This document shows, piece by piece, positions 1 to 64,000 of a stretch of DNA of 64,000 bases (its first letter is position 1; the number at the start of each line of letters is the position of its first letter). Origin of the DNA: Helicobacteraceae bacterium (GTDB lineage: Bacteria > Campylobacterota > Campylobacteria > Campylobacterales > Helicobacteraceae). The notes beneath the pieces are model-generated. The model was not told where the DNA came from. It searched no databases and worked only from the letters and a program-made list of their open reading frames with translations. The stretch covers positions 62,001 to 126,000 of the forward strand of contig JAFVZI010000014.1 of the NCBI GenBank assembly GCA_017508245.1, given 5' to 3'. Made by a program: the position numbers and the translations under genes.

Positions 1-1
1 A

Positions 2-481
2 TACATAGTATCAAAGCTAACAAAAATTTGGATATTTTATGTGATAGTTAGCGTTATTATTGTGTATTTTGGTGGAATCTATCTAAAAATAGAAGTCAAT
101 ATGTTAAACAATAATGCACAAATTGTAGAAAACAATATGAATATTCAAGATAAAAAAATAGCCCTTATAAATAAAAATATAGAGCGTCTGAAATATGAAG
201 CGAACCTAGATAATATAAATAAAAACTACAATAATGAGGTGCAACAATCATTATTAAATTTATTTGCATTGATACCCGACCAAATAACAATAACACAAAT
301 AAAGCTTGAGGAAGAAAAACTAACACTAAAGGGTATCACACCGACTAGAGAATTGTATTCTTTTTTGCTACAAGCACCACTAAGGTCAATCTTTACGACA
401 AGTAGAGTTGATTTTTTTCCACTACCAAATGGGTGGTTTAACTTCACATCAATTAGCGTATTGAATAAAGAGGCGAAATGA
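2..481 (+). CDS. PilN-like membrane protein (5' end outside window)
   Basis: The frame is open from base 2 with no stop, so the gene begins upstream; the GTG at 41 is internal. The visible part has one hydrophobic segment (about residues 8-25 of the visible chain), then an Asn/Lys-rich coiled-coil stretch, then a small C-terminal domain starting around LLNLFALIPDQITI. This is the layout of PilN/GspL-type inner-membrane assembly proteins of type IV pilus and type II secretion machines. It overlaps the next gene by 4 bases, so the two are translationally coupled. It is a different gene from the PilN-like domain at 58658-60394. The family assignment rests on architecture and is moderately sure. 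Confidence 0.55.
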   Translation, partial: YIVSKLTKIWIFYVIVSVIIVYFGGIYLKIEVNMLNNNAQIVENNMNIQDKKIALINKNIERLKYEANLDNINKNYNNEVQQSLLNLFALIPDQITITQIKLEEEKLTLKGITPTRELYSFLLQAPLRSIFTTSRVDFFPLPNGWFNFTSISVLNKEAK

Positions 482-1008
482 AATTTTTTAATTTTTTAAA
501 TGATATTGATTGGAGTAAAAACACCATATTGTTTATAATATATATATTGGTTATATTATTTTGCCTAGCATTTTATTTTATACCAATTATGCAAAATCAT
601 AAAATTCAAACACTAGATTACAAACGAATACAAAATCTTAATACTGCAATTGCTCAAAATGAAAATAGCTTACAGCAAAGTATGGATTCTGTATTAAAAG
701 AAAATGCTCATCAAAATATAAGAAATAAAGTTGATATGCAAGAACTAGAAAACTACATAAAAAAATATATAAATGATGTAGCAATCATTGATAATGGAAT
801 ACAAGATTCTACCAATAATATAAAAATACAAAATATAGCTATACAAGGATATACAAAAGATACAAAAAAGATTATAGATTTTATAAACAACCTAGGAAGC
901 CTCAATAGTAGCATAAGGATAGGATTACCAATCGATATAACAAAACAAGGCAATAACCTAAAAGTGAATCTTTATATTAATATTTATTATAGTGATTATG
1001 AATTATAA
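478..1008 (+). CDS. PilO-like membrane protein
   Basis: This protein has 176 residues. An N-terminal cytoplasmic stub is followed by one transmembrane helix (about residues 15-37), a coiled-coil region, and a C-terminal domain with beta-alpha-beta character (IKIQNIAIQGYTKD, LKVNLYINIYYSDYEL). That is the PilO/GspM layout. The ATG overlaps the end of the PilN-like gene, and PilN and PilO normally dimerise through these regions. It is the last gene of its operon: polA follows on the opposite strand. Sequence similarity within this family is weak, so the exact machine (pilus, competence or secretion) cannot be told from this fragment. Confidence 0.55.
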   Translation: MKFFNFLNDIDWSKNTILFIIYILVILFCLAFYFIPIMQNHKIQTLDYKRIQNLNTAIAQNENSLQQSMDSVLKENAHQNIRNKVDMQELENYIKKYINDVAIIDNGIQDSTNNIKIQNIAIQGYTKDTKKIIDFINNLGSLNSSIRIGLPIDITKQGNNLKVNLYINIYYSDYEL

Positions 1009-1043
1009 TTATTTTAGTTCAGACCAACGTTTGCCTACACTAA

Positions 1044-1061
1044 TGCCACATTTAAGTGGCA
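1044..1061. terminator. Small hairpin between convergent genes
   Basis: TGCCAC and GTGGCA form a perfect 6-bp stem around a 6-base loop, in the 54-bp gap between the convergent PilO-like gene and polA. There is no T tract on either side, so this may be only a weak or factor-dependent bidirectional terminator. Confidence 0.3.
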
Positions 1062-1062
1062 C

Positions 1063-3642
1063 TCAAAGCGTGTAAATATTATTCATAATCTCTAGTATTT
1101 CTTTGCTTACGCTATCTACTTGGGTGTCTTTTACTTCAAATATCAATTCATCATGCACTTGCAATAATAGCTTTATGTCTCTATCTTTAAATCTATCAAA
1201 ACATTTATTCATTGACAGTTTTATCAAATCGGCCGCACTACCTTGAAATATAGAATTTATACCTTCTCTAAGAAATGCTAATTTTTCATATTCTGCAACA
1301 TTATTAAAATCAAAATTCCTAGACCTGCCAAGCAAGGTAAGAGCATATCCATTATCTAAAATAAAATTTTCCTCTTTTTGGAGATAATCTCGCACTGTTG
1401 GGAAACTCTCAAAATAACTATCTATATATTCTTTGCTTTTAGATTGTGATATTTTTAGGGTTTGAGCAAGTTTTTTTGCACCCATTCCATAAATCAAACC
1501 AAAATTAATACTTTTTGCAATATTTCTTTTTTCTTTGGCTTCTGCTTCACCAAATATTTTTATTGCAGTTTCTAAATGTATATCCTTATCATTTATGAAA
1601 GATTCTAATAGATTTGAATCTTGTGAAAAATGCGCCAGCAATCGCAACTCAATCTGTGAATAATCCGCAGAAATGAAGCTATATCCATCTCGCACAACAA
1701 AGCCATATCGAATCCTTCTTCCAACAGAAGTTTTAATAGGAATATTTTGCAAGTTTGGATTTCGTGAGCTAAGACGACCCGTGCTAGTTCCTGTTTGTAT
1801 AAACGAAGTGTAGATTCTATTATTTTTATTTAAATTTATGATTGGTATTACATAGGTATTTAGGAGTTTATTTAATTCGCGATGTTCTAATATACAAGGA
1901 ATAATAGGATGAGAATCTATTAAAGATTCTAATGTTTTTTCATCAGTGCTATATCCACTTTTTAAGATTCTGCCTTTTTTTAGATTAAGCTGATTAAATA
2001 GCACATTGCCTAATTGCCTTGTAGAATTTATATTAAATTCATTACCTGCAATATTATAAATCTTATTACTTATATCTTTAATCTTAGATTCAAGCTCTAA
2101 TTTTAGTTCATAGAAAAAATCCAAATCTATACCTATTCCATTGTTTTCCATATCCATTAAAACTTTAATAAATGGAAACTCTACATTTCTTGCTATATCA
2201 ATAAGATTTTTATTTAATGTATGCATAAAATGATAATACAAAGCAAGGCTGCATACAGAATCCTGCACCCCGTATTTTGTCGCTATGTCAATTTGCACAC
2301 TAGCAAATGTATCACCTTTATTTACAATATCTCCAAATTTAGTAGTTATATAATCAAAGTTTTTCTTTGTTTGATAATCAAGATTGAATATACCTGATGG
2401 ATTTTCCAACCAAGCAAGTATCAATGTATCGCTATAATCAACAATATCTAAATTAAAAATCCTCTTTACTACAGCTATGTCAAATTTTAGATTATGCCCT
2501 ACTATATGATGTTTCAATAGCTTTTCTAGTGCTTTTTTTGCATCGCTACTAGATATTTGTTCTTCTACACCAAGATAAAAATGATTAATAGGCACATAAT
2601 AACCAAAGTCTAAAGAATAAGCAAAAGAAAATCCGACAATATCACTACTTTTTACATCAAGAGAAGTAGTCTCTGTATCAAAAGCAACAACACTATTTGC
2701 ATCAATTGAATCTATAATTTTGTGCAATTCTTTGCTGTCTACAATTTTTATGCATTCAAAATTTAACAAGGATTCATTTTTTGTGCTATATAAATCTTTT
2801 TTTATTTTTGACAGGATATTAATATCATAGCTTTTTAGTTCATCTTCTATCAAAAATAATGGATTAATCGTTGGCTTTAGAGCAGATTCTAAATCAAAAG
2901 AATCTAATAAATCATCTCTTAGTTTAACAAGCTCCTTGCTTTTATAAGCAGAATCTTTGCCCTCAATAATCCTATCAATCAATTTTGGTGTCAAATAATT
3001 TTTTAGTAAAGGGATGTTATCATACACCCCATCAAGTGAGCCAAAATTACTAATCAATTTTTGAGCACTTTTTGCACCAATACCTTTTATTCCAGACACA
3101 TTATCACTTGAATCTCCAACTAAACTTTGATAATCAATAAATTGCTCTGGATATACACCAAATTTTTCAAAGCACTCTTCCTTATATATGCTTTTCTTTT
3201 TTATTGGGTCATATATATAAGTATTAGAATCTATTAATTGATACAAATCCTTATCAACGCTAACAATCCTAACAACTACATCTTTCACACTAGATTTTAT
3301 AGAAGCTATGGCATCATCAGCCTCATATCCATTAATCGATATATGAGGCAAGTTCATTTTTTTTATCCACTCAATCGCAGTTTTAATCTGCAAAGACAAA
3401 TCTACATCTATTTCTTTACGATTTGCCTTGTAATCACTTGCAATATCTCTTCTTTTTTTCTCACCTTCACCCTCGAGTGCAAAAATAATATAGCTAGAAT
3501 CATCATTATATAGTTGATTAATAAGATTTGCAAAGCCAAGTAAAACACCGCTTGGCTTGCCATCTTTGCTTTTTAGTTTTGGCATCGCATAAAAGTTTCG
3601 AAAAAAATATCCAAAGGTATCGATGATAGATAGAGTTTTCAT
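1063..3642 (-). CDS. polA: DNA polymerase I
   Basis: This is family A DNA polymerase, 859 residues, for gap filling and RNA primer removal. The N-terminal 5' nuclease (about 1-275) shows GYEADD and the helix-hairpin-helix VSGIKGIGAKSAQKL. A 3'-5' exonuclease domain (about 290-480) keeps the three metal motifs: DTET near 321, GHNLKFD near 384 and YGVQD near 457. The polymerase part carries motif A DYSQIELRLLAH (about 663), motif B RNIAKSINFGLIYG and motif C LLQVHDELIFEV. It is the last gene of the large minus-strand cluster, 4 bp after xth. Intact proofreading motifs are notable because H. pylori Pol I is reported to lack this activity. Confidence 0.97.
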   Translation of the reverse strand: MKTLSIIDTFGYFFRNFYAMPKLKSKDGKPSGVLLGFANLINQLYNDDSSYIIFALEGEGEKKRRDIASDYKANRKEIDVDLSLQIKTAIEWIKKMNLPHISINGYEADDAIASIKSSVKDVVVRIVSVDKDLYQLIDSNTYIYDPIKKKSIYKEECFEKFGVYPEQFIDYQSLVGDSSDNVSGIKGIGAKSAQKLISNFGSLDGVYDNIPLLKNYLTPKLIDRIIEGKDSAYKSKELVKLRDDLLDSFDLESALKPTINPLFLIEDELKSYDINILSKIKKDLYSTKNESLLNFECIKIVDSKELHKIIDSIDANSVVAFDTETTSLDVKSSDIVGFSFAYSLDFGYYVPINHFYLGVEEQISSSDAKKALEKLLKHHIVGHNLKFDIAVVKRIFNLDIVDYSDTLILAWLENPSGIFNLDYQTKKNFDYITTKFGDIVNKGDTFASVQIDIATKYGVQDSVCSLALYYHFMHTLNKNLIDIARNVEFPFIKVLMDMENNGIGIDLDFFYELKLELESKIKDISNKIYNIAGNEFNINSTRQLGNVLFNQLNLKKGRILKSGYSTDEKTLESLIDSHPIIPCILEHRELNKLLNTYVIPIINLNKNNRIYTSFIQTGTSTGRLSSRNPNLQNIPIKTSVGRRIRYGFVVRDGYSFISADYSQIELRLLAHFSQDSNLLESFINDKDIHLETAIKIFGEAEAKEKRNIAKSINFGLIYGMGAKKLAQTLKISQSKSKEYIDSYFESFPTVRDYLQKEENFILDNGYALTLLGRSRNFDFNNVAEYEKLAFLREGINSIFQGSAADLIKLSMNKCFDRFKDRDIKLLLQVHDELIFEVKDTQVDSVSKEILEIMNNIYTL

Positions 3643-3646
3643 ATTT

Positions 3647-4396
3647 TTAAATATCTAAAATAATCCCTACAGGACAATGATCGCTTCCATAAACCTCACT
3701 ATAAATATTAGCTTCTTTGAGATTATCTTTTAGAGAATCTGATAGTAAAAAATAATCAATCCGCCAACCAATATTTTTAGCACGAGCATTTGCCATATAA
3801 GACCACCAAGTGTAAGCATCGCTTTTATCTGGATACAAATATCTATAACTATCAATAAATCCAGAATCTAATAAAGTGCTAAATTTCTCTCTTTCCTCTT
3901 TTGTAAAACCTGCATTTTTGGTGTTTTGTTTTGGGTTTTTTAAATCAATCTCTTTATGTGCGACATTTAAATCGCCACATACAATAACAGGCTTTTTGAG
4001 TGATAAAAGATAGGCTATAAAATCATCTTCCCACTCCATTCTATAATCCAACCTAGTAAGTTCTCTCTGAGAATTTGGAGTATACACATTTACTAGATAA
4101 AAACTATCAAATTCAAGTGTAATTACACGACCTTCGTTATCGTGTCTATCAATATTGATACCATAAGATTGTGAGATTGGTTTTATTTTAGAGAGTACCA
4201 AAGTCCCAGAATAGCCCTTTTTGATAGCACTATTCCAAAAACTATAATAATTAGGAAATTCGAAATTAGATTGTTCTTGCTGCATTTTTGTTTCTTGAAT
4301 ACAAAACAAATCAGAATCTACACTATCAAAAAAATCTTGGAATCCCTTATTCATACAAGCACGAAGCCCATTGACATTCCAAGATATTAATTTCAT
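3647..4396 (-). CDS. xth: Exodeoxyribonuclease III (AP endonuclease)
   Basis: This 249-residue enzyme of the exonuclease III/EEP fold cuts 5' to abasic sites and has 3'-5' exonuclease activity in base excision repair. Family motifs run in order: SWNVNGLRA at the N-terminus, QETK (metal-binding Glu), GDLNVAH, the WRIDYF region, and the C-terminal GSDHCPV with the catalytic Asp-His pair. The length matches the bacterial Xth family. It sits 4 bp after fusA and 4 bp before polA, so it is very probably co-transcribed with both. Its pairing with polA makes sense for base excision repair. Confidence 0.95.
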   Translation of the reverse strand: MKLISWNVNGLRACMNKGFQDFFDSVDSDLFCIQETKMQQEQSNFEFPNYYSFWNSAIKKGYSGTLVLSKIKPISQSYGINIDRHDNEGRVITLEFDSFYLVNVYTPNSQRELTRLDYRMEWEDDFIAYLLSLKKPVIVCGDLNVAHKEIDLKNPKQNTKNAGFTKEEREKFSTLLDSGFIDSYRYLYPDKSDAYTWWSYMANARAKNIGWRIDYFLLSDSLKDNLKEANIYSEVYGSDHCPVGIILDI

Positions 4397-4400
4397 AAAA

Positions 4401-6479
4401 TTATGATTGCCTTTTTTCTATAATACCTTTTGCGATATTTGCAGGCACTTCACCATAATGGTCAAATTCCATACTATAACTTCCACGACCTTGAGTAACA
4501 GACCTTAAATCAGTAGAATAGCCAAACATTTCGGCTAATGGAACAAAAGCATTGACTATTTTAATGCCCATTCTATCATCCATAGAATTAATTTGTCCTC
4601 TTCTTCTATTTAAATCACCTATAACATCACCCATGTATTCTTCAGGAACCTCAACTTCAACCTTTGTAATAGGCTCTAATAACACAGGTGATGCACCTTT
4701 TGATGCTTCTTTAAATGCCATTGATGCTGCAATTTTAAATGCCATTTCAGAACTATCAACATCGTGATAACTACCATCATATAAGGTAACTTGAAAATCA
4801 ACAACTGGGTATCCAGCCAATACGCCAGTTTGCATTGCCTCTTGGATACCCTTATCAACTGCAGGGATATATTCTTTTGGAATAACACCACCACTAATTT
4901 CATTTATGAATTTATACCCACTACCCGGCTCTGTTGGCTCCATTTTTATAAATACGTGACCATATTGACCTCTACCACCAGATTGCTTAGCATATTTATA
5001 TTCTTTTTGGATAGTAGTTCTTATTGTTTCTCTAAATGCAACTTGTGGCTGTCCAACTTCTGCTTCAACTTTAAATTCTCTTTTCATTCTATCAACAATG
5101 ATTTCCAAATGAAGCTCACCCATACCAGAGATGATTGTCTGCCCTGTTTCTTCATCGGTTTTAACCCTAAAGCTTGGGTCTTCTTCGGCTAGTTTCGCTA
5201 AGGCTAAAGACATTTTTTCTTGGTCTGCTTTAGTCTTAGGCTCAACTGCAATTGAGATAACTGGATCTGGAAATTCCATTCTCTCTAAAATCACAGGACT
5301 TTTTTCAGAGCATAGAGTATCGCCTGTTAGCGTATCTTTTAGACCAACAAATGCACATATTTCCCCAGAATACACTTCTTTTATATCTTCTCGTTTATTG
5401 GAATGCATTTTTAAAAGCCTTCCAACCCTTTCTTTAGTCTTTTTTGTAGAATTATAAACATAACTGCCACTCTCGATAGATCCTCTATAAACTCTAACAA
5501 AAGTGAGCTGTCCTACAAATGGGTCTGTCATAATCTTAAATGCAAGCCCAGCAAACTCACCATCATCGCCAGATTTTACTTGTATTTCTTCATCAGTTTT
5601 TGCATCTATACCCCTAATATTTGCAACTTCTGTAGGAGATGGAAGATAATCAATAACTGCATCTAAAAGTGTTTGAACACCTTTATTCTTAAATGACGAA
5701 CCACAAAGCATAGGGACGATCGACATATTAAGGCAACCAGCCTTTAATCCTTTCTTAATCTCATCTTTGCTTAATTCTTCACCATTTAGGTATTTTTCCA
5801 TCAAAGCTTCATCTTGTTCTGCAGCTGCTTCAATCATCTTTTCTCTGTATGTGCTAACAATCTCTTGCATATCATCTGGAATATCCAAAATATCATATTT
5901 AGCACCCATTGTTTCATCATTCCAAATATAGCTTTTCATCTCGACTAAATCAACTAAACCCTTAAAGCTATCTTCAACGCCGATTGGAAGCACAATTGGA
6001 ACTGGTCTTGACTTTAATCTTTGAGAAACTTGATTTTCAACATTATAAAAATTAGCACCGATTCTATCCATCTTATTTACAAATACCAATCGTGGCACAC
6101 CATATTTATTTGCCTGTCTCCAAACAGTTTCACTTTGTGGTTGCACACCACCAACAGAACAAAATACGGCAACAGCACCATCTAAAACTCTCATAGAACG
6201 TTCAACTTCAATCGTGAAATCAACGTGTCCTGGAGTATCTATTAGATTGATTTGATAATTTTTCCAAAAACAAGTTGTAGCGGCGGAAGTGATGGTAATA
6301 CCCCTTTCTTTTTCTTGCTCCATCCAATCCATTGTAGCGGCACCATCATGAACCTCCCCAATCTTATGACTTACACCTGTATAAAAAAGGATTCTCTCGG
6401 ATGTAGTTGTCTTACCAGCATCAATATGAGCGGCGATTCCTATATTTCTCAACATATTTAGCGGAGTTTTTCTTGCCAT
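4401..6479 (-). CDS. fusA: Elongation factor G
   Basis: EF-G is the translocation GTPase of the ribosome; it also acts in ribosome recycling. The chain is 692 residues. The G1 motif AHIDAGKTT lies at the N-terminus, followed by the RGITI switch region, DTPGH (G3) and NKMDR (G4). The C-terminal domains IV and V include GRGQYGHV and [11 protein letters not shown] start at the ATG at 6479, because GGAG sits 8 bases upstream in TTGGAGCATAAG. A TTG four codons earlier lies inside that ribosome-binding site and is unlikely. It follows rpsG closely, as in the classical str operon, except that tuf is not here but at 19492. Confidence 0.98.
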
Positions 6480-6491
6480 CTTATGCTCCAA

Positions 6492-6968
<477 letters not shown>

Positions 6969-6977
6969 TTATTTATT

Positions 6978-7364
6978 TTATTTCTTAGATTCTGCTTTTG
7001 CCCTCTTAGCACCATATTTACTTCTAGATACCATTCTTTTAGCGACACCAGCTGTATCGAGAGCACCTCTAACTATATGATATTTCACACCAGGTAAATC
7101 TTTAACTCTCCCGCCTCTAACTAAAACAATAGAGTGTTCTTGCAGATTATGTCCCTCACCAGGAATATAGCTAATGACTTCTATTTTACTCGTAAGTTTC
7201 ACTTTTGCAACTTTTCTTAAAGCTGAATTAGGCTTTTTAGGTGAAGTTGTATAAACACGGGTGCAGACACCTCTTCTTTGCGGACATTCCATCAACGCTG
7301 GAGATTTTGATTGTTTAGAAATCTTTTTCCTCTCATTTCTTATTAACTGATTTATAGTTGGCAC
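6978..7364 (-). CDS. rpsL: 30S ribosomal protein S12
   Basis: S12 is part of the decoding centre. The chain is 128 residues with the diagnostic [19 protein letters not shown] and [17 protein letters not shown] segments. Lysine is present at both sites where streptomycin-resistance substitutions usually fall (PKKPNS and GRVKDL), so no such mutation is visible. Gene order rpoBC-rpsL-rpsG-fusA is conserved. The 85-bp gap separating it from rpoBC holds an inverted repeat, annotated separately. Confidence 0.98.
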
Positions 7365-7393
7365 GATTTTTCCTTATCAAAAAAATTTAAAAG

Positions 7394-7439
7394 TGCTTAT
7401 TTTATATAATAGAATCTTTGATTTATCTTAAAATAAGCA
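7394..7439 (-). terminator. Inverted repeat between rpoBC and rpsL (terminator or processing site)
   Basis: TGCTTATTTTA (7394-7404) and TAAAATAAGCA (7429-7439) are perfect 11-bp inverted arms around a 24-base loop. Read on the minus strand, the hairpin starts 10 bp after the rpoBC stop and is followed by a T-rich run (CTTTTAAATTTTTTT). It could be a partial terminator or an RNA-processing site that separates rpoBC from rpsL expression. The long loop makes an efficient intrinsic terminator less certain. Confidence 0.45.
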
Positions 7440-7449
7440 TATTATAAGT

Positions 7450-16119
<8,670 letters not shown>

Positions 16120-16142
16120 TCATAATAAGTAGTTTAGATTTC

Positions 16143-16203
16143 TTAAATATTCTAAATTTGATTAAAACATTTTAGATATAAACAAAACATTTAGAATATT
16201 TAA
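16143..16203 (-). repeat. 15-bp inverted repeat in the rplL-rpoBC spacer
   Basis: TTAAATATTCTAAAT (16143-16157) and ATTTAGAATATTTAA (16189-16203) are perfect inverted arms around 31 bases. The structure lies 33 bp upstream of the rpoBC start and just downstream of the attenuator-like hairpin at 16223-16244 in the direction of transcription. A long AU-rich stem here would suit an RNase III-type processing site. In E. coli the same spacer holds an attenuator plus an RNase III site; the parallel is inference. Confidence 0.5.
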
Positions 16204-16222
16204 ACACCTAGTATCAAAGACA

Positions 16223-16244
16223 ATTAGAAGCAAAAGCTTCTAAT
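16223..16244 (-). terminator. Attenuator-like hairpin between rplL and rpoBC
   Basis: ATTAGAAGC and GCTTCTAAT form a perfect 9-bp stem with a 4-base loop, 25 bp after the rplL stop. On the minus strand the stem is followed by TGTCTTTGATA, a weak U-rich tail. A leaky terminator here would lower rpoBC relative to the ribosomal proteins, as known for the rplL-rpoB junction of E. coli. The structure is seen in the sequence; the function is inferred. Confidence 0.6.
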
Positions 16245-16268
16245 ATAACAAAGCATATGGATGTAGAT

Positions 16269-16646
16269 TTATTTAATTTCTACTTTTGCTCCAGCTTCTT
16301 CAAGCTTCTTCTTAATATTTTCTGCTTCCTCTTTATTTACACCTTCTTTTAATGTATGAGGGACTTGTTCCGTTGCGTCTTTAGCTTCTTTTAGTCCAAG
16401 CCCTGTAACTTCTCTCACAACTTTAATCACATTAATTTTTTTATCACCACTATCCGTAATAATAACACTAAATTCAGTTTTTTCTTCGGCTGCTGCACCA
16501 CCACCGGCTACTGCACCACCACCGGCAACAACAGTTGGAGCTGCACTAACACCAAATTTTTCTTCAAATTCCTTTACTAATTCTGATAATTCTAATACTG
16601 ATAAATTAGAAATAAATTCTAAAACATCTTCTTTTGTTATAGCCAT
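16269..16646 (-). CDS. rplL: 50S ribosomal protein L7/L12
   Basis: This is the stalk protein that recruits translational GTPases; it is present as dimers on L10. The chain is 125 residues. An N-terminal dimerisation helix (about 1-35) leads into an Ala/Gly-rich hinge ([18 protein letters not shown]). The globular C-terminal domain follows, with [24 protein letters not shown]. It lies 31 bp after rplJ, in the conserved L10-L12 pair. Confidence 0.98.
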
Positions 16647-16677
16647 TTTAATCTCCTAAATATTATTTTATAAAAAA

Positions 16678-17154
16678 TTAAGCTTCTTTGCTTTTTCTTA
16701 AATTATCTAATCCTGTTACAAAATATCTTGCTGGAGCAGTCCATACAGATAATAACATACCTATCAACTCTTCTTTGCTTGGTAATTTAGAAATAGATTC
16801 TATATGTTTAGAATCTACTGCCTTACCATCAAAAAAACCAGCTTTAATAACAAATTTTTCTTTATTTGCATCTGCAAATTTTTGAGCACTCTTAGATAAA
16901 GCAATTTGATCTTTGCCCCATAAAAAGATATTTGTATCTTTTAGTGTAATGCCTTCGATATTGGCATTTTTAAATGCAATACTTGCTAATTTATTTTTGA
17001 TAACTTGAACTTTAACACTAGATTGCAAAGCATTTTTTCTTAATGCTTCCAACTCTCTCACGCTAAGCCCTTTATAATCACAAATAATAATATTAGAGTC
17101 TAAAAAACTAGAACTAAGTTGCTCAATAAGTTTTGCCTTATCTTGCTTTGTCAT
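16678..17154 (-). CDS. rplJ: 50S ribosomal protein L10
   Basis: L10 is the base of the ribosomal stalk and binds L12 dimers. The chain is 158 residues with the family start [16 protein letters not shown], the [14 protein letters not shown] segment and the helical C-terminal tail that holds L12. L10 (with L12) usually represses its own mRNA through a leader structure. The 117-bp gap upstream holds candidate paired elements, annotated separately. Confidence 0.97.
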
Positions 17155-17178
17155 ATTTCCTCCTTTCAGACCAATCTA

Positions 17179-17248
17179 TACAAGGACTTTATGAAGTATA
17201 AAGAAATTAAGAAAATCCCTTGTAGTCTTCAGTCTAAGATAAAGACTA
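17179..17248 (-). promoter_or_regulatory. Candidate L10 autoregulatory leader
   Basis: In the rplA-rplJ gap two pairings are visible. TACAAGG (17179-17185) pairs with CCTTGTA (17218-17224). TAGTCTT (17223-17229) pairs with AAGACTA (17242-17248). They share two bases, so they are either stacked or mutually exclusive. Position and content fit the L10(L12)4-binding leader found before rplJ in many bacteria. I did not verify the kink-turn consensus, so this is a structural candidate only. Confidence 0.45.
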
Positions 17249-17271
17249 TCTTATTTAATATCAATTAATTC

Positions 17272-17952
17272 TTAAGAATCTATCTCTAAGGATGGACTCA
17301 TTGTCAAAGATATAAAAGTTTTTTTGATATACCTACCTTTTGTGCTAGCAGGCTTTAATCTATTTATAGTTTTTACCAATTCAACTAAATTATCTTTGAT
17401 TTTATTTGCCTCAAAACTAGCCTTGCCAAGTGGAGCGTGAATGTTGCCTTTTTTGTCAACTCTAAAATTAACTTGACCACTTTTTGCATTGCTAACAGCT
17501 TTAGCAATATCTAGTGTCACGGTTCCTGTTTTTGGATTTGGCATCAATCCCTTTGGACCTAGAATCTTACCAACTCTACCAACCATAGCCATCATATCTG
17601 GAGTAGCAATAACCATATCAAAGTTTAGATTACCGTTTTTAATTTCTTCAACAAGATCATCATCGCCAACAATATCAGCACCTGCATTTTTTGCTTCGTC
17701 AGCTTTTAATCCTTTAGCAAAAACAGCAACTCTTACCATCTTACCTGTTCCATGAGGCAAAACAACAGCACCTCTAATCATTTGATCGGCATGCCTTGGA
17801 TCGACGCCAAGCTTCATGGCAATCTCAACAGTCTCATCAAATTTTGCAGAAGCTAATGACTTAACTAAAGTAGTAGCACTATCTAAATCATAAATTTTAC
17901 CCTTCTCTATTTTTGTTTGAAGGTTTTGCAGTCTTTTAGCAATTTTTTTCAT
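17272..17952 (-). CDS. rplA: 50S ribosomal protein L1
   Basis: L1 forms the mobile stalk at the E site and moves deacylated tRNA. It has 226 residues from the ATG at 17952. That start is chosen because GGGAG lies five bases upstream; a TTG four codons earlier overlaps this site. Diagnostic segments are [41 protein letters not shown] and the C-terminal [11 protein letters not shown]. The C-terminus is a few residues shorter than I recall for H. pylori L1. It is 6 bp from rplK. Confidence 0.96.
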
Positions 17953-17970
17953 AACAACTCCCAAAAAATA

Positions 17971-18396
17971 TTAATCAACTATTTCTATACCCATACTTCT
18001 AGCACTGCCAGAAATGATTTTCTTAGCAGCATCTAAGTCATTAGCATTTAAATCTTCCATTTTTAACTTTGCAATAGATTCAACTTGACTTTTAGTAAGC
18101 TTGCCTATCTTATTTTTCAAAGGATTATCAGAACCCTTTTTGATATTAGCCTCTCTTTTTATCAAATCTGTAACAGGTGGCTTCTTTGTAACAAAGCTAA
18201 AACTTTTATCTTGATAAACGGTGATAATAACAGGGATATTAAAATCTCCCATATCTTTCGTTTTTTCATTAAAAGCTTTACAAAATTCCATAATATTCAC
18301 ACCTCTTTGTCCAAGAGCTGGACCGACTGGTGGAGATGGATTAGCCTTACCTGCTGGAATCTGAAGCTTTAATTCGCCTACTACTTTTTTTGCCAT
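17971..18396 (-). CDS. rplK: 50S ribosomal protein L11
   Basis: L11 is part of the GTPase-associated centre and binds the 1070 region of 23S rRNA, the thiostrepton site. The chain is 141 residues. It includes the proline-rich [31 protein letters not shown] start and the C-terminal [12 protein letters not shown]. The order nusG-rplK-rplA-rplJ-rplL is conserved, with an 11-bp gap to nusG. Confidence 0.98.
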
Positions 18397-18407
18397 TATT
18401 ACTCTCC

Positions 18408-18938
18408 TTAAACTATTTTTTCTACCTGAGAATCTGAAATCTCAATTGGCGTATTCCTACCAAAAATAGAAATATTTAACTTTAATTTTCTATGCTCCAT
18501 ATCATATTCTTCAACCGTTGCAGTAAAGTTTAAAAATGCTCCATCAATAATACGAACAAATTCACCGGGAGAAAAAGATACTTTTGGCTTTGGAGCAGCA
18601 CGATTAGTAATCTTTTCTAAGATTAGCTCTATATCTTTTTCGCTAAGTGGAGTTGGTTTTTTTGACTCACCGATGAAACGTCCTACCCTAGGCAATGACT
18701 GTATCATATGCCACAACTCTGTATTTAAATCTATTTTTATAAATACATAGCCCGGATATAGACTTCTTGCAGTTATTTTTCGCTTATTGTTCTTAAATTC
18801 TACTATATCTTCTGTGGGCACAACTATCTGTTCCATCTTATCTAGCATTTTAGTTTCACGAAGCAGATTCTCAATTGCCAGTTTTACTGATTTTTCACTA
18901 CCAGAATACGTTTGAATTGCATACCATTCTAATGCCAT
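18408..18938 (-). CDS. nusG: Transcription termination/antitermination factor NusG
   Basis: NusG binds RNA polymerase and couples transcription to Rho or to the leading ribosome. The chain is 176 residues. The N-terminal NGN domain begins [15 protein letters not shown] and contains [17 protein letters not shown] and LPRVGRFIG. The C-terminal KOW domain carries [23 protein letters not shown]. It sits directly after secE, the usual arrangement. Confidence 0.98.
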
Positions 18939-18951
18939 AGCAAACCTCTAT

Positions 18952-19131
18952 TTATAAAATGCTGGAGGCAATAGTGCCAAAAATAGCACCAATTAATGCT
19001 AAAAATAAAGCAATGACACTAACAACAACAAGGACAGATATAGAAGCATTTCTAATCTGCTCTTTTGTTGGAAAAATTACCTTATCTAATTCTTCTCTCG
19101 CCATTCTATAAAACACAAACAGCCTTTTCAT
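18952..19131 (-). CDS. secE: Preprotein translocase subunit SecE
   Basis: This 59-residue protein clamps SecY in the protein-conducting channel. The translation starts MKRLFVFYRMAREELDKV, has the conserved amphipathic VIFPTKEQIRNAS segment and then one transmembrane helix (about 33-55). GGAGAG lies just before the ATG. It is placed between tRNA-Trp and nusG, as in most Campylobacterota. The single-helix short form is normal outside enteric bacteria. Confidence 0.95.
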   Translation of the reverse strand: MKRLFVFYRMAREELDKVIFPTKEQIRNASISVLVVVSVIALFLALIGAIFGTIASSIL

Positions 19132-19212
19132 TAACTCTCCAAATCAATCTAGTGAAAACATATAGTTGTATCCACAATCTAAACTAATATAGCGAATACA
19201 TAAAACAAAAAA

Positions 19213-19288
19213 TGGCAGGCCAGGAGGGACTCGAACCCCCAACAGGCGGTTTTGGAGACCGCTGCTCTACCATTGGAGCTACTGACCT
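19213..19288 (-). tRNA. tRNA-Trp(CCA)
   Basis: The 76-base cloverleaf has an AGGTCAG acceptor, anticodon loop CTCCAAA (anticodon CCA), the T-arm GGTTCGAGTCC and an encoded 3' CCA. It lies between rpmG and secE, a placement conserved in many bacteria. Confidence 0.96.
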
Positions 19289-19320
19289 AAAATATACAAG
19301 GGAATATCCCCTATATATTT

Positions 19321-19479
19321 TTAACTCTTAAGCTTTACCTCTTTATGAATAGTATGTTTATTCAATCTAGGACAAAATTTTTTGAGCTCCAGTTTTTCTA
19401 CATTTGTTTTAGCATTTTTCGTAGTGCTATAATTTATATCACCACACTCAACACATTTCAATCCAACTTTTATCTTCAT
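19321..19479 (-). CDS. rpmG: 50S ribosomal protein L33
   Basis: This small basic 50S protein has 52 residues, starting [22 protein letters not shown] and ending HKEVKLKS. The first zinc-type pair CVEC is kept. The second is degraded to a single Cys in KFCPRLNKH, so the protein probably does not bind zinc in the classical four-Cys way. AAGGAAAG lies upstream of the ATG. It is located between tuf and tRNA-Trp. Confidence 0.95.
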
Positions 19480-19491
19480 AAAGTGCTTTCC

Positions 19492-20691
19492 TTATTGAAG
19501 TATTTTAGTTACAACACCAGCACCAACTGTCCTACCACCCCCACGGATAGCAAATCTAGTTCCTTCCTCAAGAGCGATTGGATTTATCAGCTCAACTGTG
19601 ATTTTGATATTATCACCTGGCATAACCATTTCTACGCCACTAGGTAAAGCTATAGAACCTGTTACATCTGTAGTTCTAACATAGAACTGTGGTCTATACC
19701 CATTGAAAAATGGTGTATGGCGTCCACCTTCATCTTTTGATAAAACATACACTTCGCCCTCAAACTTAGTATGTGGAGTAATTGAACCCGGCTTACAAAG
19801 AACCATACCTCTTTCAACTTCTTCTTTTTTAGTACCTCTTAGAAGAACACCTACATTATCACCGGCTTCACCCTTATCTAGTTCTTTTCTAAACATTTCA
19901 ACACCAGTAACTGTAGTTTTTTGAGTGTCTCTAATACCGACAATCTCTACTTCATCACCTACTTTGACAACACCTCTCTCAATTCTTCCTGTTACAACAG
20001 TTCCACGACCAGCGATAGAAAATACATCTTCAACAGGCATCAAAAAAGTTTTTTCAGTATCTCTTTGCGGAGTTGGAATATAAGCATCAACTTCAGCCAT
20101 TAACTTTAGAATCTTTTCACCCCACTCACCAACTTGCCCTGTTTTCGCTTCTTCTAAAGCTTTTAATGCAGAACCAGCTACGATTGGAGTATTGTCACCC
20201 GGAAATTCATATTTGCTTAGCAATTCTCTAACTTCCATTTCAACAAGCTCTAATAACTCAGCATCATCAACCATATCTTGTTTATTCAAGAAAACAACGA
20301 TATATGGAACACCAACTTGTCTTGAAAGTAGAATATGCTCCCTAGTTTGTGGCATAGGACCATCAGCTGCAGATACAACAAGAATAGCCCCATCCATTTG
20401 AGCTGCACCAGTAATCATATTTTTTACATAGTCAGCGTGTCCTGGACAATCCACATGTGCATAGTGGCGATTTTCTGTTTCATACTCAATATGAGAAGTT
20501 GCGATAGTGATACCTCTTTCTTTTTCTTCAGGAGCATTATCTATATTGTCATAGTCTTTTAATTCAGCAAGACCTTTTAATGACAAAACAGCGGAAATAG
20601 CTGCACTTAGTGTTGTTTTACCATGATCGACATGCCCGATTGTTCCAACATTAACATGTGGTTTATTTTTAACAAATTTTTCTTTTGCCAT
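19492..20691 (-). CDS. tuf: Elongation factor Tu
   Basis: EF-Tu delivers aminoacyl-tRNA to the ribosome. It has 399 residues from the ATG at 20691, preceded by AAGGAG. In-frame sequence further upstream belongs to the leader and tRNA region. The G motifs are GHVDHGKTT (G1), RGITIATSH (switch I), DCPGHADY (G3), NKQDM (G4) and SALKAL (G5). Domain II has [13 protein letters not shown] and the C-terminus [13 protein letters not shown]. It is co-transcribed behind four tRNA genes, the same arrangement as the thrU-tyrU-glyT-thrT-tufB operon of E. coli. Confidence 0.99.
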
Positions 20692-20723
20692 GTTTTTCTC
20701 CTTATTAAATTTACATAAAAAAC

Positions 20724-20798
<75 letters not shown>

Positions 20799-20884
20799 AT
20801 ATTTTAAAAATATTTTGGAAACTTTGAAAATATTATAACGAAGTGTTTAACATTTCAGCTCCCAGAATATATATTTAATCTTCT

Positions 20885-20961
20885 TGGAGCGGGAGACGGG
20901 GCTCGAACCCGCGACCCTCAGCTTGGAAGGCTGATGCTCTAGCCAACTGAGCTACTCCCGC
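20885..20961 (-). tRNA. tRNA-Gly(TCC)
   Basis: This is a 77-base cloverleaf with acceptor GCGGGAG/CTCCCGC, anticodon stem TCAGC/GCTGA, anticodon TCC and an encoded CCA. Confidence 0.95.
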
Positions 20962-20978
20962 ATCACTCATAACAACGA

Positions 20979-21064
<86 letters not shown>

Positions 21065-21116
21065 CAAAAATATTAAAAACTGGTAACACACTGATAAAAT
21101 ACAAAATTAAAGTATA

Positions 21117-21192
21117 TGGAGCTGGTTAAGGGACTTGAACCCCCGGCCTGCTGCTTACAAGGCAGCTGCTCTACCAACTGAGCTAAACCAGC
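21117..21192 (-). tRNA. tRNA-Thr(TGT)
   Basis: This is a 76-base cloverleaf with acceptor GCTGGTT/AACCAGC, anticodon stem GCTGC/GCAGC, anticodon TGT and an encoded CCA. It is the first gene of the tRNA-tuf transcript, about 20 bp from the promoter. Confidence 0.95.
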
Positions 21193-21211
21193 ATAGAATC
21201 TAAAAGTCTGA

Positions 21212-21241
21212 ATTATGACAAAAAAACAATATAAATGTCAA
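21212..21241 (-). promoter_or_regulatory. Strong sigma70 promoter of the tRNA-tuf cluster
   Basis: On the minus strand TTGACA (21236-21241) is followed after 18 bases by CATAAT (21212-21217), 20 bp upstream of tRNA-Thr(TGT). A consensus -35 box is unusual for Campylobacterota housekeeping promoters, which often lack one. It fits a stable-RNA/tuf operon under high demand. Confidence 0.8.
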
Positions 21242-21285
21242 TATTTATTAATCAAATTCGAGCATTAAGTTAAGCTTGGTTATAT

Positions 21286-21294
21286 GGGGGGGGG
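21286..21294 (+). repeat. G9 homopolymer directly after an ATG
   Basis: Nine consecutive G lie directly after an ATG (21284-21286, whose G begins the run). Such tracts are classic slipped-strand contingency sites in Helicobacter and Campylobacter. All three frames hit stops within about 12 codons here, so the tract probably belonged to a gene that has since decayed. Confidence 0.6.
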
Positions 21295-21375
21295 TGGCAC
21301 GTTAGATATTTTTAAATTATAATGAAAACTTTAGAATGAAATAGTGCATTTTATGATATGACACGCGAGGGCTCT

Positions 21376-22620
21376 ATGTCAAATCTATATTTTGCTATTT
21401 TGAGCCTTGCTACTTAAAAACAGAGTATTAGAGAGTTTTGCAAAATTGGTAGGCAAAGTAGCTGATTTTGAAGCATAAGCTTAGTAGTAGAAAATGGCAC
21501 AAAAATTATAAATTTATTAAATTAAATATTATAAAGCTTATCCACAAAAACAATATAACATTTCTATATATGGTGATACCATCTACAGGCTAAATGATAA
21601 TGAGGCGTATAAGACTATGACAAATAAATATCATTGCTATAGTAGCGTATAAGATGATGATTTTAAATCCAAATACAATAAGCAGAATCTTATCGCTTTA
21701 GTAATAAAAATATCCTAGAGTGCAGAATCTAATCTATATAAAAAGTTGAATATCCCAAAATGCAAATAAAATATGGATATTTTGAAGATACAATGGCCAT
21801 AGATTCTGTAAATTATATGAAAAACAATACAGAGCCAAATCATTGGTGAAAAAACGGGAAAAAGCCAAAGATTTACGAAAAAACCGATGCAATCCAAGAA
21901 TAGTTTAGATTGACAATCAACAACATGAGACATAATGACGTTTTAGCAAATAAAGCAGATAATTATACTGCTAGCAATCTATTTCTTGATGCATACAATT
22001 GACATATTAATGCAAAACAACAATCCAAATATCACAGCAAATCAAAATAACAAAACAAAAAAAGTGATAGCAATTTAGCAAGTGATTAGGACTTATAGGA
22101 TATTACTTTAATAACGATTACCGATTTATGCTTCATATCAATACAATGCTTATGCGATAGCTTATGGTTGTTTGGCACAATATAAATGATAATTTATTTT
22201 CCCAAGTATTGCTGATATGACATATAGCACAAATATTAGTTTATATTGTGCTATATAATCTAAATGATAGGCATTTGATGCATATTGGTATTTGTTTGGT
22301 AGATGCAAGACCTATTGATTGGGATACAACCCATAATGATATTAATTTGGACTACCAATGATTCATTTAGATATTTATAAAATAATCTTGATTATATTTA
22401 TGGATTAGATATTGATGATTTCAAATTTGACTCAAAAATAAGACACCATCAAGCCGCTACTAATACAATTAATCAATATGTGCTTGCACAAAAAGTAATA
22501 ACTAATTTTATGGTTGCATCAAGGAAGAACTCGTATCAAAGTATTTTTGCAGGGTTGCATATCGCACATAATTATCTTATCATTGCTATGATTATATGGC
22601 AATGATGTCTTATCCAAATT
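21376..22620 (+). pseudogene. Remnant of an unidentified protein-coding gene
   Basis: Starting near the ATG at 21376, protein-like stretches alternate with stops and frame changes. Examples are MSNLYFAILSLAT, SLVVENGTKIINLLN, ISIYGDTIYRLNDNEAYKTM, DTMAIDSVNYMKNNTEPNHW, NNMRHNDVLANKADNYTA, ASYQYNAYAIAYGCLAQYK and RHHQAATNTINQYVLAQKV. Between about 21790 and 22190 one frame stays coherent across several TGA/TAG/TAA codons, which indicates nonsense decay and not random DNA. I do not recognise the family. The G9 tract just upstream suggests the ancestor may have been a phase-variable surface or accessory gene. No intact gene is seen on either strand. Confidence 0.45.
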
Positions 22621-22821
22621 CCACGCAAAAGCAATGGGCTAGATTCTAAATTATCATATGTCTAAATTATTTATTATTAAGAATCTCACAAACTTTTCAA
22701 TAGTCTTAATATAAGCTAAAATAGATTCTAAATGTTGAAATTGATTCATAGCAGATAGCATGATAAATTCTGCAGAGTAATATAAAAAATCAAAAAGATG
22801 ATAATCGTGATGAAACGATTG

Positions 22822-22847
22822 CAATCTGCCCACAAACGGGCAGATTG
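22822..22847. terminator. Hairpin after the cytochrome c peroxidase gene
   Basis: CAATCTGCCC and GGGCAGATTG form a perfect 10-bp stem with a 6-base loop, starting 2 bp after the peroxidase stop codon. The clear T tract (TTTTATTT) is on the plus-strand side, and the minus-strand side has only CAATCGTTTC. It would therefore terminate plus-strand transcription better, though it is placed to serve the minus-strand gene. It is possibly bidirectional. Confidence 0.65.
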
Positions 22848-22849
22848 TT

Positions 22850-23872
22850 TTATTTAAAATCTGGTTTTGGAGTATCTAGAGTTTGAGCTGGAAGCATAGG
22901 ATAGATTATCTCTGGCTTTGTGCCTGTTAGAGAATTGAAAAATGTTTCTATCTTTTTTGCATCCGCATCGCTTATTTCAGCACCTAATTGAATACTCGCC
23001 ATTTCTTTTATGGCATCTTTTACATCCCAATATTGACCATTATGGAAATATGGCATAGTCTCTAGTATATTCCTTAATGTAGGTGTTTTTACCATACCAT
23101 CTTTATTGCCACTAAATCCACCAACATTTGCAAATTTATACTCCTTTGCAACTCCAAGCGGTTGCAATGTTCCACCTAAATTTATATCATTATGGCAAGC
23201 AACACAACCTTTGTCTATGAATAATTCTAATCCTTCTTGCTCTTGTGCACTTAAAGCTTTAGTATTGCCACGTAAAAAATCATCATATCTAGACGGCGTA
23301 ACTAGAGTTTTTTCAAATACAGAAATAGCATCCGCAACAGCATCAAAATCTATTTTCACATTGTTACCATAAGCTTTTTTAAATGCTACTACATATTCTG
23401 GTATAGATGTAACCTTTGCTATTATGACCTCTGGCTTTGCATTCATCTCTGGAGCTGCTTGCATAGGACCTTTTGCTTGGTCTTGAAGGTGAGCACTTCT
23501 TCCGTCCCAAAATTGAGATGAATTAAATACCGAGTTATAGACTGTCGGTGAATTTAGATGTTGCGGATTCATAACCCACTTATGTCCGATAGCAGCAGGA
23601 ACAATATCTGTTCCACCTAAACCTAAATTATGACAAGTATTGCAAGAAATCAAATTAGAACCTGAGATTCTAGGGTCAAAATATAGTTTTTTCCCCAACT
23701 CAATTTTTAATTGATTCTGTTTGGTGTTACCTGTGATTTTGTCAAGCTCAGCACCGGTTGGCATAGGCTTTAGTCCTGAATCTAATGCCTTTTTTATCAA
23801 ATCTCCTCCACTAGCACCAAATGCAATTGTTGCACCAAATAAGATTGAACTAACCATAATAGCAATCTTCAT
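22850..23872 (-). CDS. Di-heme cytochrome c peroxidase (periplasmic)
   Basis: This enzyme reduces hydrogen peroxide to water with electrons from c-type cytochromes in the periplasm. It has 340 residues with a cleavable Sec signal (MKIAIMVSSILFGATIAFGA). Two haem-attachment motifs are present: CNTCH near residue 77 and CVACH near 222. Family segments around them include FWDGRSAHLQDQAKGP, MQAAPEMN and TPTLRNILETMPYFHNGQY. It is a single-gene unit, flanked by the decayed region and a divergent fliQ operon. The family (CcpA/MauG-like) is clear; the physiological electron donor is not shown. Confidence 0.93.
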   Translation of the reverse strand: MKIAIMVSSILFGATIAFGASGGDLIKKALDSGLKPMPTGAELDKITGNTKQNQLKIELGKKLYFDPRISGSNLISCNTCHNLGLGGTDIVPAAIGHKWVMNPQHLNSPTVYNSVFNSSQFWDGRSAHLQDQAKGPMQAAPEMNAKPEVIIAKVTSIPEYVVAFKKAYGNNVKIDFDAVADAISVFEKTLVTPSRYDDFLRGNTKALSAQEQEGLELFIDKGCVACHNDINLGGTLQPLGVAKEYKFANVGGFSGNKDGMVKTPTLRNILETMPYFHNGQYWDVKDAIKEMASIQLGAEISDADAKKIETFFNSLTGTKPEIIYPMLPAQTLDTPKPDFK

Positions 23873-24043
23873 TCTAACCTCCTAACTTTAAAAATAAATT
23901 GGAATTTACATTTTACATTATTCTTTAATTATTTGATACTTAATGTGAAATAAAATTAAAATCAATAATTATATTTTTAAGAAAGTAGCAATATTATTTT
24001 GTTAAGATTCCAATTCACAAATTTAAATCAAAGATTCATAAAA

Positions 24044-24310
24044 GTGGAAGCAAAGTTTATCTCTCTAGCAATTGAAACATACAAGATAACACTCATTGTA
24101 TCACTGCCGCTATTGCTTACTGGATTGATTGTAGGTTTGATAGTGAGCATATTTCAAGCGACTACACAAATCAATGATGCTACACTATCTTTCGTGCCAA
24201 AAATCTTAGCAATCATTGCTGTATTGATTTTTACAATGCCTTGGATGCTAAATATGATAACCGACTATACTAGAATCTTATTTAATATGATTCCAGATTT
24301 TCCATTTTAA
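24044..24310 (+). CDS. fliQ: Flagellar export protein FliQ
   Basis: FliQ is a small membrane component of the flagellar type III export gate. From GTG at 24044 (VEAKFISLAIETYK) it has 88 residues, exactly the usual family length. The longer open frame from 23999 adds 15 residues not typical of FliQ. Two transmembrane helices are visible, with ITLIVSLPLLLTGLIVGLIVSIFQATTQINDATLSFVPK, the hallmark segment, running through the first and into the loop. murB starts on the base after its stop, as in H. pylori. Confidence 0.92.
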   Translation: MEAKFISLAIETYKITLIVSLPLLLTGLIVGLIVSIFQATTQINDATLSFVPKILAIIAVLIFTMPWMLNMITDYTRILFNMIPDFPF

Positions 24311-25105
24311 ATGCTAGAAAAAATAGTAGATTTTAAAAAATATTCGAGTATTAAAGTTGGTGGAATAAAAAAGCTAAAGATAGCCCAAACTATAGATGAA
24401 GCACTAAATCTATCAAAAACACATACATTGATTGGCAAAGCAAGCAACACACTAATATCTCCAAATGCCAAGAATCTATTTTGTCTTGGTAGTGAATTTG
24501 ACTACATAAAAGAAAATGATAACTTTATAGAAGTGGGTGCAAAAAGTAGTGCAAAAAAAGTATTTTTATATTTTAAAAAGCAGAATCTAAAAGGTGTCGA
24601 ATTCCTAGGCTCAATCCCCGGAAGCATTGGCGGTATAATAAAAATGAATGCGGGCATGAAAGAATATGAAATAAAGGATTCTATCATTGCTATAAATATA
24701 AATGGTAAATGGATAGAATCTAATGATATAAATTTTTCTTATAGGCATAGCAATATTGATGGCATCATTATTGCAGTGAGATTCAAAAAAGAAAAAGGTT
24801 TTAGATTCGAGTTAGAAACGTTATTTAAGGATATGAGAAAAAATCAGCCAAAAAATCCTAGCCTTGGAAGTTGCTTTAAAAATCCAAAGGAAATATCTGC
24901 AGGCAAACTTCTTGATATATCAAATCTAAAAGGATTTAAAATAGGCGGTATGGCTTTTAGTCAAAAACACGCAAATTTTTTGGTAAATCTTGACAATGGA
25001 ACATTTGATGATGCAATAAAATTAATCAATTTTGCACAAAACACGGTCTATAACAAATACAAAATAAAATTAGAAACCGAAATAATTATCATCAAGGGAG
25101 AATAA
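24311..25105 (+). CDS. murB: UDP-N-acetylenolpyruvoylglucosamine reductase
   Basis: This FAD/NADPH enzyme makes UDP-MurNAc, the second committed step of peptidoglycan synthesis. The chain is 264 residues. The FAD-binding part has GKASNTLIS and LGSIPGSIGGIIKMNAG, the substrate loop has SYRHSN, and the C-terminal half has LGSCFKNP and GFKIGGMAFSQKHANFLVN. The compact length (about 260) is typical of Campylobacterota. The ATG abuts the fliQ stop, so the genes are coupled. Confidence 0.95.
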   Translation: MLEKIVDFKKYSSIKVGGIKKLKIAQTIDEALNLSKTHTLIGKASNTLISPNAKNLFCLGSEFDYIKENDNFIEVGAKSSAKKVFLYFKKQNLKGVEFLGSIPGSIGGIIKMNAGMKEYEIKDSIIAININGKWIESNDINFSYRHSNIDGIIIAVRFKKEKGFRFELETLFKDMRKNQPKNPSLGSCFKNPKEISAGKLLDISNLKGFKIGGMAFSQKHANFLVNLDNGTFDDAIKLINFAQNTVYNKYKIKLETEIIIIKGE

Positions 25106-25107
25106 AA

Positions 25108-25560
25108 TTGAAAATCTTATTTGTATGTTTAGGCAATATATGTCGTTCACCTCTTGCCGAAGGTATCGCAAGAGAATACATAAAACGTAATAATCTAAAT
25201 ATTGAAGTAGATTCTTGTGGAACTAGTGGGTGGCATATAGGAGAAAGTCCAGATAGAAGGTCTATTGATATTGCAAAAAAATATGGCATTGACATAAGCA
25301 AGCTAAAGGGAAGGCAAATTAGTGTCTATGGCGATGCAAATTGGGATTATTATATTGTGATGGATGAGAATAATAAAAAAGATTTAATCAATATGGGATT
25401 TGAAAAAGAAAAAATCAAAAAAATAGGAGAATTTGGAGCAAATAATGCAGATGTGCCTGACCCATATAATTATAGAGATATGCAAGGATTTGAAAATGTA
25501 TTTAATATGATTAATTCTTGTATAAACAATATGTTTGATTCTGCAACAAAAATTATTTAA
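25108..25560 (+). CDS. Low-molecular-weight protein-tyrosine phosphatase
   Basis: This 150-residue cytoplasmic phosphatase has the P-loop CLGNICRS at residues 7-14 (catalytic Cys and Arg) and the general-acid loop DPYNY near 112-116. Arsenate reductases share the fold, but the DPY motif favours the phosphatase. It starts at TTG 25108, two bases after murB, with AGGGAG correctly spaced upstream; no better ATG exists before the P-loop. It is the last gene of the fliQ-murB transcript. Confidence 0.9.
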   Translation: MKILFVCLGNICRSPLAEGIAREYIKRNNLNIEVDSCGTSGWHIGESPDRRSIDIAKKYGIDISKLKGRQISVYGDANWDYYIVMDENNKKDLINMGFEKEKIKKIGEFGANNADVPDPYNYRDMQGFENVFNMINSCINNMFDSATKII

Positions 25561-25570
25561 ACAGCATTTG

Positions 25571-25604
25571 TTACAAAATGTAAAACTTATGCCATTTTTT
25601 ACAT
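25571..25604. promoter_or_regulatory. Overlapping palindromes upstream of the formate operon
   Basis: TTACA-AAA-TGTAA (25571-25583) is a short palindrome. Overlapping it, ATGTAAAA (25578-25585) pairs with TTTTACAT (25597-25604). More TTTACA half-sites follow (CATTTACAAAT). They lie in the 113-bp gap between the phosphatase gene and the ferredoxin gene. They could be operator sites for the formate operon or a weak terminator of the preceding one. Confidence 0.35.
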
Positions 25605-25673
25605 CATTTACAAATAATATATTTATTATTGATTACAATTACTCACAAAAAAAATTGATGGGGTTTGTAATAT

Positions 25674-27191
25674 ATGCAGTATGACGATTTGAATCCACTA
25701 TTTGCGATACTAAACAAAACTCAAATCGAAGTATTAAAAAATGGATATGATATTTTATTATCAAACATCAAGCTAGATTATCAAAGCGATATTAGCGTAG
25801 ATAACACGATATTAGTTGTTGGTGAAAATGAACTAGCAAATGATTTTATAAACAAAACAAAAGATAAATTCAACATCATACAAAAATCATATATTGAAAA
25901 ATATAATGGAATGATTGGTGATTTCATATCCATAGTAGAAAATGAAGAAATACATACTTCACAGATAGTATTTTTCACCAAACTAAAACTAGATTCTAGA
26001 ATCTTAAATAAAACAACACAGCTTGGAATCCACTTTGTAAATAGCTATGAGAATACAGATTCTATGGTTAAAGAGATAGAAAATCTAATTGGTGATTTTA
26101 CATATGAAAATACAATTTTATATGATGAAAACAAATGTCAATACCATCATAGAGATAAAACTATGAATTCATATTGCAGTGAGTGTGAAAGCGTATGTCC
26201 AACATTTGCCATAACAAAAGATGACAAAACAAAAGAATTAAGATTCTCAAATATAGATTGTATATTTTGTGGAAAGTGTGTTGGAGTATGTCCAAGTGGT
26301 GCTATGCAAAAGGCAAACGCCCCGCTTATTGAGATCACAAAAGCGGCACAACTTTATCGAGATAAGATTCCACTTATACTTGGCAAGCAAGACATACAAT
26401 CTTTGGTAGATTCCGATATCGATATAAAAGATTCCGATACAATACCACTTCTCCTTCCAAATATAAATATGCTAAATGAAGTCTATTTAATATCAATATT
26501 GCAAACAACTGGCACGCAATGTATTTTGTATGGAAACATAGAATCTAATTTAAAAGATTCTATTGAATTTATAAATGAACTATATACAAAAGTGCTAAAC
26601 AAAAAGGTGATATATTTACAAAATGAAATAAAATCATATAAAAACTTAGCAATAGAAAATATCACAAAATATCAATACAAAGCAGAATCTAGTGAATTTA
26701 GTAGAGAGATTTTTGGTGAAAGGGTAAAATTTTTAATAAGAGATAATACTTATGGCAGTCTCGCAAATAAACCAAGTATAAAATACACAGATTTAACGAT
26801 TGATGCAAATGCTTGCACACTTTGTATGTCCTGCGTAGAATCTTGTAATACAAATGCTCTCATTAGTTCAAAAGACAATTTTGAGTTATTGTTAAATCCT
26901 TCGCTTTGCACCGCTTGCAATCTATGTGTAGATATTTGCCCAGAATCTGTCATAAAAATGCCACTTAATGGAATGGAATTAAATAATTCATTTTTCACAT
27001 ACAATACAAAAGCAAAAGATAAGCCATTTAAATGCATAGAATGCGGCAAAATCTTTGCAAGTGAGAAATCAATTAAAAAAGTGCAAGGTATGATGTTTCC
27101 AATCTTTAATGATGATGAAATCAAGAAAAAATCGATTCTTTGTTGCAGTGATTGTAAAGTAAAAGTAATGTTTAGAGCAAATAGGATGTGA
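25674..27191 (+). CDS. Polyferredoxin-type 4Fe-4S protein of the formate dehydrogenase locus
   Basis: The chain is 505 residues. A first ferredoxin module (about 150-215) has CSECESVCP and CIFCGKCVGVCPSGA. A second (about 370-425) has CTLCMSCVESCN and CTACNLCVDICPE. A C-terminal four-Cys zinc-ribbon-like pair follows (CIECGK and CCSDCK). The N-terminal 150 residues look like an unrelated domain without cysteines. It has no signal peptide, so it is cytoplasmic. It heads the fdh operon, and similar genes sit beside Sec-type formate dehydrogenases in Campylobacterota. It probably acts in cluster assembly or electron transfer for the enzyme; the exact role is unknown. Confidence 0.8.
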   Translation: MQYDDLNPLFAILNKTQIEVLKNGYDILLSNIKLDYQSDISVDNTILVVGENELANDFINKTKDKFNIIQKSYIEKYNGMIGDFISIVENEEIHTSQIVFFTKLKLDSRILNKTTQLGIHFVNSYENTDSMVKEIENLIGDFTYENTILYDENKCQYHHRDKTMNSYCSECESVCPTFAITKDDKTKELRFSNIDCIFCGKCVGVCPSGAMQKANAPLIEITKAAQLYRDKIPLILGKQDIQSLVDSDIDIKDSDTIPLLLPNINMLNEVYLISILQTTGTQCILYGNIESNLKDSIEFINELYTKVLNKKVIYLQNEIKSYKNLAIENITKYQYKAESSEFSREIFGERVKFLIRDNTYGSLANKPSIKYTDLTIDANACTLCMSCVESCNTNALISSKDNFELLLNPSLCTACNLCVDICPESVIKMPLNGMELNNSFFTYNTKAKDKPFKCIECGKIFASEKSIKKVQGMMFPIFNDDEIKKKSILCCSDCKVKVMFRANRM

Positions 27192-27194
27192 TAT

Positions 27195-27863
27195 ATGCTA
27201 AAGAAAAAACAAGATTCACAAAACAATCAAAAAAAAGCCATAAACAACGCTAGAATCTTATACTATGATTTTTTTGCTGGATTGTTTTTATATGATTTAT
27301 TGATAAATAGAAAAGATTTATTATTAGAGCAAATCAAAATACTAAAAACACAGCCCTTAAATGATGGTGATTTGATATTTTTTGAAGCATTAGAAAATGA
27401 AATCAAGGCTAATGGGATAAAAAATATTTTATTTGAATATACTAGATTTTTTATGCTTCCATTTGACACAAATGCAAATACATCGACAAACAAAAGTGAT
27501 AAAAAAGAAAAAAATAACTGCCAAATAATTCTATATTTATCGTATTATTTAGATGGCACGATAGCAGGTAGCGGATTAATAAAAGCAAAAGAAAAAATAA
27601 GAAAAAGCAAGGTTAGATTGAATGAAAAAGAGTTTAAAGAAAACGAAGAACATATAGGTTTTCTTTTTGTATTCAGTAAATATCTACTGCAAAACAATGA
27701 AGATTCTTTACAAAGCGAAGTCTTTAAAGATTGTATAATGCCAATGAAGGATAAAATTATAGAAAATATAAAAAATAAATATCTAGATTCTATATATTAC
27801 AACATAGCAAATATAATGGAGAGTTTTTTAGATTTTGAGATGGCTTTTAATATAAAAAGTTGA
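27195..27863 (+). CDS. TorD-family chaperone for formate dehydrogenase
   Basis: This 222-residue, mostly helical cytoplasmic protein contains the TorD/DmsD signature region LFEYTRFFMLPFD near residue 75. Members of the family bind the Tat signal of molybdo-enzymes and hold them until cofactor loading is complete. It begins 4 bp after the ferredoxin gene and precedes two Tat-signal proteins, so FdhA is the likely client. Overall similarity in the family is low, and the call rests on the motif and context. Confidence 0.8.
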   Translation: MLKKKQDSQNNQKKAINNARILYYDFFAGLFLYDLLINRKDLLLEQIKILKTQPLNDGDLIFFEALENEIKANGIKNILFEYTRFFMLPFDTNANTSTNKSDKKEKNNCQIILYLSYYLDGTIAGSGLIKAKEKIRKSKVRLNEKEFKENEEHIGFLFVFSKYLLQNNEDSLQSEVFKDCIMPMKDKIIENIKNKYLDSIYYNIANIMESFLDFEMAFNIKS

Positions 27864-27932
27864 ATCAAGTAGAGTGTTCTTTCAAAGAAGATTCTGCTGG
27901 GTTTAACCCGTTAATTTACATAAAGGAGAGAT

Positions 27933-28130
27933 ATGTCACAAGATAGACGAAGCTTTCTAAAAACTACTGCTAAAGCAGGGGCGATAACAGCAGTTGCTGG
28001 CATTGCAATAACCGCTTGTTCGAATACAAAAGTAGAACAAAAAGAAGTAGTAAAGGGCAAGTCAAGAAAACAAGAAGTGCTTTATCAAAAAAGCAAATAT
28101 TGGGACTCTTACTATAAGGTAGCATATTAA
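27933..28130 (+). CDS. Small Tat-signal protein of the fdh operon
   Basis: The chain is 65 residues. It begins with a twin-arginine signal (QDRRSFLKT, then a hydrophobic alanine/isoleucine stretch) ending in the lipobox-like ITACS. A short charged tail with KYWDSYYKVAY follows. Small Tat-signal proteins of this type commonly stand directly before fdhA in Campylobacterota. It may be a periplasmic or lipid-anchored accessory subunit of the formate dehydrogenase. An AAGGAG site lies upstream. Function is not established. Confidence 0.8.
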   Translation: MSQDRRSFLKTTAKAGAITAVAGIAITACSNTKVEQKEVVKGKSRKQEVLYQKSKYWDSYYKVAY

Positions 28131-28161
28131 TATTTTGAAATAACTATCAAGGAAACAAGAA

Positions 28162-30978
28162 ATGAGTGAAAATAAAAACATACAAAATAGACGGGCGTTT
28201 CTAAAGCTCTCTCTGCTTGGTTCTGCCATAGGTGCGACCCAAGTCTTAGGTAGTGAAGAAACAAGGGTTTTAAGACAAGCAACTCATCAAGAATTAAAAG
28301 AAAATTTTCCAAATTCTAAAAGAATAAAGACAATATGCACACACTGCTCTGTAGGCTGTGGAATTATTGCTGAAGTTGTTGATGGAATCTGGGTGCGTCA
28401 AGAAGTGGCACAAGATCACCCTGTATCACAAGGTGGACATTGTTGCAAGGGTGCAGATATGATTGATAGAGTTAGAAGCACAACTAGACTTAGATATCCT
28501 ATAGAAAAAGTAAATGGAGTATGGCAAAAGACATCTTGGGACAGCTCTATGGATAAAATTGCCAAAAAAATTACTGAAGTTAGAGAAAAATATGGTCCAG
28601 ATAGCATAATGCTTATTGGAAGTGCTAAAGTTAGCAATGAACAAAGCTATTATGTTAGAAAGTTTGCAGCATTTTTAGGAACAAATAATATAGACCATCA
28701 AGCTAGAATCTGACACTCCCCAACAGTCGCTGGTGTAGCGAATACATTTGGATATGGTGGGATGACAAACCATATAGCTGATATGATTAACTCTAAATTT
28801 ATTTTTATTATTGGTGCAAATCCAGCAGTAAATCACCCTGTTAGTATGGTGCATATATTACGTGCAAAAGAAGCGGGTGCAAAGATCGTATGTGTTGATC
28901 CATACTATAGTAAGACTGCAGCAAAAGCAAATGAATTTATTAGAATAAGAAGTGGAACTGATGTAGCACTAATCTATGGAATGCTAAATGTAATAATAGC
29001 AAACAATCTATATGATAAACAATACCTACAAGACCGCGTATATGGCTATGAAGAAATATTTAAAGAAGCAAAAAAATATACTCCAGAAATCACAGCAGAT
29101 ATAACTGGAATCCCTGCTGATACTATTATTAGAATTGCAAAAGAAATGGCTAGAGCAAAACCAGCAAGTCTAATTTGGAATCAAGGTCTAACACAGCATA
29201 CAGTAGGAACTAACAACACAAGAATTATGCCTATCTTGCAAGCTGTACTGGGAAACATAGGTAAAAAAGGTGGTGGTGTAAACATCCTAAGAGGACATGA
29301 CAATGTTCAAGGTGCTAGTGATATGAACAACCTTTCAGATTCTCTTCCTGGATATTATGGGTTAGGTGAAGGACCTTGGAGACATTTCTGCAAGCATTGG
29401 CATGTAGATTATGAATGGATGAAAAGTCGCTTTAAAAGCAAAGAGATGATGGAAAAGACTGGTTATGCTCTATCAACATGGAGATTTGGTGTAATTGATG
29501 AAGAAAATTATACAAATAATGCGGATACACAAATCAAAGCTCTTATTGTTATAGGTAATGGTATATCAACAACATCTCTACTTGATAAAACAAAAGAAGC
29601 ATTAGACAAGCTAGAGTTAGTAGTATTTATAGATCCTTATGTAAATGATGCAGCAGTTATTACTGATAGAAAAGATAATCTATTCTTGCTACCTGCTGCC
29701 TCACAAATGGAAACAAGTGGCTGTGTGGCTGCAACAAATAGAGCATATCAATGGAGATATCAAGTAATTAAGCCTATGTTTGAATGCAGGGAAGACCACG
29801 AGATTTTATTTGATTTAGCAGACAGACTTGGATTTAAAGAGCAATATCAAAAAGCTCTGTATGAAAATGCTAAAAAAGATGGCAGAAGTGAATTTATATG
29901 GCCAGATGATGCTACTACAGAAATGGCGCAAAGTATTAGAAGTATCGGCTTACAAGGATTAAGTGCAAAAAGACTAAAAGAGCATTGCGATAATTGGCAT
30001 ATGTTTGATAGTGTAACATTAGAAGGTAAAGGACCTATGAAAGGACAGTACTATGCACTTCCTTGGCCATGCTGGAGTGAAAAACACCCGGGGACACCTA
30101 TAATGTATGCTGATGACATACCTGTTATGAAAGGCGGTATGGGCTTTAGAGTGAATTGGGGAATAACATCTCCTGATGGAGCTAGTATGCTAAGTGCCAG
30201 AGGCTTGCCAAATTCAAAACTAAAAGGACACCCTGCTATTACTGCGGACAATATAGAAAATATTCTTGGTATAAAACTAACTAAAGAAGAAAAAGAGCTA
30301 GTAAAAGGGACTACTTTTGCAACTGATAATACAAATATATTGGTTGAAAAAGCTCTAGAAGCTGGTGTATGTCCTTATGGAAATGGAAAAGCTAGAATGG
30401 TTGTTTGGAATTGGTATGATAAGATTCCACTACATAGAGAACCTATACATAGCTTTAGGAATGATTTGATTAAAAAATATCCGACATTCCCAGATAAAAA
30501 AGATTTATTTAGAGCAAATATAAAGTATATATCAAGACAAACAGAAAAAGACTGGAATAAAGAATTCCCATTAAATATGCTAACAGGAAGACTTGTAGCT
30601 CATATGGGAACTGGAACTGAAACTAGAAGTGCAAAATATCTAGCAGAAGTACAAGGTGAAATGTTTATAGAAATACATCCAGATACAGCACTAAATCTAG
30701 GTGTTAGAGATGGTGATATGGTATGGGTACATGGAACATCTGGAACAAAGATTCTAGTAAAAGCTAGACATTCATATAGAGTTGATGAAAATAGCGTATT
30801 CTTACCACAGAATTTCTCTGGTGTTTATTCGGGTGAAAGCCTGCTTAATAAATATCCAAAAGGAACAGAACCTTATGCTATAGGCGAAGCTGTAAGCCTC
30901 ATAACTAGCTATGGATTTGATTACAATACCGCATGTCCTGAAACAAAATGTGGACTATGTAGAATAGAGAAAGCATAA
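28162..30978 (+). CDS. fdhA: Formate dehydrogenase catalytic subunit, selenocysteine-containing
   Basis: This periplasmic molybdenum/tungsten bis-MGD enzyme oxidises formate to CO2. The full chain is 938 residues if the TGA at 28711 (codon 184) is read as selenocysteine: frame and homology continue across it (DHQARI-U-HSPTVAGVANTFGYGG). A Tat signal (QNRRAFLKLSLLG) is at the N-terminus, and a 4Fe-4S site CTHCSVGCG...CCKGAD follows it. The C-terminal MGD-binding region ends CPETKCGLCRIEKA. Frame-by-frame annotation would wrongly split it at 28713. The start ATG follows an AAGGAA-type site. selA, selB, selC and selD must lie elsewhere. Confidence 0.97.
28711..28741 (+). promoter_or_regulatory. 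UGA selenocysteine codon and bacterial SECIS hairpin
   Basis: After the TGA, TCGCT (28727-28731) pairs with AGCGA (28737-28741) around the loop GGTGT, which has the GGU signature recognised by SelB. The first loop G is base 22 counted from the U of UGA, the same spacing as in E. coli fdhF from memory. Confidence 0.85.
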
Positions 30979-30990
30979 GGGAGGTGATAT

Positions 30991-31623
30991 ATGAGTGAAA
31001 TGACTAGTGGTGGTTTTAATGCTACAAATCATGCAAGAATAAAATTTTATTGTGATGAATTAAGATGTATAGATTGCCATGGTTGTGATGTTGCTTGCAA
31101 GGAAGCTCATCACCTACCTGTTGGAGTAAATAGAAGACGTGTAATATCAATAAATGATGGAATAGTTGGTAAAGAAAAATCCATTTCTATTGCTTGTATG
31201 CACTGCTCTGATGCACCTTGTGCACAAGTTTGTCCTGTAGATTGCTTTTATATTAGAGCAGATGGCATCGTATTGCACGATAAAAAAACATGTATAGGAT
31301 GTGGATATTGTTTATATGCATGTCCATTTGGTGCTCCACAATTCCCAAAATCAGATGTATTTGGCAGTAGAGGAACGATGGATAAATGCACATTTTGTGC
31401 TGGTGGTCCAGAGGAAACATTTAGTGATGAAGAATACAAATTATATGGGCAAAATAGAATTGCAGAAGGAAAAGTACCAATGTGTGCTTCAATGTGCTCG
31501 ACAAAAGCATTGCTTGCTGGAAGTAGTGATGAAGTAAGTAATATAATTAGGACAAGAGTTATGAATAAAGGTCAAAATTCACATACTTCATCATATATGT
31601 GGAGCGCACCTTATAAGGACTAA
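30991..31623 (+). CDS. fdhB: Formate dehydrogenase iron-sulfur subunit
   Basis: This 210-residue electron-transfer subunit has Cys clusters for four 4Fe-4S centres. They are CIDCHGCDVACKEAH, CMHCSDAPCAQVCPVDC, CIGCGYCLYACPFGAP and CTFCAGG...CASMCSTKA. It passes electrons from FdhA to the membrane cytochrome. It has no own signal peptide and is expected to ride with FdhA through the Tat system. It is 12 bp after fdhA with a GGGAGGTG ribosome-binding site. Confidence 0.95.
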   Translation: MSEMTSGGFNATNHARIKFYCDELRCIDCHGCDVACKEAHHLPVGVNRRRVISINDGIVGKEKSISIACMHCSDAPCAQVCPVDCFYIRADGIVLHDKKTCIGCGYCLYACPFGAPQFPKSDVFGSRGTMDKCTFCAGGPEETFSDEEYKLYGQNRIAEGKVPMCASMCSTKALLAGSSDEVSNIIRTRVMNKGQNSHTSSYMWSAPYKD

Positions 31624-31632
31624 GGAGATAGT

Positions 31633-32640
31633 ATGAGATTGGTAAAATTATTATTATTTTGTATCATTATGACTATCTCTCAAGCCTCTGAAGACGGCTT
31701 TAAAGGTGCAATAGATTTAGAATATAACAAACATATTTATGGCAAAAATCAGCTAGAAGCTATAAAAAACTGGGGACTTGATACATCTAGTGCAGGTGTA
31801 TCACTGGGTAATACATTAAATTTTGTGGGTGGAAGTATAAACCCACTTACAAGTGGAGAGAAAATTGGTGGAATAAGAGGAATGACTGGACTTGGTGAGC
31901 TATTTACAATACTGCAAAATAAATATTTTAAGATAGTATTTTTTGCAATAATTATATTAGTTCCACTAGCATTTTTTGGGCATTTTATGGTGGTTGGTCA
32001 AAGAAAGTTTAATCATCATCAAAAATTACAAGTATTCTCTAAATTTAATGTCATAGTTCATTGGGGTGCTGCCGTGCCATTTGTAATGATATGTATTACA
32101 GGTTTGATTATGATATTTGGAGCAAATCTCGGCGGTGGAGCATTTGTGAGATTTGCAAGAGATGTGCATGGAATAGCAACTCCAATATTTGTTATTTTTG
32201 GAATCTTTATGTTTGCCATGTGGTTTAAGCAATGTATGTTTAAAAAATATGATATTGATTGGTTTATGATTATGGGTGGATATTTAAGCCAAGAAAATAA
32301 ACCTATACCTGCTGGAAAATTTAATGCTGGTCAAAAAATGTGGTTTTGGATAGCAACAATTGGTGGTGCTATTATGGCGTTAAGTGGTGGGATTATGTTT
32401 TTTCAATACACAGATATTAACACATTAAGGCTAGTAGCTATCATCCATAATATAGTTGGCTTTTTAATCATAGCGATGTTAATAACTCATATTTATATGA
32501 GCTTATTTGCGATAGAAGGTGCGATTGAAGCAATTATCAATGGAAAAATGGGAGAAGAAGAGCTATCAATTTTACATAGCATCTATTATAAAGAATTGGT
32601 AGATTCTGGCAGGCTTAGCTCAATGAGAGTTGCACATTAA
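31633..32640 (+). CDS. fdhC: Formate dehydrogenase cytochrome b subunit
   Basis: The chain is 335 residues. A signal peptide (MRLVKLLLFCIIMTISQA) and a periplasmic stretch of about 70 residues precede four transmembrane helices. Histidines suited to b-haem ligation are seen in KFNVIVHWGAAVP, DVHGIATPIF, VAIIHNIVGF and THIYMSLFAIEG. It anchors FdhAB on the periplasmic face and reduces quinone. The long periplasmic N-terminus is typical of the Campylobacterota/Wolinella type. Confidence 0.94.
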   Translation: MRLVKLLLFCIIMTISQASEDGFKGAIDLEYNKHIYGKNQLEAIKNWGLDTSSAGVSLGNTLNFVGGSINPLTSGEKIGGIRGMTGLGELFTILQNKYFKIVFFAIIILVPLAFFGHFMVVGQRKFNHHQKLQVFSKFNVIVHWGAAVPFVMICITGLIMIFGANLGGGAFVRFARDVHGIATPIFVIFGIFMFAMWFKQCMFKKYDIDWFMIMGGYLSQENKPIPAGKFNAGQKMWFWIATIGGAIMALSGGIMFFQYTDINTLRLVAIIHNIVGFLIIAMLITHIYMSLFAIEGAIEAIINGKMGEEELSILHSIYYKELVDSGRLSSMRVAH

Positions 32641-32641
32641 G

Positions 32642-33439
32642 ATGATCGATGTGCAAAAACAAACAATTTGTGTGCCAATTATCAAAATCAATGATAATGG
32701 CATAGCAAACACAAATGATACGATAGTAAAAGAAGACCGAGTAAATATCTATCTCAATGGGTCAAAAATAATCTCTACAATGTGCATCTTAAAAGACCAG
32801 GATTTTCATTCTATCGGATTTTTAATGAGTGAAGGCGTGATTGAAAATGTAGATGATATAAAAGATATAGAAATATCTAAAGATGGATTAAATGTATATA
32901 TCAATGCAAAAATAAATGATGATAATATATCCAATCTATTTCACGAAAAGACGCTTACTTCTGGCTGTTGTGTAGGGGTGAGTGCGAATTTTGAAGGTAA
33001 AATCATAGAAAAATTTCTATCTCAAAAAGTGGAATTCCACCTAGAACAAATAAGGCATTATATAAGCGAATTCCAAAAAAATACAGATTTATTTTCTAAT
33101 ACTGGTTGCACTCATAAAGCTATGTTATTTTGTGATGATAAAAGTTTTTTAAGTGAAGATATAGGCAGACATAATGCGATTGATAAAGTGTTGGGAAAAG
33201 CACAAATACTAAAGATTGATACAAGCAAGTCGCTTCTTATTGTTAGTGGAAGATTATCTATGGAAATGGTGATAAAATGTGCTATGCATAATGTACCAGT
33301 AGTAATATCAAATGCAGCGACAACAGCACTTGGAATCAAATCTGCACAGAATCTTGGAATAACACTGATTGGATTTGCAAGAAATGGCAATATGAATATC
33401 TATACTCACGGCAATCGTATCATATTGCCTCAAGGATAG
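32642..33439 (+). CDS. fdhD: Sulfur carrier/formate dehydrogenase accessory protein FdhD
   Basis: FdhD transfers sulfur from a cysteine desulfurase to the bis-MGD cofactor, which FdhA needs for activity. From the ATG at 32642 (one base after the fdhC stop) it has 265 residues. A TTG at 32630 inside fdhC is a less likely start. Family segments are TSGCCVGVSANF (cysteine loop), SNTGCTHKA, EDIGRHNAIDKVLGKA and the C-terminal SGRLSMEMVIKCAMHNVPVVIS. It is the last gene of the operon. Confidence 0.95.
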   Translation: MIDVQKQTICVPIIKINDNGIANTNDTIVKEDRVNIYLNGSKIISTMCILKDQDFHSIGFLMSEGVIENVDDIKDIEISKDGLNVYINAKINDDNISNLFHEKTLTSGCCVGVSANFEGKIIEKFLSQKVEFHLEQIRHYISEFQKNTDLFSNTGCTHKAMLFCDDKSFLSEDIGRHNAIDKVLGKAQILKIDTSKSLLIVSGRLSMEMVIKCAMHNVPVVISNAATTALGIKSAQNLGITLIGFARNGNMNIYTHGNRIILPQG

Positions 33440-33451
33440 CTGGATTCTAGT

Positions 33452-34033
33452 TTATTTTTTTGCGATTTTATTTGCAAATATAAAAAGCAAAACAATAATC
33501 GCAATTCCAATGATTGGAAATATATAAGGATTTGAATATTTATTGTAAATATTTCTAATAATATCACTCATTATACAGCTTAATCCACCGACAATGACAC
33601 CCCATAAAAATGAAGCAAAAAAATTATATATCAAAAATTTCTTGCTATCAAATTTACTAAATCCAATGACAAGAGGAATAATGGTCTTGATGCCATATAA
33701 ATATTTATGGATGAAGATGATGAGATAACTATATTTTTTTATCCAAATATAACTTAAAGCGATTTTCCTTCTATGAGCGATGAAATATTTCATCACCTCT
33801 TTTTTCTGGTATCTAGCCATATAAAATAATAAGCTAGACCCAACAAAATTAGCAATAGAAGCAATGATTATACAAATATAAATATTTAGAGAATTTATAG
33901 ATTCTATTACTCCACTTGATAAGATTCCAGCGGCGATGAGAGCTACAAATCCGCCACCAAATGAGTAAAAAAACAATACTGCATAACCCCAGATTCCTAT
34001 TGATTGACCCAACGTTTCTAAAATAGATTCCAA
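33452..34033 (-). CDS. DedA/SNARE-associated family membrane protein
   Basis: The chain is 193 residues with about five hydrophobic segments. It contains a DedA-like region with SIGIWGYAVLFFYSFGGGF near the start and a re-entrant-loop-type stretch IPLVIGFSKFDSKKFLIYNFFASFLWG. DedA proteins are thought to be lipid (undecaprenyl-phosphate or phospholipid) transporters; the exact substrate cannot be read here. It is convergent with fdhD (12-bp gap) and stands alone. Some core DedA motifs are weak, so this is the family only. Confidence 0.75.
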   Translation of the reverse strand: MESILETLGQSIGIWGYAVLFFYSFGGGFVALIAAGILSSGVIESINSLNIYICIIIASIANFVGSSLLFYMARYQKKEVMKYFIAHRRKIALSYIWIKKYSYLIIFIHKYLYGIKTIIPLVIGFSKFDSKKFLIYNFFASFLWGVIVGGLSCIMSDIIRNIYNKYSNPYIFPIIGIAIIVLLFIFANKIAKK

Positions 34034-34521
34034 GTTTTAATCCTAAATTAAAATAAAAATGGATTCTATCTAACATTGGATACTTAAGGAAGTATATTGT
34101 TTTGGAATGACAATCTATTTTGTATGATTAATCACTATTTTTAGATTGTTATACAAATTCTAAAATACACAATTTTACAAGCAAGGTTTGTAATATTCTA
34201 TAAAAATATTACTAATATAAAATCAAAAAAATAATCAAAATATTCCTTTATGCATAGAATCTTTATAATATTTGCAAGGGTAATTATTGATATATTTATT
34301 ACTGAAATCAACAATTGCAATATCTCTTTATCAATGAAGCTTTATTGACAATTGACCCATTAAAATGGCAAGACTTGGAGAGAATACTCCTGTGCATGTA
34401 ATCTTATGAGTATTTATATTAGAATCCATTTGTGATATTTAGGATTTATGGATTAAGGTAAAGTAAAACTTTTGATTGCATTATAATATGTTTTAGTTAC
34501 AAAAATAGAAATAGATAGCTT
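34034..34521. other. Non-coding stretch, no recognisable gene
   Basis: About 490 bp, very AT-rich, between the DedA gene and the ppk2 terminator. Short open pieces exist on both strands (for example IDKEILQLLISVINISIITLANIIKIL on the minus strand), but none is long or conserved enough to name. It may hold gene debris and the DedA promoter. Confidence 0.4.
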
Positions 34522-34565
34522 AAAAAGCCCTCTAGAATCTATTCTTTATCTTTAGAGGCTTTTTT
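34522..34565 (-). terminator. Intrinsic terminator of ppk2
   Basis: Read on the minus strand, GCCTCTA pairs with TAGAGGGC (one bulged base) and is followed by TTTTT. The left arm lies inside the last codons of ppk2, so the gene and its terminator overlap. The loop contains the AGAATCT motif noted in the findings. Confidence 0.65.
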
Positions 34566-35432
34566 ATTTTTTATCTCTACTTTTTGCTTCTTATTCTTTT
34601 CATCTTTATTTTTTATAAAAATTGCTTGAGAGTATTGGCTTACTATATTTGGATCTGCAAGTAGGCATGCTCTACTTTGCTCTTTGCCATCATAATCTAT
34701 TTTTGATAACAAATCTCTGGCAATATTTATCCTTGCTCTTTTTTTATCCGTAGAATCTACCAAAATCCATGGAGATTCTGCATTGTGTGTGCGTGAAAAC
34801 ATTTTTTGAAAAGCATCTGTATATTCATCCCAAAGATTTATCGATTTGCTATCAATTGGGCTTAGCTTCCACATTCTAAGCGGGTCTGTCTTACGTCTTT
34901 CAATCCTTCTTTTTTGCTCACTTCGTGATACATTTAAAAAATATTTAAACATATACAATCCGCTTGTAATTAGCATTTGTTCTAAATTTAACACTTGATA
35001 TATAAATTCTTTATATTCTTCTTGTGAGCAAAATCCCATCACTTTCTCTACTCCAGCACGATTATACCAGCTTCTATCAAATAGCACTATTTCGCCGGGC
35101 TTTGGAAGCTCTGAAATATATCTTTTGAAATACCAATCTTTTCTTTCGGATTCTGTTGGCTTTTGTAGTGCAACAATTCTAAATCCTCTAGGATTCAACC
35201 TTTCTGTAAGTGCTTTTATAGTCCCGCCTTTTCCTGCACCATCTCTGCCTTCCATTATTATTAGAATCCTTTTATTATTTACTAGCACCCATTTTTGTAA
35301 TTTTAAAAGTTCAATTTCAAGTTTGTATAATTCCTGCTCATAAAATTTTCTTTTGAAAACCATTCTGCCATTACGATCTTCATATACATTTTGCTTATTA
35401 TCCTCCGGTCGTATTGTTATTTGTTTTTTCAT
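34539..35432 (-). CDS. ppk2: Polyphosphate kinase 2
   Basis: PPK2 uses polyphosphate to phosphorylate nucleoside mono- or diphosphates. The chain is 297 residues. The Walker A motif GRDGAGKGGTIKAL lies near residue 62, and the family segments RWYF-like DWYFKRYISELPKPGEIVLFDRSWYNRAGVEKVMGF and VSRSEQKRRIERR follow. There is a lysine-rich tail. The single PPK2 domain of about 300 residues puts it in the one-domain group; class I versus II/III cannot be decided by eye. It is transcribed alone, divergent from the CinA-type gene. Confidence 0.92.
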   Translation of the reverse strand: MKKQITIRPEDNKQNVYEDRNGRMVFKRKFYEQELYKLEIELLKLQKWVLVNNKRILIIMEGRDGAGKGGTIKALTERLNPRGFRIVALQKPTESERKDWYFKRYISELPKPGEIVLFDRSWYNRAGVEKVMGFCSQEEYKEFIYQVLNLEQMLITSGLYMFKYFLNVSRSEQKRRIERRKTDPLRMWKLSPIDSKSINLWDEYTDAFQKMFSRTHNAESPWILVDSTDKKRARINIARDLLSKIDYDGKEQSRACLLADPNIVSQYSQAIFIKNKDEKNKKQKVEIKNKKASKDKE

Positions 35433-35494
35433 TTAACCTCTTCCCTTTTAGTTTTGTATAATTATAATATTAAATTGTTAGATAAAAGTGAGTC

Positions 35495-35974
35495 ATGAAA
35501 GATTTATCCAAGATTGTAATAGAGATTTTAAGAAACAATAATCAAACTATATCGATTGCAGAATCTTGCACAGGTGGTTTGCTAAGCTATCAATTTACAA
35601 AAATAAGCGGTGCTTCAGATGTATTTATAGGAAGCGTTGTAAGCTATCAGAATCTAGCAAAAACGAAGATTCTAGGAGTAAAAAAAGAGCTTATAGATTT
35701 ATATTCGCCGTATAACAATGAGGTAATAGAGGCGATGTTGCAAGGCATCATCAATCTTACAGATTCTAATTTTGCACTCGCTACAAGCGGACTTGCAGAT
35801 GGTAGTGATTTTGGAGATATTAAAGTTGGAAGTGTATTTATTGGAATTAAAGAAAGAGGCAAAGATTCTATTATTATAAAAAGAGAATTTAAAGGTAGCA
35901 GGAAGGAGGTGCAATTGAAAGCCTCAAATGCAGCTATTGAATTATTATATGCAAATATTGACAAAACACATTAA
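35495..35974 (+). CDS. CinA C-terminal-domain protein (nicotinamide-nucleotide amidase family)
   Basis: The chain is 159 residues and corresponds to the PncC/CinA C-terminal domain without the N-terminal half of CinA. The signature AESCTGGLLSYQFTKISGASDVFIGSVVSY lies near residue 20 (Ser and the ESCTGG loop). Enzymes of this family deamidate NMN to nicotinate mononucleotide in NAD salvage. The conserved GxxG-type C-terminal part is more diverged (SGLADGSDFGDIKVGSVFIG). The promoter of the following tRNA cluster overlaps its last codons. Confidence 0.85.
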   Translation: MKDLSKIVIEILRNNNQTISIAESCTGGLLSYQFTKISGASDVFIGSVVSYQNLAKTKILGVKKELIDLYSPYNNEVIEAMLQGIINLTDSNFALATSGLADGSDFGDIKVGSVFIGIKERGKDSIIIKREFKGSRKEVQLKASNAAIELLYANIDKTH

Positions 35975-35986
35975 AGCCATTATAAT
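35958..35986 (+). promoter_or_regulatory. Consensus sigma70 promoter of the tRNA cluster
   Basis: TTGACA (35958-35963), a 17-base spacer and TATAAT (35981-35986) match the full sigma70 consensus. The -35 box lies within the 3' end of the preceding CDS. Expected start is near 35993, about 40 bp before tRNA-Lys. Confidence 0.9.
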
Positions 35987-36032
35987 TACTACTTTTAAAA
36001 TCAAAGCCCTTTAAAAGTACAAATCTCATAAT

Positions 36033-36108
36033 GACCCGTTAGCTCAGCAGGTAGAGCAATTCCCTTTTAAGGAATGGGCCGTTGGTTCGAATCCAACACG
36101 GGTCACCA
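36033..36108 (+). tRNA. tRNA-Lys(TTT)
   Basis: This is a 76-base cloverleaf with acceptor GACCCGT/ACGGGTC, anticodon loop CTTTTAA and an encoded CCA. It is the first of five clustered tRNAs. Confidence 0.96.
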
Positions 36109-36120
36109 TTAATCGTTTTA

Positions 36121-36195
36121 GGCCTCTTCATCTAGCGGTTAGGATACCACCCTTTCACGGTGGTTACAGGGGTTCAAATCCCCTAGAGGTCACCA
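36121..36195 (+). tRNA. tRNA-Glu(TTC), copy 1
   Basis: This is a 75-base cloverleaf with acceptor GGCCTCT/AGAGGTC, discriminator A, anticodon stem CCACC/GGTGG, anticodon TTC and an encoded CCA. Its body differs from the second tRNA-Glu of this cluster. Confidence 0.95.
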
Positions 36196-36199
36196 TTTT

Positions 36200-36275
36200 G
36201 GTCGCTTAGCTCAGTTGGTAGAGCGCTACCCTTACAAGGTAGATGTCACAAGTTCGAGTCTTGTAGCGACCACCA
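36200..36275 (+). tRNA. tRNA-Val(TAC)
   Basis: This is a 76-base cloverleaf with acceptor GGTCGCT/AGCGACC, anticodon stem CTACC/GGTAG, anticodon TAC and an encoded CCA. Confidence 0.96.
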
Positions 36276-36278
36276 TTT

Positions 36279-36355
36279 GGAGCGGTAGTTCAGCTGGTTA
36301 GAATACCTGCCTGTCACGCAGGGGGTCGCGAGTTCGAGCCTCGTCCGTTCCGCCA
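36279..36355 (+). tRNA. tRNA-Asp(GTC)
   Basis: This is a 77-base cloverleaf with acceptor GGAGCGG/CCGTTCC (one G-U), discriminator G, anticodon stem CCTGC/GCAGG, anticodon GTC and an encoded CCA. Confidence 0.96.
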
Positions 36356-36364
36356 TTATCTATT

Positions 36365-36440
36365 GACCCCTTCATCTAGCGGTCAAGGATACTACTCTTT
36401 CACAGTAGAAACAGAAGTTCAAATCTTCTAGGGGTCGCCA
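36365..36440 (+). tRNA. tRNA-Glu(TTC), copy 2 (diverged)
   Basis: This is a 76-base cloverleaf with acceptor GACCCCT/AGGGGTC, discriminator G, anticodon stem CTACT/AGTAG, anticodon TTC and an encoded CCA. It has the same anticodon as copy 1 but a different acceptor, discriminator, anticodon stem and T-arm. A T-rich run (T7-C-T6) follows, which may end transcription of the cluster. Confidence 0.93.
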
Positions 36441-36463
36441 CTTCTTTTTTTCTTTTTTATTTG

Positions 36464-36472
36464 TGTTATAAT
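36464..36472 (+). promoter_or_regulatory. Extended -10 promoter of the lipoprotein gene
   Basis: TGT followed by TATAAT (36467-36472) forms an extended -10 box about 29 bp before the lipoprotein ATG. No clear -35 is seen; a T-rich run lies upstream, as is common for Campylobacterota promoters. Confidence 0.6.
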
Positions 36473-36500
36473 CGTCAATACTTTTATTGATTGGATTTTT

Positions 36501-36797
36501 ATGAAAAGAATTGTTTTTATTATTGTTTTTGCCTTGCTGATAACTGGTTGTAATAATAAAGAGCAGTTTGGTTTTACATCTAACAATTGCAATGAAGTTT
36601 ATAATAATTGTCTAAATAAATGTTTGCAAAGCGGTAAAACTAGAGTAGATTGTTTGGGCAGTTGTGATAAAAGCAGGGGAATGTGTAGAGCCGTAAAGAC
36701 GAAAGGTTGTATGCAAAATTGCAATAAAACATATGGGAAAAACACTGCAAGTAGTGAATCTTGCAAAAGAAGTTGTGCTAATAATACAAGCAATTAG
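36501..36797 (+). CDS. Cysteine-rich lipoprotein, unknown function
   Basis: The chain is 98 residues. A type II signal peptide ends in the lipobox LLITGC (Cys 17). The mature part of about 82 residues has ten more cysteines, eight of them in four C-x3-C pairs (CLNKC, CLGSC, CMQNC, CKRSC), plus many Asn and Lys. The pattern suggests a small disulfide-braced helical fold in the periplasm or on the outer membrane, which would need Dsb enzymes. It has its own promoter and is convergent with flgG (7-bp gap). I do not recognise a named family. Confidence 0.8.
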   Translation: MKRIVFIIVFALLITGCNNKEQFGFTSNNCNEVYNNCLNKCLQSGKTRVDCLGSCDKSRGMCRAVKTKGCMQNCNKTYGKNTASSESCKRSCANNTSN

Positions 36798-36804
36798 CCA
36801 AAGC

Positions 36805-37596
36805 TTATGCTCGCTTTAGCCCATTTATAGTTTGTAACATAGAATCTGCTGTTTGTATAGTTTTTGAATTTGCTTCATAAGCTCTTTGTCCAGTAATTAG
36901 ATCCGTCATTTCTTCTACTAATTTTACATTACTCATCTCAATAAAACCTTGCCTTAGCATACCAAAACCTTCATTTCCCGGAATTCCATTTATTGGCTCA
37001 CCAGAAGCATTTGTATTTATATATAGATTATCACCTAGTGAATGAAGACCTGCAGGATTTATAAAAATTGTTGTTTCTATTTGTCCAATTGTATTTAACT
37101 CTGTTGAATTGCTCTGCAAAACACTTACTGTTCCATCTATACCAATATTTATTTGCGTTGCATCTTCTGGTATCGTGATATTTGGCACCAATCTATAACC
37201 TTCGCTTGTTACTATATTGCCTTCATTATCAAGCTTAAATCCTCCACTTCTTGTATAAGCTATCGTTCCATCTGGCATTTCAATTTGAAAAAAGCCTCTT
37301 CCCATTATGGCTATATCTAGGTTGTTTTCTGTTTCTTTTGGATTACCTTGTGAAAAATGCTTAGCAATAGCTAGCGGTCTTACTCCAAGTCCAAGCTCAA
37401 TTCCTGTTGGTGCTATCGTAGTTTCAGAAGTTGAAGTTCCAGCATATTGCATAGTTTGATAAAATAAATCAGCAAATTCGGCTCTTTGTTTTTTGTAGCC
37501 TATAGTATTAACATTTGCTATGTTATTTGATGTCGTATCAACTTGTGTTTGCATACCTATCATACCAGTTGCTGCTGTGTGTAACGCTCTAATCAT
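36805..37596 (-). CDS. flgG: Flagellar distal rod protein FlgG
   Basis: FlgG is the distal rod subunit of the flagellar basal body, exported by the flagellar type III system. It has 263 residues, the usual FlgG length. The N-terminal rod motif is MIRALHTAATGMIGMQTQVDTTSNNIANVNTIGYKK. GRGFFQIEMPDGTIAYTRSGGFKLD lies in the middle, and the C-terminal helix ends ADSMLQTINGLKRA. It follows a second FlgF/FlgG-type gene by 10 bp and is under the same sigma54-type promoter. Confidence 0.95.
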   Translation of the reverse strand: MIRALHTAATGMIGMQTQVDTTSNNIANVNTIGYKKQRAEFADLFYQTMQYAGTSTSETTIAPTGIELGLGVRPLAIAKHFSQGNPKETENNLDIAIMGRGFFQIEMPDGTIAYTRSGGFKLDNEGNIVTSEGYRLVPNITIPEDATQINIGIDGTVSVLQSNSTELNTIGQIETTIFINPAGLHSLGDNLYINTNASGEPINGIPGNEGFGMLRQGFIEMSNVKLVEEMTDLITGQRAYEANSKTIQTADSMLQTINGLKRA

Positions 37597-37606
37597 TTAT
37601 TATCCT

Positions 37607-38443
37607 TTATGCTTTTTGTGCTAGTTTTGTTATTGCTTCAGTATTAAGGTCATCTTGATATGTTTTCATTACTTTTGAATACATATCTACTAATCTATTT
37701 GCACTGATTAATGCTGTCATTTCTTCTACTGGATTAATATTACATTTTTCAATAAATCCGCTCAAAATCACATTGCTATTATTTATATTTTGCCTTTCAT
37801 GTAATCTTTCAGCTGGTAATTCGTATAGATTATTACCTACTTTTTTTAGATATTTTGGATTGATAAAATTTACAACTGCTATTGCACCAATAGGTTCTGT
37901 TTCACCTACATCAGCTCTATTTAGCTCTCTTACATATATATTTCCATCTTTACTTACTTCTATATTGTTGCTTGATAGATTAATATTTATTGTGCCGCTT
38001 TCATCGATTCCAGCACTTGATAATACAAAATATCCTTGTTTTGTTACTAGGATTCCATCATTATTTAGACTAAATGCTCCATCTCTAGTATAACGCACGC
38101 CATTTGGTGTTTGTATAGCAAAGAAGGCATTTTGATTGCTAAGTGCTAAATCAAGTGGATTCTCAGTCCTATGAAAACTGCCTATACTCATATCGCTATA
38201 CTCTTCAACAACAATAGGCACTCTATTTAAAGTACGATTTAAAAACTTTGAAGATTCTCTTGTATGATTTTCTAGTGGAAGCTCCTGTTTTGTTTCTTCA
38301 TACAATCTCATAAAATCACCGATAACTACATCATCTCTTTTGAAAGCATTTGTATTCGCATTGGCTAGATTATTTGAAATAACATCAAGTCTGTTAAACT
38401 GCGTAACCATACCGCCTGTGGCATCGTAAAATCCATTTTGCAT
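37607..38443 (-). CDS. Proximal rod FlgF/FlgG-type protein (FlgG2)
   Basis: This FlgF/FlgG-family rod protein has 278 residues from the ATG at 38443, preceded by AAGGA; in-frame sequence upstream is promoter and leader. The N-terminus is MQNGFYDATGGMVTQFNRLDVISNNLANANTNAFKR, the middle has FFAIQTPNGVRYTRDGAFSLNNDG, and the C-terminus has NPVEEMTALISANRLVDMYSKVMKTYQD. In C. jejuni the neighbouring pair is called flgG2-flgG; functionally it corresponds to the proximal rod protein FlgF. Confidence 0.92.
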   Translation of the reverse strand: MQNGFYDATGGMVTQFNRLDVISNNLANANTNAFKRDDVVIGDFMRLYEETKQELPLENHTRESSKFLNRTLNRVPIVVEEYSDMSIGSFHRTENPLDLALSNQNAFFAIQTPNGVRYTRDGAFSLNNDGILVTKQGYFVLSSAGIDESGTININLSSNNIEVSKDGNIYVRELNRADVGETEPIGAIAVVNFINPKYLKKVGNNLYELPAERLHERQNINNSNVILSGFIEKCNINPVEEMTALISANRLVDMYSKVMKTYQDDLNTEAITKLAQKA

Positions 38444-38473
38444 AACAATCCTTAAAGTGATATAGACACCACG

Positions 38474-38491
38474 AAGCAAATTGCATTCCAA
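38474..38491 (-). promoter_or_regulatory. Sigma54 promoter of the flagellar rod genes
   Basis: On the minus strand TTGGAATGCAATTTGCTT has GG and GC exactly 12 bases apart and matches the Campylobacter/Helicobacter RpoN consensus (GGAA-N6-TTGCTT). The start would fall near 38464, about 20 bp before the ATG. RpoN/FlgR control of rod and hook genes is established in this group. Confidence 0.85.
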
Positions 38492-39461
38492 AATGATTTA
38501 TTTATGTAAACAATATCGTATAGAATCTGATTTGTCTATATAAATTAATAAGATAATCGTAATAGCGAAATGGGCAAAAGTTGGCTTGGTAATTAGAATG
38601 TGGATAGATGAAATTGACAAAATTGGATAAAAAGTATCTTTTCTATTCTCAAAATTATCACAATAAAAATCTTTTTATACAAATATTGACTGCAACATAA
38701 CAAATGTTTTTAATCGTAATTTTTATATTCTCAATATCAATGATATTTTATGGAAACATCATTTTGCATTTTCAAAATCGTTGATAATACAGCTTTTGTT
38801 ATTGATGCATATATCAATAACATATTCAAATATTTAATGACAATAAATATCTATTCTATTTTTTAATTTATTTATATAAACTTTATAATTACAAATATCT
38901 TTCCCATAGAGCATAAAAACTATAATACTCACTACTTCCTAGCATAACTACTAACATTTAAGTATCAAAAAGATTTATTAGAATCTAGAATCTTGTTTTG
39001 AATTTTATGCACATTATAAAATAAGCTAGACAGGAAATTATCGCTGGTTTGGTATCAATTATTTATTTTACAGCAAGTCAGTTAAATCAAAAAATTAAAA
39101 ACATTCCTATATTTATTTTTTCAAATATTATGATTTTTTATTATCAAGAAATGTTTGTAAGCTAATTATTACAATTTGTTGTACTCTGCATCCTTTGTTT
39201 ATGAAAATCTATCATCATCTTTAAAGGCATAAAGATGTGATGCATTATTTCTATCGCAAACTACCAATAATCCGCTCGCCTACTTTTACCTAAGTTTATT
39301 TTTGAATCTCTATTGATTTTGTCTTTTAACCTCAATAGCCCTAATCTCTATCATTCTACTTTAAGATTCTACAGAATTTGTAATATTTAAGCCTTGTCAT
39401 CTTTATAAAGCAACTACGATGCTATGATTAATGTGCTTTTTCACCTAGATTATTGCATTTT
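38492..39461. other. About 970 bp without a recognisable gene
   Basis: This is a very AT-rich gap between the rod-gene promoter and recR, full of stops in all frames. Minus-strand fragments such as ASGLLVVCDRNNASHLYAFKDDD look protein-like but stay unidentified. The length suggests a decayed gene. No tRNA, repeat array or IS end was seen. Confidence 0.4.
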
Positions 39462-40031
39462 TTAGATTTTAATCCTAGATTCCAATGCCCGAGTCAAAGA
39501 GAGCTTATCTATATTGTCCAAACCAACACCTGTTGGCACACCCTGTGCAATTTTGGAAAACTTAATATTTTCATATTTTAGGTGGTCTTCTATATATAAA
39601 ATCATAGCATCACTTGCAAGAGATGGGCTAAAAGCAAATATGATTTCTCTAATATCATAAAGTTTTATATTTGCGATCATATTTTTAAAATCTATATTAT
39701 CCAACTCCTCTATAACCAGATAGAATCCATCAAATATATTTGCTTCTTCAATCACTAATATATCTTTTGGATTCCCGACTATGCATAATATTCCACGATA
39801 AAGGCGACTTTCATCGCTACAAATATTACAAAGACTACTTTGGCTTATGCCACCACAAATATCGCATTTTTGGATATTATTTGCAGCATCTTCTATGCAA
39901 TGTGCTAGATTGAGTGCAAGTATTTTATTTTCTATTGCAAGTGTATATGCAATTTTTAAGGCAGATTTTTTACCGATACTTGGAATCTGCTCTAATTGCT
40001 CAATTAATAATTCAAACTTATCTTTTTTCAT
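39462..40031 (-). CDS. recR: Recombination protein RecR
   Basis: RecR works with RecF/RecO to load RecA on gapped DNA. The chain is 189 residues. The N-terminal helix-hairpin-helix IPSIGKKSALKIAY leads into the zinc finger CDICGGISQSSLCNIC (about 57-72). A Toprim domain follows (ILCIVGNPKDILVIEEANIFDGFYLVI), and the C-terminal Walker-like region has AQGVPTGVGLDNIDKLSL. It is slightly short compared with about 195-200 in other phyla, normal for Helicobacter. It is flanked by the dead pfl locus. Confidence 0.95.
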   Translation of the reverse strand: MKKDKFELLIEQLEQIPSIGKKSALKIAYTLAIENKILALNLAHCIEDAANNIQKCDICGGISQSSLCNICSDESRLYRGILCIVGNPKDILVIEEANIFDGFYLVIEELDNIDFKNMIANIKLYDIREIIFAFSPSLASDAMILYIEDHLKYENIKFSKIAQGVPTGVGLDNIDKLSLTRALESRIKI

Positions 40032-40056
40032 TGATAAATTTTAACATAAATAAAAA

Positions 40057-40817
40057 TTATAATGGAATATTGTATTGTTTTAATATATTTTGTGCCTCAA
40101 TTATTTCATCATTTGTCGGCACTCTTACATTTTCTAGTTTGTATGGAATTTGTAATTCTTTATATTTATAACTACCTAATTGATGGAATGGCACTAGCTG
40201 CACTTTTTGAATACAAGAATATTTATTTAATAACTCGCCTAATTTATGTATTTTGTCTATGCTTAAGGTGTATCCCGGAACACAAACATATCTTATCCAC
40301 ACGCATTTATTAATACTTTCTGTATATTCCAAAACCTTGAGTGTATTTTGATTGCTATATTCAGTCAAAGAAATGCAATCATCTTCATCAACTTCTTTTA
40401 CATCAAGCAACAACATATTCGCTTTATCTATGCACTTTTTTGAATGTTTCAATCAATAAAACCATTTGTATCAATAGCTGTGTGGAATCCTAAAATCTCG
40501 AGTGCTTGAAGCAATGAGTATAAAAATTTGTGCTGAAGCAAGGGCTCGCCACCTGATATAGTTACGCCTCCATTTTTGTAGAATTTCTTATAAGCAAGTA
40601 TATTTTTTAGTATATTTTTTACACTTATTTCTATACCACCGTGTGGATTCTACGAATCCGGATTATGGCAATAAAGACACATTAAATAACAACCTTGCAA
40701 AAATAATACAAATCTAATACCCGGTCCATCAACTGCACCAAATGTATCAATTGAATGGACCCTGTCTTTTATCTTTCTATAATTATTCAGAATCTCTTCT
40801 TTATTTATTTTTGCCAT
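40057..40817 (-). pseudogene. pflA: Pyruvate formate-lyase activating enzyme, disrupted
   Basis: This radical-SAM activase would install the glycyl radical on PflB. The start [36 protein letters not shown] and the cluster motif [11 protein letters not shown] are intact. A TAG (40650-40652) then stands where the family has Trp (HNPDS-stop-NPHGG). Further on, after GFHTAIDTNGFID, the frame is lost near 40452 and continues in another frame as a 131-residue C-terminal piece (DVKEVDEDDCIS...PFHQLGSYKYKELQIPY). With one nonsense and one frameshift it should be inactive. It lies 14 bp after pflB. Confidence 0.93.
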
Positions 40818-40831
40818 TTAGACCTAAGATT

Positions 40832-43043
40832 CTACATTCTTTGATGGAATGTGCGAGATATAACATCTTCTTGTTGTTCTCGTGTCAATTTAATAAAATT
40901 AACAGCATACCCACTTACACGAATAGTAAGCTGTGGATATTTTTATGGATAAATCATAGCATCTTCCAATATTTCTTTTTGCAACACATTTACATTTAGA
41001 TGATATCCACCATCACTAAAATACCCATCCATTAGCTGGACTAGATTTTGTCTTTGAGATTTATCATCACTACAAATTGCACTTGGGATAATGGAAAATG
41101 TATTAGAGATTCCATCTTGAGAATATTTAAATGGTATCTTTGCAACAGAGCAGAAACTAGCCACACAACCACTACTATCTCTTCCGTGCATAGGATTAGC
41201 ACCCGGAGCAAATGGCTCACCTGCTTTTCTACCATCAGGAGTAGTGCCTGTTTTCTTTCCATATACGACATTTGAAGTGATAGTCAAAACGCTCATTGTA
41301 GAAGTAGAATCTCTATATGTATCGTGCAACGCCAATCTTTGAGAAAAGCTTTTTACTATATCAACTACAATATCATCAACTCTGTCATCATTATTTCCAT
41401 ATTTTGGATAATCACCTTCAACATCAAAATCAATAATCAATCCTTCTTTATTCCTAATTGGTTTCACTTTTGCATATTTGATATCCGATAGAGAATCTGC
41501 TATTACAAACAAGCCTGCTATACCGCCTGCCATAGTTCGATGTACATTTTCATCGTGCAATGCCATTTGTATTCTCTCATAGCAATTTATCGTGCATATA
41601 GTGAATTACATTTAGAGTGTTGATATACAACCTTGCAAGCCAATCAAAAATAATATCAAGTTTTTCTATTACTTCATCATAATTTAGATATTCACCTTGC
41701 AAAGGTGCTATATTTGGTCCAACTTGAAGTCCTAATTTTTCATCTTTACCTTCATTTATTGCATACAACAATACTTTTGCTAGATTGCACCTAGCACTAA
41801 AAACTGCATTTATTTACCAAGTCTCATTGGAGATACACAACACGCTATACCATAATCATCTCCAAATTCTTCAAGCATAATTTCATCACTTTCATATTGC
41901 ACTGATGATGTTTGTATGCTTATTTCTGCACAGAACTCTTTAAAGTTATCAAGAAGACGATGATTCCAAAGTATCGTTATATTTGGCTCAGGGGCTGGGC
42001 ATAGATTTCTTAAAGTATGCAAGAATCTAAACGACATTTTTGCAACCAAATGCCTGCCATCTAAGCACATACCACCAATACATTCAGTTACTCAAGTAGG
42101 GTCGCCAGAGAAAAGCTCATCATATTCTGGAGTTCTAAGGAATCTAATCATTCTAAGTTTCATTGCAAAATGATCAACCATTTCTTGAATCTCTTCCTCG
42201 CTGTATTTCCCACTCTCTAAGTCTCTTTGAGCATAAACATCCAAAAATATAGAGATTCTACCAATACTCATCGCTGCACCATTTTGCCCTTTTGTGGCAG
42301 CAAGATAAGCAAAATAAAGCCATTGTATCGCTTCTTTGACGTCATTTGCAGGCTGCGATATGTCAATCGCTTTTAATTCATTTAAAGAACGAATTTGCTC
42401 TGATATTTCCTCTCTTGCTCTGATGGTATCAGAATCCATTACATCTGGAAACATCTTTTTCTTTGCTTTGATTTTTTCCTCTATTAATTTATCAACACCA
42501 TACAAAGGAACACGTCTATAATCTCCTATAATCCTACATCTTCCATAGGCATCTGGAAGTCCTGTAATGATTGCTACTTTTCTTGCTAGAAGCATTTCAT
42601 CGGTATAAGCATCAAAAACGCCATCATTATGAGTTTTGCGATATTTAAATACATTTGCCACATTTGGGTCTTCTTTTTTTGTCATAAGCATTCAATGAAT
42701 TTGATACCATTCTATAGCCACCAAATGGCATAATTGAGCGTTTCAATGGCTCATCTGTTTGAATACCAACTATAGTTTCTAAATCCATGTCTATACATCC
42801 GGGTTTGTGTGATGTGATAGTAGAAATAATATATGTGCTTACATCATACACACCGCCTCTTTGGCGTTCTATTTTCATCAAATCACACACTTTTTCCCAT
42901 AACTTAATAGTTTTTTTAGCAGGAGAAGTCAAAAAACTACCATCATAATAAGGAGTATAATTTTTTACAATAAAATCTCTGACATTTATTTCATCTTCCC
43001 ATAAACCGCTCTCAAAGTTGTAAAACTTGCTTGTATCGCTCAT
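40832..43043 (-). pseudogene. pflB: Pyruvate formate-lyase, multiply disrupted
   Basis: The original protein was about 737 residues and can be followed end to end through at least six lesions. There is a frameshift in an A7 run near 42675 (after NSLNAYD). A TGA stands for Trp at 42092-42094 (FSGDPT-stop-VTE). A TAA follows at 41810-41812 (MRLGK-stop-MQF), then a frameshift at a T5 run (41799-41803). A 2-base loss lies near 41585 (MHDK), and a TAA at 40943-40945 (MIYP-stop-KYPQ) just before the glycyl-radical site RVSGYAVNF. In intact form it would cleave pyruvate to acetyl-CoA and formate. Confidence 0.95.
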
Positions 43044-43199
43044 TATCAATCATTTCAAACATGGAATATTAAAGTTACTAAAACTTGCACTTTTGTTATG
43101 AGATAACAATATAGATATAGGTTTGAGAAAAATCAAAATTTACCATAGTATTCAAAGAAAATTTGATTATCACAAAATATTCATACAATTTATAAAAAT

Positions 43200-44366
43200 T
43201 TATTTAATCATATGTGATACAAACTTTGCGTAATTATCCATTATGCCACCACCTTTGCGAAATCCTAACCCACAGCTTTCATACGCAAAAAATACATTTG
43301 GTTGATAATATAGTCCATTATGTGAATTCAACTCATAAAATTCTTGATATATACTTTTATAATTGCCATATTCACCATCTCTTTGCTCTAAAATTCTATT
43401 AGAATCTAAAATATCAATATTTGCACCTTCCCTGCCAAATGAGACCTTTTTAACCTGCTTTTTATTTAGTGGCTCAAATGAACTCTCAAGCAATAATGGG
43501 TGATTTGGAAACAAATCCCACAGAATCTTTAGCATTCTTTTACTTTGGAATAAAAGTGTATAAGCCGGATTTAAAAATATAGTATTTTTATTTTTCATCA
43601 TATTATTGATGATTAATGCTAATTCTGGCTCATCTATGCTAATAATCTCCCAAGGCAATAATTTAAATAAAAATTGATATCTAGCACCATCAAATGAAAC
43701 GCCTTGAGATTCATTAAAATTCACCTCATCAATGTAGCAAAATTCACTTACAAAACCAGCTTCTTTTGCACACTGCATCAAGAATCTTGTAGTTCTTTCT
43801 TCTTCTATATTTCCCCTAATACTAGAAAATAAAATTCCCCAATCCTCATACAATTCATCAAATCTGCTTACATCATCACCAAGAGTAATCATTCGCTTAA
43901 AATTATCTCTAATTGAATCAAATATGTTATTAAACTGCTTTTCTTCATTTAATCCATTATATTTCAGTAAAACCCATTGAATCAACGCACTCTCATACAA
44001 AAGTGTCGGAGTATCAGCATTAAATTCTAATAACTTAATTTGCTTTCCATCAAGCCCGCCTGCAAAGTCAAATCTACCATAAATATGCCAATGCACCTCA
44101 TTTTCCCAACTTTGTTTTATCGTATCAATTAAGGTCGTAGGAATATCTAGTTCAAAAAATAAATTGTTTTTTATTACATATTCACCAGCTTCGATAAACA
44201 TATCATAAAGCTCATTTCCTGCATCATAAAAGGCATCGGCTTCACCTTGTGTAATTTCTATTACTTCATTTGATATATAATTAGACTTATCTAAATCAGT
44301 ATGCCACTCTAGCCCAATTTCTTCTAGAATCTCATTTGTTATAGGTTTTAATTCTATAATCTTCAT
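43200..44366 (-). CDS. Glutathionylspermidine synthase-like ATP-grasp protein
   Basis: The chain is 388 residues, matching the length of the stand-alone C-terminal synthetase domain (GSP_synth family, YgiC/YjfC type). Recognisable segments are HWHIYGRFDFAGGLDGKQIKLLEFNADTPTLLYESALIQW, LLPWEIISIDEP and a C-terminal glycine-rich GLGFRKGGGIMDN. The amidase half of true glutathionylspermidine synthetase is absent, so the substrate is probably a different peptide or amine. It overlaps nothing but abuts kdsB (stop and start adjacent), so co-transcription is likely. Confidence 0.88.
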   Translation of the reverse strand: MKIIELKPITNEILEEIGLEWHTDLDKSNYISNEVIEITQGEADAFYDAGNELYDMFIEAGEYVIKNNLFFELDIPTTLIDTIKQSWENEVHWHIYGRFDFAGGLDGKQIKLLEFNADTPTLLYESALIQWVLLKYNGLNEEKQFNNIFDSIRDNFKRMITLGDDVSRFDELYEDWGILFSSIRGNIEEERTTRFLMQCAKEAGFVSEFCYIDEVNFNESQGVSFDGARYQFLFKLLPWEIISIDEPELALIINNMMKNKNTIFLNPAYTLLFQSKRMLKILWDLFPNHPLLLESSFEPLNKKQVKKVSFGREGANIDILDSNRILEQRDGEYGNYKSIYQEFYELNSHNGLYYQPNVFFAYESCGLGFRKGGGIMDNYAKFVSHMIK

Positions 44367-45089
44367 TTACTTAGCTCCTATTAATTTTAGTGCATTTTCA
44401 TAATCAATCTTTGTATCAATTCCTATAGACTTTGTCTCAACCTTTATCATCAATATTTTTTTACCATACCAAAGTACTCTAAGCTGCTCTAATTTTTCTA
44501 CATCTTCTATTTGTGATTTAGAAAAATTACAAAATTCACTCAAGCTTTTAGCACTAAATGCGTAGATTCCAATGTGTCCAAAATATGAAACCTCTACATT
44601 ATCTCTATTATATGGAATCTTGCTTCTTGAAAAATATAATGCAAAATTATCATTATCAAGAACAACTTTTACTAGATTTGAATCATCTGCGTTAGTAGAA
44701 TCTATTTCTTTATAACAACTAACCATAAAAGCAGATTTGGTGCGTATTGCATCATTCATCGATTGCTTTAGATTTTCTATAATGCTGGATTCTATAAATG
44801 GCTCATCACCTTGCAAATTAACTACTACTTCATCATCATCTAATTTCAATTTTTCCGCTGCTTCTGCACATCTATCCGTCCCGCTTGTATGCTCTTTTGA
44901 TGTCAAAATACAATCAATATTGTGCTTTTTACAAATATCTACTATCTCTTCACTATCACAGGCTACAATCGTAGAATCTATTTCTCTTGCAATATTTGCA
45001 GTGCGAATGATAATTGGGATTCCACCAAGTGGCAATAGAAGCTTATTTGGTAATCGTGTCGAATGGAGTCTTGCAGGAATAATTATCAT
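44367..45089 (-). CDS. kdsB: 3-deoxy-manno-octulosonate cytidylyltransferase
   Basis: KdsB activates Kdo as CMP-Kdo for lipopolysaccharide inner core synthesis. The chain is 240 residues. The nucleotide-binding N-terminus is IIIPARLHSTRLPNKLLLPLGG, the middle has VVNLQGDEPFIESSII, and YFSRSKIPY and HIGIYAFSAKSLSEFC follow, with a closing GIDTKIDYENAL. All are standard KdsB motifs. It is located between the MsrQ-like gene and the ATP-grasp gene on one strand. Confidence 0.95.
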   Translation of the reverse strand: MIIIPARLHSTRLPNKLLLPLGGIPIIIRTANIAREIDSTIVACDSEEIVDICKKHNIDCILTSKEHTSGTDRCAEAAEKLKLDDDEVVVNLQGDEPFIESSIIENLKQSMNDAIRTKSAFMVSCYKEIDSTNADDSNLVKVVLDNDNFALYFSRSKIPYNRDNVEVSYFGHIGIYAFSAKSLSEFCNFSKSQIEDVEKLEQLRVLWYGKKILMIKVETKSIGIDTKIDYENALKLIGAK

Positions 45090-45098
45090 TTATATCTC

Positions 45099-45638
45099 CT
45101 AACTATTTTTATAAATCTTTATACACACTAAAGTGAATAAAATGGCAAATACAATAACGGCATGAAGCGATATAACTTTTGTTGAAAATAAATAATGAAT
45201 AGCTCCAAACAAACTAAATGGAAGGATTAAAGGTGAAATCTTAAAAAATATTTTTTTATAAAAAAAACTCGTAACAAACATAAAAAACATCAATGTAAAT
45301 AATAAAAATCCAAGCAAAATATAACGTCTTTGTAATATTTCAGAAATAAGATTGCTAGTACTAAATGCATATAAAAGAATATGTAATAGTGCAAACAAAA
45401 ATGAGCTAATACCAATTTCTTTTTTATATTTACTGATGATGGATAAAAGTGGAATCTTGACAAAATATTTGGATAATAGCATTAATGTCAATAACCAAAT
45501 AGATATTCGCCCAAAGATATGTAAAACTTCTGTGCTAAATTCAACCCCAAAATAACCTATGAATACACCGATTATTACAAATACTAATGGAGATACAAAC
45601 AAAATAATATACGGAAAAACTTTTTTACTAAACATCAC
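45099..45638 (-). CDS. MsrQ-like haem-binding membrane protein (YedZ family)
   Basis: The chain is 179 residues with five to six transmembrane segments of the ferric-reductase-like fold. Candidate haem-ligand histidines are in LHIFGRISIWLL, SFLFALLHILLYAF and SLFGAIHYLFSTK. MsrQ passes electrons from the quinone pool to the periplasmic methionine sulfoxide reductase MsrP. No msrP gene is adjacent, so the partner must be elsewhere or the protein serves another reductase. It is the first gene of a three-gene minus-strand unit with kdsB. Confidence 0.8.
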   Translation of the reverse strand: MMFSKKVFPYIILFVSPLVFVIIGVFIGYFGVEFSTEVLHIFGRISIWLLTLMLLSKYFVKIPLLSIISKYKKEIGISSFLFALLHILLYAFSTSNLISEILQRRYILLGFLLFTLMFFMFVTSFFYKKIFFKISPLILPFSLFGAIHYLFSTKVISLHAVIVFAILFTLVCIKIYKNS

Positions 45639-45713
45639 AAAATCCTAATCTAAATAAATATCGAATAATATTATAATCAATATTTATGTTATCAAGTTTT
45701 ATTTTAGTTAAGG

Positions 45714-45719
45714 TATAAT
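45714..45719 (+). promoter_or_regulatory. -10 box of the CBS-domain gene
   Basis: TATAAT in AAGGTATAATCC lies about 55 bp before the TTG start at 45775. No good -35 box is present. A divergent -10-like sequence for the MsrQ gene occurs at 45668-45673 on the other strand. Confidence 0.5.
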
Positions 45720-45774
45720 CCAAACTTCATCAAATTTTATAAATGCTATTTTATAGCACAAAGGATTTTTTACT

Positions 45775-47121
45775 TTGGATAGTTCGACGAGTCAGTTATT
45801 TATGATTATTTTAGCAATAATCTTTATTGGGTTAAATGGATTTTTCGTATTATCAGAATTTGCAATAGTAAAAGTAAGACGTTCAAAGTTAGAAGAGCTA
45901 GTAAAGAAAAATAAAAATAATGCAAAGCTCGCATTAAAAATAACAAAAAATCTCGATACATATTTAAGTGCCACACAGCTTGGAATAACGCTTTCATCGC
46001 TAGCTTTGGGTTGGATTGGAGAGCCAGCTATTGCTAGAGTTTTAGAAAAGATATTTGCTTCATTTTTTGAAAATAACCAAATCTTGCTTCATTCTATTAG
46101 CTTTATTATCGCTTTTGCAGCCATCACACTATTGCACGTAGTATGTGGGGAATTAATACCAAAGTCAATAGCTATAGCAAAAGCAGAACAAGCTACACTA
46201 TTTGTAGCAAGACCTCTATATATGTTTAGAATCTTATTCCTTCCATTGATTACAATATTTGATTTATTAGCAGGTTTTTTTCTAAAACAAATAGGAATTG
46301 AACCATCAAAAAATAATGAAAATGCACATTCTGATGAAGAAATAAAAATCATTATCGGTGAAAGTTTAAAAGGTGGATATTTAGATTCTATTGAAAGTGA
46401 GATTCTAAAAAATGCTGTTGATTTTAGTGACACAACTGCAAAGGAGATAATGACTCCAAGAAAAGACATAGTGTGTTTATTTGAAAAAAATACATATAAA
46501 GAAAATATGGAGATAATAAAACAAACAAATCATACACGATACCCATATTGCAAAGAAGGGAAAGATAACATAATAGGTATGATACATATTCGTGATTTAT
46601 TGCAAAATACATTGCAACAAACAACACCAAAAGAGAATCTATCGAGCTTGGTAAGAGAGCTTATTATTGTTCCTGAAAATGCATCTATATCAAATATACT
46701 AACAAAAATGAATAAAAAACAAATTCATACAGCATTAGTGGTTGATGAATACGGTGGTACTGCAGGACTCCTTACTATGGAAGATATTATTGAAGAGATA
46801 ATGGGTGATATAATAGATGAACACGATAAAAAAGTTGAAGGCATAGAACAAATCAATGAAAGTGCTTATACAATTGATGGAATGCTTGATATTGATAGCG
46901 TGTCTGAAAAACTAAACTTTAATATACCAGAAGATGTAGAACAAGTAACAGTTGGTGGATATGTTTTTAACCTTTTAGGGAAAGAACCTGTTGTGGGTGA
47001 TAATGTGGTAGATGAAAACTTCATCTTTGAGGTCTTAGAAGTTGATGGAATGAGGATCAAGACAGTCAAAGCAACTAGACTTCAGAATGGTGACAATATA
47101 GAGGATGAAAGCAGTCAATAG
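45775..47121 (+). CDS. CBS-domain and CorC-domain membrane protein (hemolysin C/CNNM-like)
   Basis: The chain is 448 residues. An N-terminal DUF21/CNNM domain has four hydrophobic segments (about 8-165; FFVLSEFAIVKVRRSKLEEL, LGWIGEPAIARVL). Two CBS domains follow at about 215-340 (EIMTPRKDIVCLF; VVDEYGGTAGLLTMEDIIEEIMGDI), and a C-terminal CorC/HlyC domain closes at about 355-440. The family is linked to Mg/Co handling or sodium-coupled magnesium transport; the hemolysin label is historical. The start is TTG at 45775 with AAAGGA upstream. Part of the first CBS region is copied inversely downstream. Confidence 0.92.
   Translation: MDSSTSQLFMIILAIIFIGLNGFFVLSEFAIVKVRRSKLEELVKKNKNNAKLALKITKNLDTYLSATQLGITLSSLALGWIGEPAIARVLEKIFASFFENNQILLHSISFIIAFAAITLLHVVCGELIPKSIAIAKAEQATLFVARPLYMFRILFLPLITIFDLLAGFFLKQIGIEPSKNNENAHSDEEIKIIIGESLKGGYLDSIESEILKNAVDFSDTTAKEIMTPRKDIVCLFEKNTYKENMEIIKQTNHTRYPYCKEGKDNIIGMIHIRDLLQNTLQQTTPKENLSSLVRELIIVPENASISNILTKMNKKQIHTALVVDEYGGTAGLLTMEDIIEEIMGDIIDEHDKKVEGIEQINESAYTIDGMLDIDSVSEKLNFNIPEDVEQVTVGGYVFNLLGKEPVVGDNVVDENFIFEVLEVDGMRIKTVKATRLQNGDNIEDESSQ
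46587..46682 (+). repeat. Source copy of a 96-bp inverted duplication
   Basis: These 96 bases inside the CBS-domain gene (from TATTCGTGATTTATTGC to TGTTCCTGAAAATGC) recur perfectly, in reverse orientation, at 47284-47379. Confidence 0.95.
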
Positions 47122-47125
47122 AGCT

Positions 47126-47145
47126 AAATAATTTTTAAATTATTT
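47126..47145 (+). terminator. AT-only hairpin after the CBS-domain gene
   Basis: AAATAATTT and AAATTATTT form a 9-bp inverted repeat with almost no loop, 5 bp after the stop codon. Made only of A-T pairs, it is at best a weak terminator. Confidence 0.3.
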
Positions 47146-47283
47146 TATGAGTATGATTTACTTATGCTATATTTTAGCAATTGTTACGAACATAAAACCA
47201 CAGGGCATCTATCTAAAATTTGTCGTTATTTTTATTGCATATTTGAAATAAGCTAGGAGTGATTGTAGATTGGGTAGTACCTC

Positions 47284-47379
47284 GCATTTTCAGGAACAAT
47301 AATAAGCTCTCTTACCAAGCTCGATAGATTCTCTTTTGGTGTTGTTTGTTGCAATGTATTTTGCAATAAATCACGAATA
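47284..47379 (-). repeat. Inverted copy of part of the CBS-domain gene
   Basis: This is a perfect 96-bp reverse-complement copy of 46587-46682, about 160 bp downstream of the gene's stop. Homology continues a few bases further after a 2-base gap (TATGATA). It is not part of any open gene. It is flanked by unrelated AT-rich sequence. Confidence 0.95.
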
Positions 47380-47631
47380 TATCATATTGATAAGTTAAGA
47401 GTCGTAAAATAATTCTTTGGATTTTAGTACAAAATTATCCAAAAACATTGAAGATTTGTGCGTAAAAATACCATCCTCTGCGAATTATTGTGGAAATTAG
47501 AATTTATAGAATCATCTCTAATTTCACATATGAAACTCGTAGATTCTTGATAAGATTTGATACAAAGCCCAAGGAATCACTCCCTAAGTTACAGCTTTGT
47601 CATACAACCAAGATAGCAGTTTGAAAAACTA
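47380..47631. other. Gap without a gene before rplS
   Basis: About 250 bp of AT-rich sequence downstream of rplS and beyond the inverted copy. On the minus strand a fragment FAEDGIFTHKSSMFLDNFVLKSKELFYDS looks protein-like but is isolated and unidentified. No RNA gene is recognised. Confidence 0.4.
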
Positions 47632-48003
47632 TTATTTCTTTATATCTTGCTTTCTTAGTTCTTTAATTCTTGCAGCTTTACCTTTTTTATCTCTCAAATA
47701 ATATAATTTTGCCCTTCTTACTCTACCTATTCTTACGACTTCTATACTAGCCAAACTTTCGCTATAAATCGGAAAAATCTTTTCAACACCAACATTATTT
47801 GCACCAATTTTTCGTACTGTAAAGCTTCTATTTAATCCGTGTCCTCTAATTGATATACAAATGCCTTCAAAATATTGGATTCTTGTCTTATCACCCTCTT
47901 TGATTGTGATTCCTATCTTTATAGTATCTCCAGCTTTAAATTGCGGAATCTGTCTGTCTTTGATTTGAGATTGCTCAAACATTTCTATATATCTATTTTG
48001 CAT
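47632..48003 (-). CDS. rplS: 50S ribosomal protein L19
   Basis: L19 sits at the 30S-50S interface. The chain is 123 residues with [33 protein letters not shown] and the C-terminal [21 protein letters not shown] signature. It is the last gene of the conserved order ffh-rpsP-KH-rimM-trmD-rplS. Confidence 0.98.
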
Positions 48004-48020
48004 TGCTTCCTCTTTTGGAT

Positions 48021-48707
48021 TTATCTCTGATAAATATCAGGACGAAAATACTTAGTCTTGCATAAAGACAACTCATGCTTCAAAACTCTCATTCTACTAT
48101 GATTTCCCTTTGAATACTCTGAAGGTAATTTTAAATTTGATATTTTTTTTGTTTTACTCATTTGTTTTGTAAAAACCGGAGATTCTAAGATTCCATCTTC
48201 AAAACTTTCTCCACGTAAAGATTGAGCATTGCCCAATACAAAATCGATATTCCTAGCAATAGAATCACATAAACACAAAGCTGGTATCTCTCCACCAGTC
48301 AAAATAAAATCGCCGATACAAAACACTTCATCTACAAATTCTTCAATAATCCGCTCATCGATGCCTTCATATCTGCCACAAATAAAAACAATATGCGAAT
48401 ACAGCAAAGCTAATCGTTTTGCATCATTTTGAATAAAATGTTTTGCAACAGGTGTAAGATATATCACGTGAGAATTTTTTGTAATAATAGATTCTAATGC
48501 ACGCGATAAAACATCTGCACACAAAACTAAACCTGCGCCACCACCAACTTGAAAATCATCAACTTTTTTATATTTGTTTAAACTGAAATCTCTAATATTT
48601 ACAATCTCTATTTCAATTATTTTATTTGATATGGCACGCTTTAATATAGAATCTTCAAAATATCCAGAAATAAGATTTGGAAAGAGAGTGAGAAATGTAA
48701 ATTTCAT
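48021..48707 (-). CDS. trmD: tRNA (guanine37-N1)-methyltransferase
   Basis: TrmD makes m1G37 in tRNAs reading codons that start with C (and some with G), preventing frameshifts. The chain is 228 residues. It has the trefoil-knot SPOUT motifs [24 protein letters not shown] at the start, [25 protein letters not shown], and [32 protein letters not shown]. It is between rimM (2-bp gap) and rplS. Confidence 0.97.
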
Positions 48708-48709
48708 TT

Positions 48710-49228
48710 TTATGATGCATAAAGAATTGAAATAGAATCTTTAGTATATATAATCTTTTTATCTAAATCTACATTAGTTATATATCTATCAATATATGGA
48801 ATCATAAAGCTCTTTGGTTTATTAAATTTATTCATATTTGTTCTAACAATTAGATAGTCGATATGCCCTATACGCTCTATATCCTCAACCACACCAAGTA
48901 GCACACCATTATCAATAATATCTAAACCTACAATATCAAACCAAAAAAATTCATCACTATCTAATTTACACATCTTAAATGTAATATCTCTAGTAGTATA
49001 TAATTCATAAGAAGTGAAAGATTTTGCGTCATCGACTGTATTGATTTCTAAAAACTTTACACTATTTTGATGAGGATTAAAACTCTCTAAAGTAAGCAAT
49101 TTATTTTTACACAAAAAAACATTATTTAGCTTAAATATATCAACAAAATCGGTATAAATAATAAGCTTTAAACAACCTTTCAATCCTACGCTTTTACCAC
49201 ATCTGGCTACAAGAATATCAAAATCCAT
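48710..49228 (-). CDS. rimM: Ribosome maturation factor RimM
   Basis: RimM helps assemble the 30S head and binds S19. The chain is 172 residues. The N-terminal RimM domain has VARCGKSVGLKGCLKLIIYTDF and the C-terminal PRC-barrel part has EFFWFDIVGLDIIDNGVLLGVVEDIERIG and SFMIPYIDRYITNVDLDKKIIY. Length and order in the operon are standard. It abuts the KH-domain gene without a gap. Confidence 0.94.
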   Translation of the reverse strand: MDFDILVARCGKSVGLKGCLKLIIYTDFVDIFKLNNVFLCKNKLLTLESFNPHQNSVKFLEINTVDDAKSFTSYELYTTRDITFKMCKLDSDEFFWFDIVGLDIIDNGVLLGVVEDIERIGHIDYLIVRTNMNKFNKPKSFMIPYIDRYITNVDLDKKIIYTKDSISILYAS

Positions 49229-49471
49229 TTATACAGATTCTACTACTATTTTATAGCTTATCCCATCTTTTGCTTTGCAGCCAGATATAAGCGTCTTGAT
49301 AGAACTAATCATTTTCCCATTTCTACCAATAATCCTACCAATATCGGAATCATTTGCATAAATTGTTATATCACAACTATTGTTTTCACTATCAATACTT
49401 TTAGTGACGCTAATATGTTCGGAATGTGATGCTATTTTCTTCACATATGACTTAATAAAATCATCTACCAT
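49229..49471 (-). CDS. KH-domain RNA-binding protein (KhpA-like)
   Basis: This 80-residue single KH domain has the GXXG loop in DIGRIIGRNGKMISSIKTL. It belongs to the YlqC/KhpA group encoded between rpsP and rimM in many bacteria and implicated in RNA binding and ribosome or small-RNA functions. It is 10 bp after rpsP and directly next to rimM. Confidence 0.93.
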   Translation of the reverse strand: MVDDFIKSYVKKIASHSEHISVTKSIDSENNSCDITIYANDSDIGRIIGRNGKMISSIKTLISGCKAKDGISYKIVVESV

Positions 49472-49481
49472 AGAAATTAAA

Positions 49482-49706
49482 CTATTTTGTGATTTCTTTT
49501 ACTCTATCACTCATCTTCGCACCAACGCCAATCCAATAACTTAATCTTTCTTTATCAACATTCTTAAAGTTAGGATTTAAAGGATTGTAATAGCCGATAG
49601 ATTCTATCCAACCACCATCTCTTCTTTTTCTGCTATCAGTTACTACAATTCTATAAAATGGTTTCTTCTTTCTTCCAACTCTGGTAAGTCTTACAACTGT
49701 TGCCAT
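49482..49706 (-). CDS. rpsP: 30S ribosomal protein S16
   Basis: S16 is a small 30S protein needed for late assembly. The chain is 74 residues: [40 protein letters not shown], with the tail [16 protein letters not shown]. Length is normal for the phylum. It follows ffh by 38 bp, preceded by AGGAG. Confidence 0.97.
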
Positions 49707-49744
49707 AACGCTCCTTTTGTATTAAATTTGAAATGTTATCTTAA

Positions 49745-51076
49745 TTATTGCATTTTGTTAAGATTTGCACCTTTAATCATGCTCATTATATTCTTTACAC
49801 CATTTGGTGATGACATTTGCTTTGCCATCTTTGCTGCTGTCTCAAATTGTTTTAGCGACCGATTAATATCGCTTACATCAAGACCACAACCTTTTGCTAT
49901 ACGTTTTTTCCTACTACCATTTAAAATAGAAGGATTATCTCTTTCTTTTTGTGTCATAGATGAAACCATAGCCTTAATATTTTTGATCTCAACAGAATTA
50001 TCAATATCCACATTTTTTAATGCATCACCCATAGCACCGAGTCCAGGCATCATCGAAATCAATGATTTCATAGAACCCATTTTTTTGATACTCTCTAATT
50101 GTGATAAAAAATCACTAAAAGTGAATTCACCCTTTCTTATTTTTTTTGTTAATCTTTTTGCTTCTTTCTCATCTACAACTGCTGTAGTTTTTTCTATAAA
50201 TCCGGCTACATCTCCAGCACCCATTAATCTGCTAACAATTCTATCTGGTATGAAAATATCCAAATCAGCGATTTTCTCACCACTGCCAATAAATCTAATA
50301 GGAATGTTGATTTGCTTTGCCACAGACAATGCTATACCACCTTTTGCATCGCTATCAAACTTGCTAAGAATAATACCACTAAGTCCAATTTCTTTATTAA
50401 AATTATCAGCACTTCTTATAGCATCTTGACCGCTTAAGCTATCTAACACATAAAATACTTCATCTACTTTAATGCTATTTTTTATATCTTTTAGCTCATT
50501 CATAAGCTCTTCATTAATAGACAATCTTCCTGCTGTATCGATAATAACAACATCATATGCAGAATCTTGAGCATACTTGATAGAATCTTCAGCGACAACC
50601 ACAGGGATACTATTTTCTTTTGTAAAAATATCGACTTCAATTTCATCTGCAAGCTGTTTTAATTGCTCTATTGCAGCTAATCTCTGCAAATCACAGGCGA
50701 CGAGTAAAACTTTTTTGCCTCTTAATTTCAAATAATTTGCCAGCTTTGCACTGCTTGTAGTTTTTCCACTACCCTGCAGACCAACCATAAGCACAACGGT
50801 AGGAGGTTTTTGTGCATATGAAAATCCATAATTACCACTAAATACGCTATCTAATGAAGTAGCAAGAGCTTTTGAAAAAGAATCTTTTCCTATTCCATTT
50901 TTTTTACATTCACTCTCAACTTGAGATACTATTTCTTTTGCAACTTTATGATATACATCATTTTTCAACAATGTTTTTTTTAATTCATCTAAACCACGAT
51001 TAAGAGCTTTTTCATCATCTAAGAATCTAATCTTATTTACAATGCCCTTAAAAGAACTAGTCAATGTATCAAACAA
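49745..51076 (-). CDS. ffh: Signal recognition particle protein Ffh
   Basis: This is the SRP GTPase that binds signal sequences of membrane proteins at the ribosome. The chain is 443 residues. The N domain starts MFDTLTSSFKGIVNKIRF. The G domain has GLQGSGKTTSSAKLA (G1, near 105), VACDLQRLAAIEQL, VIIDTAGR (G3) and SKFDSDAKGG (G4). The methionine-rich M domain ends NGVKNIMSMIKGANLNKMQ. The 4.5S RNA gene is not in this window. It heads the ffh-rpsP-rimM-trmD-rplS operon. Confidence 0.97.
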   Translation of the reverse strand: MFDTLTSSFKGIVNKIRFLDDEKALNRGLDELKKTLLKNDVYHKVAKEIVSQVESECKKNGIGKDSFSKALATSLDSVFSGNYGFSYAQKPPTVVLMVGLQGSGKTTSSAKLANYLKLRGKKVLLVACDLQRLAAIEQLKQLADEIEVDIFTKENSIPVVVAEDSIKYAQDSAYDVVIIDTAGRLSINEELMNELKDIKNSIKVDEVFYVLDSLSGQDAIRSADNFNKEIGLSGIILSKFDSDAKGGIALSVAKQINIPIRFIGSGEKIADLDIFIPDRIVSRLMGAGDVAGFIEKTTAVVDEKEAKRLTKKIRKGEFTFSDFLSQLESIKKMGSMKSLISMMPGLGAMGDALKNVDIDNSVEIKNIKAMVSSMTQKERDNPSILNGSRKKRIAKGCGLDVSDINRSLKQFETAAKMAKQMSSPNGVKNIMSMIKGANLNKMQ

Positions 51077-51208
51077 AATATCACTCCAAAATATAGTAAA
51101 GTCTGTATTCTACAATTATTTTCTAAAATAAACAATATTGAAAAATGCAAATTAAGGTTATTATTATGTAACAAAAATTATTATTAGCGGCTATAAAATC
51201 TTATATTA

Positions 51209-51214
51209 TATAAT
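51209..51214 (+). promoter_or_regulatory. -10 box of the Fur-family gene
   Basis: TATAAT lies 18 bp before the GTG start, within an AT-rich run of overlapping palindromic TTATA/TATAA elements. Autoregulation by the encoded Fur/PerR-like protein is plausible, but no defined box is asserted. Confidence 0.4.
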
Positions 51215-51231
51215 CATTTAGGAGATTGGTA

Positions 51232-51645
51232 GTGAGTAAAGCTATTTTTGCAGAAATATTGAAAGAAAAAAAGTTAAAAATAACTCCACAAAGAATAGCT
51301 ATTTTAGAAGAATTAGAAAAAAATGGGCACTCAAGCGTTGATGATATATTCAATGGCATTAAACTTAAAGTGCCATCTGTTTCGCTTGCTACAGTGTATA
51401 AAAATATTCTAGCATTACAAAGTGTAGATATATTAAAGAGTGTCAAGACACCAACACATAAACAAAAATATGAAATCAATGTAAAACCGCATGTACATTT
51501 ATTTTGTAAGATATGCGAGAATCTAGAGGATTTCGTAATAAATACCCAAGATTTTCAAGAATATTGCAAGAAAGAAAGTGGCTATTATTGCATAGAGGAA
51601 GCGTCCGTATTACTAACAGGAGTATGTAGAAATTGTGCAAAATAG
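51232..51645 (+). CDS. Fur-family metalloregulator, PerR-like
   Basis: The chain is 137 residues from GTG 51232, which has GGAG seven bases upstream; the TTG at 51226 would overlap the ribosome-binding site. The winged helix (ITPQRIAILEELEKNGHSSVDDI; VPSVSLATVYKNILAL) is followed by the metal sites. Regulatory ligands correspond to His33, Glu81, His87, His89 and Asp100. Structural zinc is held by Cys92-Cys95 and Cys132-Cys135. Asp (not Glu) at position 100 equals the Asp104 that makes B. subtilis PerR peroxide-sensitive, so a peroxide regulator is more likely than an iron-sensing Fur. It is convergent with the secretion operon. Confidence 0.85.
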   Translation: MSKAIFAEILKEKKLKITPQRIAILEELEKNGHSSVDDIFNGIKLKVPSVSLATVYKNILALQSVDILKSVKTPTHKQKYEINVKPHVHLFCKICENLEDFVINTQDFQEYCKKESGYYCIEEASVLLTGVCRNCAK

Positions 51646-51662
51646 TATGGATTGAATAAATA

Positions 51663-51692
51663 TTTATTATTAGTATTTTTACTAATAATAAA
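51663..51692. terminator. Bidirectional terminator hairpin
   Basis: A perfect 13-bp stem (TTTATTATTAGTA with TACTAATAATAAA) around a 4-base T loop fills the gap between the convergent Fur-family gene and the GspF-like gene. It ends one base before the latter's stop codon. T tracts outside the stem are poor, but the stem itself is AU-rich on both strands. Confidence 0.65.
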
Positions 51693-51693
51693 A

Positions 51694-52923
51694 TTATGCC
51701 CCACCTTTTGCAGCAGCTCCCAATCCCCACATCGGCAAAAAGATTCCAAGTGCAAGCAACAATACCAAACACGCAATAAAGAAGGTCATAATAGGCTCTA
51801 TGTATGCAGATAAGTTATCAATAATGTAGTCATATTTAATTTTGTAATATTCAGCCACAGAAGCAAGCATTTTATCTAATTCACCAGATTGCTCACCTGT
51901 ATTTACCATTTGCAAAGTCATAGGCTCAAAATATCCTGTCTCAATAAAAGCTTCTGTAAGTGTTATACCACGTTTAATGCTAGAATCAACAAGCATAAAC
52001 TTATTTTTCATATAGTCATTCTCGAGCAATAATGCAGAAGATTCTAGCCCTTCTTCCAAAGATATACCAGCTTTCAAAAGAAGTGATAGCGTTGTTACAT
52101 ACTGATTCATATTGGCTAGAAAGACAATATTACCTATTAATTTCACCTTTAATATATATTGGTCAAATTTAAACTTAAATGATGTGCTATTTCTATATCT
52201 ATTTCTTATTAACATAATCGACACAAATATACCTATACCAACTAATAAGCCATAATTAGTCATCACTTCTTCTATTCCTATTAGTATTCTTGTTGGCAAT
52301 GGCAAATTTGCACCAAGTTCAGCAAATATACTTTTGAATTGAGGAATAACAAGCAAAATAAGGGCAACGAACGCTATTGCCATAGCAGATATTACTATGA
52401 TTGGATAACGCATAGCCTTTTTAAACTTTGCTCTATTATCTCTTAGTTCTTCCAGACTCTTAACAAGCATCGCTAAAGATTCTGCTAAGTTACCTGTTTT
52501 CTCACCCAAAGAAATCATAGAAATCGTAAGTCCACCAACGATTTTTTTATGATCCATAAAAGATTCTGTGAGCGTCCTACCACTATTCACACCATTTAAT
52601 ACCGTATCAAAAACAACTACAAGCCTTTCGTTTGATGTATATTTTATTAAATCTTCCAATGTAGTGTGAATTGATATACCTGAATTTAGCATAAAAGACA
52701 TTTGTTTAAACGCAGCAATCAAATCATCGTACTTAATCTTTTTATCTTTTGTTAAATCATTATAGAATTTTAAATAAAATGGTGGGTCAGCCTCCACCGC
52801 AGATATTGGCTTAATCTTATGCTTTGTTCTAGCAACATCAAAAGCCATCTCCGGAGTTGTTGCCCTAACAACAATATCAACTTTTCTACCATTTTTTCGT
52901 GATGATACTTTATAAAACTTCAT
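51694..52923 (-). CDS. GspF/PilC-type inner-membrane platform protein (CtsF-like)
   Basis: The chain is 409 residues. Two T2SS-F repeat domains (about 65-190 and 270-395) are separated by transmembrane segments (near 170-195, 220-240) with a third at the C-terminus (ACLVLLLALGIFLPMWGLG). Typical text is FKQMSFMLNSGISIHTTLEDL and ISLGEKTGNLAESL in repeat 1, with MVNTGEQSGELDKMLASVAEYY in repeat 2. It is the platform around which the ATPase drives pseudopilin assembly. It overlaps the ATPase gene by 4 bp. In C. jejuni the homologous CtsF is needed for natural transformation. Confidence 0.92.
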   Translation of the reverse strand: MKFYKVSSRKNGRKVDIVVRATTPEMAFDVARTKHKIKPISAVEADPPFYLKFYNDLTKDKKIKYDDLIAAFKQMSFMLNSGISIHTTLEDLIKYTSNERLVVVFDTVLNGVNSGRTLTESFMDHKKIVGGLTISMISLGEKTGNLAESLAMLVKSLEELRDNRAKFKKAMRYPIIVISAMAIAFVALILLVIPQFKSIFAELGANLPLPTRILIGIEEVMTNYGLLVGIGIFVSIMLIRNRYRNSTSFKFKFDQYILKVKLIGNIVFLANMNQYVTTLSLLLKAGISLEEGLESSALLLENDYMKNKFMLVDSSIKRGITLTEAFIETGYFEPMTLQMVNTGEQSGELDKMLASVAEYYKIKYDYIIDNLSAYIEPIMTFFIACLVLLLALGIFLPMWGLGAAAKGGA

Positions 52924-54680
52924 AATTTTGCCACCCTATAAACTTCATCTAGACTTGTTCTGCCTTCTAATGCTTTTAATAATGCATCCTCAAACATAGT
53001 AACAAATCCATCTTTTCTTGCTTCTGCTAATAATTCATCTTTTGTAGCATTTGCAGAAATCAATCTTCTCATACCTTCTGTCCCAAGTATAACCTCAGAT
53101 ACAACCTCACGACCTACATAACCTTGCATACCACAATTACCACAACCATGAGATTTATAAAAATGATAATCTTCTGGTAGTAAATTTCTAATTTGTGCTA
53201 ACATCTTTTCTGGTGGTTCTACTTCATATATACAATTAGGACAAAGTTTTCTTACTAATCTTTGCGCTTGAAATCCACATATAGTAGAACCAATAAAAAA
53301 GCTCTCAACACCCATATCAAGAAGCCTTGCAACACCACTAATAGCATCATTAGTATGCAGTGTGGCAAGCACAAGATGCCCTGTAAGAGCAGCTTGAAGA
53401 GCAATTTGCAATGTTTCTTTGTCACGAATCTCACCTATCATTATGATATCTGGATCCTGTCTAAGTATAGATCTAAGACCAGCTGCAAATGTCATACCCG
53501 CACGTTCATTAACCATAACTTGCTGTATGAGATCCATTTGGTATTCTACTGGATCCTCAACGGTAATGATTTTATGAGTAACATTTTTTATAGCATTTAG
53601 TGCCGCATAAAGTGTTGTAGTTTTACCACTACCAGTTGGTCCGGTAACCAAAACAATACCATTTGGCTGCCTGATAGCTTCATTGAATCTATTATAATTT
53701 AGCTCTGATATACCTAAATCTTCTAGTTTAACAAGAACCTTACTTTTATCCAGAATCCTTATAACTATGCTTTCACCAGTAATAATAGGGAGTGTAGAAA
53801 TACGAAAATCATAAGGCTTGCCCATAATTGTATCACTATATCTACCATCCTGAGGCTTTCTACGCTCTGCAATATCCAAATTAGCCATTAGTTTCATTCT
53901 TGAGCTAAGAGGCGCAAATATATCCTTATCAAATTTAAACGCCTCTCTCATAACACCATCCACACGATTCCTAACAATAGCAGACGTCTCTGTAGCCTCT
54001 ATATGAATATCGCTTGATTTTTGTTTAACTGCAGTCTCAAAAATAACATTTATAAGCTTGGTGATAGCAGATTTATTAGCATCATCATCTGCTACTATCA
54101 CACCTGTAACACCACTCATTTCCTCTCTAATATTCTGTACAAGCACTTTAACACTGTCATTTAACGATAATCTAATAACAATAGCTACGATTTGCTCTTT
54201 TTTAGCTATACAAAAAGCAATCTTTTTTCCACGGATAGATCTACTAAGAGCTTCTTTTGCTTGAATATCAAAAGGATCTGCTAATACAACCTTTATAGTA
54301 TCACCTTCTTGAGCAAAAGGAAAGGATGTATATCTCTCAATAATTGAAAATGGAACATTATCAGCAATAGCTGGATTAAATTCATACGTATCTAAATCAA
54401 CATATTCCATATTTATCATTTTGGATAACAACATAAGAATATTTTCTTCACTATTTGGAAAATCTTCTAAAATTGACAGTAGATTTAATTCCCCTCTTTT
54501 ACATAGCTCAACAAAAAACCCTAATAATTTAGATTCTTCTAAATAGCCCAAATCAACAAGAACACGAACTATCTTCTTGCGTCTTACTTGTTTTCTTTGC
54601 TCTTCAAGAGCTTTTTCTAGCTGGGCATTAGTAATTAACCCAGCAGAAATAAGCCTATCACCTATTCTAACCTTAGCCAC
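52920..54680 (-). CDS. GspE/PulE-type assembly ATPase (CtsE-like)
   Basis: This 586-residue hexameric ATPase powers pseudopilus or pilus assembly. An N-terminal MshEN-like domain (RIGDRLISAGLITNAQLEKALEEQ) is followed by the ATPase core. That core has Walker A VTGPTGSGKTTTLYAALN, Asp box ITVEDPVEYQMD, Walker B RQDPDIIMIGEIRDKET and His box LATLHTNDA. A four-Cys zinc module CPNC...CGNCGMQGY is near the C-terminus. The zinc module marks extension (GspE/PilB-type) and not retraction ATPases. It overlaps both neighbours by one to four bases. Confidence 0.95.
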   Translation of the reverse strand: MAKVRIGDRLISAGLITNAQLEKALEEQRKQVRRKKIVRVLVDLGYLEESKLLGFFVELCKRGELNLLSILEDFPNSEENILMLLSKMINMEYVDLDTYEFNPAIADNVPFSIIERYTSFPFAQEGDTIKVVLADPFDIQAKEALSRSIRGKKIAFCIAKKEQIVAIVIRLSLNDSVKVLVQNIREEMSGVTGVIVADDDANKSAITKLINVIFETAVKQKSSDIHIEATETSAIVRNRVDGVMREAFKFDKDIFAPLSSRMKLMANLDIAERRKPQDGRYSDTIMGKPYDFRISTLPIITGESIVIRILDKSKVLVKLEDLGISELNYNRFNEAIRQPNGIVLVTGPTGSGKTTTLYAALNAIKNVTHKIITVEDPVEYQMDLIQQVMVNERAGMTFAAGLRSILRQDPDIIMIGEIRDKETLQIALQAALTGHLVLATLHTNDAISGVARLLDMGVESFFIGSTICGFQAQRLVRKLCPNCIYEVEPPEKMLAQIRNLLPEDYHFYKSHGCGNCGMQGYVGREVVSEVILGTEGMRRLISANATKDELLAEARKDGFVTMFEDALLKALEGRTSLDEVYRVAKL

Positions 54681-55720
54681 TAAATAATACCTTGCCTTAT
54701 ATTTTCTAATGCCTCAACAGCATCTCTTGAGTTTGTTTTTGCGATATATCTACTCAATACTTCAATAGCTTGCTCTTCTTTACCACTTGCATACAGTGAT
54801 TTAGCGTATATGATAAAGCTCTGAGACTTAGCTCTACCTTTAGAATCTGCCTCTGAAGCATTCAAAGCCCATTTTACCGAATTTGAATAATCTTTAATAT
54901 TAAAATAATATTCTGCAATTTCAATTGCCGTAACATAACTATTGGTCTTTTTAAAATCGGTAATCTTTAATTCAATTTCTCTTTCTTTTGTGATTTTTTC
55001 TGAACTTATATTAACAAGCGGCTTTGAATTGACTGATTGAATATTTTGTACCATATTGGTTGTATTTTGACTATCAGATATTACCTCATTTGTAGATGGA
55101 TATTGCACTGGCTTAGCTTGAGTCGGTTTATCATCTAATACATTTATCTCTTCCATAGGAGATTGTGCTAATATTCTCGGGGTACTTTGATACTTATGAA
55201 AACCAGAATCTACGAACATATTCACTTCTACAACTTCACTAAAACTATCACTAGAGCTAATCCAACCATTATTAGTCTGCAACAGCCCATTAACTCCCCT
55301 ATCATCTGCACAAAATATCCCATTTTTAGAATAATGCCCGACAGGTTGTGATTTAAAACTCGGCTCTTTTCTGACCATTAATTTATCCACCATAACCTTT
55401 CTACACACAAAACTAATGCTTGGATAAGCATTTGCACTTTGATTATCATTGATTGCTATAGGTATATTAGATTGAACAACATTATTATTTACATTATTTA
55501 CACTACTTGCACTTATAGCAGTGCTGGTATTTTCTTCAGAAAGCACACTTTTGCTAACGATTTGTTTATTATCAATATTGGAGTATTTACCATATTGATT
55601 TTTGATAAAAAGACCAACAAATGCAATAAACACTACAAAAACACATATAAATATATAAAAAATAAAAGACCTATATTTATAGGATTTCCATCTATCTTCC
55701 AATTCAATTATTTTTTTCAT
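54680..55720 (-). CDS. Inner-membrane protein with SH3-like and TPR-like regions, secretion operon
   Basis: The chain is 346 residues. A short cytoplasmic N-terminus precedes one transmembrane helix (about 17-41). A low-complexity Asn/Ser stretch and an SH3b-like segment follow (VCRKVMVDKLMVRKEPSFKSQPVGHYSKNGIF, about 105-150). A C-terminal helical TPR-like part (about 250-340) closes the chain. Its place between ATPase and secretin genes suggests a structural or secretin-assembly role. C. jejuni has an uncharacterised or Cts-named gene in the same slot. No catalytic motif is visible. Confidence 0.7.
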   Translation of the reverse strand: MKKIIELEDRWKSYKYRSFIFYIFICVFVVFIAFVGLFIKNQYGKYSNIDNKQIVSKSVLSEENTSTAISASSVNNVNNNVVQSNIPIAINDNQSANAYPSISFVCRKVMVDKLMVRKEPSFKSQPVGHYSKNGIFCADDRGVNGLLQTNNGWISSSDSFSEVVEVNMFVDSGFHKYQSTPRILAQSPMEEINVLDDKPTQAKPVQYPSTNEVISDSQNTTNMVQNIQSVNSKPLVNISSEKITKEREIELKITDFKKTNSYVTAIEIAEYYFNIKDYSNSVKWALNASEADSKGRAKSQSFIIYAKSLYASGKEEQAIEVLSRYIAKTNSRDAVEALENIRQGII

Positions 55721-55750
55721 AATATATAGTTTTCAATCGTACAGAAAGAA

Positions 55751-57472
55751 CTAAAGATCTTTCTTTCTATCTAATTCCTTCGCTTCTTCTAATCCAACTG
55801 CAGCATCATTAGTCTCCATTACACGATTTACTGTTTCAGAATATCCTAAATCTTGCAAACTCGGATTGTCATCAGATCTTTTAACAATATGCGGTGTAAT
55901 AACAATAATCATTTCAGTCGTTTGCTCTGATGTGCCATCATACGAGAATAAATACTTTAATAATGGGATATAGCCAAGTATTGGAACCCTATTTGTATTA
56001 TTTGAAACACTTTTGCTGATTAACCCACCTAATACAACTCTATCGCCATCTTTTGCTCTCACTAAAGAAGAAAGTTGACTTGATGATAAATTTGGTGGCT
56101 CAGGCAATGCCGTAGCTTTGGTTTCTACATTCGTATCTTTCGTTTGTGTAATAGAAGGGTTAATCTTTAACATAATATACTCACCCTGTACAGATGGAGT
56201 AACATCTAACAATACACCAGAAAATACTGATGGAAAGCTAGTAGAAGTATTTTGGGTTGTTCCACCAGAAGATGAATTTTGGAATACTGAGCTCTGTGAA
56301 TATCTCAAAATACTACCAACACTTATTAAAGCAGGTTGATTGCTAAGTGTCAATACTTTTGGATTCGATACAGACCTTACCTTTCCATACGCATTTAAAA
56401 ATTCAATAATTCTAGTCATTTGGACACCAGATGAGAAAATATTAATTTTAGTACCTCCTCCTCCTCCAATATCTATCATAGTATTATCTTCATTTCCAGA
56501 AGCATAGGCAGGTATCAAAAGATTCCCAAAATTCCAAAACTGATTCCAATCAACACCAACAGTATTTGAATTTGTATGAGTCACTGTCAAAATATTTACA
56601 TCTATCATAACTTGATTTTGAATCTGGTCTTCTAGATTTTTGATATATTTTCTTACCCTATCAAGTTGTTTTACTGTCCCTGTTACAGTTACTAATCCAG
56701 CAATTTTATTTACAACAACACTCTGCCCATTACCAATATCATCGCTTTGTGCTTGATTGGAATCTTGAGTGATTTGCTGCTCTTGAGAGTTAGAAAAGAT
56801 TCTCTTTGGTTGGTGTGCATCACCCGGCCTAAAAGCAATCTCAAAGATTTCTTTCTCTAATCTACCCCAAAAATCAAATTGATCCATAGATAATATTTTT
56901 GTTCCGGATATACTATCTGCACTTCCTCCTTGTAAACCATTTGAAGCAAGAGAAGAATGAATACTGCTTTGAATATCTGTAGTTGTAGATGCAGAAGTCA
57001 AACCACCACCTGTGCTACCCGTTCCACCTGTACTACCTGTAGTAGAATTATCAGCAGTCATAGCATTTTGAGATAATACTATATCCGTATTGCTCGAACC
57101 AATCCTAGAAGTGCCTATATAATTAATTTGAAAAGTCTCAGTAATCAAAAAAGATACTTTTAATAAATTACCATCAAATTCATAGTTTAATTCGTTTTCG
57201 GTAAGTATTAAATCAAATATTTTTTCTATTGGTAACTGCCTAACATTTACAGAAGCAATACTTTTTGATAGTTTATCTTTAGCAGCCCTATCTTGAACAA
57301 GCATACTATAGCCACATTCTGAAGCCAATTGACTAAGTAAATCTCCAACTGCTACACCATCTTGACTTGAAGTAGAGATAGTAAATAACCTATCTCCACA
57401 TAATTCATTTGCATGTAAAAAATACGCACTCGCCAATAAACTAAATATTAAAGTAAAAATATTCTTTCTCAT
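55751..57472 (-). CDS. mshL: Outer-membrane secretin, MshL/CtsD type
   Basis: The chain is about 573 residues from ATG 57472, which has AGGTG upstream; a GTG three codons earlier is the alternative. A Sec signal precedes an N-terminal STN/secretin-N region (VAVGDLLSQLASECGYSMLVQD). A Ser/Thr/Gly low-complexity linker (NSTTGSTGGTGSTGGGLT) follows, then an N1-type domain (VVVNKIAGLVTVTGTVKQLDRVRKYI). The C-terminal secretin domain has VRSVSNPKVLTLSNQPALISVG and VRAKDGDRVVLGGLISK. It forms the multimeric gated channel of the system. Confidence 0.92.
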   Translation of the reverse strand: MRKNIFTLIFSLLASAYFLHANELCGDRLFTISTSSQDGVAVGDLLSQLASECGYSMLVQDRAAKDKLSKSIASVNVRQLPIEKIFDLILTENELNYEFDGNLLKVSFLITETFQINYIGTSRIGSSNTDIVLSQNAMTADNSTTGSTGGTGSTGGGLTSASTTTDIQSSIHSSLASNGLQGGSADSISGTKILSMDQFDFWGRLEKEIFEIAFRPGDAHQPKRIFSNSQEQQITQDSNQAQSDDIGNGQSVVVNKIAGLVTVTGTVKQLDRVRKYIKNLEDQIQNQVMIDVNILTVTHTNSNTVGVDWNQFWNFGNLLIPAYASGNEDNTMIDIGGGGGTKINIFSSGVQMTRIIEFLNAYGKVRSVSNPKVLTLSNQPALISVGSILRYSQSSVFQNSSSGGTTQNTSTSFPSVFSGVLLDVTPSVQGEYIMLKINPSITQTKDTNVETKATALPEPPNLSSSQLSSLVRAKDGDRVVLGGLISKSVSNNTNRVPILGYIPLLKYLFSYDGTSEQTTEMIIVITPHIVKRSDDNPSLQDLGYSETVNRVMETNDAAVGLEEAKELDRKKDL

Positions 57473-57489
57473 TCTAATCACACCTACTA

Positions 57490-58020
57490 TTATTTAATTT
57501 CTATCTTACTGTCATTTGTATATACATATAAGACTCTTTTTTTAGCCCTAAATGTCAATTCTACTCTATCCTGTTGTATATTTGATACAATCCAACCCTC
57601 AATAACATCATCTTTTCCAACCCAAGTATCATTTATGCTAGCCTTATTTTCAAAAATACCATTCAAAACAAAAACAGCTTGTTCCGCTTTCAGTATATTT
57701 TCTAAATCATCGTTTGATTGCGGATATACATATATAAACGGGTCATCAATTCTCAAACCTTCCTTGATATAATCGATTCTATTAAATGTAATAATATCAT
57801 TTTTTAATTTTTCATCGGCACTCATTTTAGTAGCATCACCCTGAACCCCTATTTTATTAGATGAAGTTTGATCATTCAATGATACACCATTGGTGTTATT
57901 ATTTGATGTGGTTGCATTATTGTCAACAACATTATTAGCCGATGTATTCAGCTTTATCGTTATATTATCATTTGCAAAAGAAACATACACAACAAACAAA
58001 GATAAAACTAGAATCCTCAT
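57490..58020 (-). CDS. PilP-like periplasmic protein of the secretion operon
   Basis: The chain is 176 residues. A signal peptide (MRILVLSLFVVYVSFA) precedes an Asn/Thr-rich disordered stretch (about 25-70). A small beta-rich C-terminal domain follows (AVFVLNGIFENKASINDTWVGKDDVIEGWIV...VYTNDSKIEIK) that resembles the PilP/GspC HR-type domain docking on secretins. The gene is 1 bp from its upstream neighbour and 9 bp from the secretin gene. The family call is by layout and position. Confidence 0.65.
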   Translation of the reverse strand: MRILVLSLFVVYVSFANDNITIKLNTSANNVVDNNATTSNNNTNGVSLNDQTSSNKIGVQGDATKMSADEKLKNDIITFNRIDYIKEGLRIDDPFIYVYPQSNDDLENILKAEQAVFVLNGIFENKASINDTWVGKDDVIEGWIVSNIQQDRVELTFRAKKRVLYVYTNDSKIEIK

Positions 58021-58661
58021 TAAGCCCCTCCTCTAAAATTTCTTATAGCTATGCTAAAGTTTAATCTATTATCTTTACTTTCTATAATTAAGCTATCGAT
58101 AGAGATAAATTTGCCATAAGTTTCTAGCCAATCTATATACTTCAATATAGAAGAAAACGTGCCGTGTCCAAACAAATTAAATGATGAATATCTCATACCG
58201 CCAAGTGTTTCATTCTCACCACTCATAGCGATATCTGTGCCATTAACAGTTAATCCCATAGCAGTAGCAGCTTTAGATGCATCATCAAATGTCAAAAACC
58301 AATCTTTACTATATACGAAAATCTCTTCTCTTAATTTTTTTAATAATTCTAACTCACTATTTGCTTGGGTTATTTCTTCCTGAGAGGCCCTTATTTTTTG
58401 CTCCAGTGCGTAAAAACCACCATTTTCCATAGTATCAATGTAATCTTGCTCCTGCGTTACTTTAGCAAATATTTCATTATATACATCATTTTTATTCAAC
58501 TTAATGTTTGTGCTCAAATCAAACAAATGTAAATAAACAATACCCGCTAATACAATACCTACAAGAACACCAAGCAATAATCTTTCTGAGTGATTCTTGC
58601 TTGACAAATACTCATCTAACTTGTCTAATTGTTCATAAACTTGCACCTGAAACTGATTCAT
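58020..58661 (-). CDS. PilO-like inner-membrane protein of the secretion operon
   Basis: The chain is 213 residues. A cytoplasmic N-terminus precedes one transmembrane helix (LLLGVLVGIVLAGIVYLHLF, about 28-47). A coiled coil follows (about 75-115), then a ferredoxin-like domain with MRYSSFNLFGHGTFSSILKYIDWLETYGKF, typical of PilO. It overlaps the PilM/N-like gene by 4 bp. A second, unrelated PilO-like gene is at 478-1008. Confidence 0.75.
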   Translation of the reverse strand: MNQFQVQVYEQLDKLDEYLSSKNHSERLLLGVLVGIVLAGIVYLHLFDLSTNIKLNKNDVYNEIFAKVTQEQDYIDTMENGGFYALEQKIRASQEEITQANSELELLKKLREEIFVYSKDWFLTFDDASKAATAMGLTVNGTDIAMSGENETLGGMRYSSFNLFGHGTFSSILKYIDWLETYGKFISIDSLIIESKDNRLNFSIAIRNFRGGA

Positions 58662-60394
58662 CTAACAACCACCCTAACAATAGAATTTAAATATCCTTTT
58701 ACAAAACTATCTAGCTCTTTGTTTCCACTTAGATCAATACTTGCTGGTATTGGATCTATTTCCTTTGGTACAGTAGAGTTATTATCTTGCGTCGCAATCA
58801 CATTACCCACTACTTGCTTAACACCCGTAGCCACGTTAGCAATAGCTCTTGCTGCATCTGCTACATTGTTATTAGCATTGCTTTTTTCTTCAAGCCCTAT
58901 TTTAATAACTCTATCTGTAATAACATTTTTATATACACCTTTATCATTTAGTTCTTTTATGAAATCGGATATATCCTGCTGTGTTCTTGAAAATAAGTTT
59001 AATTCTACTACTAAACTCCTGTTATCTCCAGATGAATTAGCTGTAGCTTTAATCACTCTCACATTGCTATTTTTTGCGACTTGCAAAATATCATTTAAAA
59101 TCTTAGATTTTTGGATATATTCAACCTGCCACGATCTTATTGTTCCCATATCATTTCGCATATTGCTAATTTCTACACCAATTTCATCTTTTTGTTTTTT
59201 TAATTCTTCAATTTGAGCCTTTAATCTATTTTCATCTGCTCTGTATTGTTCTGCTTTCGGAAAGATTTCATTATCATATGATGATTGAAGCATATTACTT
59301 CTAACAGAATAAAAATTCATCATTGCAAAATTATATATAGGATAAATTAACGATAAAATGAATAGCCCAACTATGATTGTGATAAATTGGGAAGAATCTC
59401 TTTGACTAAGTGGTTTTGGTCGTTTTGCATGTGAAAAATTCGGGATATCTGCATTTGTGTTAGACATCAAATAGCTGGCATAAGTCATTGATATATCAGC
59501 GATGGCTAATAATCCCTTATTGACGGGTGTCGATGACAGAGAATTATATGGTTTGGTTTCAATTAAAAAGGTGTCTCTAAAGAATGATAAAAACTCTTCA
59601 TTATATTCTATACTCATACCATAGTATATAGCTGTTGGGTCCAAATCTTGATAAACCCTCTTTACATACATAATATTCTCTTCAATATCTCTACTAATCT
59701 TATTTAACATAGAATCCAAATATGATTTATAATCAGCTACATTGTGTGACTTACCAGCTACAAGACCCTCGAATTCTATACTATTTAATTCTAGTGAAGA
59801 TTCTTGATTAAATTCAACTCTCAACTTATGTATATTTGAGCTTAATATCTTTGTGTATATTAATTCTCCCTTACTATAGAAAGAAAACGTTCCGCTATTA
59901 TCACCAATAAAAATAAAAATATGATTTGATATAGTGTCTAATCTGTTGGTTCTATATAAAACCAAAGGCAGAAATGGTACAGATGTAGCAATATCAATAA
60001 ATTGAGTTTTTTCTCTTAAATCACTATATGCATTTTCCAGATAATTATCATCAACCAAATAGACATCATAGCTCCAGTTATCAGCATCAAATCCAGAATC
60101 TATCTTGCGATAATACATCTCAAAATTAGAATCTGCTGACATATTGAGCTGTTTATATACACTCTCTGTTAAAAATGTATCAATATCAGCCTCATCGATA
60201 GTCTTAGGAACTTCGATTGTAGTTTTCATTAAAGCATCAAATGAAAATGTACTAACAATCCTTGATTTATTACTAAATTTTTTTACATAAGGTGTGATAC
60301 TATTGCCACTACTCACATATGCAAGTCTGGTGCCAAGATCATAGTAAATCACATCATTTAATCTTTTGCTTTTCTTTTTCATATTAAGCTTCAT
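58658..60394 (-). CDS. PilM-PilN-like fusion protein of the secretion operon
   Basis: The chain is 578 residues. The first 310 or so form a cytoplasmic domain with actin-like (PilM) character (IYYDLGTRLAYVSSG; HIFIFIGDNSGTFSFYSKGELIYTKIL). One transmembrane helix follows (FITIIVGLFILSLIYPIYNF, about 337-356). A coiled coil (about 375-420) and a PilN-like periplasmic domain come next (ILNDILQVAKNSNVRVIKA...LFSRTQQDISDFIKELND). The tail is Asn/Ala-rich. In pilus systems PilM and PilN are separate proteins that bind each other; here they seem joined. It is the first gene of the seven-gene operon ending at 51694. Confidence 0.72.
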   Translation of the reverse strand: MKLNMKKKSKRLNDVIYYDLGTRLAYVSSGNSITPYVKKFSNKSRIVSTFSFDALMKTTIEVPKTIDEADIDTFLTESVYKQLNMSADSNFEMYYRKIDSGFDADNWSYDVYLVDDNYLENAYSDLREKTQFIDIATSVPFLPLVLYRTNRLDTISNHIFIFIGDNSGTFSFYSKGELIYTKILSSNIHKLRVEFNQESSLELNSIEFEGLVAGKSHNVADYKSYLDSMLNKISRDIEENIMYVKRVYQDLDPTAIYYGMSIEYNEEFLSFFRDTFLIETKPYNSLSSTPVNKGLLAIADISMTYASYLMSNTNADIPNFSHAKRPKPLSQRDSSQFITIIVGLFILSLIYPIYNFAMMNFYSVRSNMLQSSYDNEIFPKAEQYRADENRLKAQIEELKKQKDEIGVEISNMRNDMGTIRSWQVEYIQKSKILNDILQVAKNSNVRVIKATANSSGDNRSLVVELNLFSRTQQDISDFIKELNDKGVYKNVITDRVIKIGLEEKSNANNNVADAARAIANVATGVKQVVGNVIATQDNNSTVPKEIDPIPASIDLSGNKELDSFVKGYLNSIVRVVVR

Positions 60395-60516
60395 ATCACA
60401 ATATCCCTAAAATTATAAATTTCAACAACTAAATAGTAAAAACCACTACAAAAACAACTAAACATTTAAATCAATAATTCGAACATACTCAAAAAATTAT
60501 CAATATTAAACTTGCG

Positions 60517-60545
60517 ATTATAATCAAAATTATCACATAACACAA
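60517..60545 (-). promoter_or_regulatory. Candidate promoter of the secretion operon
   Basis: On the minus strand TATAAT (60517-60522) has TTGTGT 17 bases upstream (60540-60545), about 120 bp before the first gene. The 203-bp gap to mutS2 holds no gene. Confidence 0.45.
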
Positions 60546-60597
60546 CACCTAGCAAGCTAAAAAATACAAATATTTTAAAAAAATATGCATTTTAGGC

Positions 60598-62817
60598 TCA
60601 AAATCTAACTAGTTTTGCTCCAAAACCACCATTTTGAGGCGTAGCATCACTAAAACTTTTTACTTTTTTGTGATTTTCTAAAAATTCTTTTACTACTTTT
60701 GAGAGCACACCACCACCTATACCATGCTTGATTATTACCTCATCGTATCCAGCCATAAGACATCTAGAAATATAATCATCTAATAATTCAAGTGCTTCAT
60801 CAACTCTTTTACCGTGCAAATCAAGGGATGGCAAACAATGCAAAGTATCTAAACTAAAGCTAATATTTTGTTTTTTCTTGTCACTGATTTTTGAACCAAA
60901 TTTTAACTTTGATACATGAATCTTCATTTTTCTACCATTGTCTAAATCAACCAAAGCCATATCATTGCTTATATTTATAATAACCCCGCTACTTTTTCCA
61001 CTCTGTACCCTGTTTCCAACTTCAAATTTAATATTTTTGTTGATTTCTGGTTTTGGCAAGGATTTTAATAATTCATTTTGTCTATTCAATGTTTGCTGCA
61101 TTGTTTTTGTATTATTTGTTTTAATTGCCGTTTTTAAGTCTTTTAATGCAACATTATAGATATTCTCTAGCTCTATTTTTTTATTATTTAATGCCAGATT
61201 CTGTTTTGAGATGAGTTCATTTAATTCATTATTTTTATTTTCATTTGATTTGATTAATTTATCTAGCTTGTCTTCTTTCTGTCTTAACTCCGATTGCAAA
61301 AGTGAAGTTTGCTCTATTAATTCATTTAGATTCTCCAAATTATCACCATACAATGCTTTTGCCTCGTTTATTATATTTAGCGGAATCCCATACCTTATGG
61401 CACTCTCAAATGCATAAGATTTACCGATACAGCCTTGTAAAAATGTATATGTTGGGATTCTAGCACTCTCATCATACAATGCCGCCATAAGCTCGACATC
61501 TGGATTTTTTGCCATCATTGAAGCGAGTTGTTTGTGATGTGTCGTAATGACGACTTTTGCACCTTTGTTTTGCAAATGTTTTAGTATGGAGAAATAAAGT
61601 GCACTTGCTTCACTTGCATCAGTTCCTAGCTCTATTTCATCAATACCAAGCAATAATCTATCTAGCAATAAAATATTTCTAAACTCTATCATTCTACCCG
61701 CAAATGTTGATATATCATTTTTGGAATTTTGTGGGTCGTTTATGACTGCATATATATTTTTGAAATTCGAAATTTTTGATTTAAAAGAATTTATCTTAAA
61801 TGGAATGAGATATTTTGCAAGCAATGCGGCACTAAGTATGGATTTTAGCAGCATTGTTTTACCGCCTGCATTCACGCCTGTAATGATTAATATTTGCTTT
61901 GAAAAATCGATATTGGTAAGTATTGGATTTGCTAATGCAGGATGAGCAAAATCATACAATACAATATCACCACTATTATTTAGCAATATGAAATTATAAT
62001 CAAATGTTTTTGCAAACATCACCCTAGCTTGAATACTATCAAACTTATCAAACTCTCTATTTATATATTTTAAAAATGCGTGATTTTTCAAAAATACCCT
62101 AGAAATGTCGCTTTCTATTTCATAGATTAGAATCTCAATTTCTACTTGAAGTTTATCGAGTCTATCATAAAGACTTTGAAGCTGTGAAGGAAATACATAA
62201 AAATATCCAGCACTTGAACGTTCTAAAATTCTACCATCTAAACATTTATTAAATCCAGCCTTAAGCAAAAGACATTCTTTAGAATCTATCAAATGAGTTT
62301 GTTTATCAACTAAATAAGGCAAGATTCTATCTTTTTGCAAGATTTTATTAATAGATTTTTTTATCTCAACTTTTAGTGAGATAATATTTGAATTTAGCGA
62401 ATCTAGCTTTGGATATATGCCATTATTTATTTTTCCATCATCATCGAAACTTCTTGCAATCTCCACAATCTCACTTGGAATATTGATATTTGATAGCCAG
62501 CTTGATACGTGCCTTGAATTAGTAAAATTTATTTTTTTTAAATACAAAAAATATTTGATAATCTTAATAAACTCAAATATAGAATCTAGCTTTAAGATTC
62601 CAAATTTTTTTATATGTAATAGTTCAGAATCCAAATTTGATACTTGTCTTGGAGGTATAAATGGAATAGATTCAAGTTCATCAATAAATTGCTTTAAAAC
62701 AACAATATCACCTTCAATATAAAATGGAGTGATGCGAGCAAAAAAACCACTAAATCTATTAATAAATTCGACTAAGTCAAGTCTATTACATAGCCCTTCT
62801 ATATCTTTTAATAGCAT
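60598..62817 (-). CDS. mutS2: Endonuclease MutS2
   Basis: This 739-residue MutS2 homologue has the MutS-type ATPase but no mismatch-recognition domain. The ATPase has Walker A ITGVNAGGKTMLLKS near 298 and the segments LLLGIDEIELGTDASEASAL and VVITTHHKQLASM. A coiled coil lies near 490-560. The C-terminal Smr nuclease domain starts at LDLHGKRVDEALELLDDY and includes KHGIGGGVLSKVVKEFL. In H. pylori MutS2 suppresses homologous recombination. The next gene overlaps its start by 10 bp, and the order with murC is as in H. pylori. Confidence 0.95.
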   Translation of the reverse strand: MLLKDIEGLCNRLDLVEFINRFSGFFARITPFYIEGDIVVLKQFIDELESIPFIPPRQVSNLDSELLHIKKFGILKLDSIFEFIKIIKYFLYLKKINFTNSRHVSSWLSNINIPSEIVEIARSFDDDGKINNGIYPKLDSLNSNIISLKVEIKKSINKILQKDRILPYLVDKQTHLIDSKECLLLKAGFNKCLDGRILERSSAGYFYVFPSQLQSLYDRLDKLQVEIEILIYEIESDISRVFLKNHAFLKYINREFDKFDSIQARVMFAKTFDYNFILLNNSGDIVLYDFAHPALANPILTNIDFSKQILIITGVNAGGKTMLLKSILSAALLAKYLIPFKINSFKSKISNFKNIYAVINDPQNSKNDISTFAGRMIEFRNILLLDRLLLGIDEIELGTDASEASALYFSILKHLQNKGAKVVITTHHKQLASMMAKNPDVELMAALYDESARIPTYTFLQGCIGKSYAFESAIRYGIPLNIINEAKALYGDNLENLNELIEQTSLLQSELRQKEDKLDKLIKSNENKNNELNELISKQNLALNNKKIELENIYNVALKDLKTAIKTNNTKTMQQTLNRQNELLKSLPKPEINKNIKFEVGNRVQSGKSSGVIINISNDMALVDLDNGRKMKIHVSKLKFGSKISDKKKQNISFSLDTLHCLPSLDLHGKRVDEALELLDDYISRCLMAGYDEVIIKHGIGGGVLSKVVKEFLENHKKVKSFSDATPQNGGFGAKLVRF

Positions 62818-63146
62818 TGTTTTATAGAGATAATTTTTCCATAAAATTCAGTATCTTTTTTACCAATAAAGCTTAGCGTAGGATTTGCAAAATTAAATTT
62901 ATCACTTTTTATATCAATATCACCACACTTTATTGTCTCACCACGCATAAATGTAGTAATCAAATCGATATCTCTTTTGTTGTGATTGTCTTGCACAGCT
63001 GTATATATGCCTATTGTAATTGGTAAAATAATTATCAAAACACCAACAATAATCTTACTTTGTTTTGTAAAGCTACCTTTTATAATAAAATACAATGCAA
63101 CACCAACTATAATTGCGATTAAAAAATATATAAAGATTCTCATCAT
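62808..63146 (-). CDS. Small membrane protein between mutS2 and murC
   Basis: The chain is 112 residues with two N-terminal transmembrane helices (about 3-22 and 32-52). A short soluble tail ends GKKDTEFYGKIISIKQCY. A gene of similar size occupies the same slot in H. pylori, so it is conserved in the genus, but no function is known to me. It overlaps mutS2 by 10 bp and lies 4 bp after murC, so it is co-transcribed and coupled. Confidence 0.8.
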   Translation of the reverse strand: MMRIFIYFLIAIIVGVALYFIIKGSFTKQSKIIVGVLIIILPITIGIYTAVQDNHNKRDIDLITTFMRGETIKCGDIDIKSDKFNFANPTLSFIGKKDTEFYGKIISIKQCY

Positions 63147-63150
63147 ACAC

Positions 63151-64000
63151 CTATATGCTTCCTCTTATTTGATATGTAATATCACCTGCACCAAATCCCA
63201 CAATAATCCCGGAATCTAGCACATCCAAGATTCTACCATCCTTTATTAACTCAATGCTTGAGCCATTCCTCTTTATTTTATCGGCAAAAATTGGATTATA
63301 TCTAGCAAAGTAATCATCAAAATTAATATAAACTGGCTCTTCATAAGCACGCCAAACAGGTAAAATTATAAGTTTATCTACTCCACGAAAACAATCTATA
63401 AATCCATCAATATTATGGATAGTCCTAGAATATTTGTGTGGCTGCCAGATTGCAGTGATGGTATCAATATTTTTTAGTTCTGCATATTGTTTTATAGAAT
63501 CTAGAGTGCTTTTTATCTCTGTTGGATGATGTCCATAGTCATCTATAATCACACAACCATCATTACACAAAATGTCAAATCTTTTTTTAATGCCTATATA
63601 ATTTTTTAGATTCTCCCTTATTTTATCCACACTAAGTTCATTTAGAGATGCAAGGATTGCGAGGGAGGCATTTAATGCTGTATGCTCACCAAATCCCCAA
63701 ACATCAAAATCCCCAATAAATTTATCATTATTAAACAAACTAAAGATACTATGTGGCTCATTATTTTTCAAAAAAAATCTAAGATTTTTAATATCCTTGT
63801 TTGGATAAAGTCTGATTGCTTCAATTTTTAGAGTGGATAAAAACTCATCTTCAGCATTGATAACACGAATTTTTGCTAAATCCAAAAAATCGCTATAAGC
63901 CTTATGAAAGCGATTTAAATCATAATCATAATATTCCATATGTTCAGGTTCTGCATTTGTTACTATGGCACAATATGGATTAGAATTTAGAAAACTGCCA
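63151..64000 (-). CDS. murC: UDP-N-acetylmuramate-L-alanine ligase (C-terminal part; gene runs off the right edge)
   Basis: This ligase adds L-Ala to UDP-MurNAc in peptidoglycan synthesis. The frame stays open to base 64000 (SFLNSNPYCAIVTNAEPEHMEYY), so the ATG at 63939 is internal and the start lies outside. About 282 residues are seen: the central-domain Mur signature TNAEPEH, GFGEHTALNASLAILASL, and the C-terminal DDYGHHPTEIKSTLDSI, WQPHKYSRTI and VGFGAGDITYQIRG. These place it as MurC and not MurD or MurE. Confidence 0.95.
   Translation of the reverse strand, partial: GSFLNSNPYCAIVTNAEPEHMEYYDYDLNRFHKAYSDFLDLAKIRVINAEDEFLSTLKIEAIRLYPNKDIKNLRFFLKNNEPHSIFSLFNNDKFIGDFDVWGFGEHTALNASLAILASLNELSVDKIRENLKNYIGIKKRFDILCNDGCVIIDDYGHHPTEIKSTLDSIKQYAELKNIDTITAIWQPHKYSRTIHNIDGFIDCFRGVDKLIILPVWRAYEEPVYINFDDYFARYNPIFADKIKRNGSSIELIKDGRILDVLDSGIIVGFGAGDITYQIRGSI

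Follow-up and report, generated by a model that had tools for sequence, protein, structure and literature searches.

The window, a stretch of 64,000 nucleotides from a Helicobacteraceae bacterium, contains an operon for a formate dehydrogenase, whose features are listed in Table 1. The frame of fdhA, the gene for the catalytic subunit, is open for 938 residues save for one TGA at codon 184, in the context R-I-U-H-S, and it contains no further stop or frameshift. Translation table 11 splits the gene into two ORFs, one of 183 aa (28162-28713) and one of 738 aa (28762-30978).

Table 1. Features of the formate dehydrogenase operon (positions are those of the window).
Feature	Position	Strand	Evidence
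Polyferredoxin-like protein with 4Fe-4S domains, 505 aa, ending in TGA as an ordinary stop	25674..27191	+	Pfam Fer4 families; stop codon from the sequence
TorD/DmsD-like molybdoenzyme chaperone	27195..27863	+	PF02613 30.9 bits (cut-off 22.2); DmsD model 24.4, below its cut-off of 162
Small Tat-signal protein, 65 aa	27933..28130	+	RRSFLK motif; homologue or small RRxF ORF before fdhA in relatives
fdhA, molybdopterin formate dehydrogenase catalytic subunit, in-frame TGA (predicted Sec184), N-terminal Tat motif RRAFLK	28162..30978	+	Frame, profile matches, PDB alignment, family homology
TGA, almost certainly read as selenocysteine	28711..28713	+	Frame, alignment to Cys of 9vap_A, site comparison in relatives
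Bacterial SECIS apical hairpin, stem TCGCT/AGCGA, loop GGTGT	28727..28741	+	Fold, conservation, pattern search, covariation
fdhB, iron-sulfur subunit (FDH3 beta type)	30991..31623	+	NF038355 332.5 bits (cut-off 240)
fdhC, cytochrome b membrane subunit	31633..32640	+	TIGR01583 182.7 bits (cut-off 115.85)
fdhD, accessory sulfurtransferase	32642..33439	+	NF001943 290.4 bits (cut-off 269)

When the TGA is read through, the product matches the Fe4S4, molybdopterin oxidoreductase and dinucleotide-binding domains of Pfam (PF04879, PF00384 and PF01568), all above the gathering score. Residues 9-938 align to the FdhA protein of PDB entry 9vap_A (949 aa; E 2.1e-267), which has a cysteine where fdhA has the TGA, and the TGA is also aligned with the cysteine codon of 11 cysteine-type fdhA sites. 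The first-pass annotation had placed the TGA at 28711 in the catalytic context of an fdhA frame, and the frame, its R-I-U-H-S context and the cysteine of 9vap_A bear this out. The top-scoring NCBIfam models for FdhA are two formate dehydrogenase alpha equivalogs, neither of which is reached: TIGR01591 (503.9 bits; cut-off 666.25) and the FDH-N model TIGR01553 (360.5 bits; cut-off 814.2). Since the beta subunit scores above the cut-off of the FDH3 beta model (332.5 versus 240 bits), we take FdhA to be a probable FDH3-type protein outside these two equivalogs.

The polyferredoxin, the TorD-like chaperone and the small Tat protein that had been assigned to the operon are all present as ORFs, the first two with profile matches, and fdhB, fdhC and fdhD extend the module beyond the region first described (30991-33439). 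A comparison of 84 loci, in which only matches on the + strand were kept (L155 is therefore blank), revealed that this gene order recurs in many, though not all, of them. In L012 and L014 the polyferredoxin match is located after fdhD, and some of the more distant loci gave no fdhC match. Elsewhere in the window, positions 22850-23872 of the - strand hold a 340-aa ORF with two CxxCH motifs, which by eye resembles a di-haem cytochrome c peroxidase.

Next to the window, the family sample comprised 121 genomes (200 had been requested). FdhA is 89-95% identical, over its full length and through the TGA, to the proteins of four other genomes of the genus. In the family as a whole, 83 near-full-length fdhA matches (>1000 bits) were found, 79 of which (78 genomes) contain a single internal stop, and this stop is always TGA. 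The remaining four lack an internal stop and are of the cysteine type (one each in G116 and G119, two in G120). Every fdhA match compared (L010-L117) has either TGA or a cysteine codon at the site, which for L021 was recognized with a wider motif. The dN/dS values before and after the TGA, calculated against the four congeners, are 0.038/0.036, 0.055/0.070, 0.020/0.036 and 0.082/0.055, the last two pairs being rough because the synonymous distances exceed 1. Purifying selection acts on the part of the frame downstream of the TGA as it does on the part upstream.

A stem of TCGCT (28727-28731) and AGCGA (28737-28741) enclosing the loop GGTGT (28732-28736) had been proposed to follow the TGA; it is present and starts 13 bases after it. 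In the proposed fold check, its energy of -7.2 kcal/mol is unremarkable (z -0.14), with 84 of 200 shuffled sequences folding equally well or better, and fold energy was discarded as evidence for a SECIS element. The pattern TGA-N13-TYGCYGGNGTRGCRA has one match in the 64-kb window and none in any of 100 dinucleotide shuffles, a result that is descriptive because the pattern was composed after the relatives had been seen.

The conservation of the hairpin was counted at 105 of 118 sites, after removal of 13 with an identical 600-nt context. Each of the 94 distinct TGA-type sites retains all five pairs, as compared with 4 of 11 cysteine-type sites; 88 of the TGA sites have Watson-Crick pairs only, and six have one G-U pair. 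The site motif admitted a stop or cysteine followed by HS, so that L021, L155 and L156, which have HA, were missed and examined separately. This wider-motif look, in which the L021 site was set by hand, adds one TGA site with the hairpin kept and two cysteine sites with the hairpin broken. The four cysteine-type sites that still have a fully paired hairpin are L036:8517, L025:6865, L035:3444 and L154:10108; the L036 hairpin is identical to the most frequent SECIS sequence, which would be expected if the change from Sec to Cys was recent.

Two positions of the stem vary among the 94 TGA sites. At pair 2, 64 sites have C-G and 30 have T-A; at pair 5, 86 have C-G, six have T-G and two have T-A, one of these two being the site in the window. 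The protein does not dictate the pairing at these positions, since both partners occupy the third position of their codons (Val and Ala). Judged by how the window fdhA uses Val and Ala codons elsewhere, the chance of pairing is about 0.44, and the Val codon of the stem, GTC, accounts for one of the 53 Val codons elsewhere in the gene. Covariation was scored in an alignment of 47 TGA rows picked by hand (41 distinct sequences) out of the 94 distinct TGA sites. The score is 0.248 against a shuffled mean of 0.141, 100% of the hairpin cells are paired and 15 cells are changed on both sides; none of 500 shuffles matches any of these three values, although the changes are not independent events because the rows are mutually related. 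Six controls in which the hairpin was slid all score lower and pair in 20-80% of cells. The other two of the five measures, pairs changed on both sides (reached by 144 of 500 shuffles) and further pair types (500 of 500), do not beat the shuffles, as expected, since just two hairpin pairs vary. The element has the features of a bacterial SECIS: it lies shortly after the UGA, carries a G in the loop and is conserved by covariation. The distance from UGA to loop is presumably the same as in E. coli fdhF.

The own assembly of the strain (836,459 bases in 14 contigs, 56.9% complete) gave no selA or selD match and no SelB or tRNA-Sec match above cut-off. Four tRNA-Sec matches, all under the Rfam cut-off, were rejected, as ARAGORN assigned them to tRNA-Met, tRNA-Trp, tRNA-Ser(GGA) and a cluster starting with tRNA-Lys. 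The SelB-like matches were rejected as well; the best of these (194.7 bits; cut-off 242.25) lies within the window ORF 19492-20733, which by eye we take to be EF-Tu. By contrast, selA, selB and selD are above cut-off in all four congeners, each of which is 99% complete, and all four have a tRNA-Sec, three above the Rfam cut-off and the fourth, beside selA, by ARAGORN only; the anticodon is TCA in the congeners inspected by ARAGORN.

The first-pass annotation held that an absence of selenocysteine machinery from the genome would refute its reading of the TGA. Taken literally, this absence is what the own assembly presents, and selA, selB, selC and selD missing from 836 kb could mean that the strain truly lost the machinery and that fdhA is a recent relic. 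We consider such a loss highly unlikely. In the closest relative, G113 (FdhA 95% identical), selC, selA and selB lie together. The 18-kb region that contains them has six scattered short matches in the own assembly (40 of 269 candidates scored), and the 15-kb selD region has seven (40 of 227 scored). These counts include the flanking genes, and the longest match is about 150 bases. The G113 fdh region, in contrast, is 82% identical to the window over 8.4 kb (local blastn, a different program from that used for the sel regions), and fdhA itself has not acquired a second stop or a frameshift. With the assembly only 56.9% complete and the sel regions missing together with their neighbours, the absence of the sel genes does not refute the selenocysteine reading. 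It is most simply explained as missing sequence, and we infer that the genes are present in the 43% of the genome that the assembly lacks. An absence from a partial assembly of this kind should not be taken as loss.

The distribution in the family follows the same lines. Among the 78 of 121 genomes with a near-full-length TGA-type fdhA, selD was found in 77, selA in 74, selB in 70 and tRNA-Sec in 55, as compared with 5, 21, 6 and 4, respectively, of the other 43. The single TGA-type genome without selD is the own partial assembly, and under the strict limits, eight of the 78 lack selB and 23 lack tRNA-Sec. The selB, selC and selD counts are lower bounds because strict E-value limits (1e-60, 1e-8 and 1e-20, respectively) were set to exclude relatives of these genes, and Infernal's stricter filters were used for tRNA-Sec. 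SelA was counted at E 0.001, matches below the cut-off included, and the 21 matches outside the TGA-type genomes include 14 genomes (G016-G029) with a short SelA, 13 of them under the cut-off, and with weak FdhA matches only. This short SelA would fit the account, in the consulted parts of PMC4607533, of a degenerate selA in the H. pylori group. One of these genomes, G019 (genus g2), has a tRNA-Sec at L172:1365-1458 (50.4 bits; ARAGORN anticodon TCA) and a short SelA, with no SelB, SelD or full-length FdhA match; the tRNA gene is perhaps a relic selC.

The absence of sel genes from the own assembly would also suit a pseudogene, in which the TGA would stem from a nonsense mutation or an error in sequencing, leaving the second half of fdhA untranslated. 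This is extremely unlikely, given that a single TGA is present in the fdhA of 78 family genomes, the four congeners among them, that dN/dS after the TGA is 0.036-0.070, and that the hairpin covaries. Decoding of the UGA as another amino acid, through a variant code or a suppressor, would leave the frame open just as well, whichever residue the TGA stands for, but has next to no probability: the one TGA of the frame falls at the catalytic site, where TGA and cysteine codons are the only ones seen in the loci L010-L117, the tRNA-Sec has a TCA anticodon in the congeners inspected by ARAGORN, and the polyferredoxin gene ends with TGA, which is therefore an ordinary stop in this operon.

The original proposal that the UGA is read as selenocysteine is supported by homology, by hairpin covariation, by selection acting both before and after the TGA and by the congeners' sel machinery, and on these comparative grounds it is almost certainly correct. 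In full, the gene very probably encodes a selenocysteine-containing, Tat-exported, periplasmic formate dehydrogenase, the UGA of which would be recoded via the SECIS hairpin and SelB. A ribosome would meet the UGA at codon 184 while the hairpin, which starts 13 nt and has its loop 18 nt past the UGA, would bind SelB carrying Sec-tRNA(Sec). The selenocysteine inserted would serve in the active site as a ligand of the molybdenum/tungsten cofactor. Electrons from formate would pass through FdhA, FdhB and FdhC to menaquinone, and FdhD and the TorD-like protein would mature FdhA.

The apparent split gene is accordingly almost certainly one selenoprotein, and the sequence implies that formate respiration in this relative of Helicobacter would depend on selenium. 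The general picture is unchanged, selenocysteine in formate dehydrogenase being already known for the group: fdhA is a new sequence of a described case, ordinary for its family and shared by most relatives of Helicobacter. Cravedi et al. (2015; PMC4607533), in the parts consulted, describe a selenocysteine formate dehydrogenase with a SECIS hairpin in Epsilonproteobacteria. As proposed for the window, these systems have UGA-encoded selenocysteine and an apical hairpin of 5/6 bp a few nt past the TGA, with an invariant loop G and covariation support; they also have the selA/B/C/D machinery, as do the four congeners, and as far as those parts go there is no difference in kind. The same parts report that both the trait and the enzyme are absent from H. 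pylori, in agreement with the suggestion that H. pylori lacks this module. A review citing Shaw et al. 2012 (PMC6682613) states, in the portion seen, that the C. jejuni formate dehydrogenase, a respiratory enzyme like the one proposed here, contains selenocysteine and requires selenium. According to the same portion it depends on FdhTU; a YedE/FdhT-type gene (TIGR04112) is above cut-off in three of the five genomes of the window's genus, and in the own assembly and its closest relative it is matched only below cut-off.

SelD itself, matched in 82 family genomes, carries a single in-frame TGA in 79 of them (L142-L147, L149) and therefore looks like a selenoprotein, as it likewise does in the parts of PMC4607533 consulted. 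In two of the three exceptions, the match starts late.

The small Tat protein has no NCBIfam or Pfam family above cut-off and no significant match among solved structures, and the literature on fdhX and Cj1513c with formate dehydrogenase leaves its role unsettled. FdhX1 is a chaperone in the consulted text of PMC4585668, with a locus number two from that of fdhA2, and may, as far as that text shows, perhaps be the counterpart of the TorD-like gene rather than of the small Tat protein. Of the 78 loci L010-L087, 76 have a small Tat protein or small RRxF ORF directly ahead of an fdhA; the other two, L026 and L041, hold cysteine-type copies of fdhA. Two genomes of another genus, G116 and G119, have a small Tat gene and a TGA-type fdhA in tandem with a second small Tat gene and a cysteine-type fdhA, followed by one shared fdhBCD (L153:6257-12397 and L154:6240-12375). 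Its position before fdhA in 76 of 78 loci and its duplication with this tandem pair make it conceivable, though rather doubtful, that FdhA proteins of this class have the 65-aa protein as an obligate partner whose structure is undescribed. L024 and L025 likewise have a TGA-type and a cysteine-type fdhA in tandem, with no small Tat protein listed ahead of the second, cysteine-type copy. Such tandem copies are possibly selenium-dependent and selenium-free isozymes.
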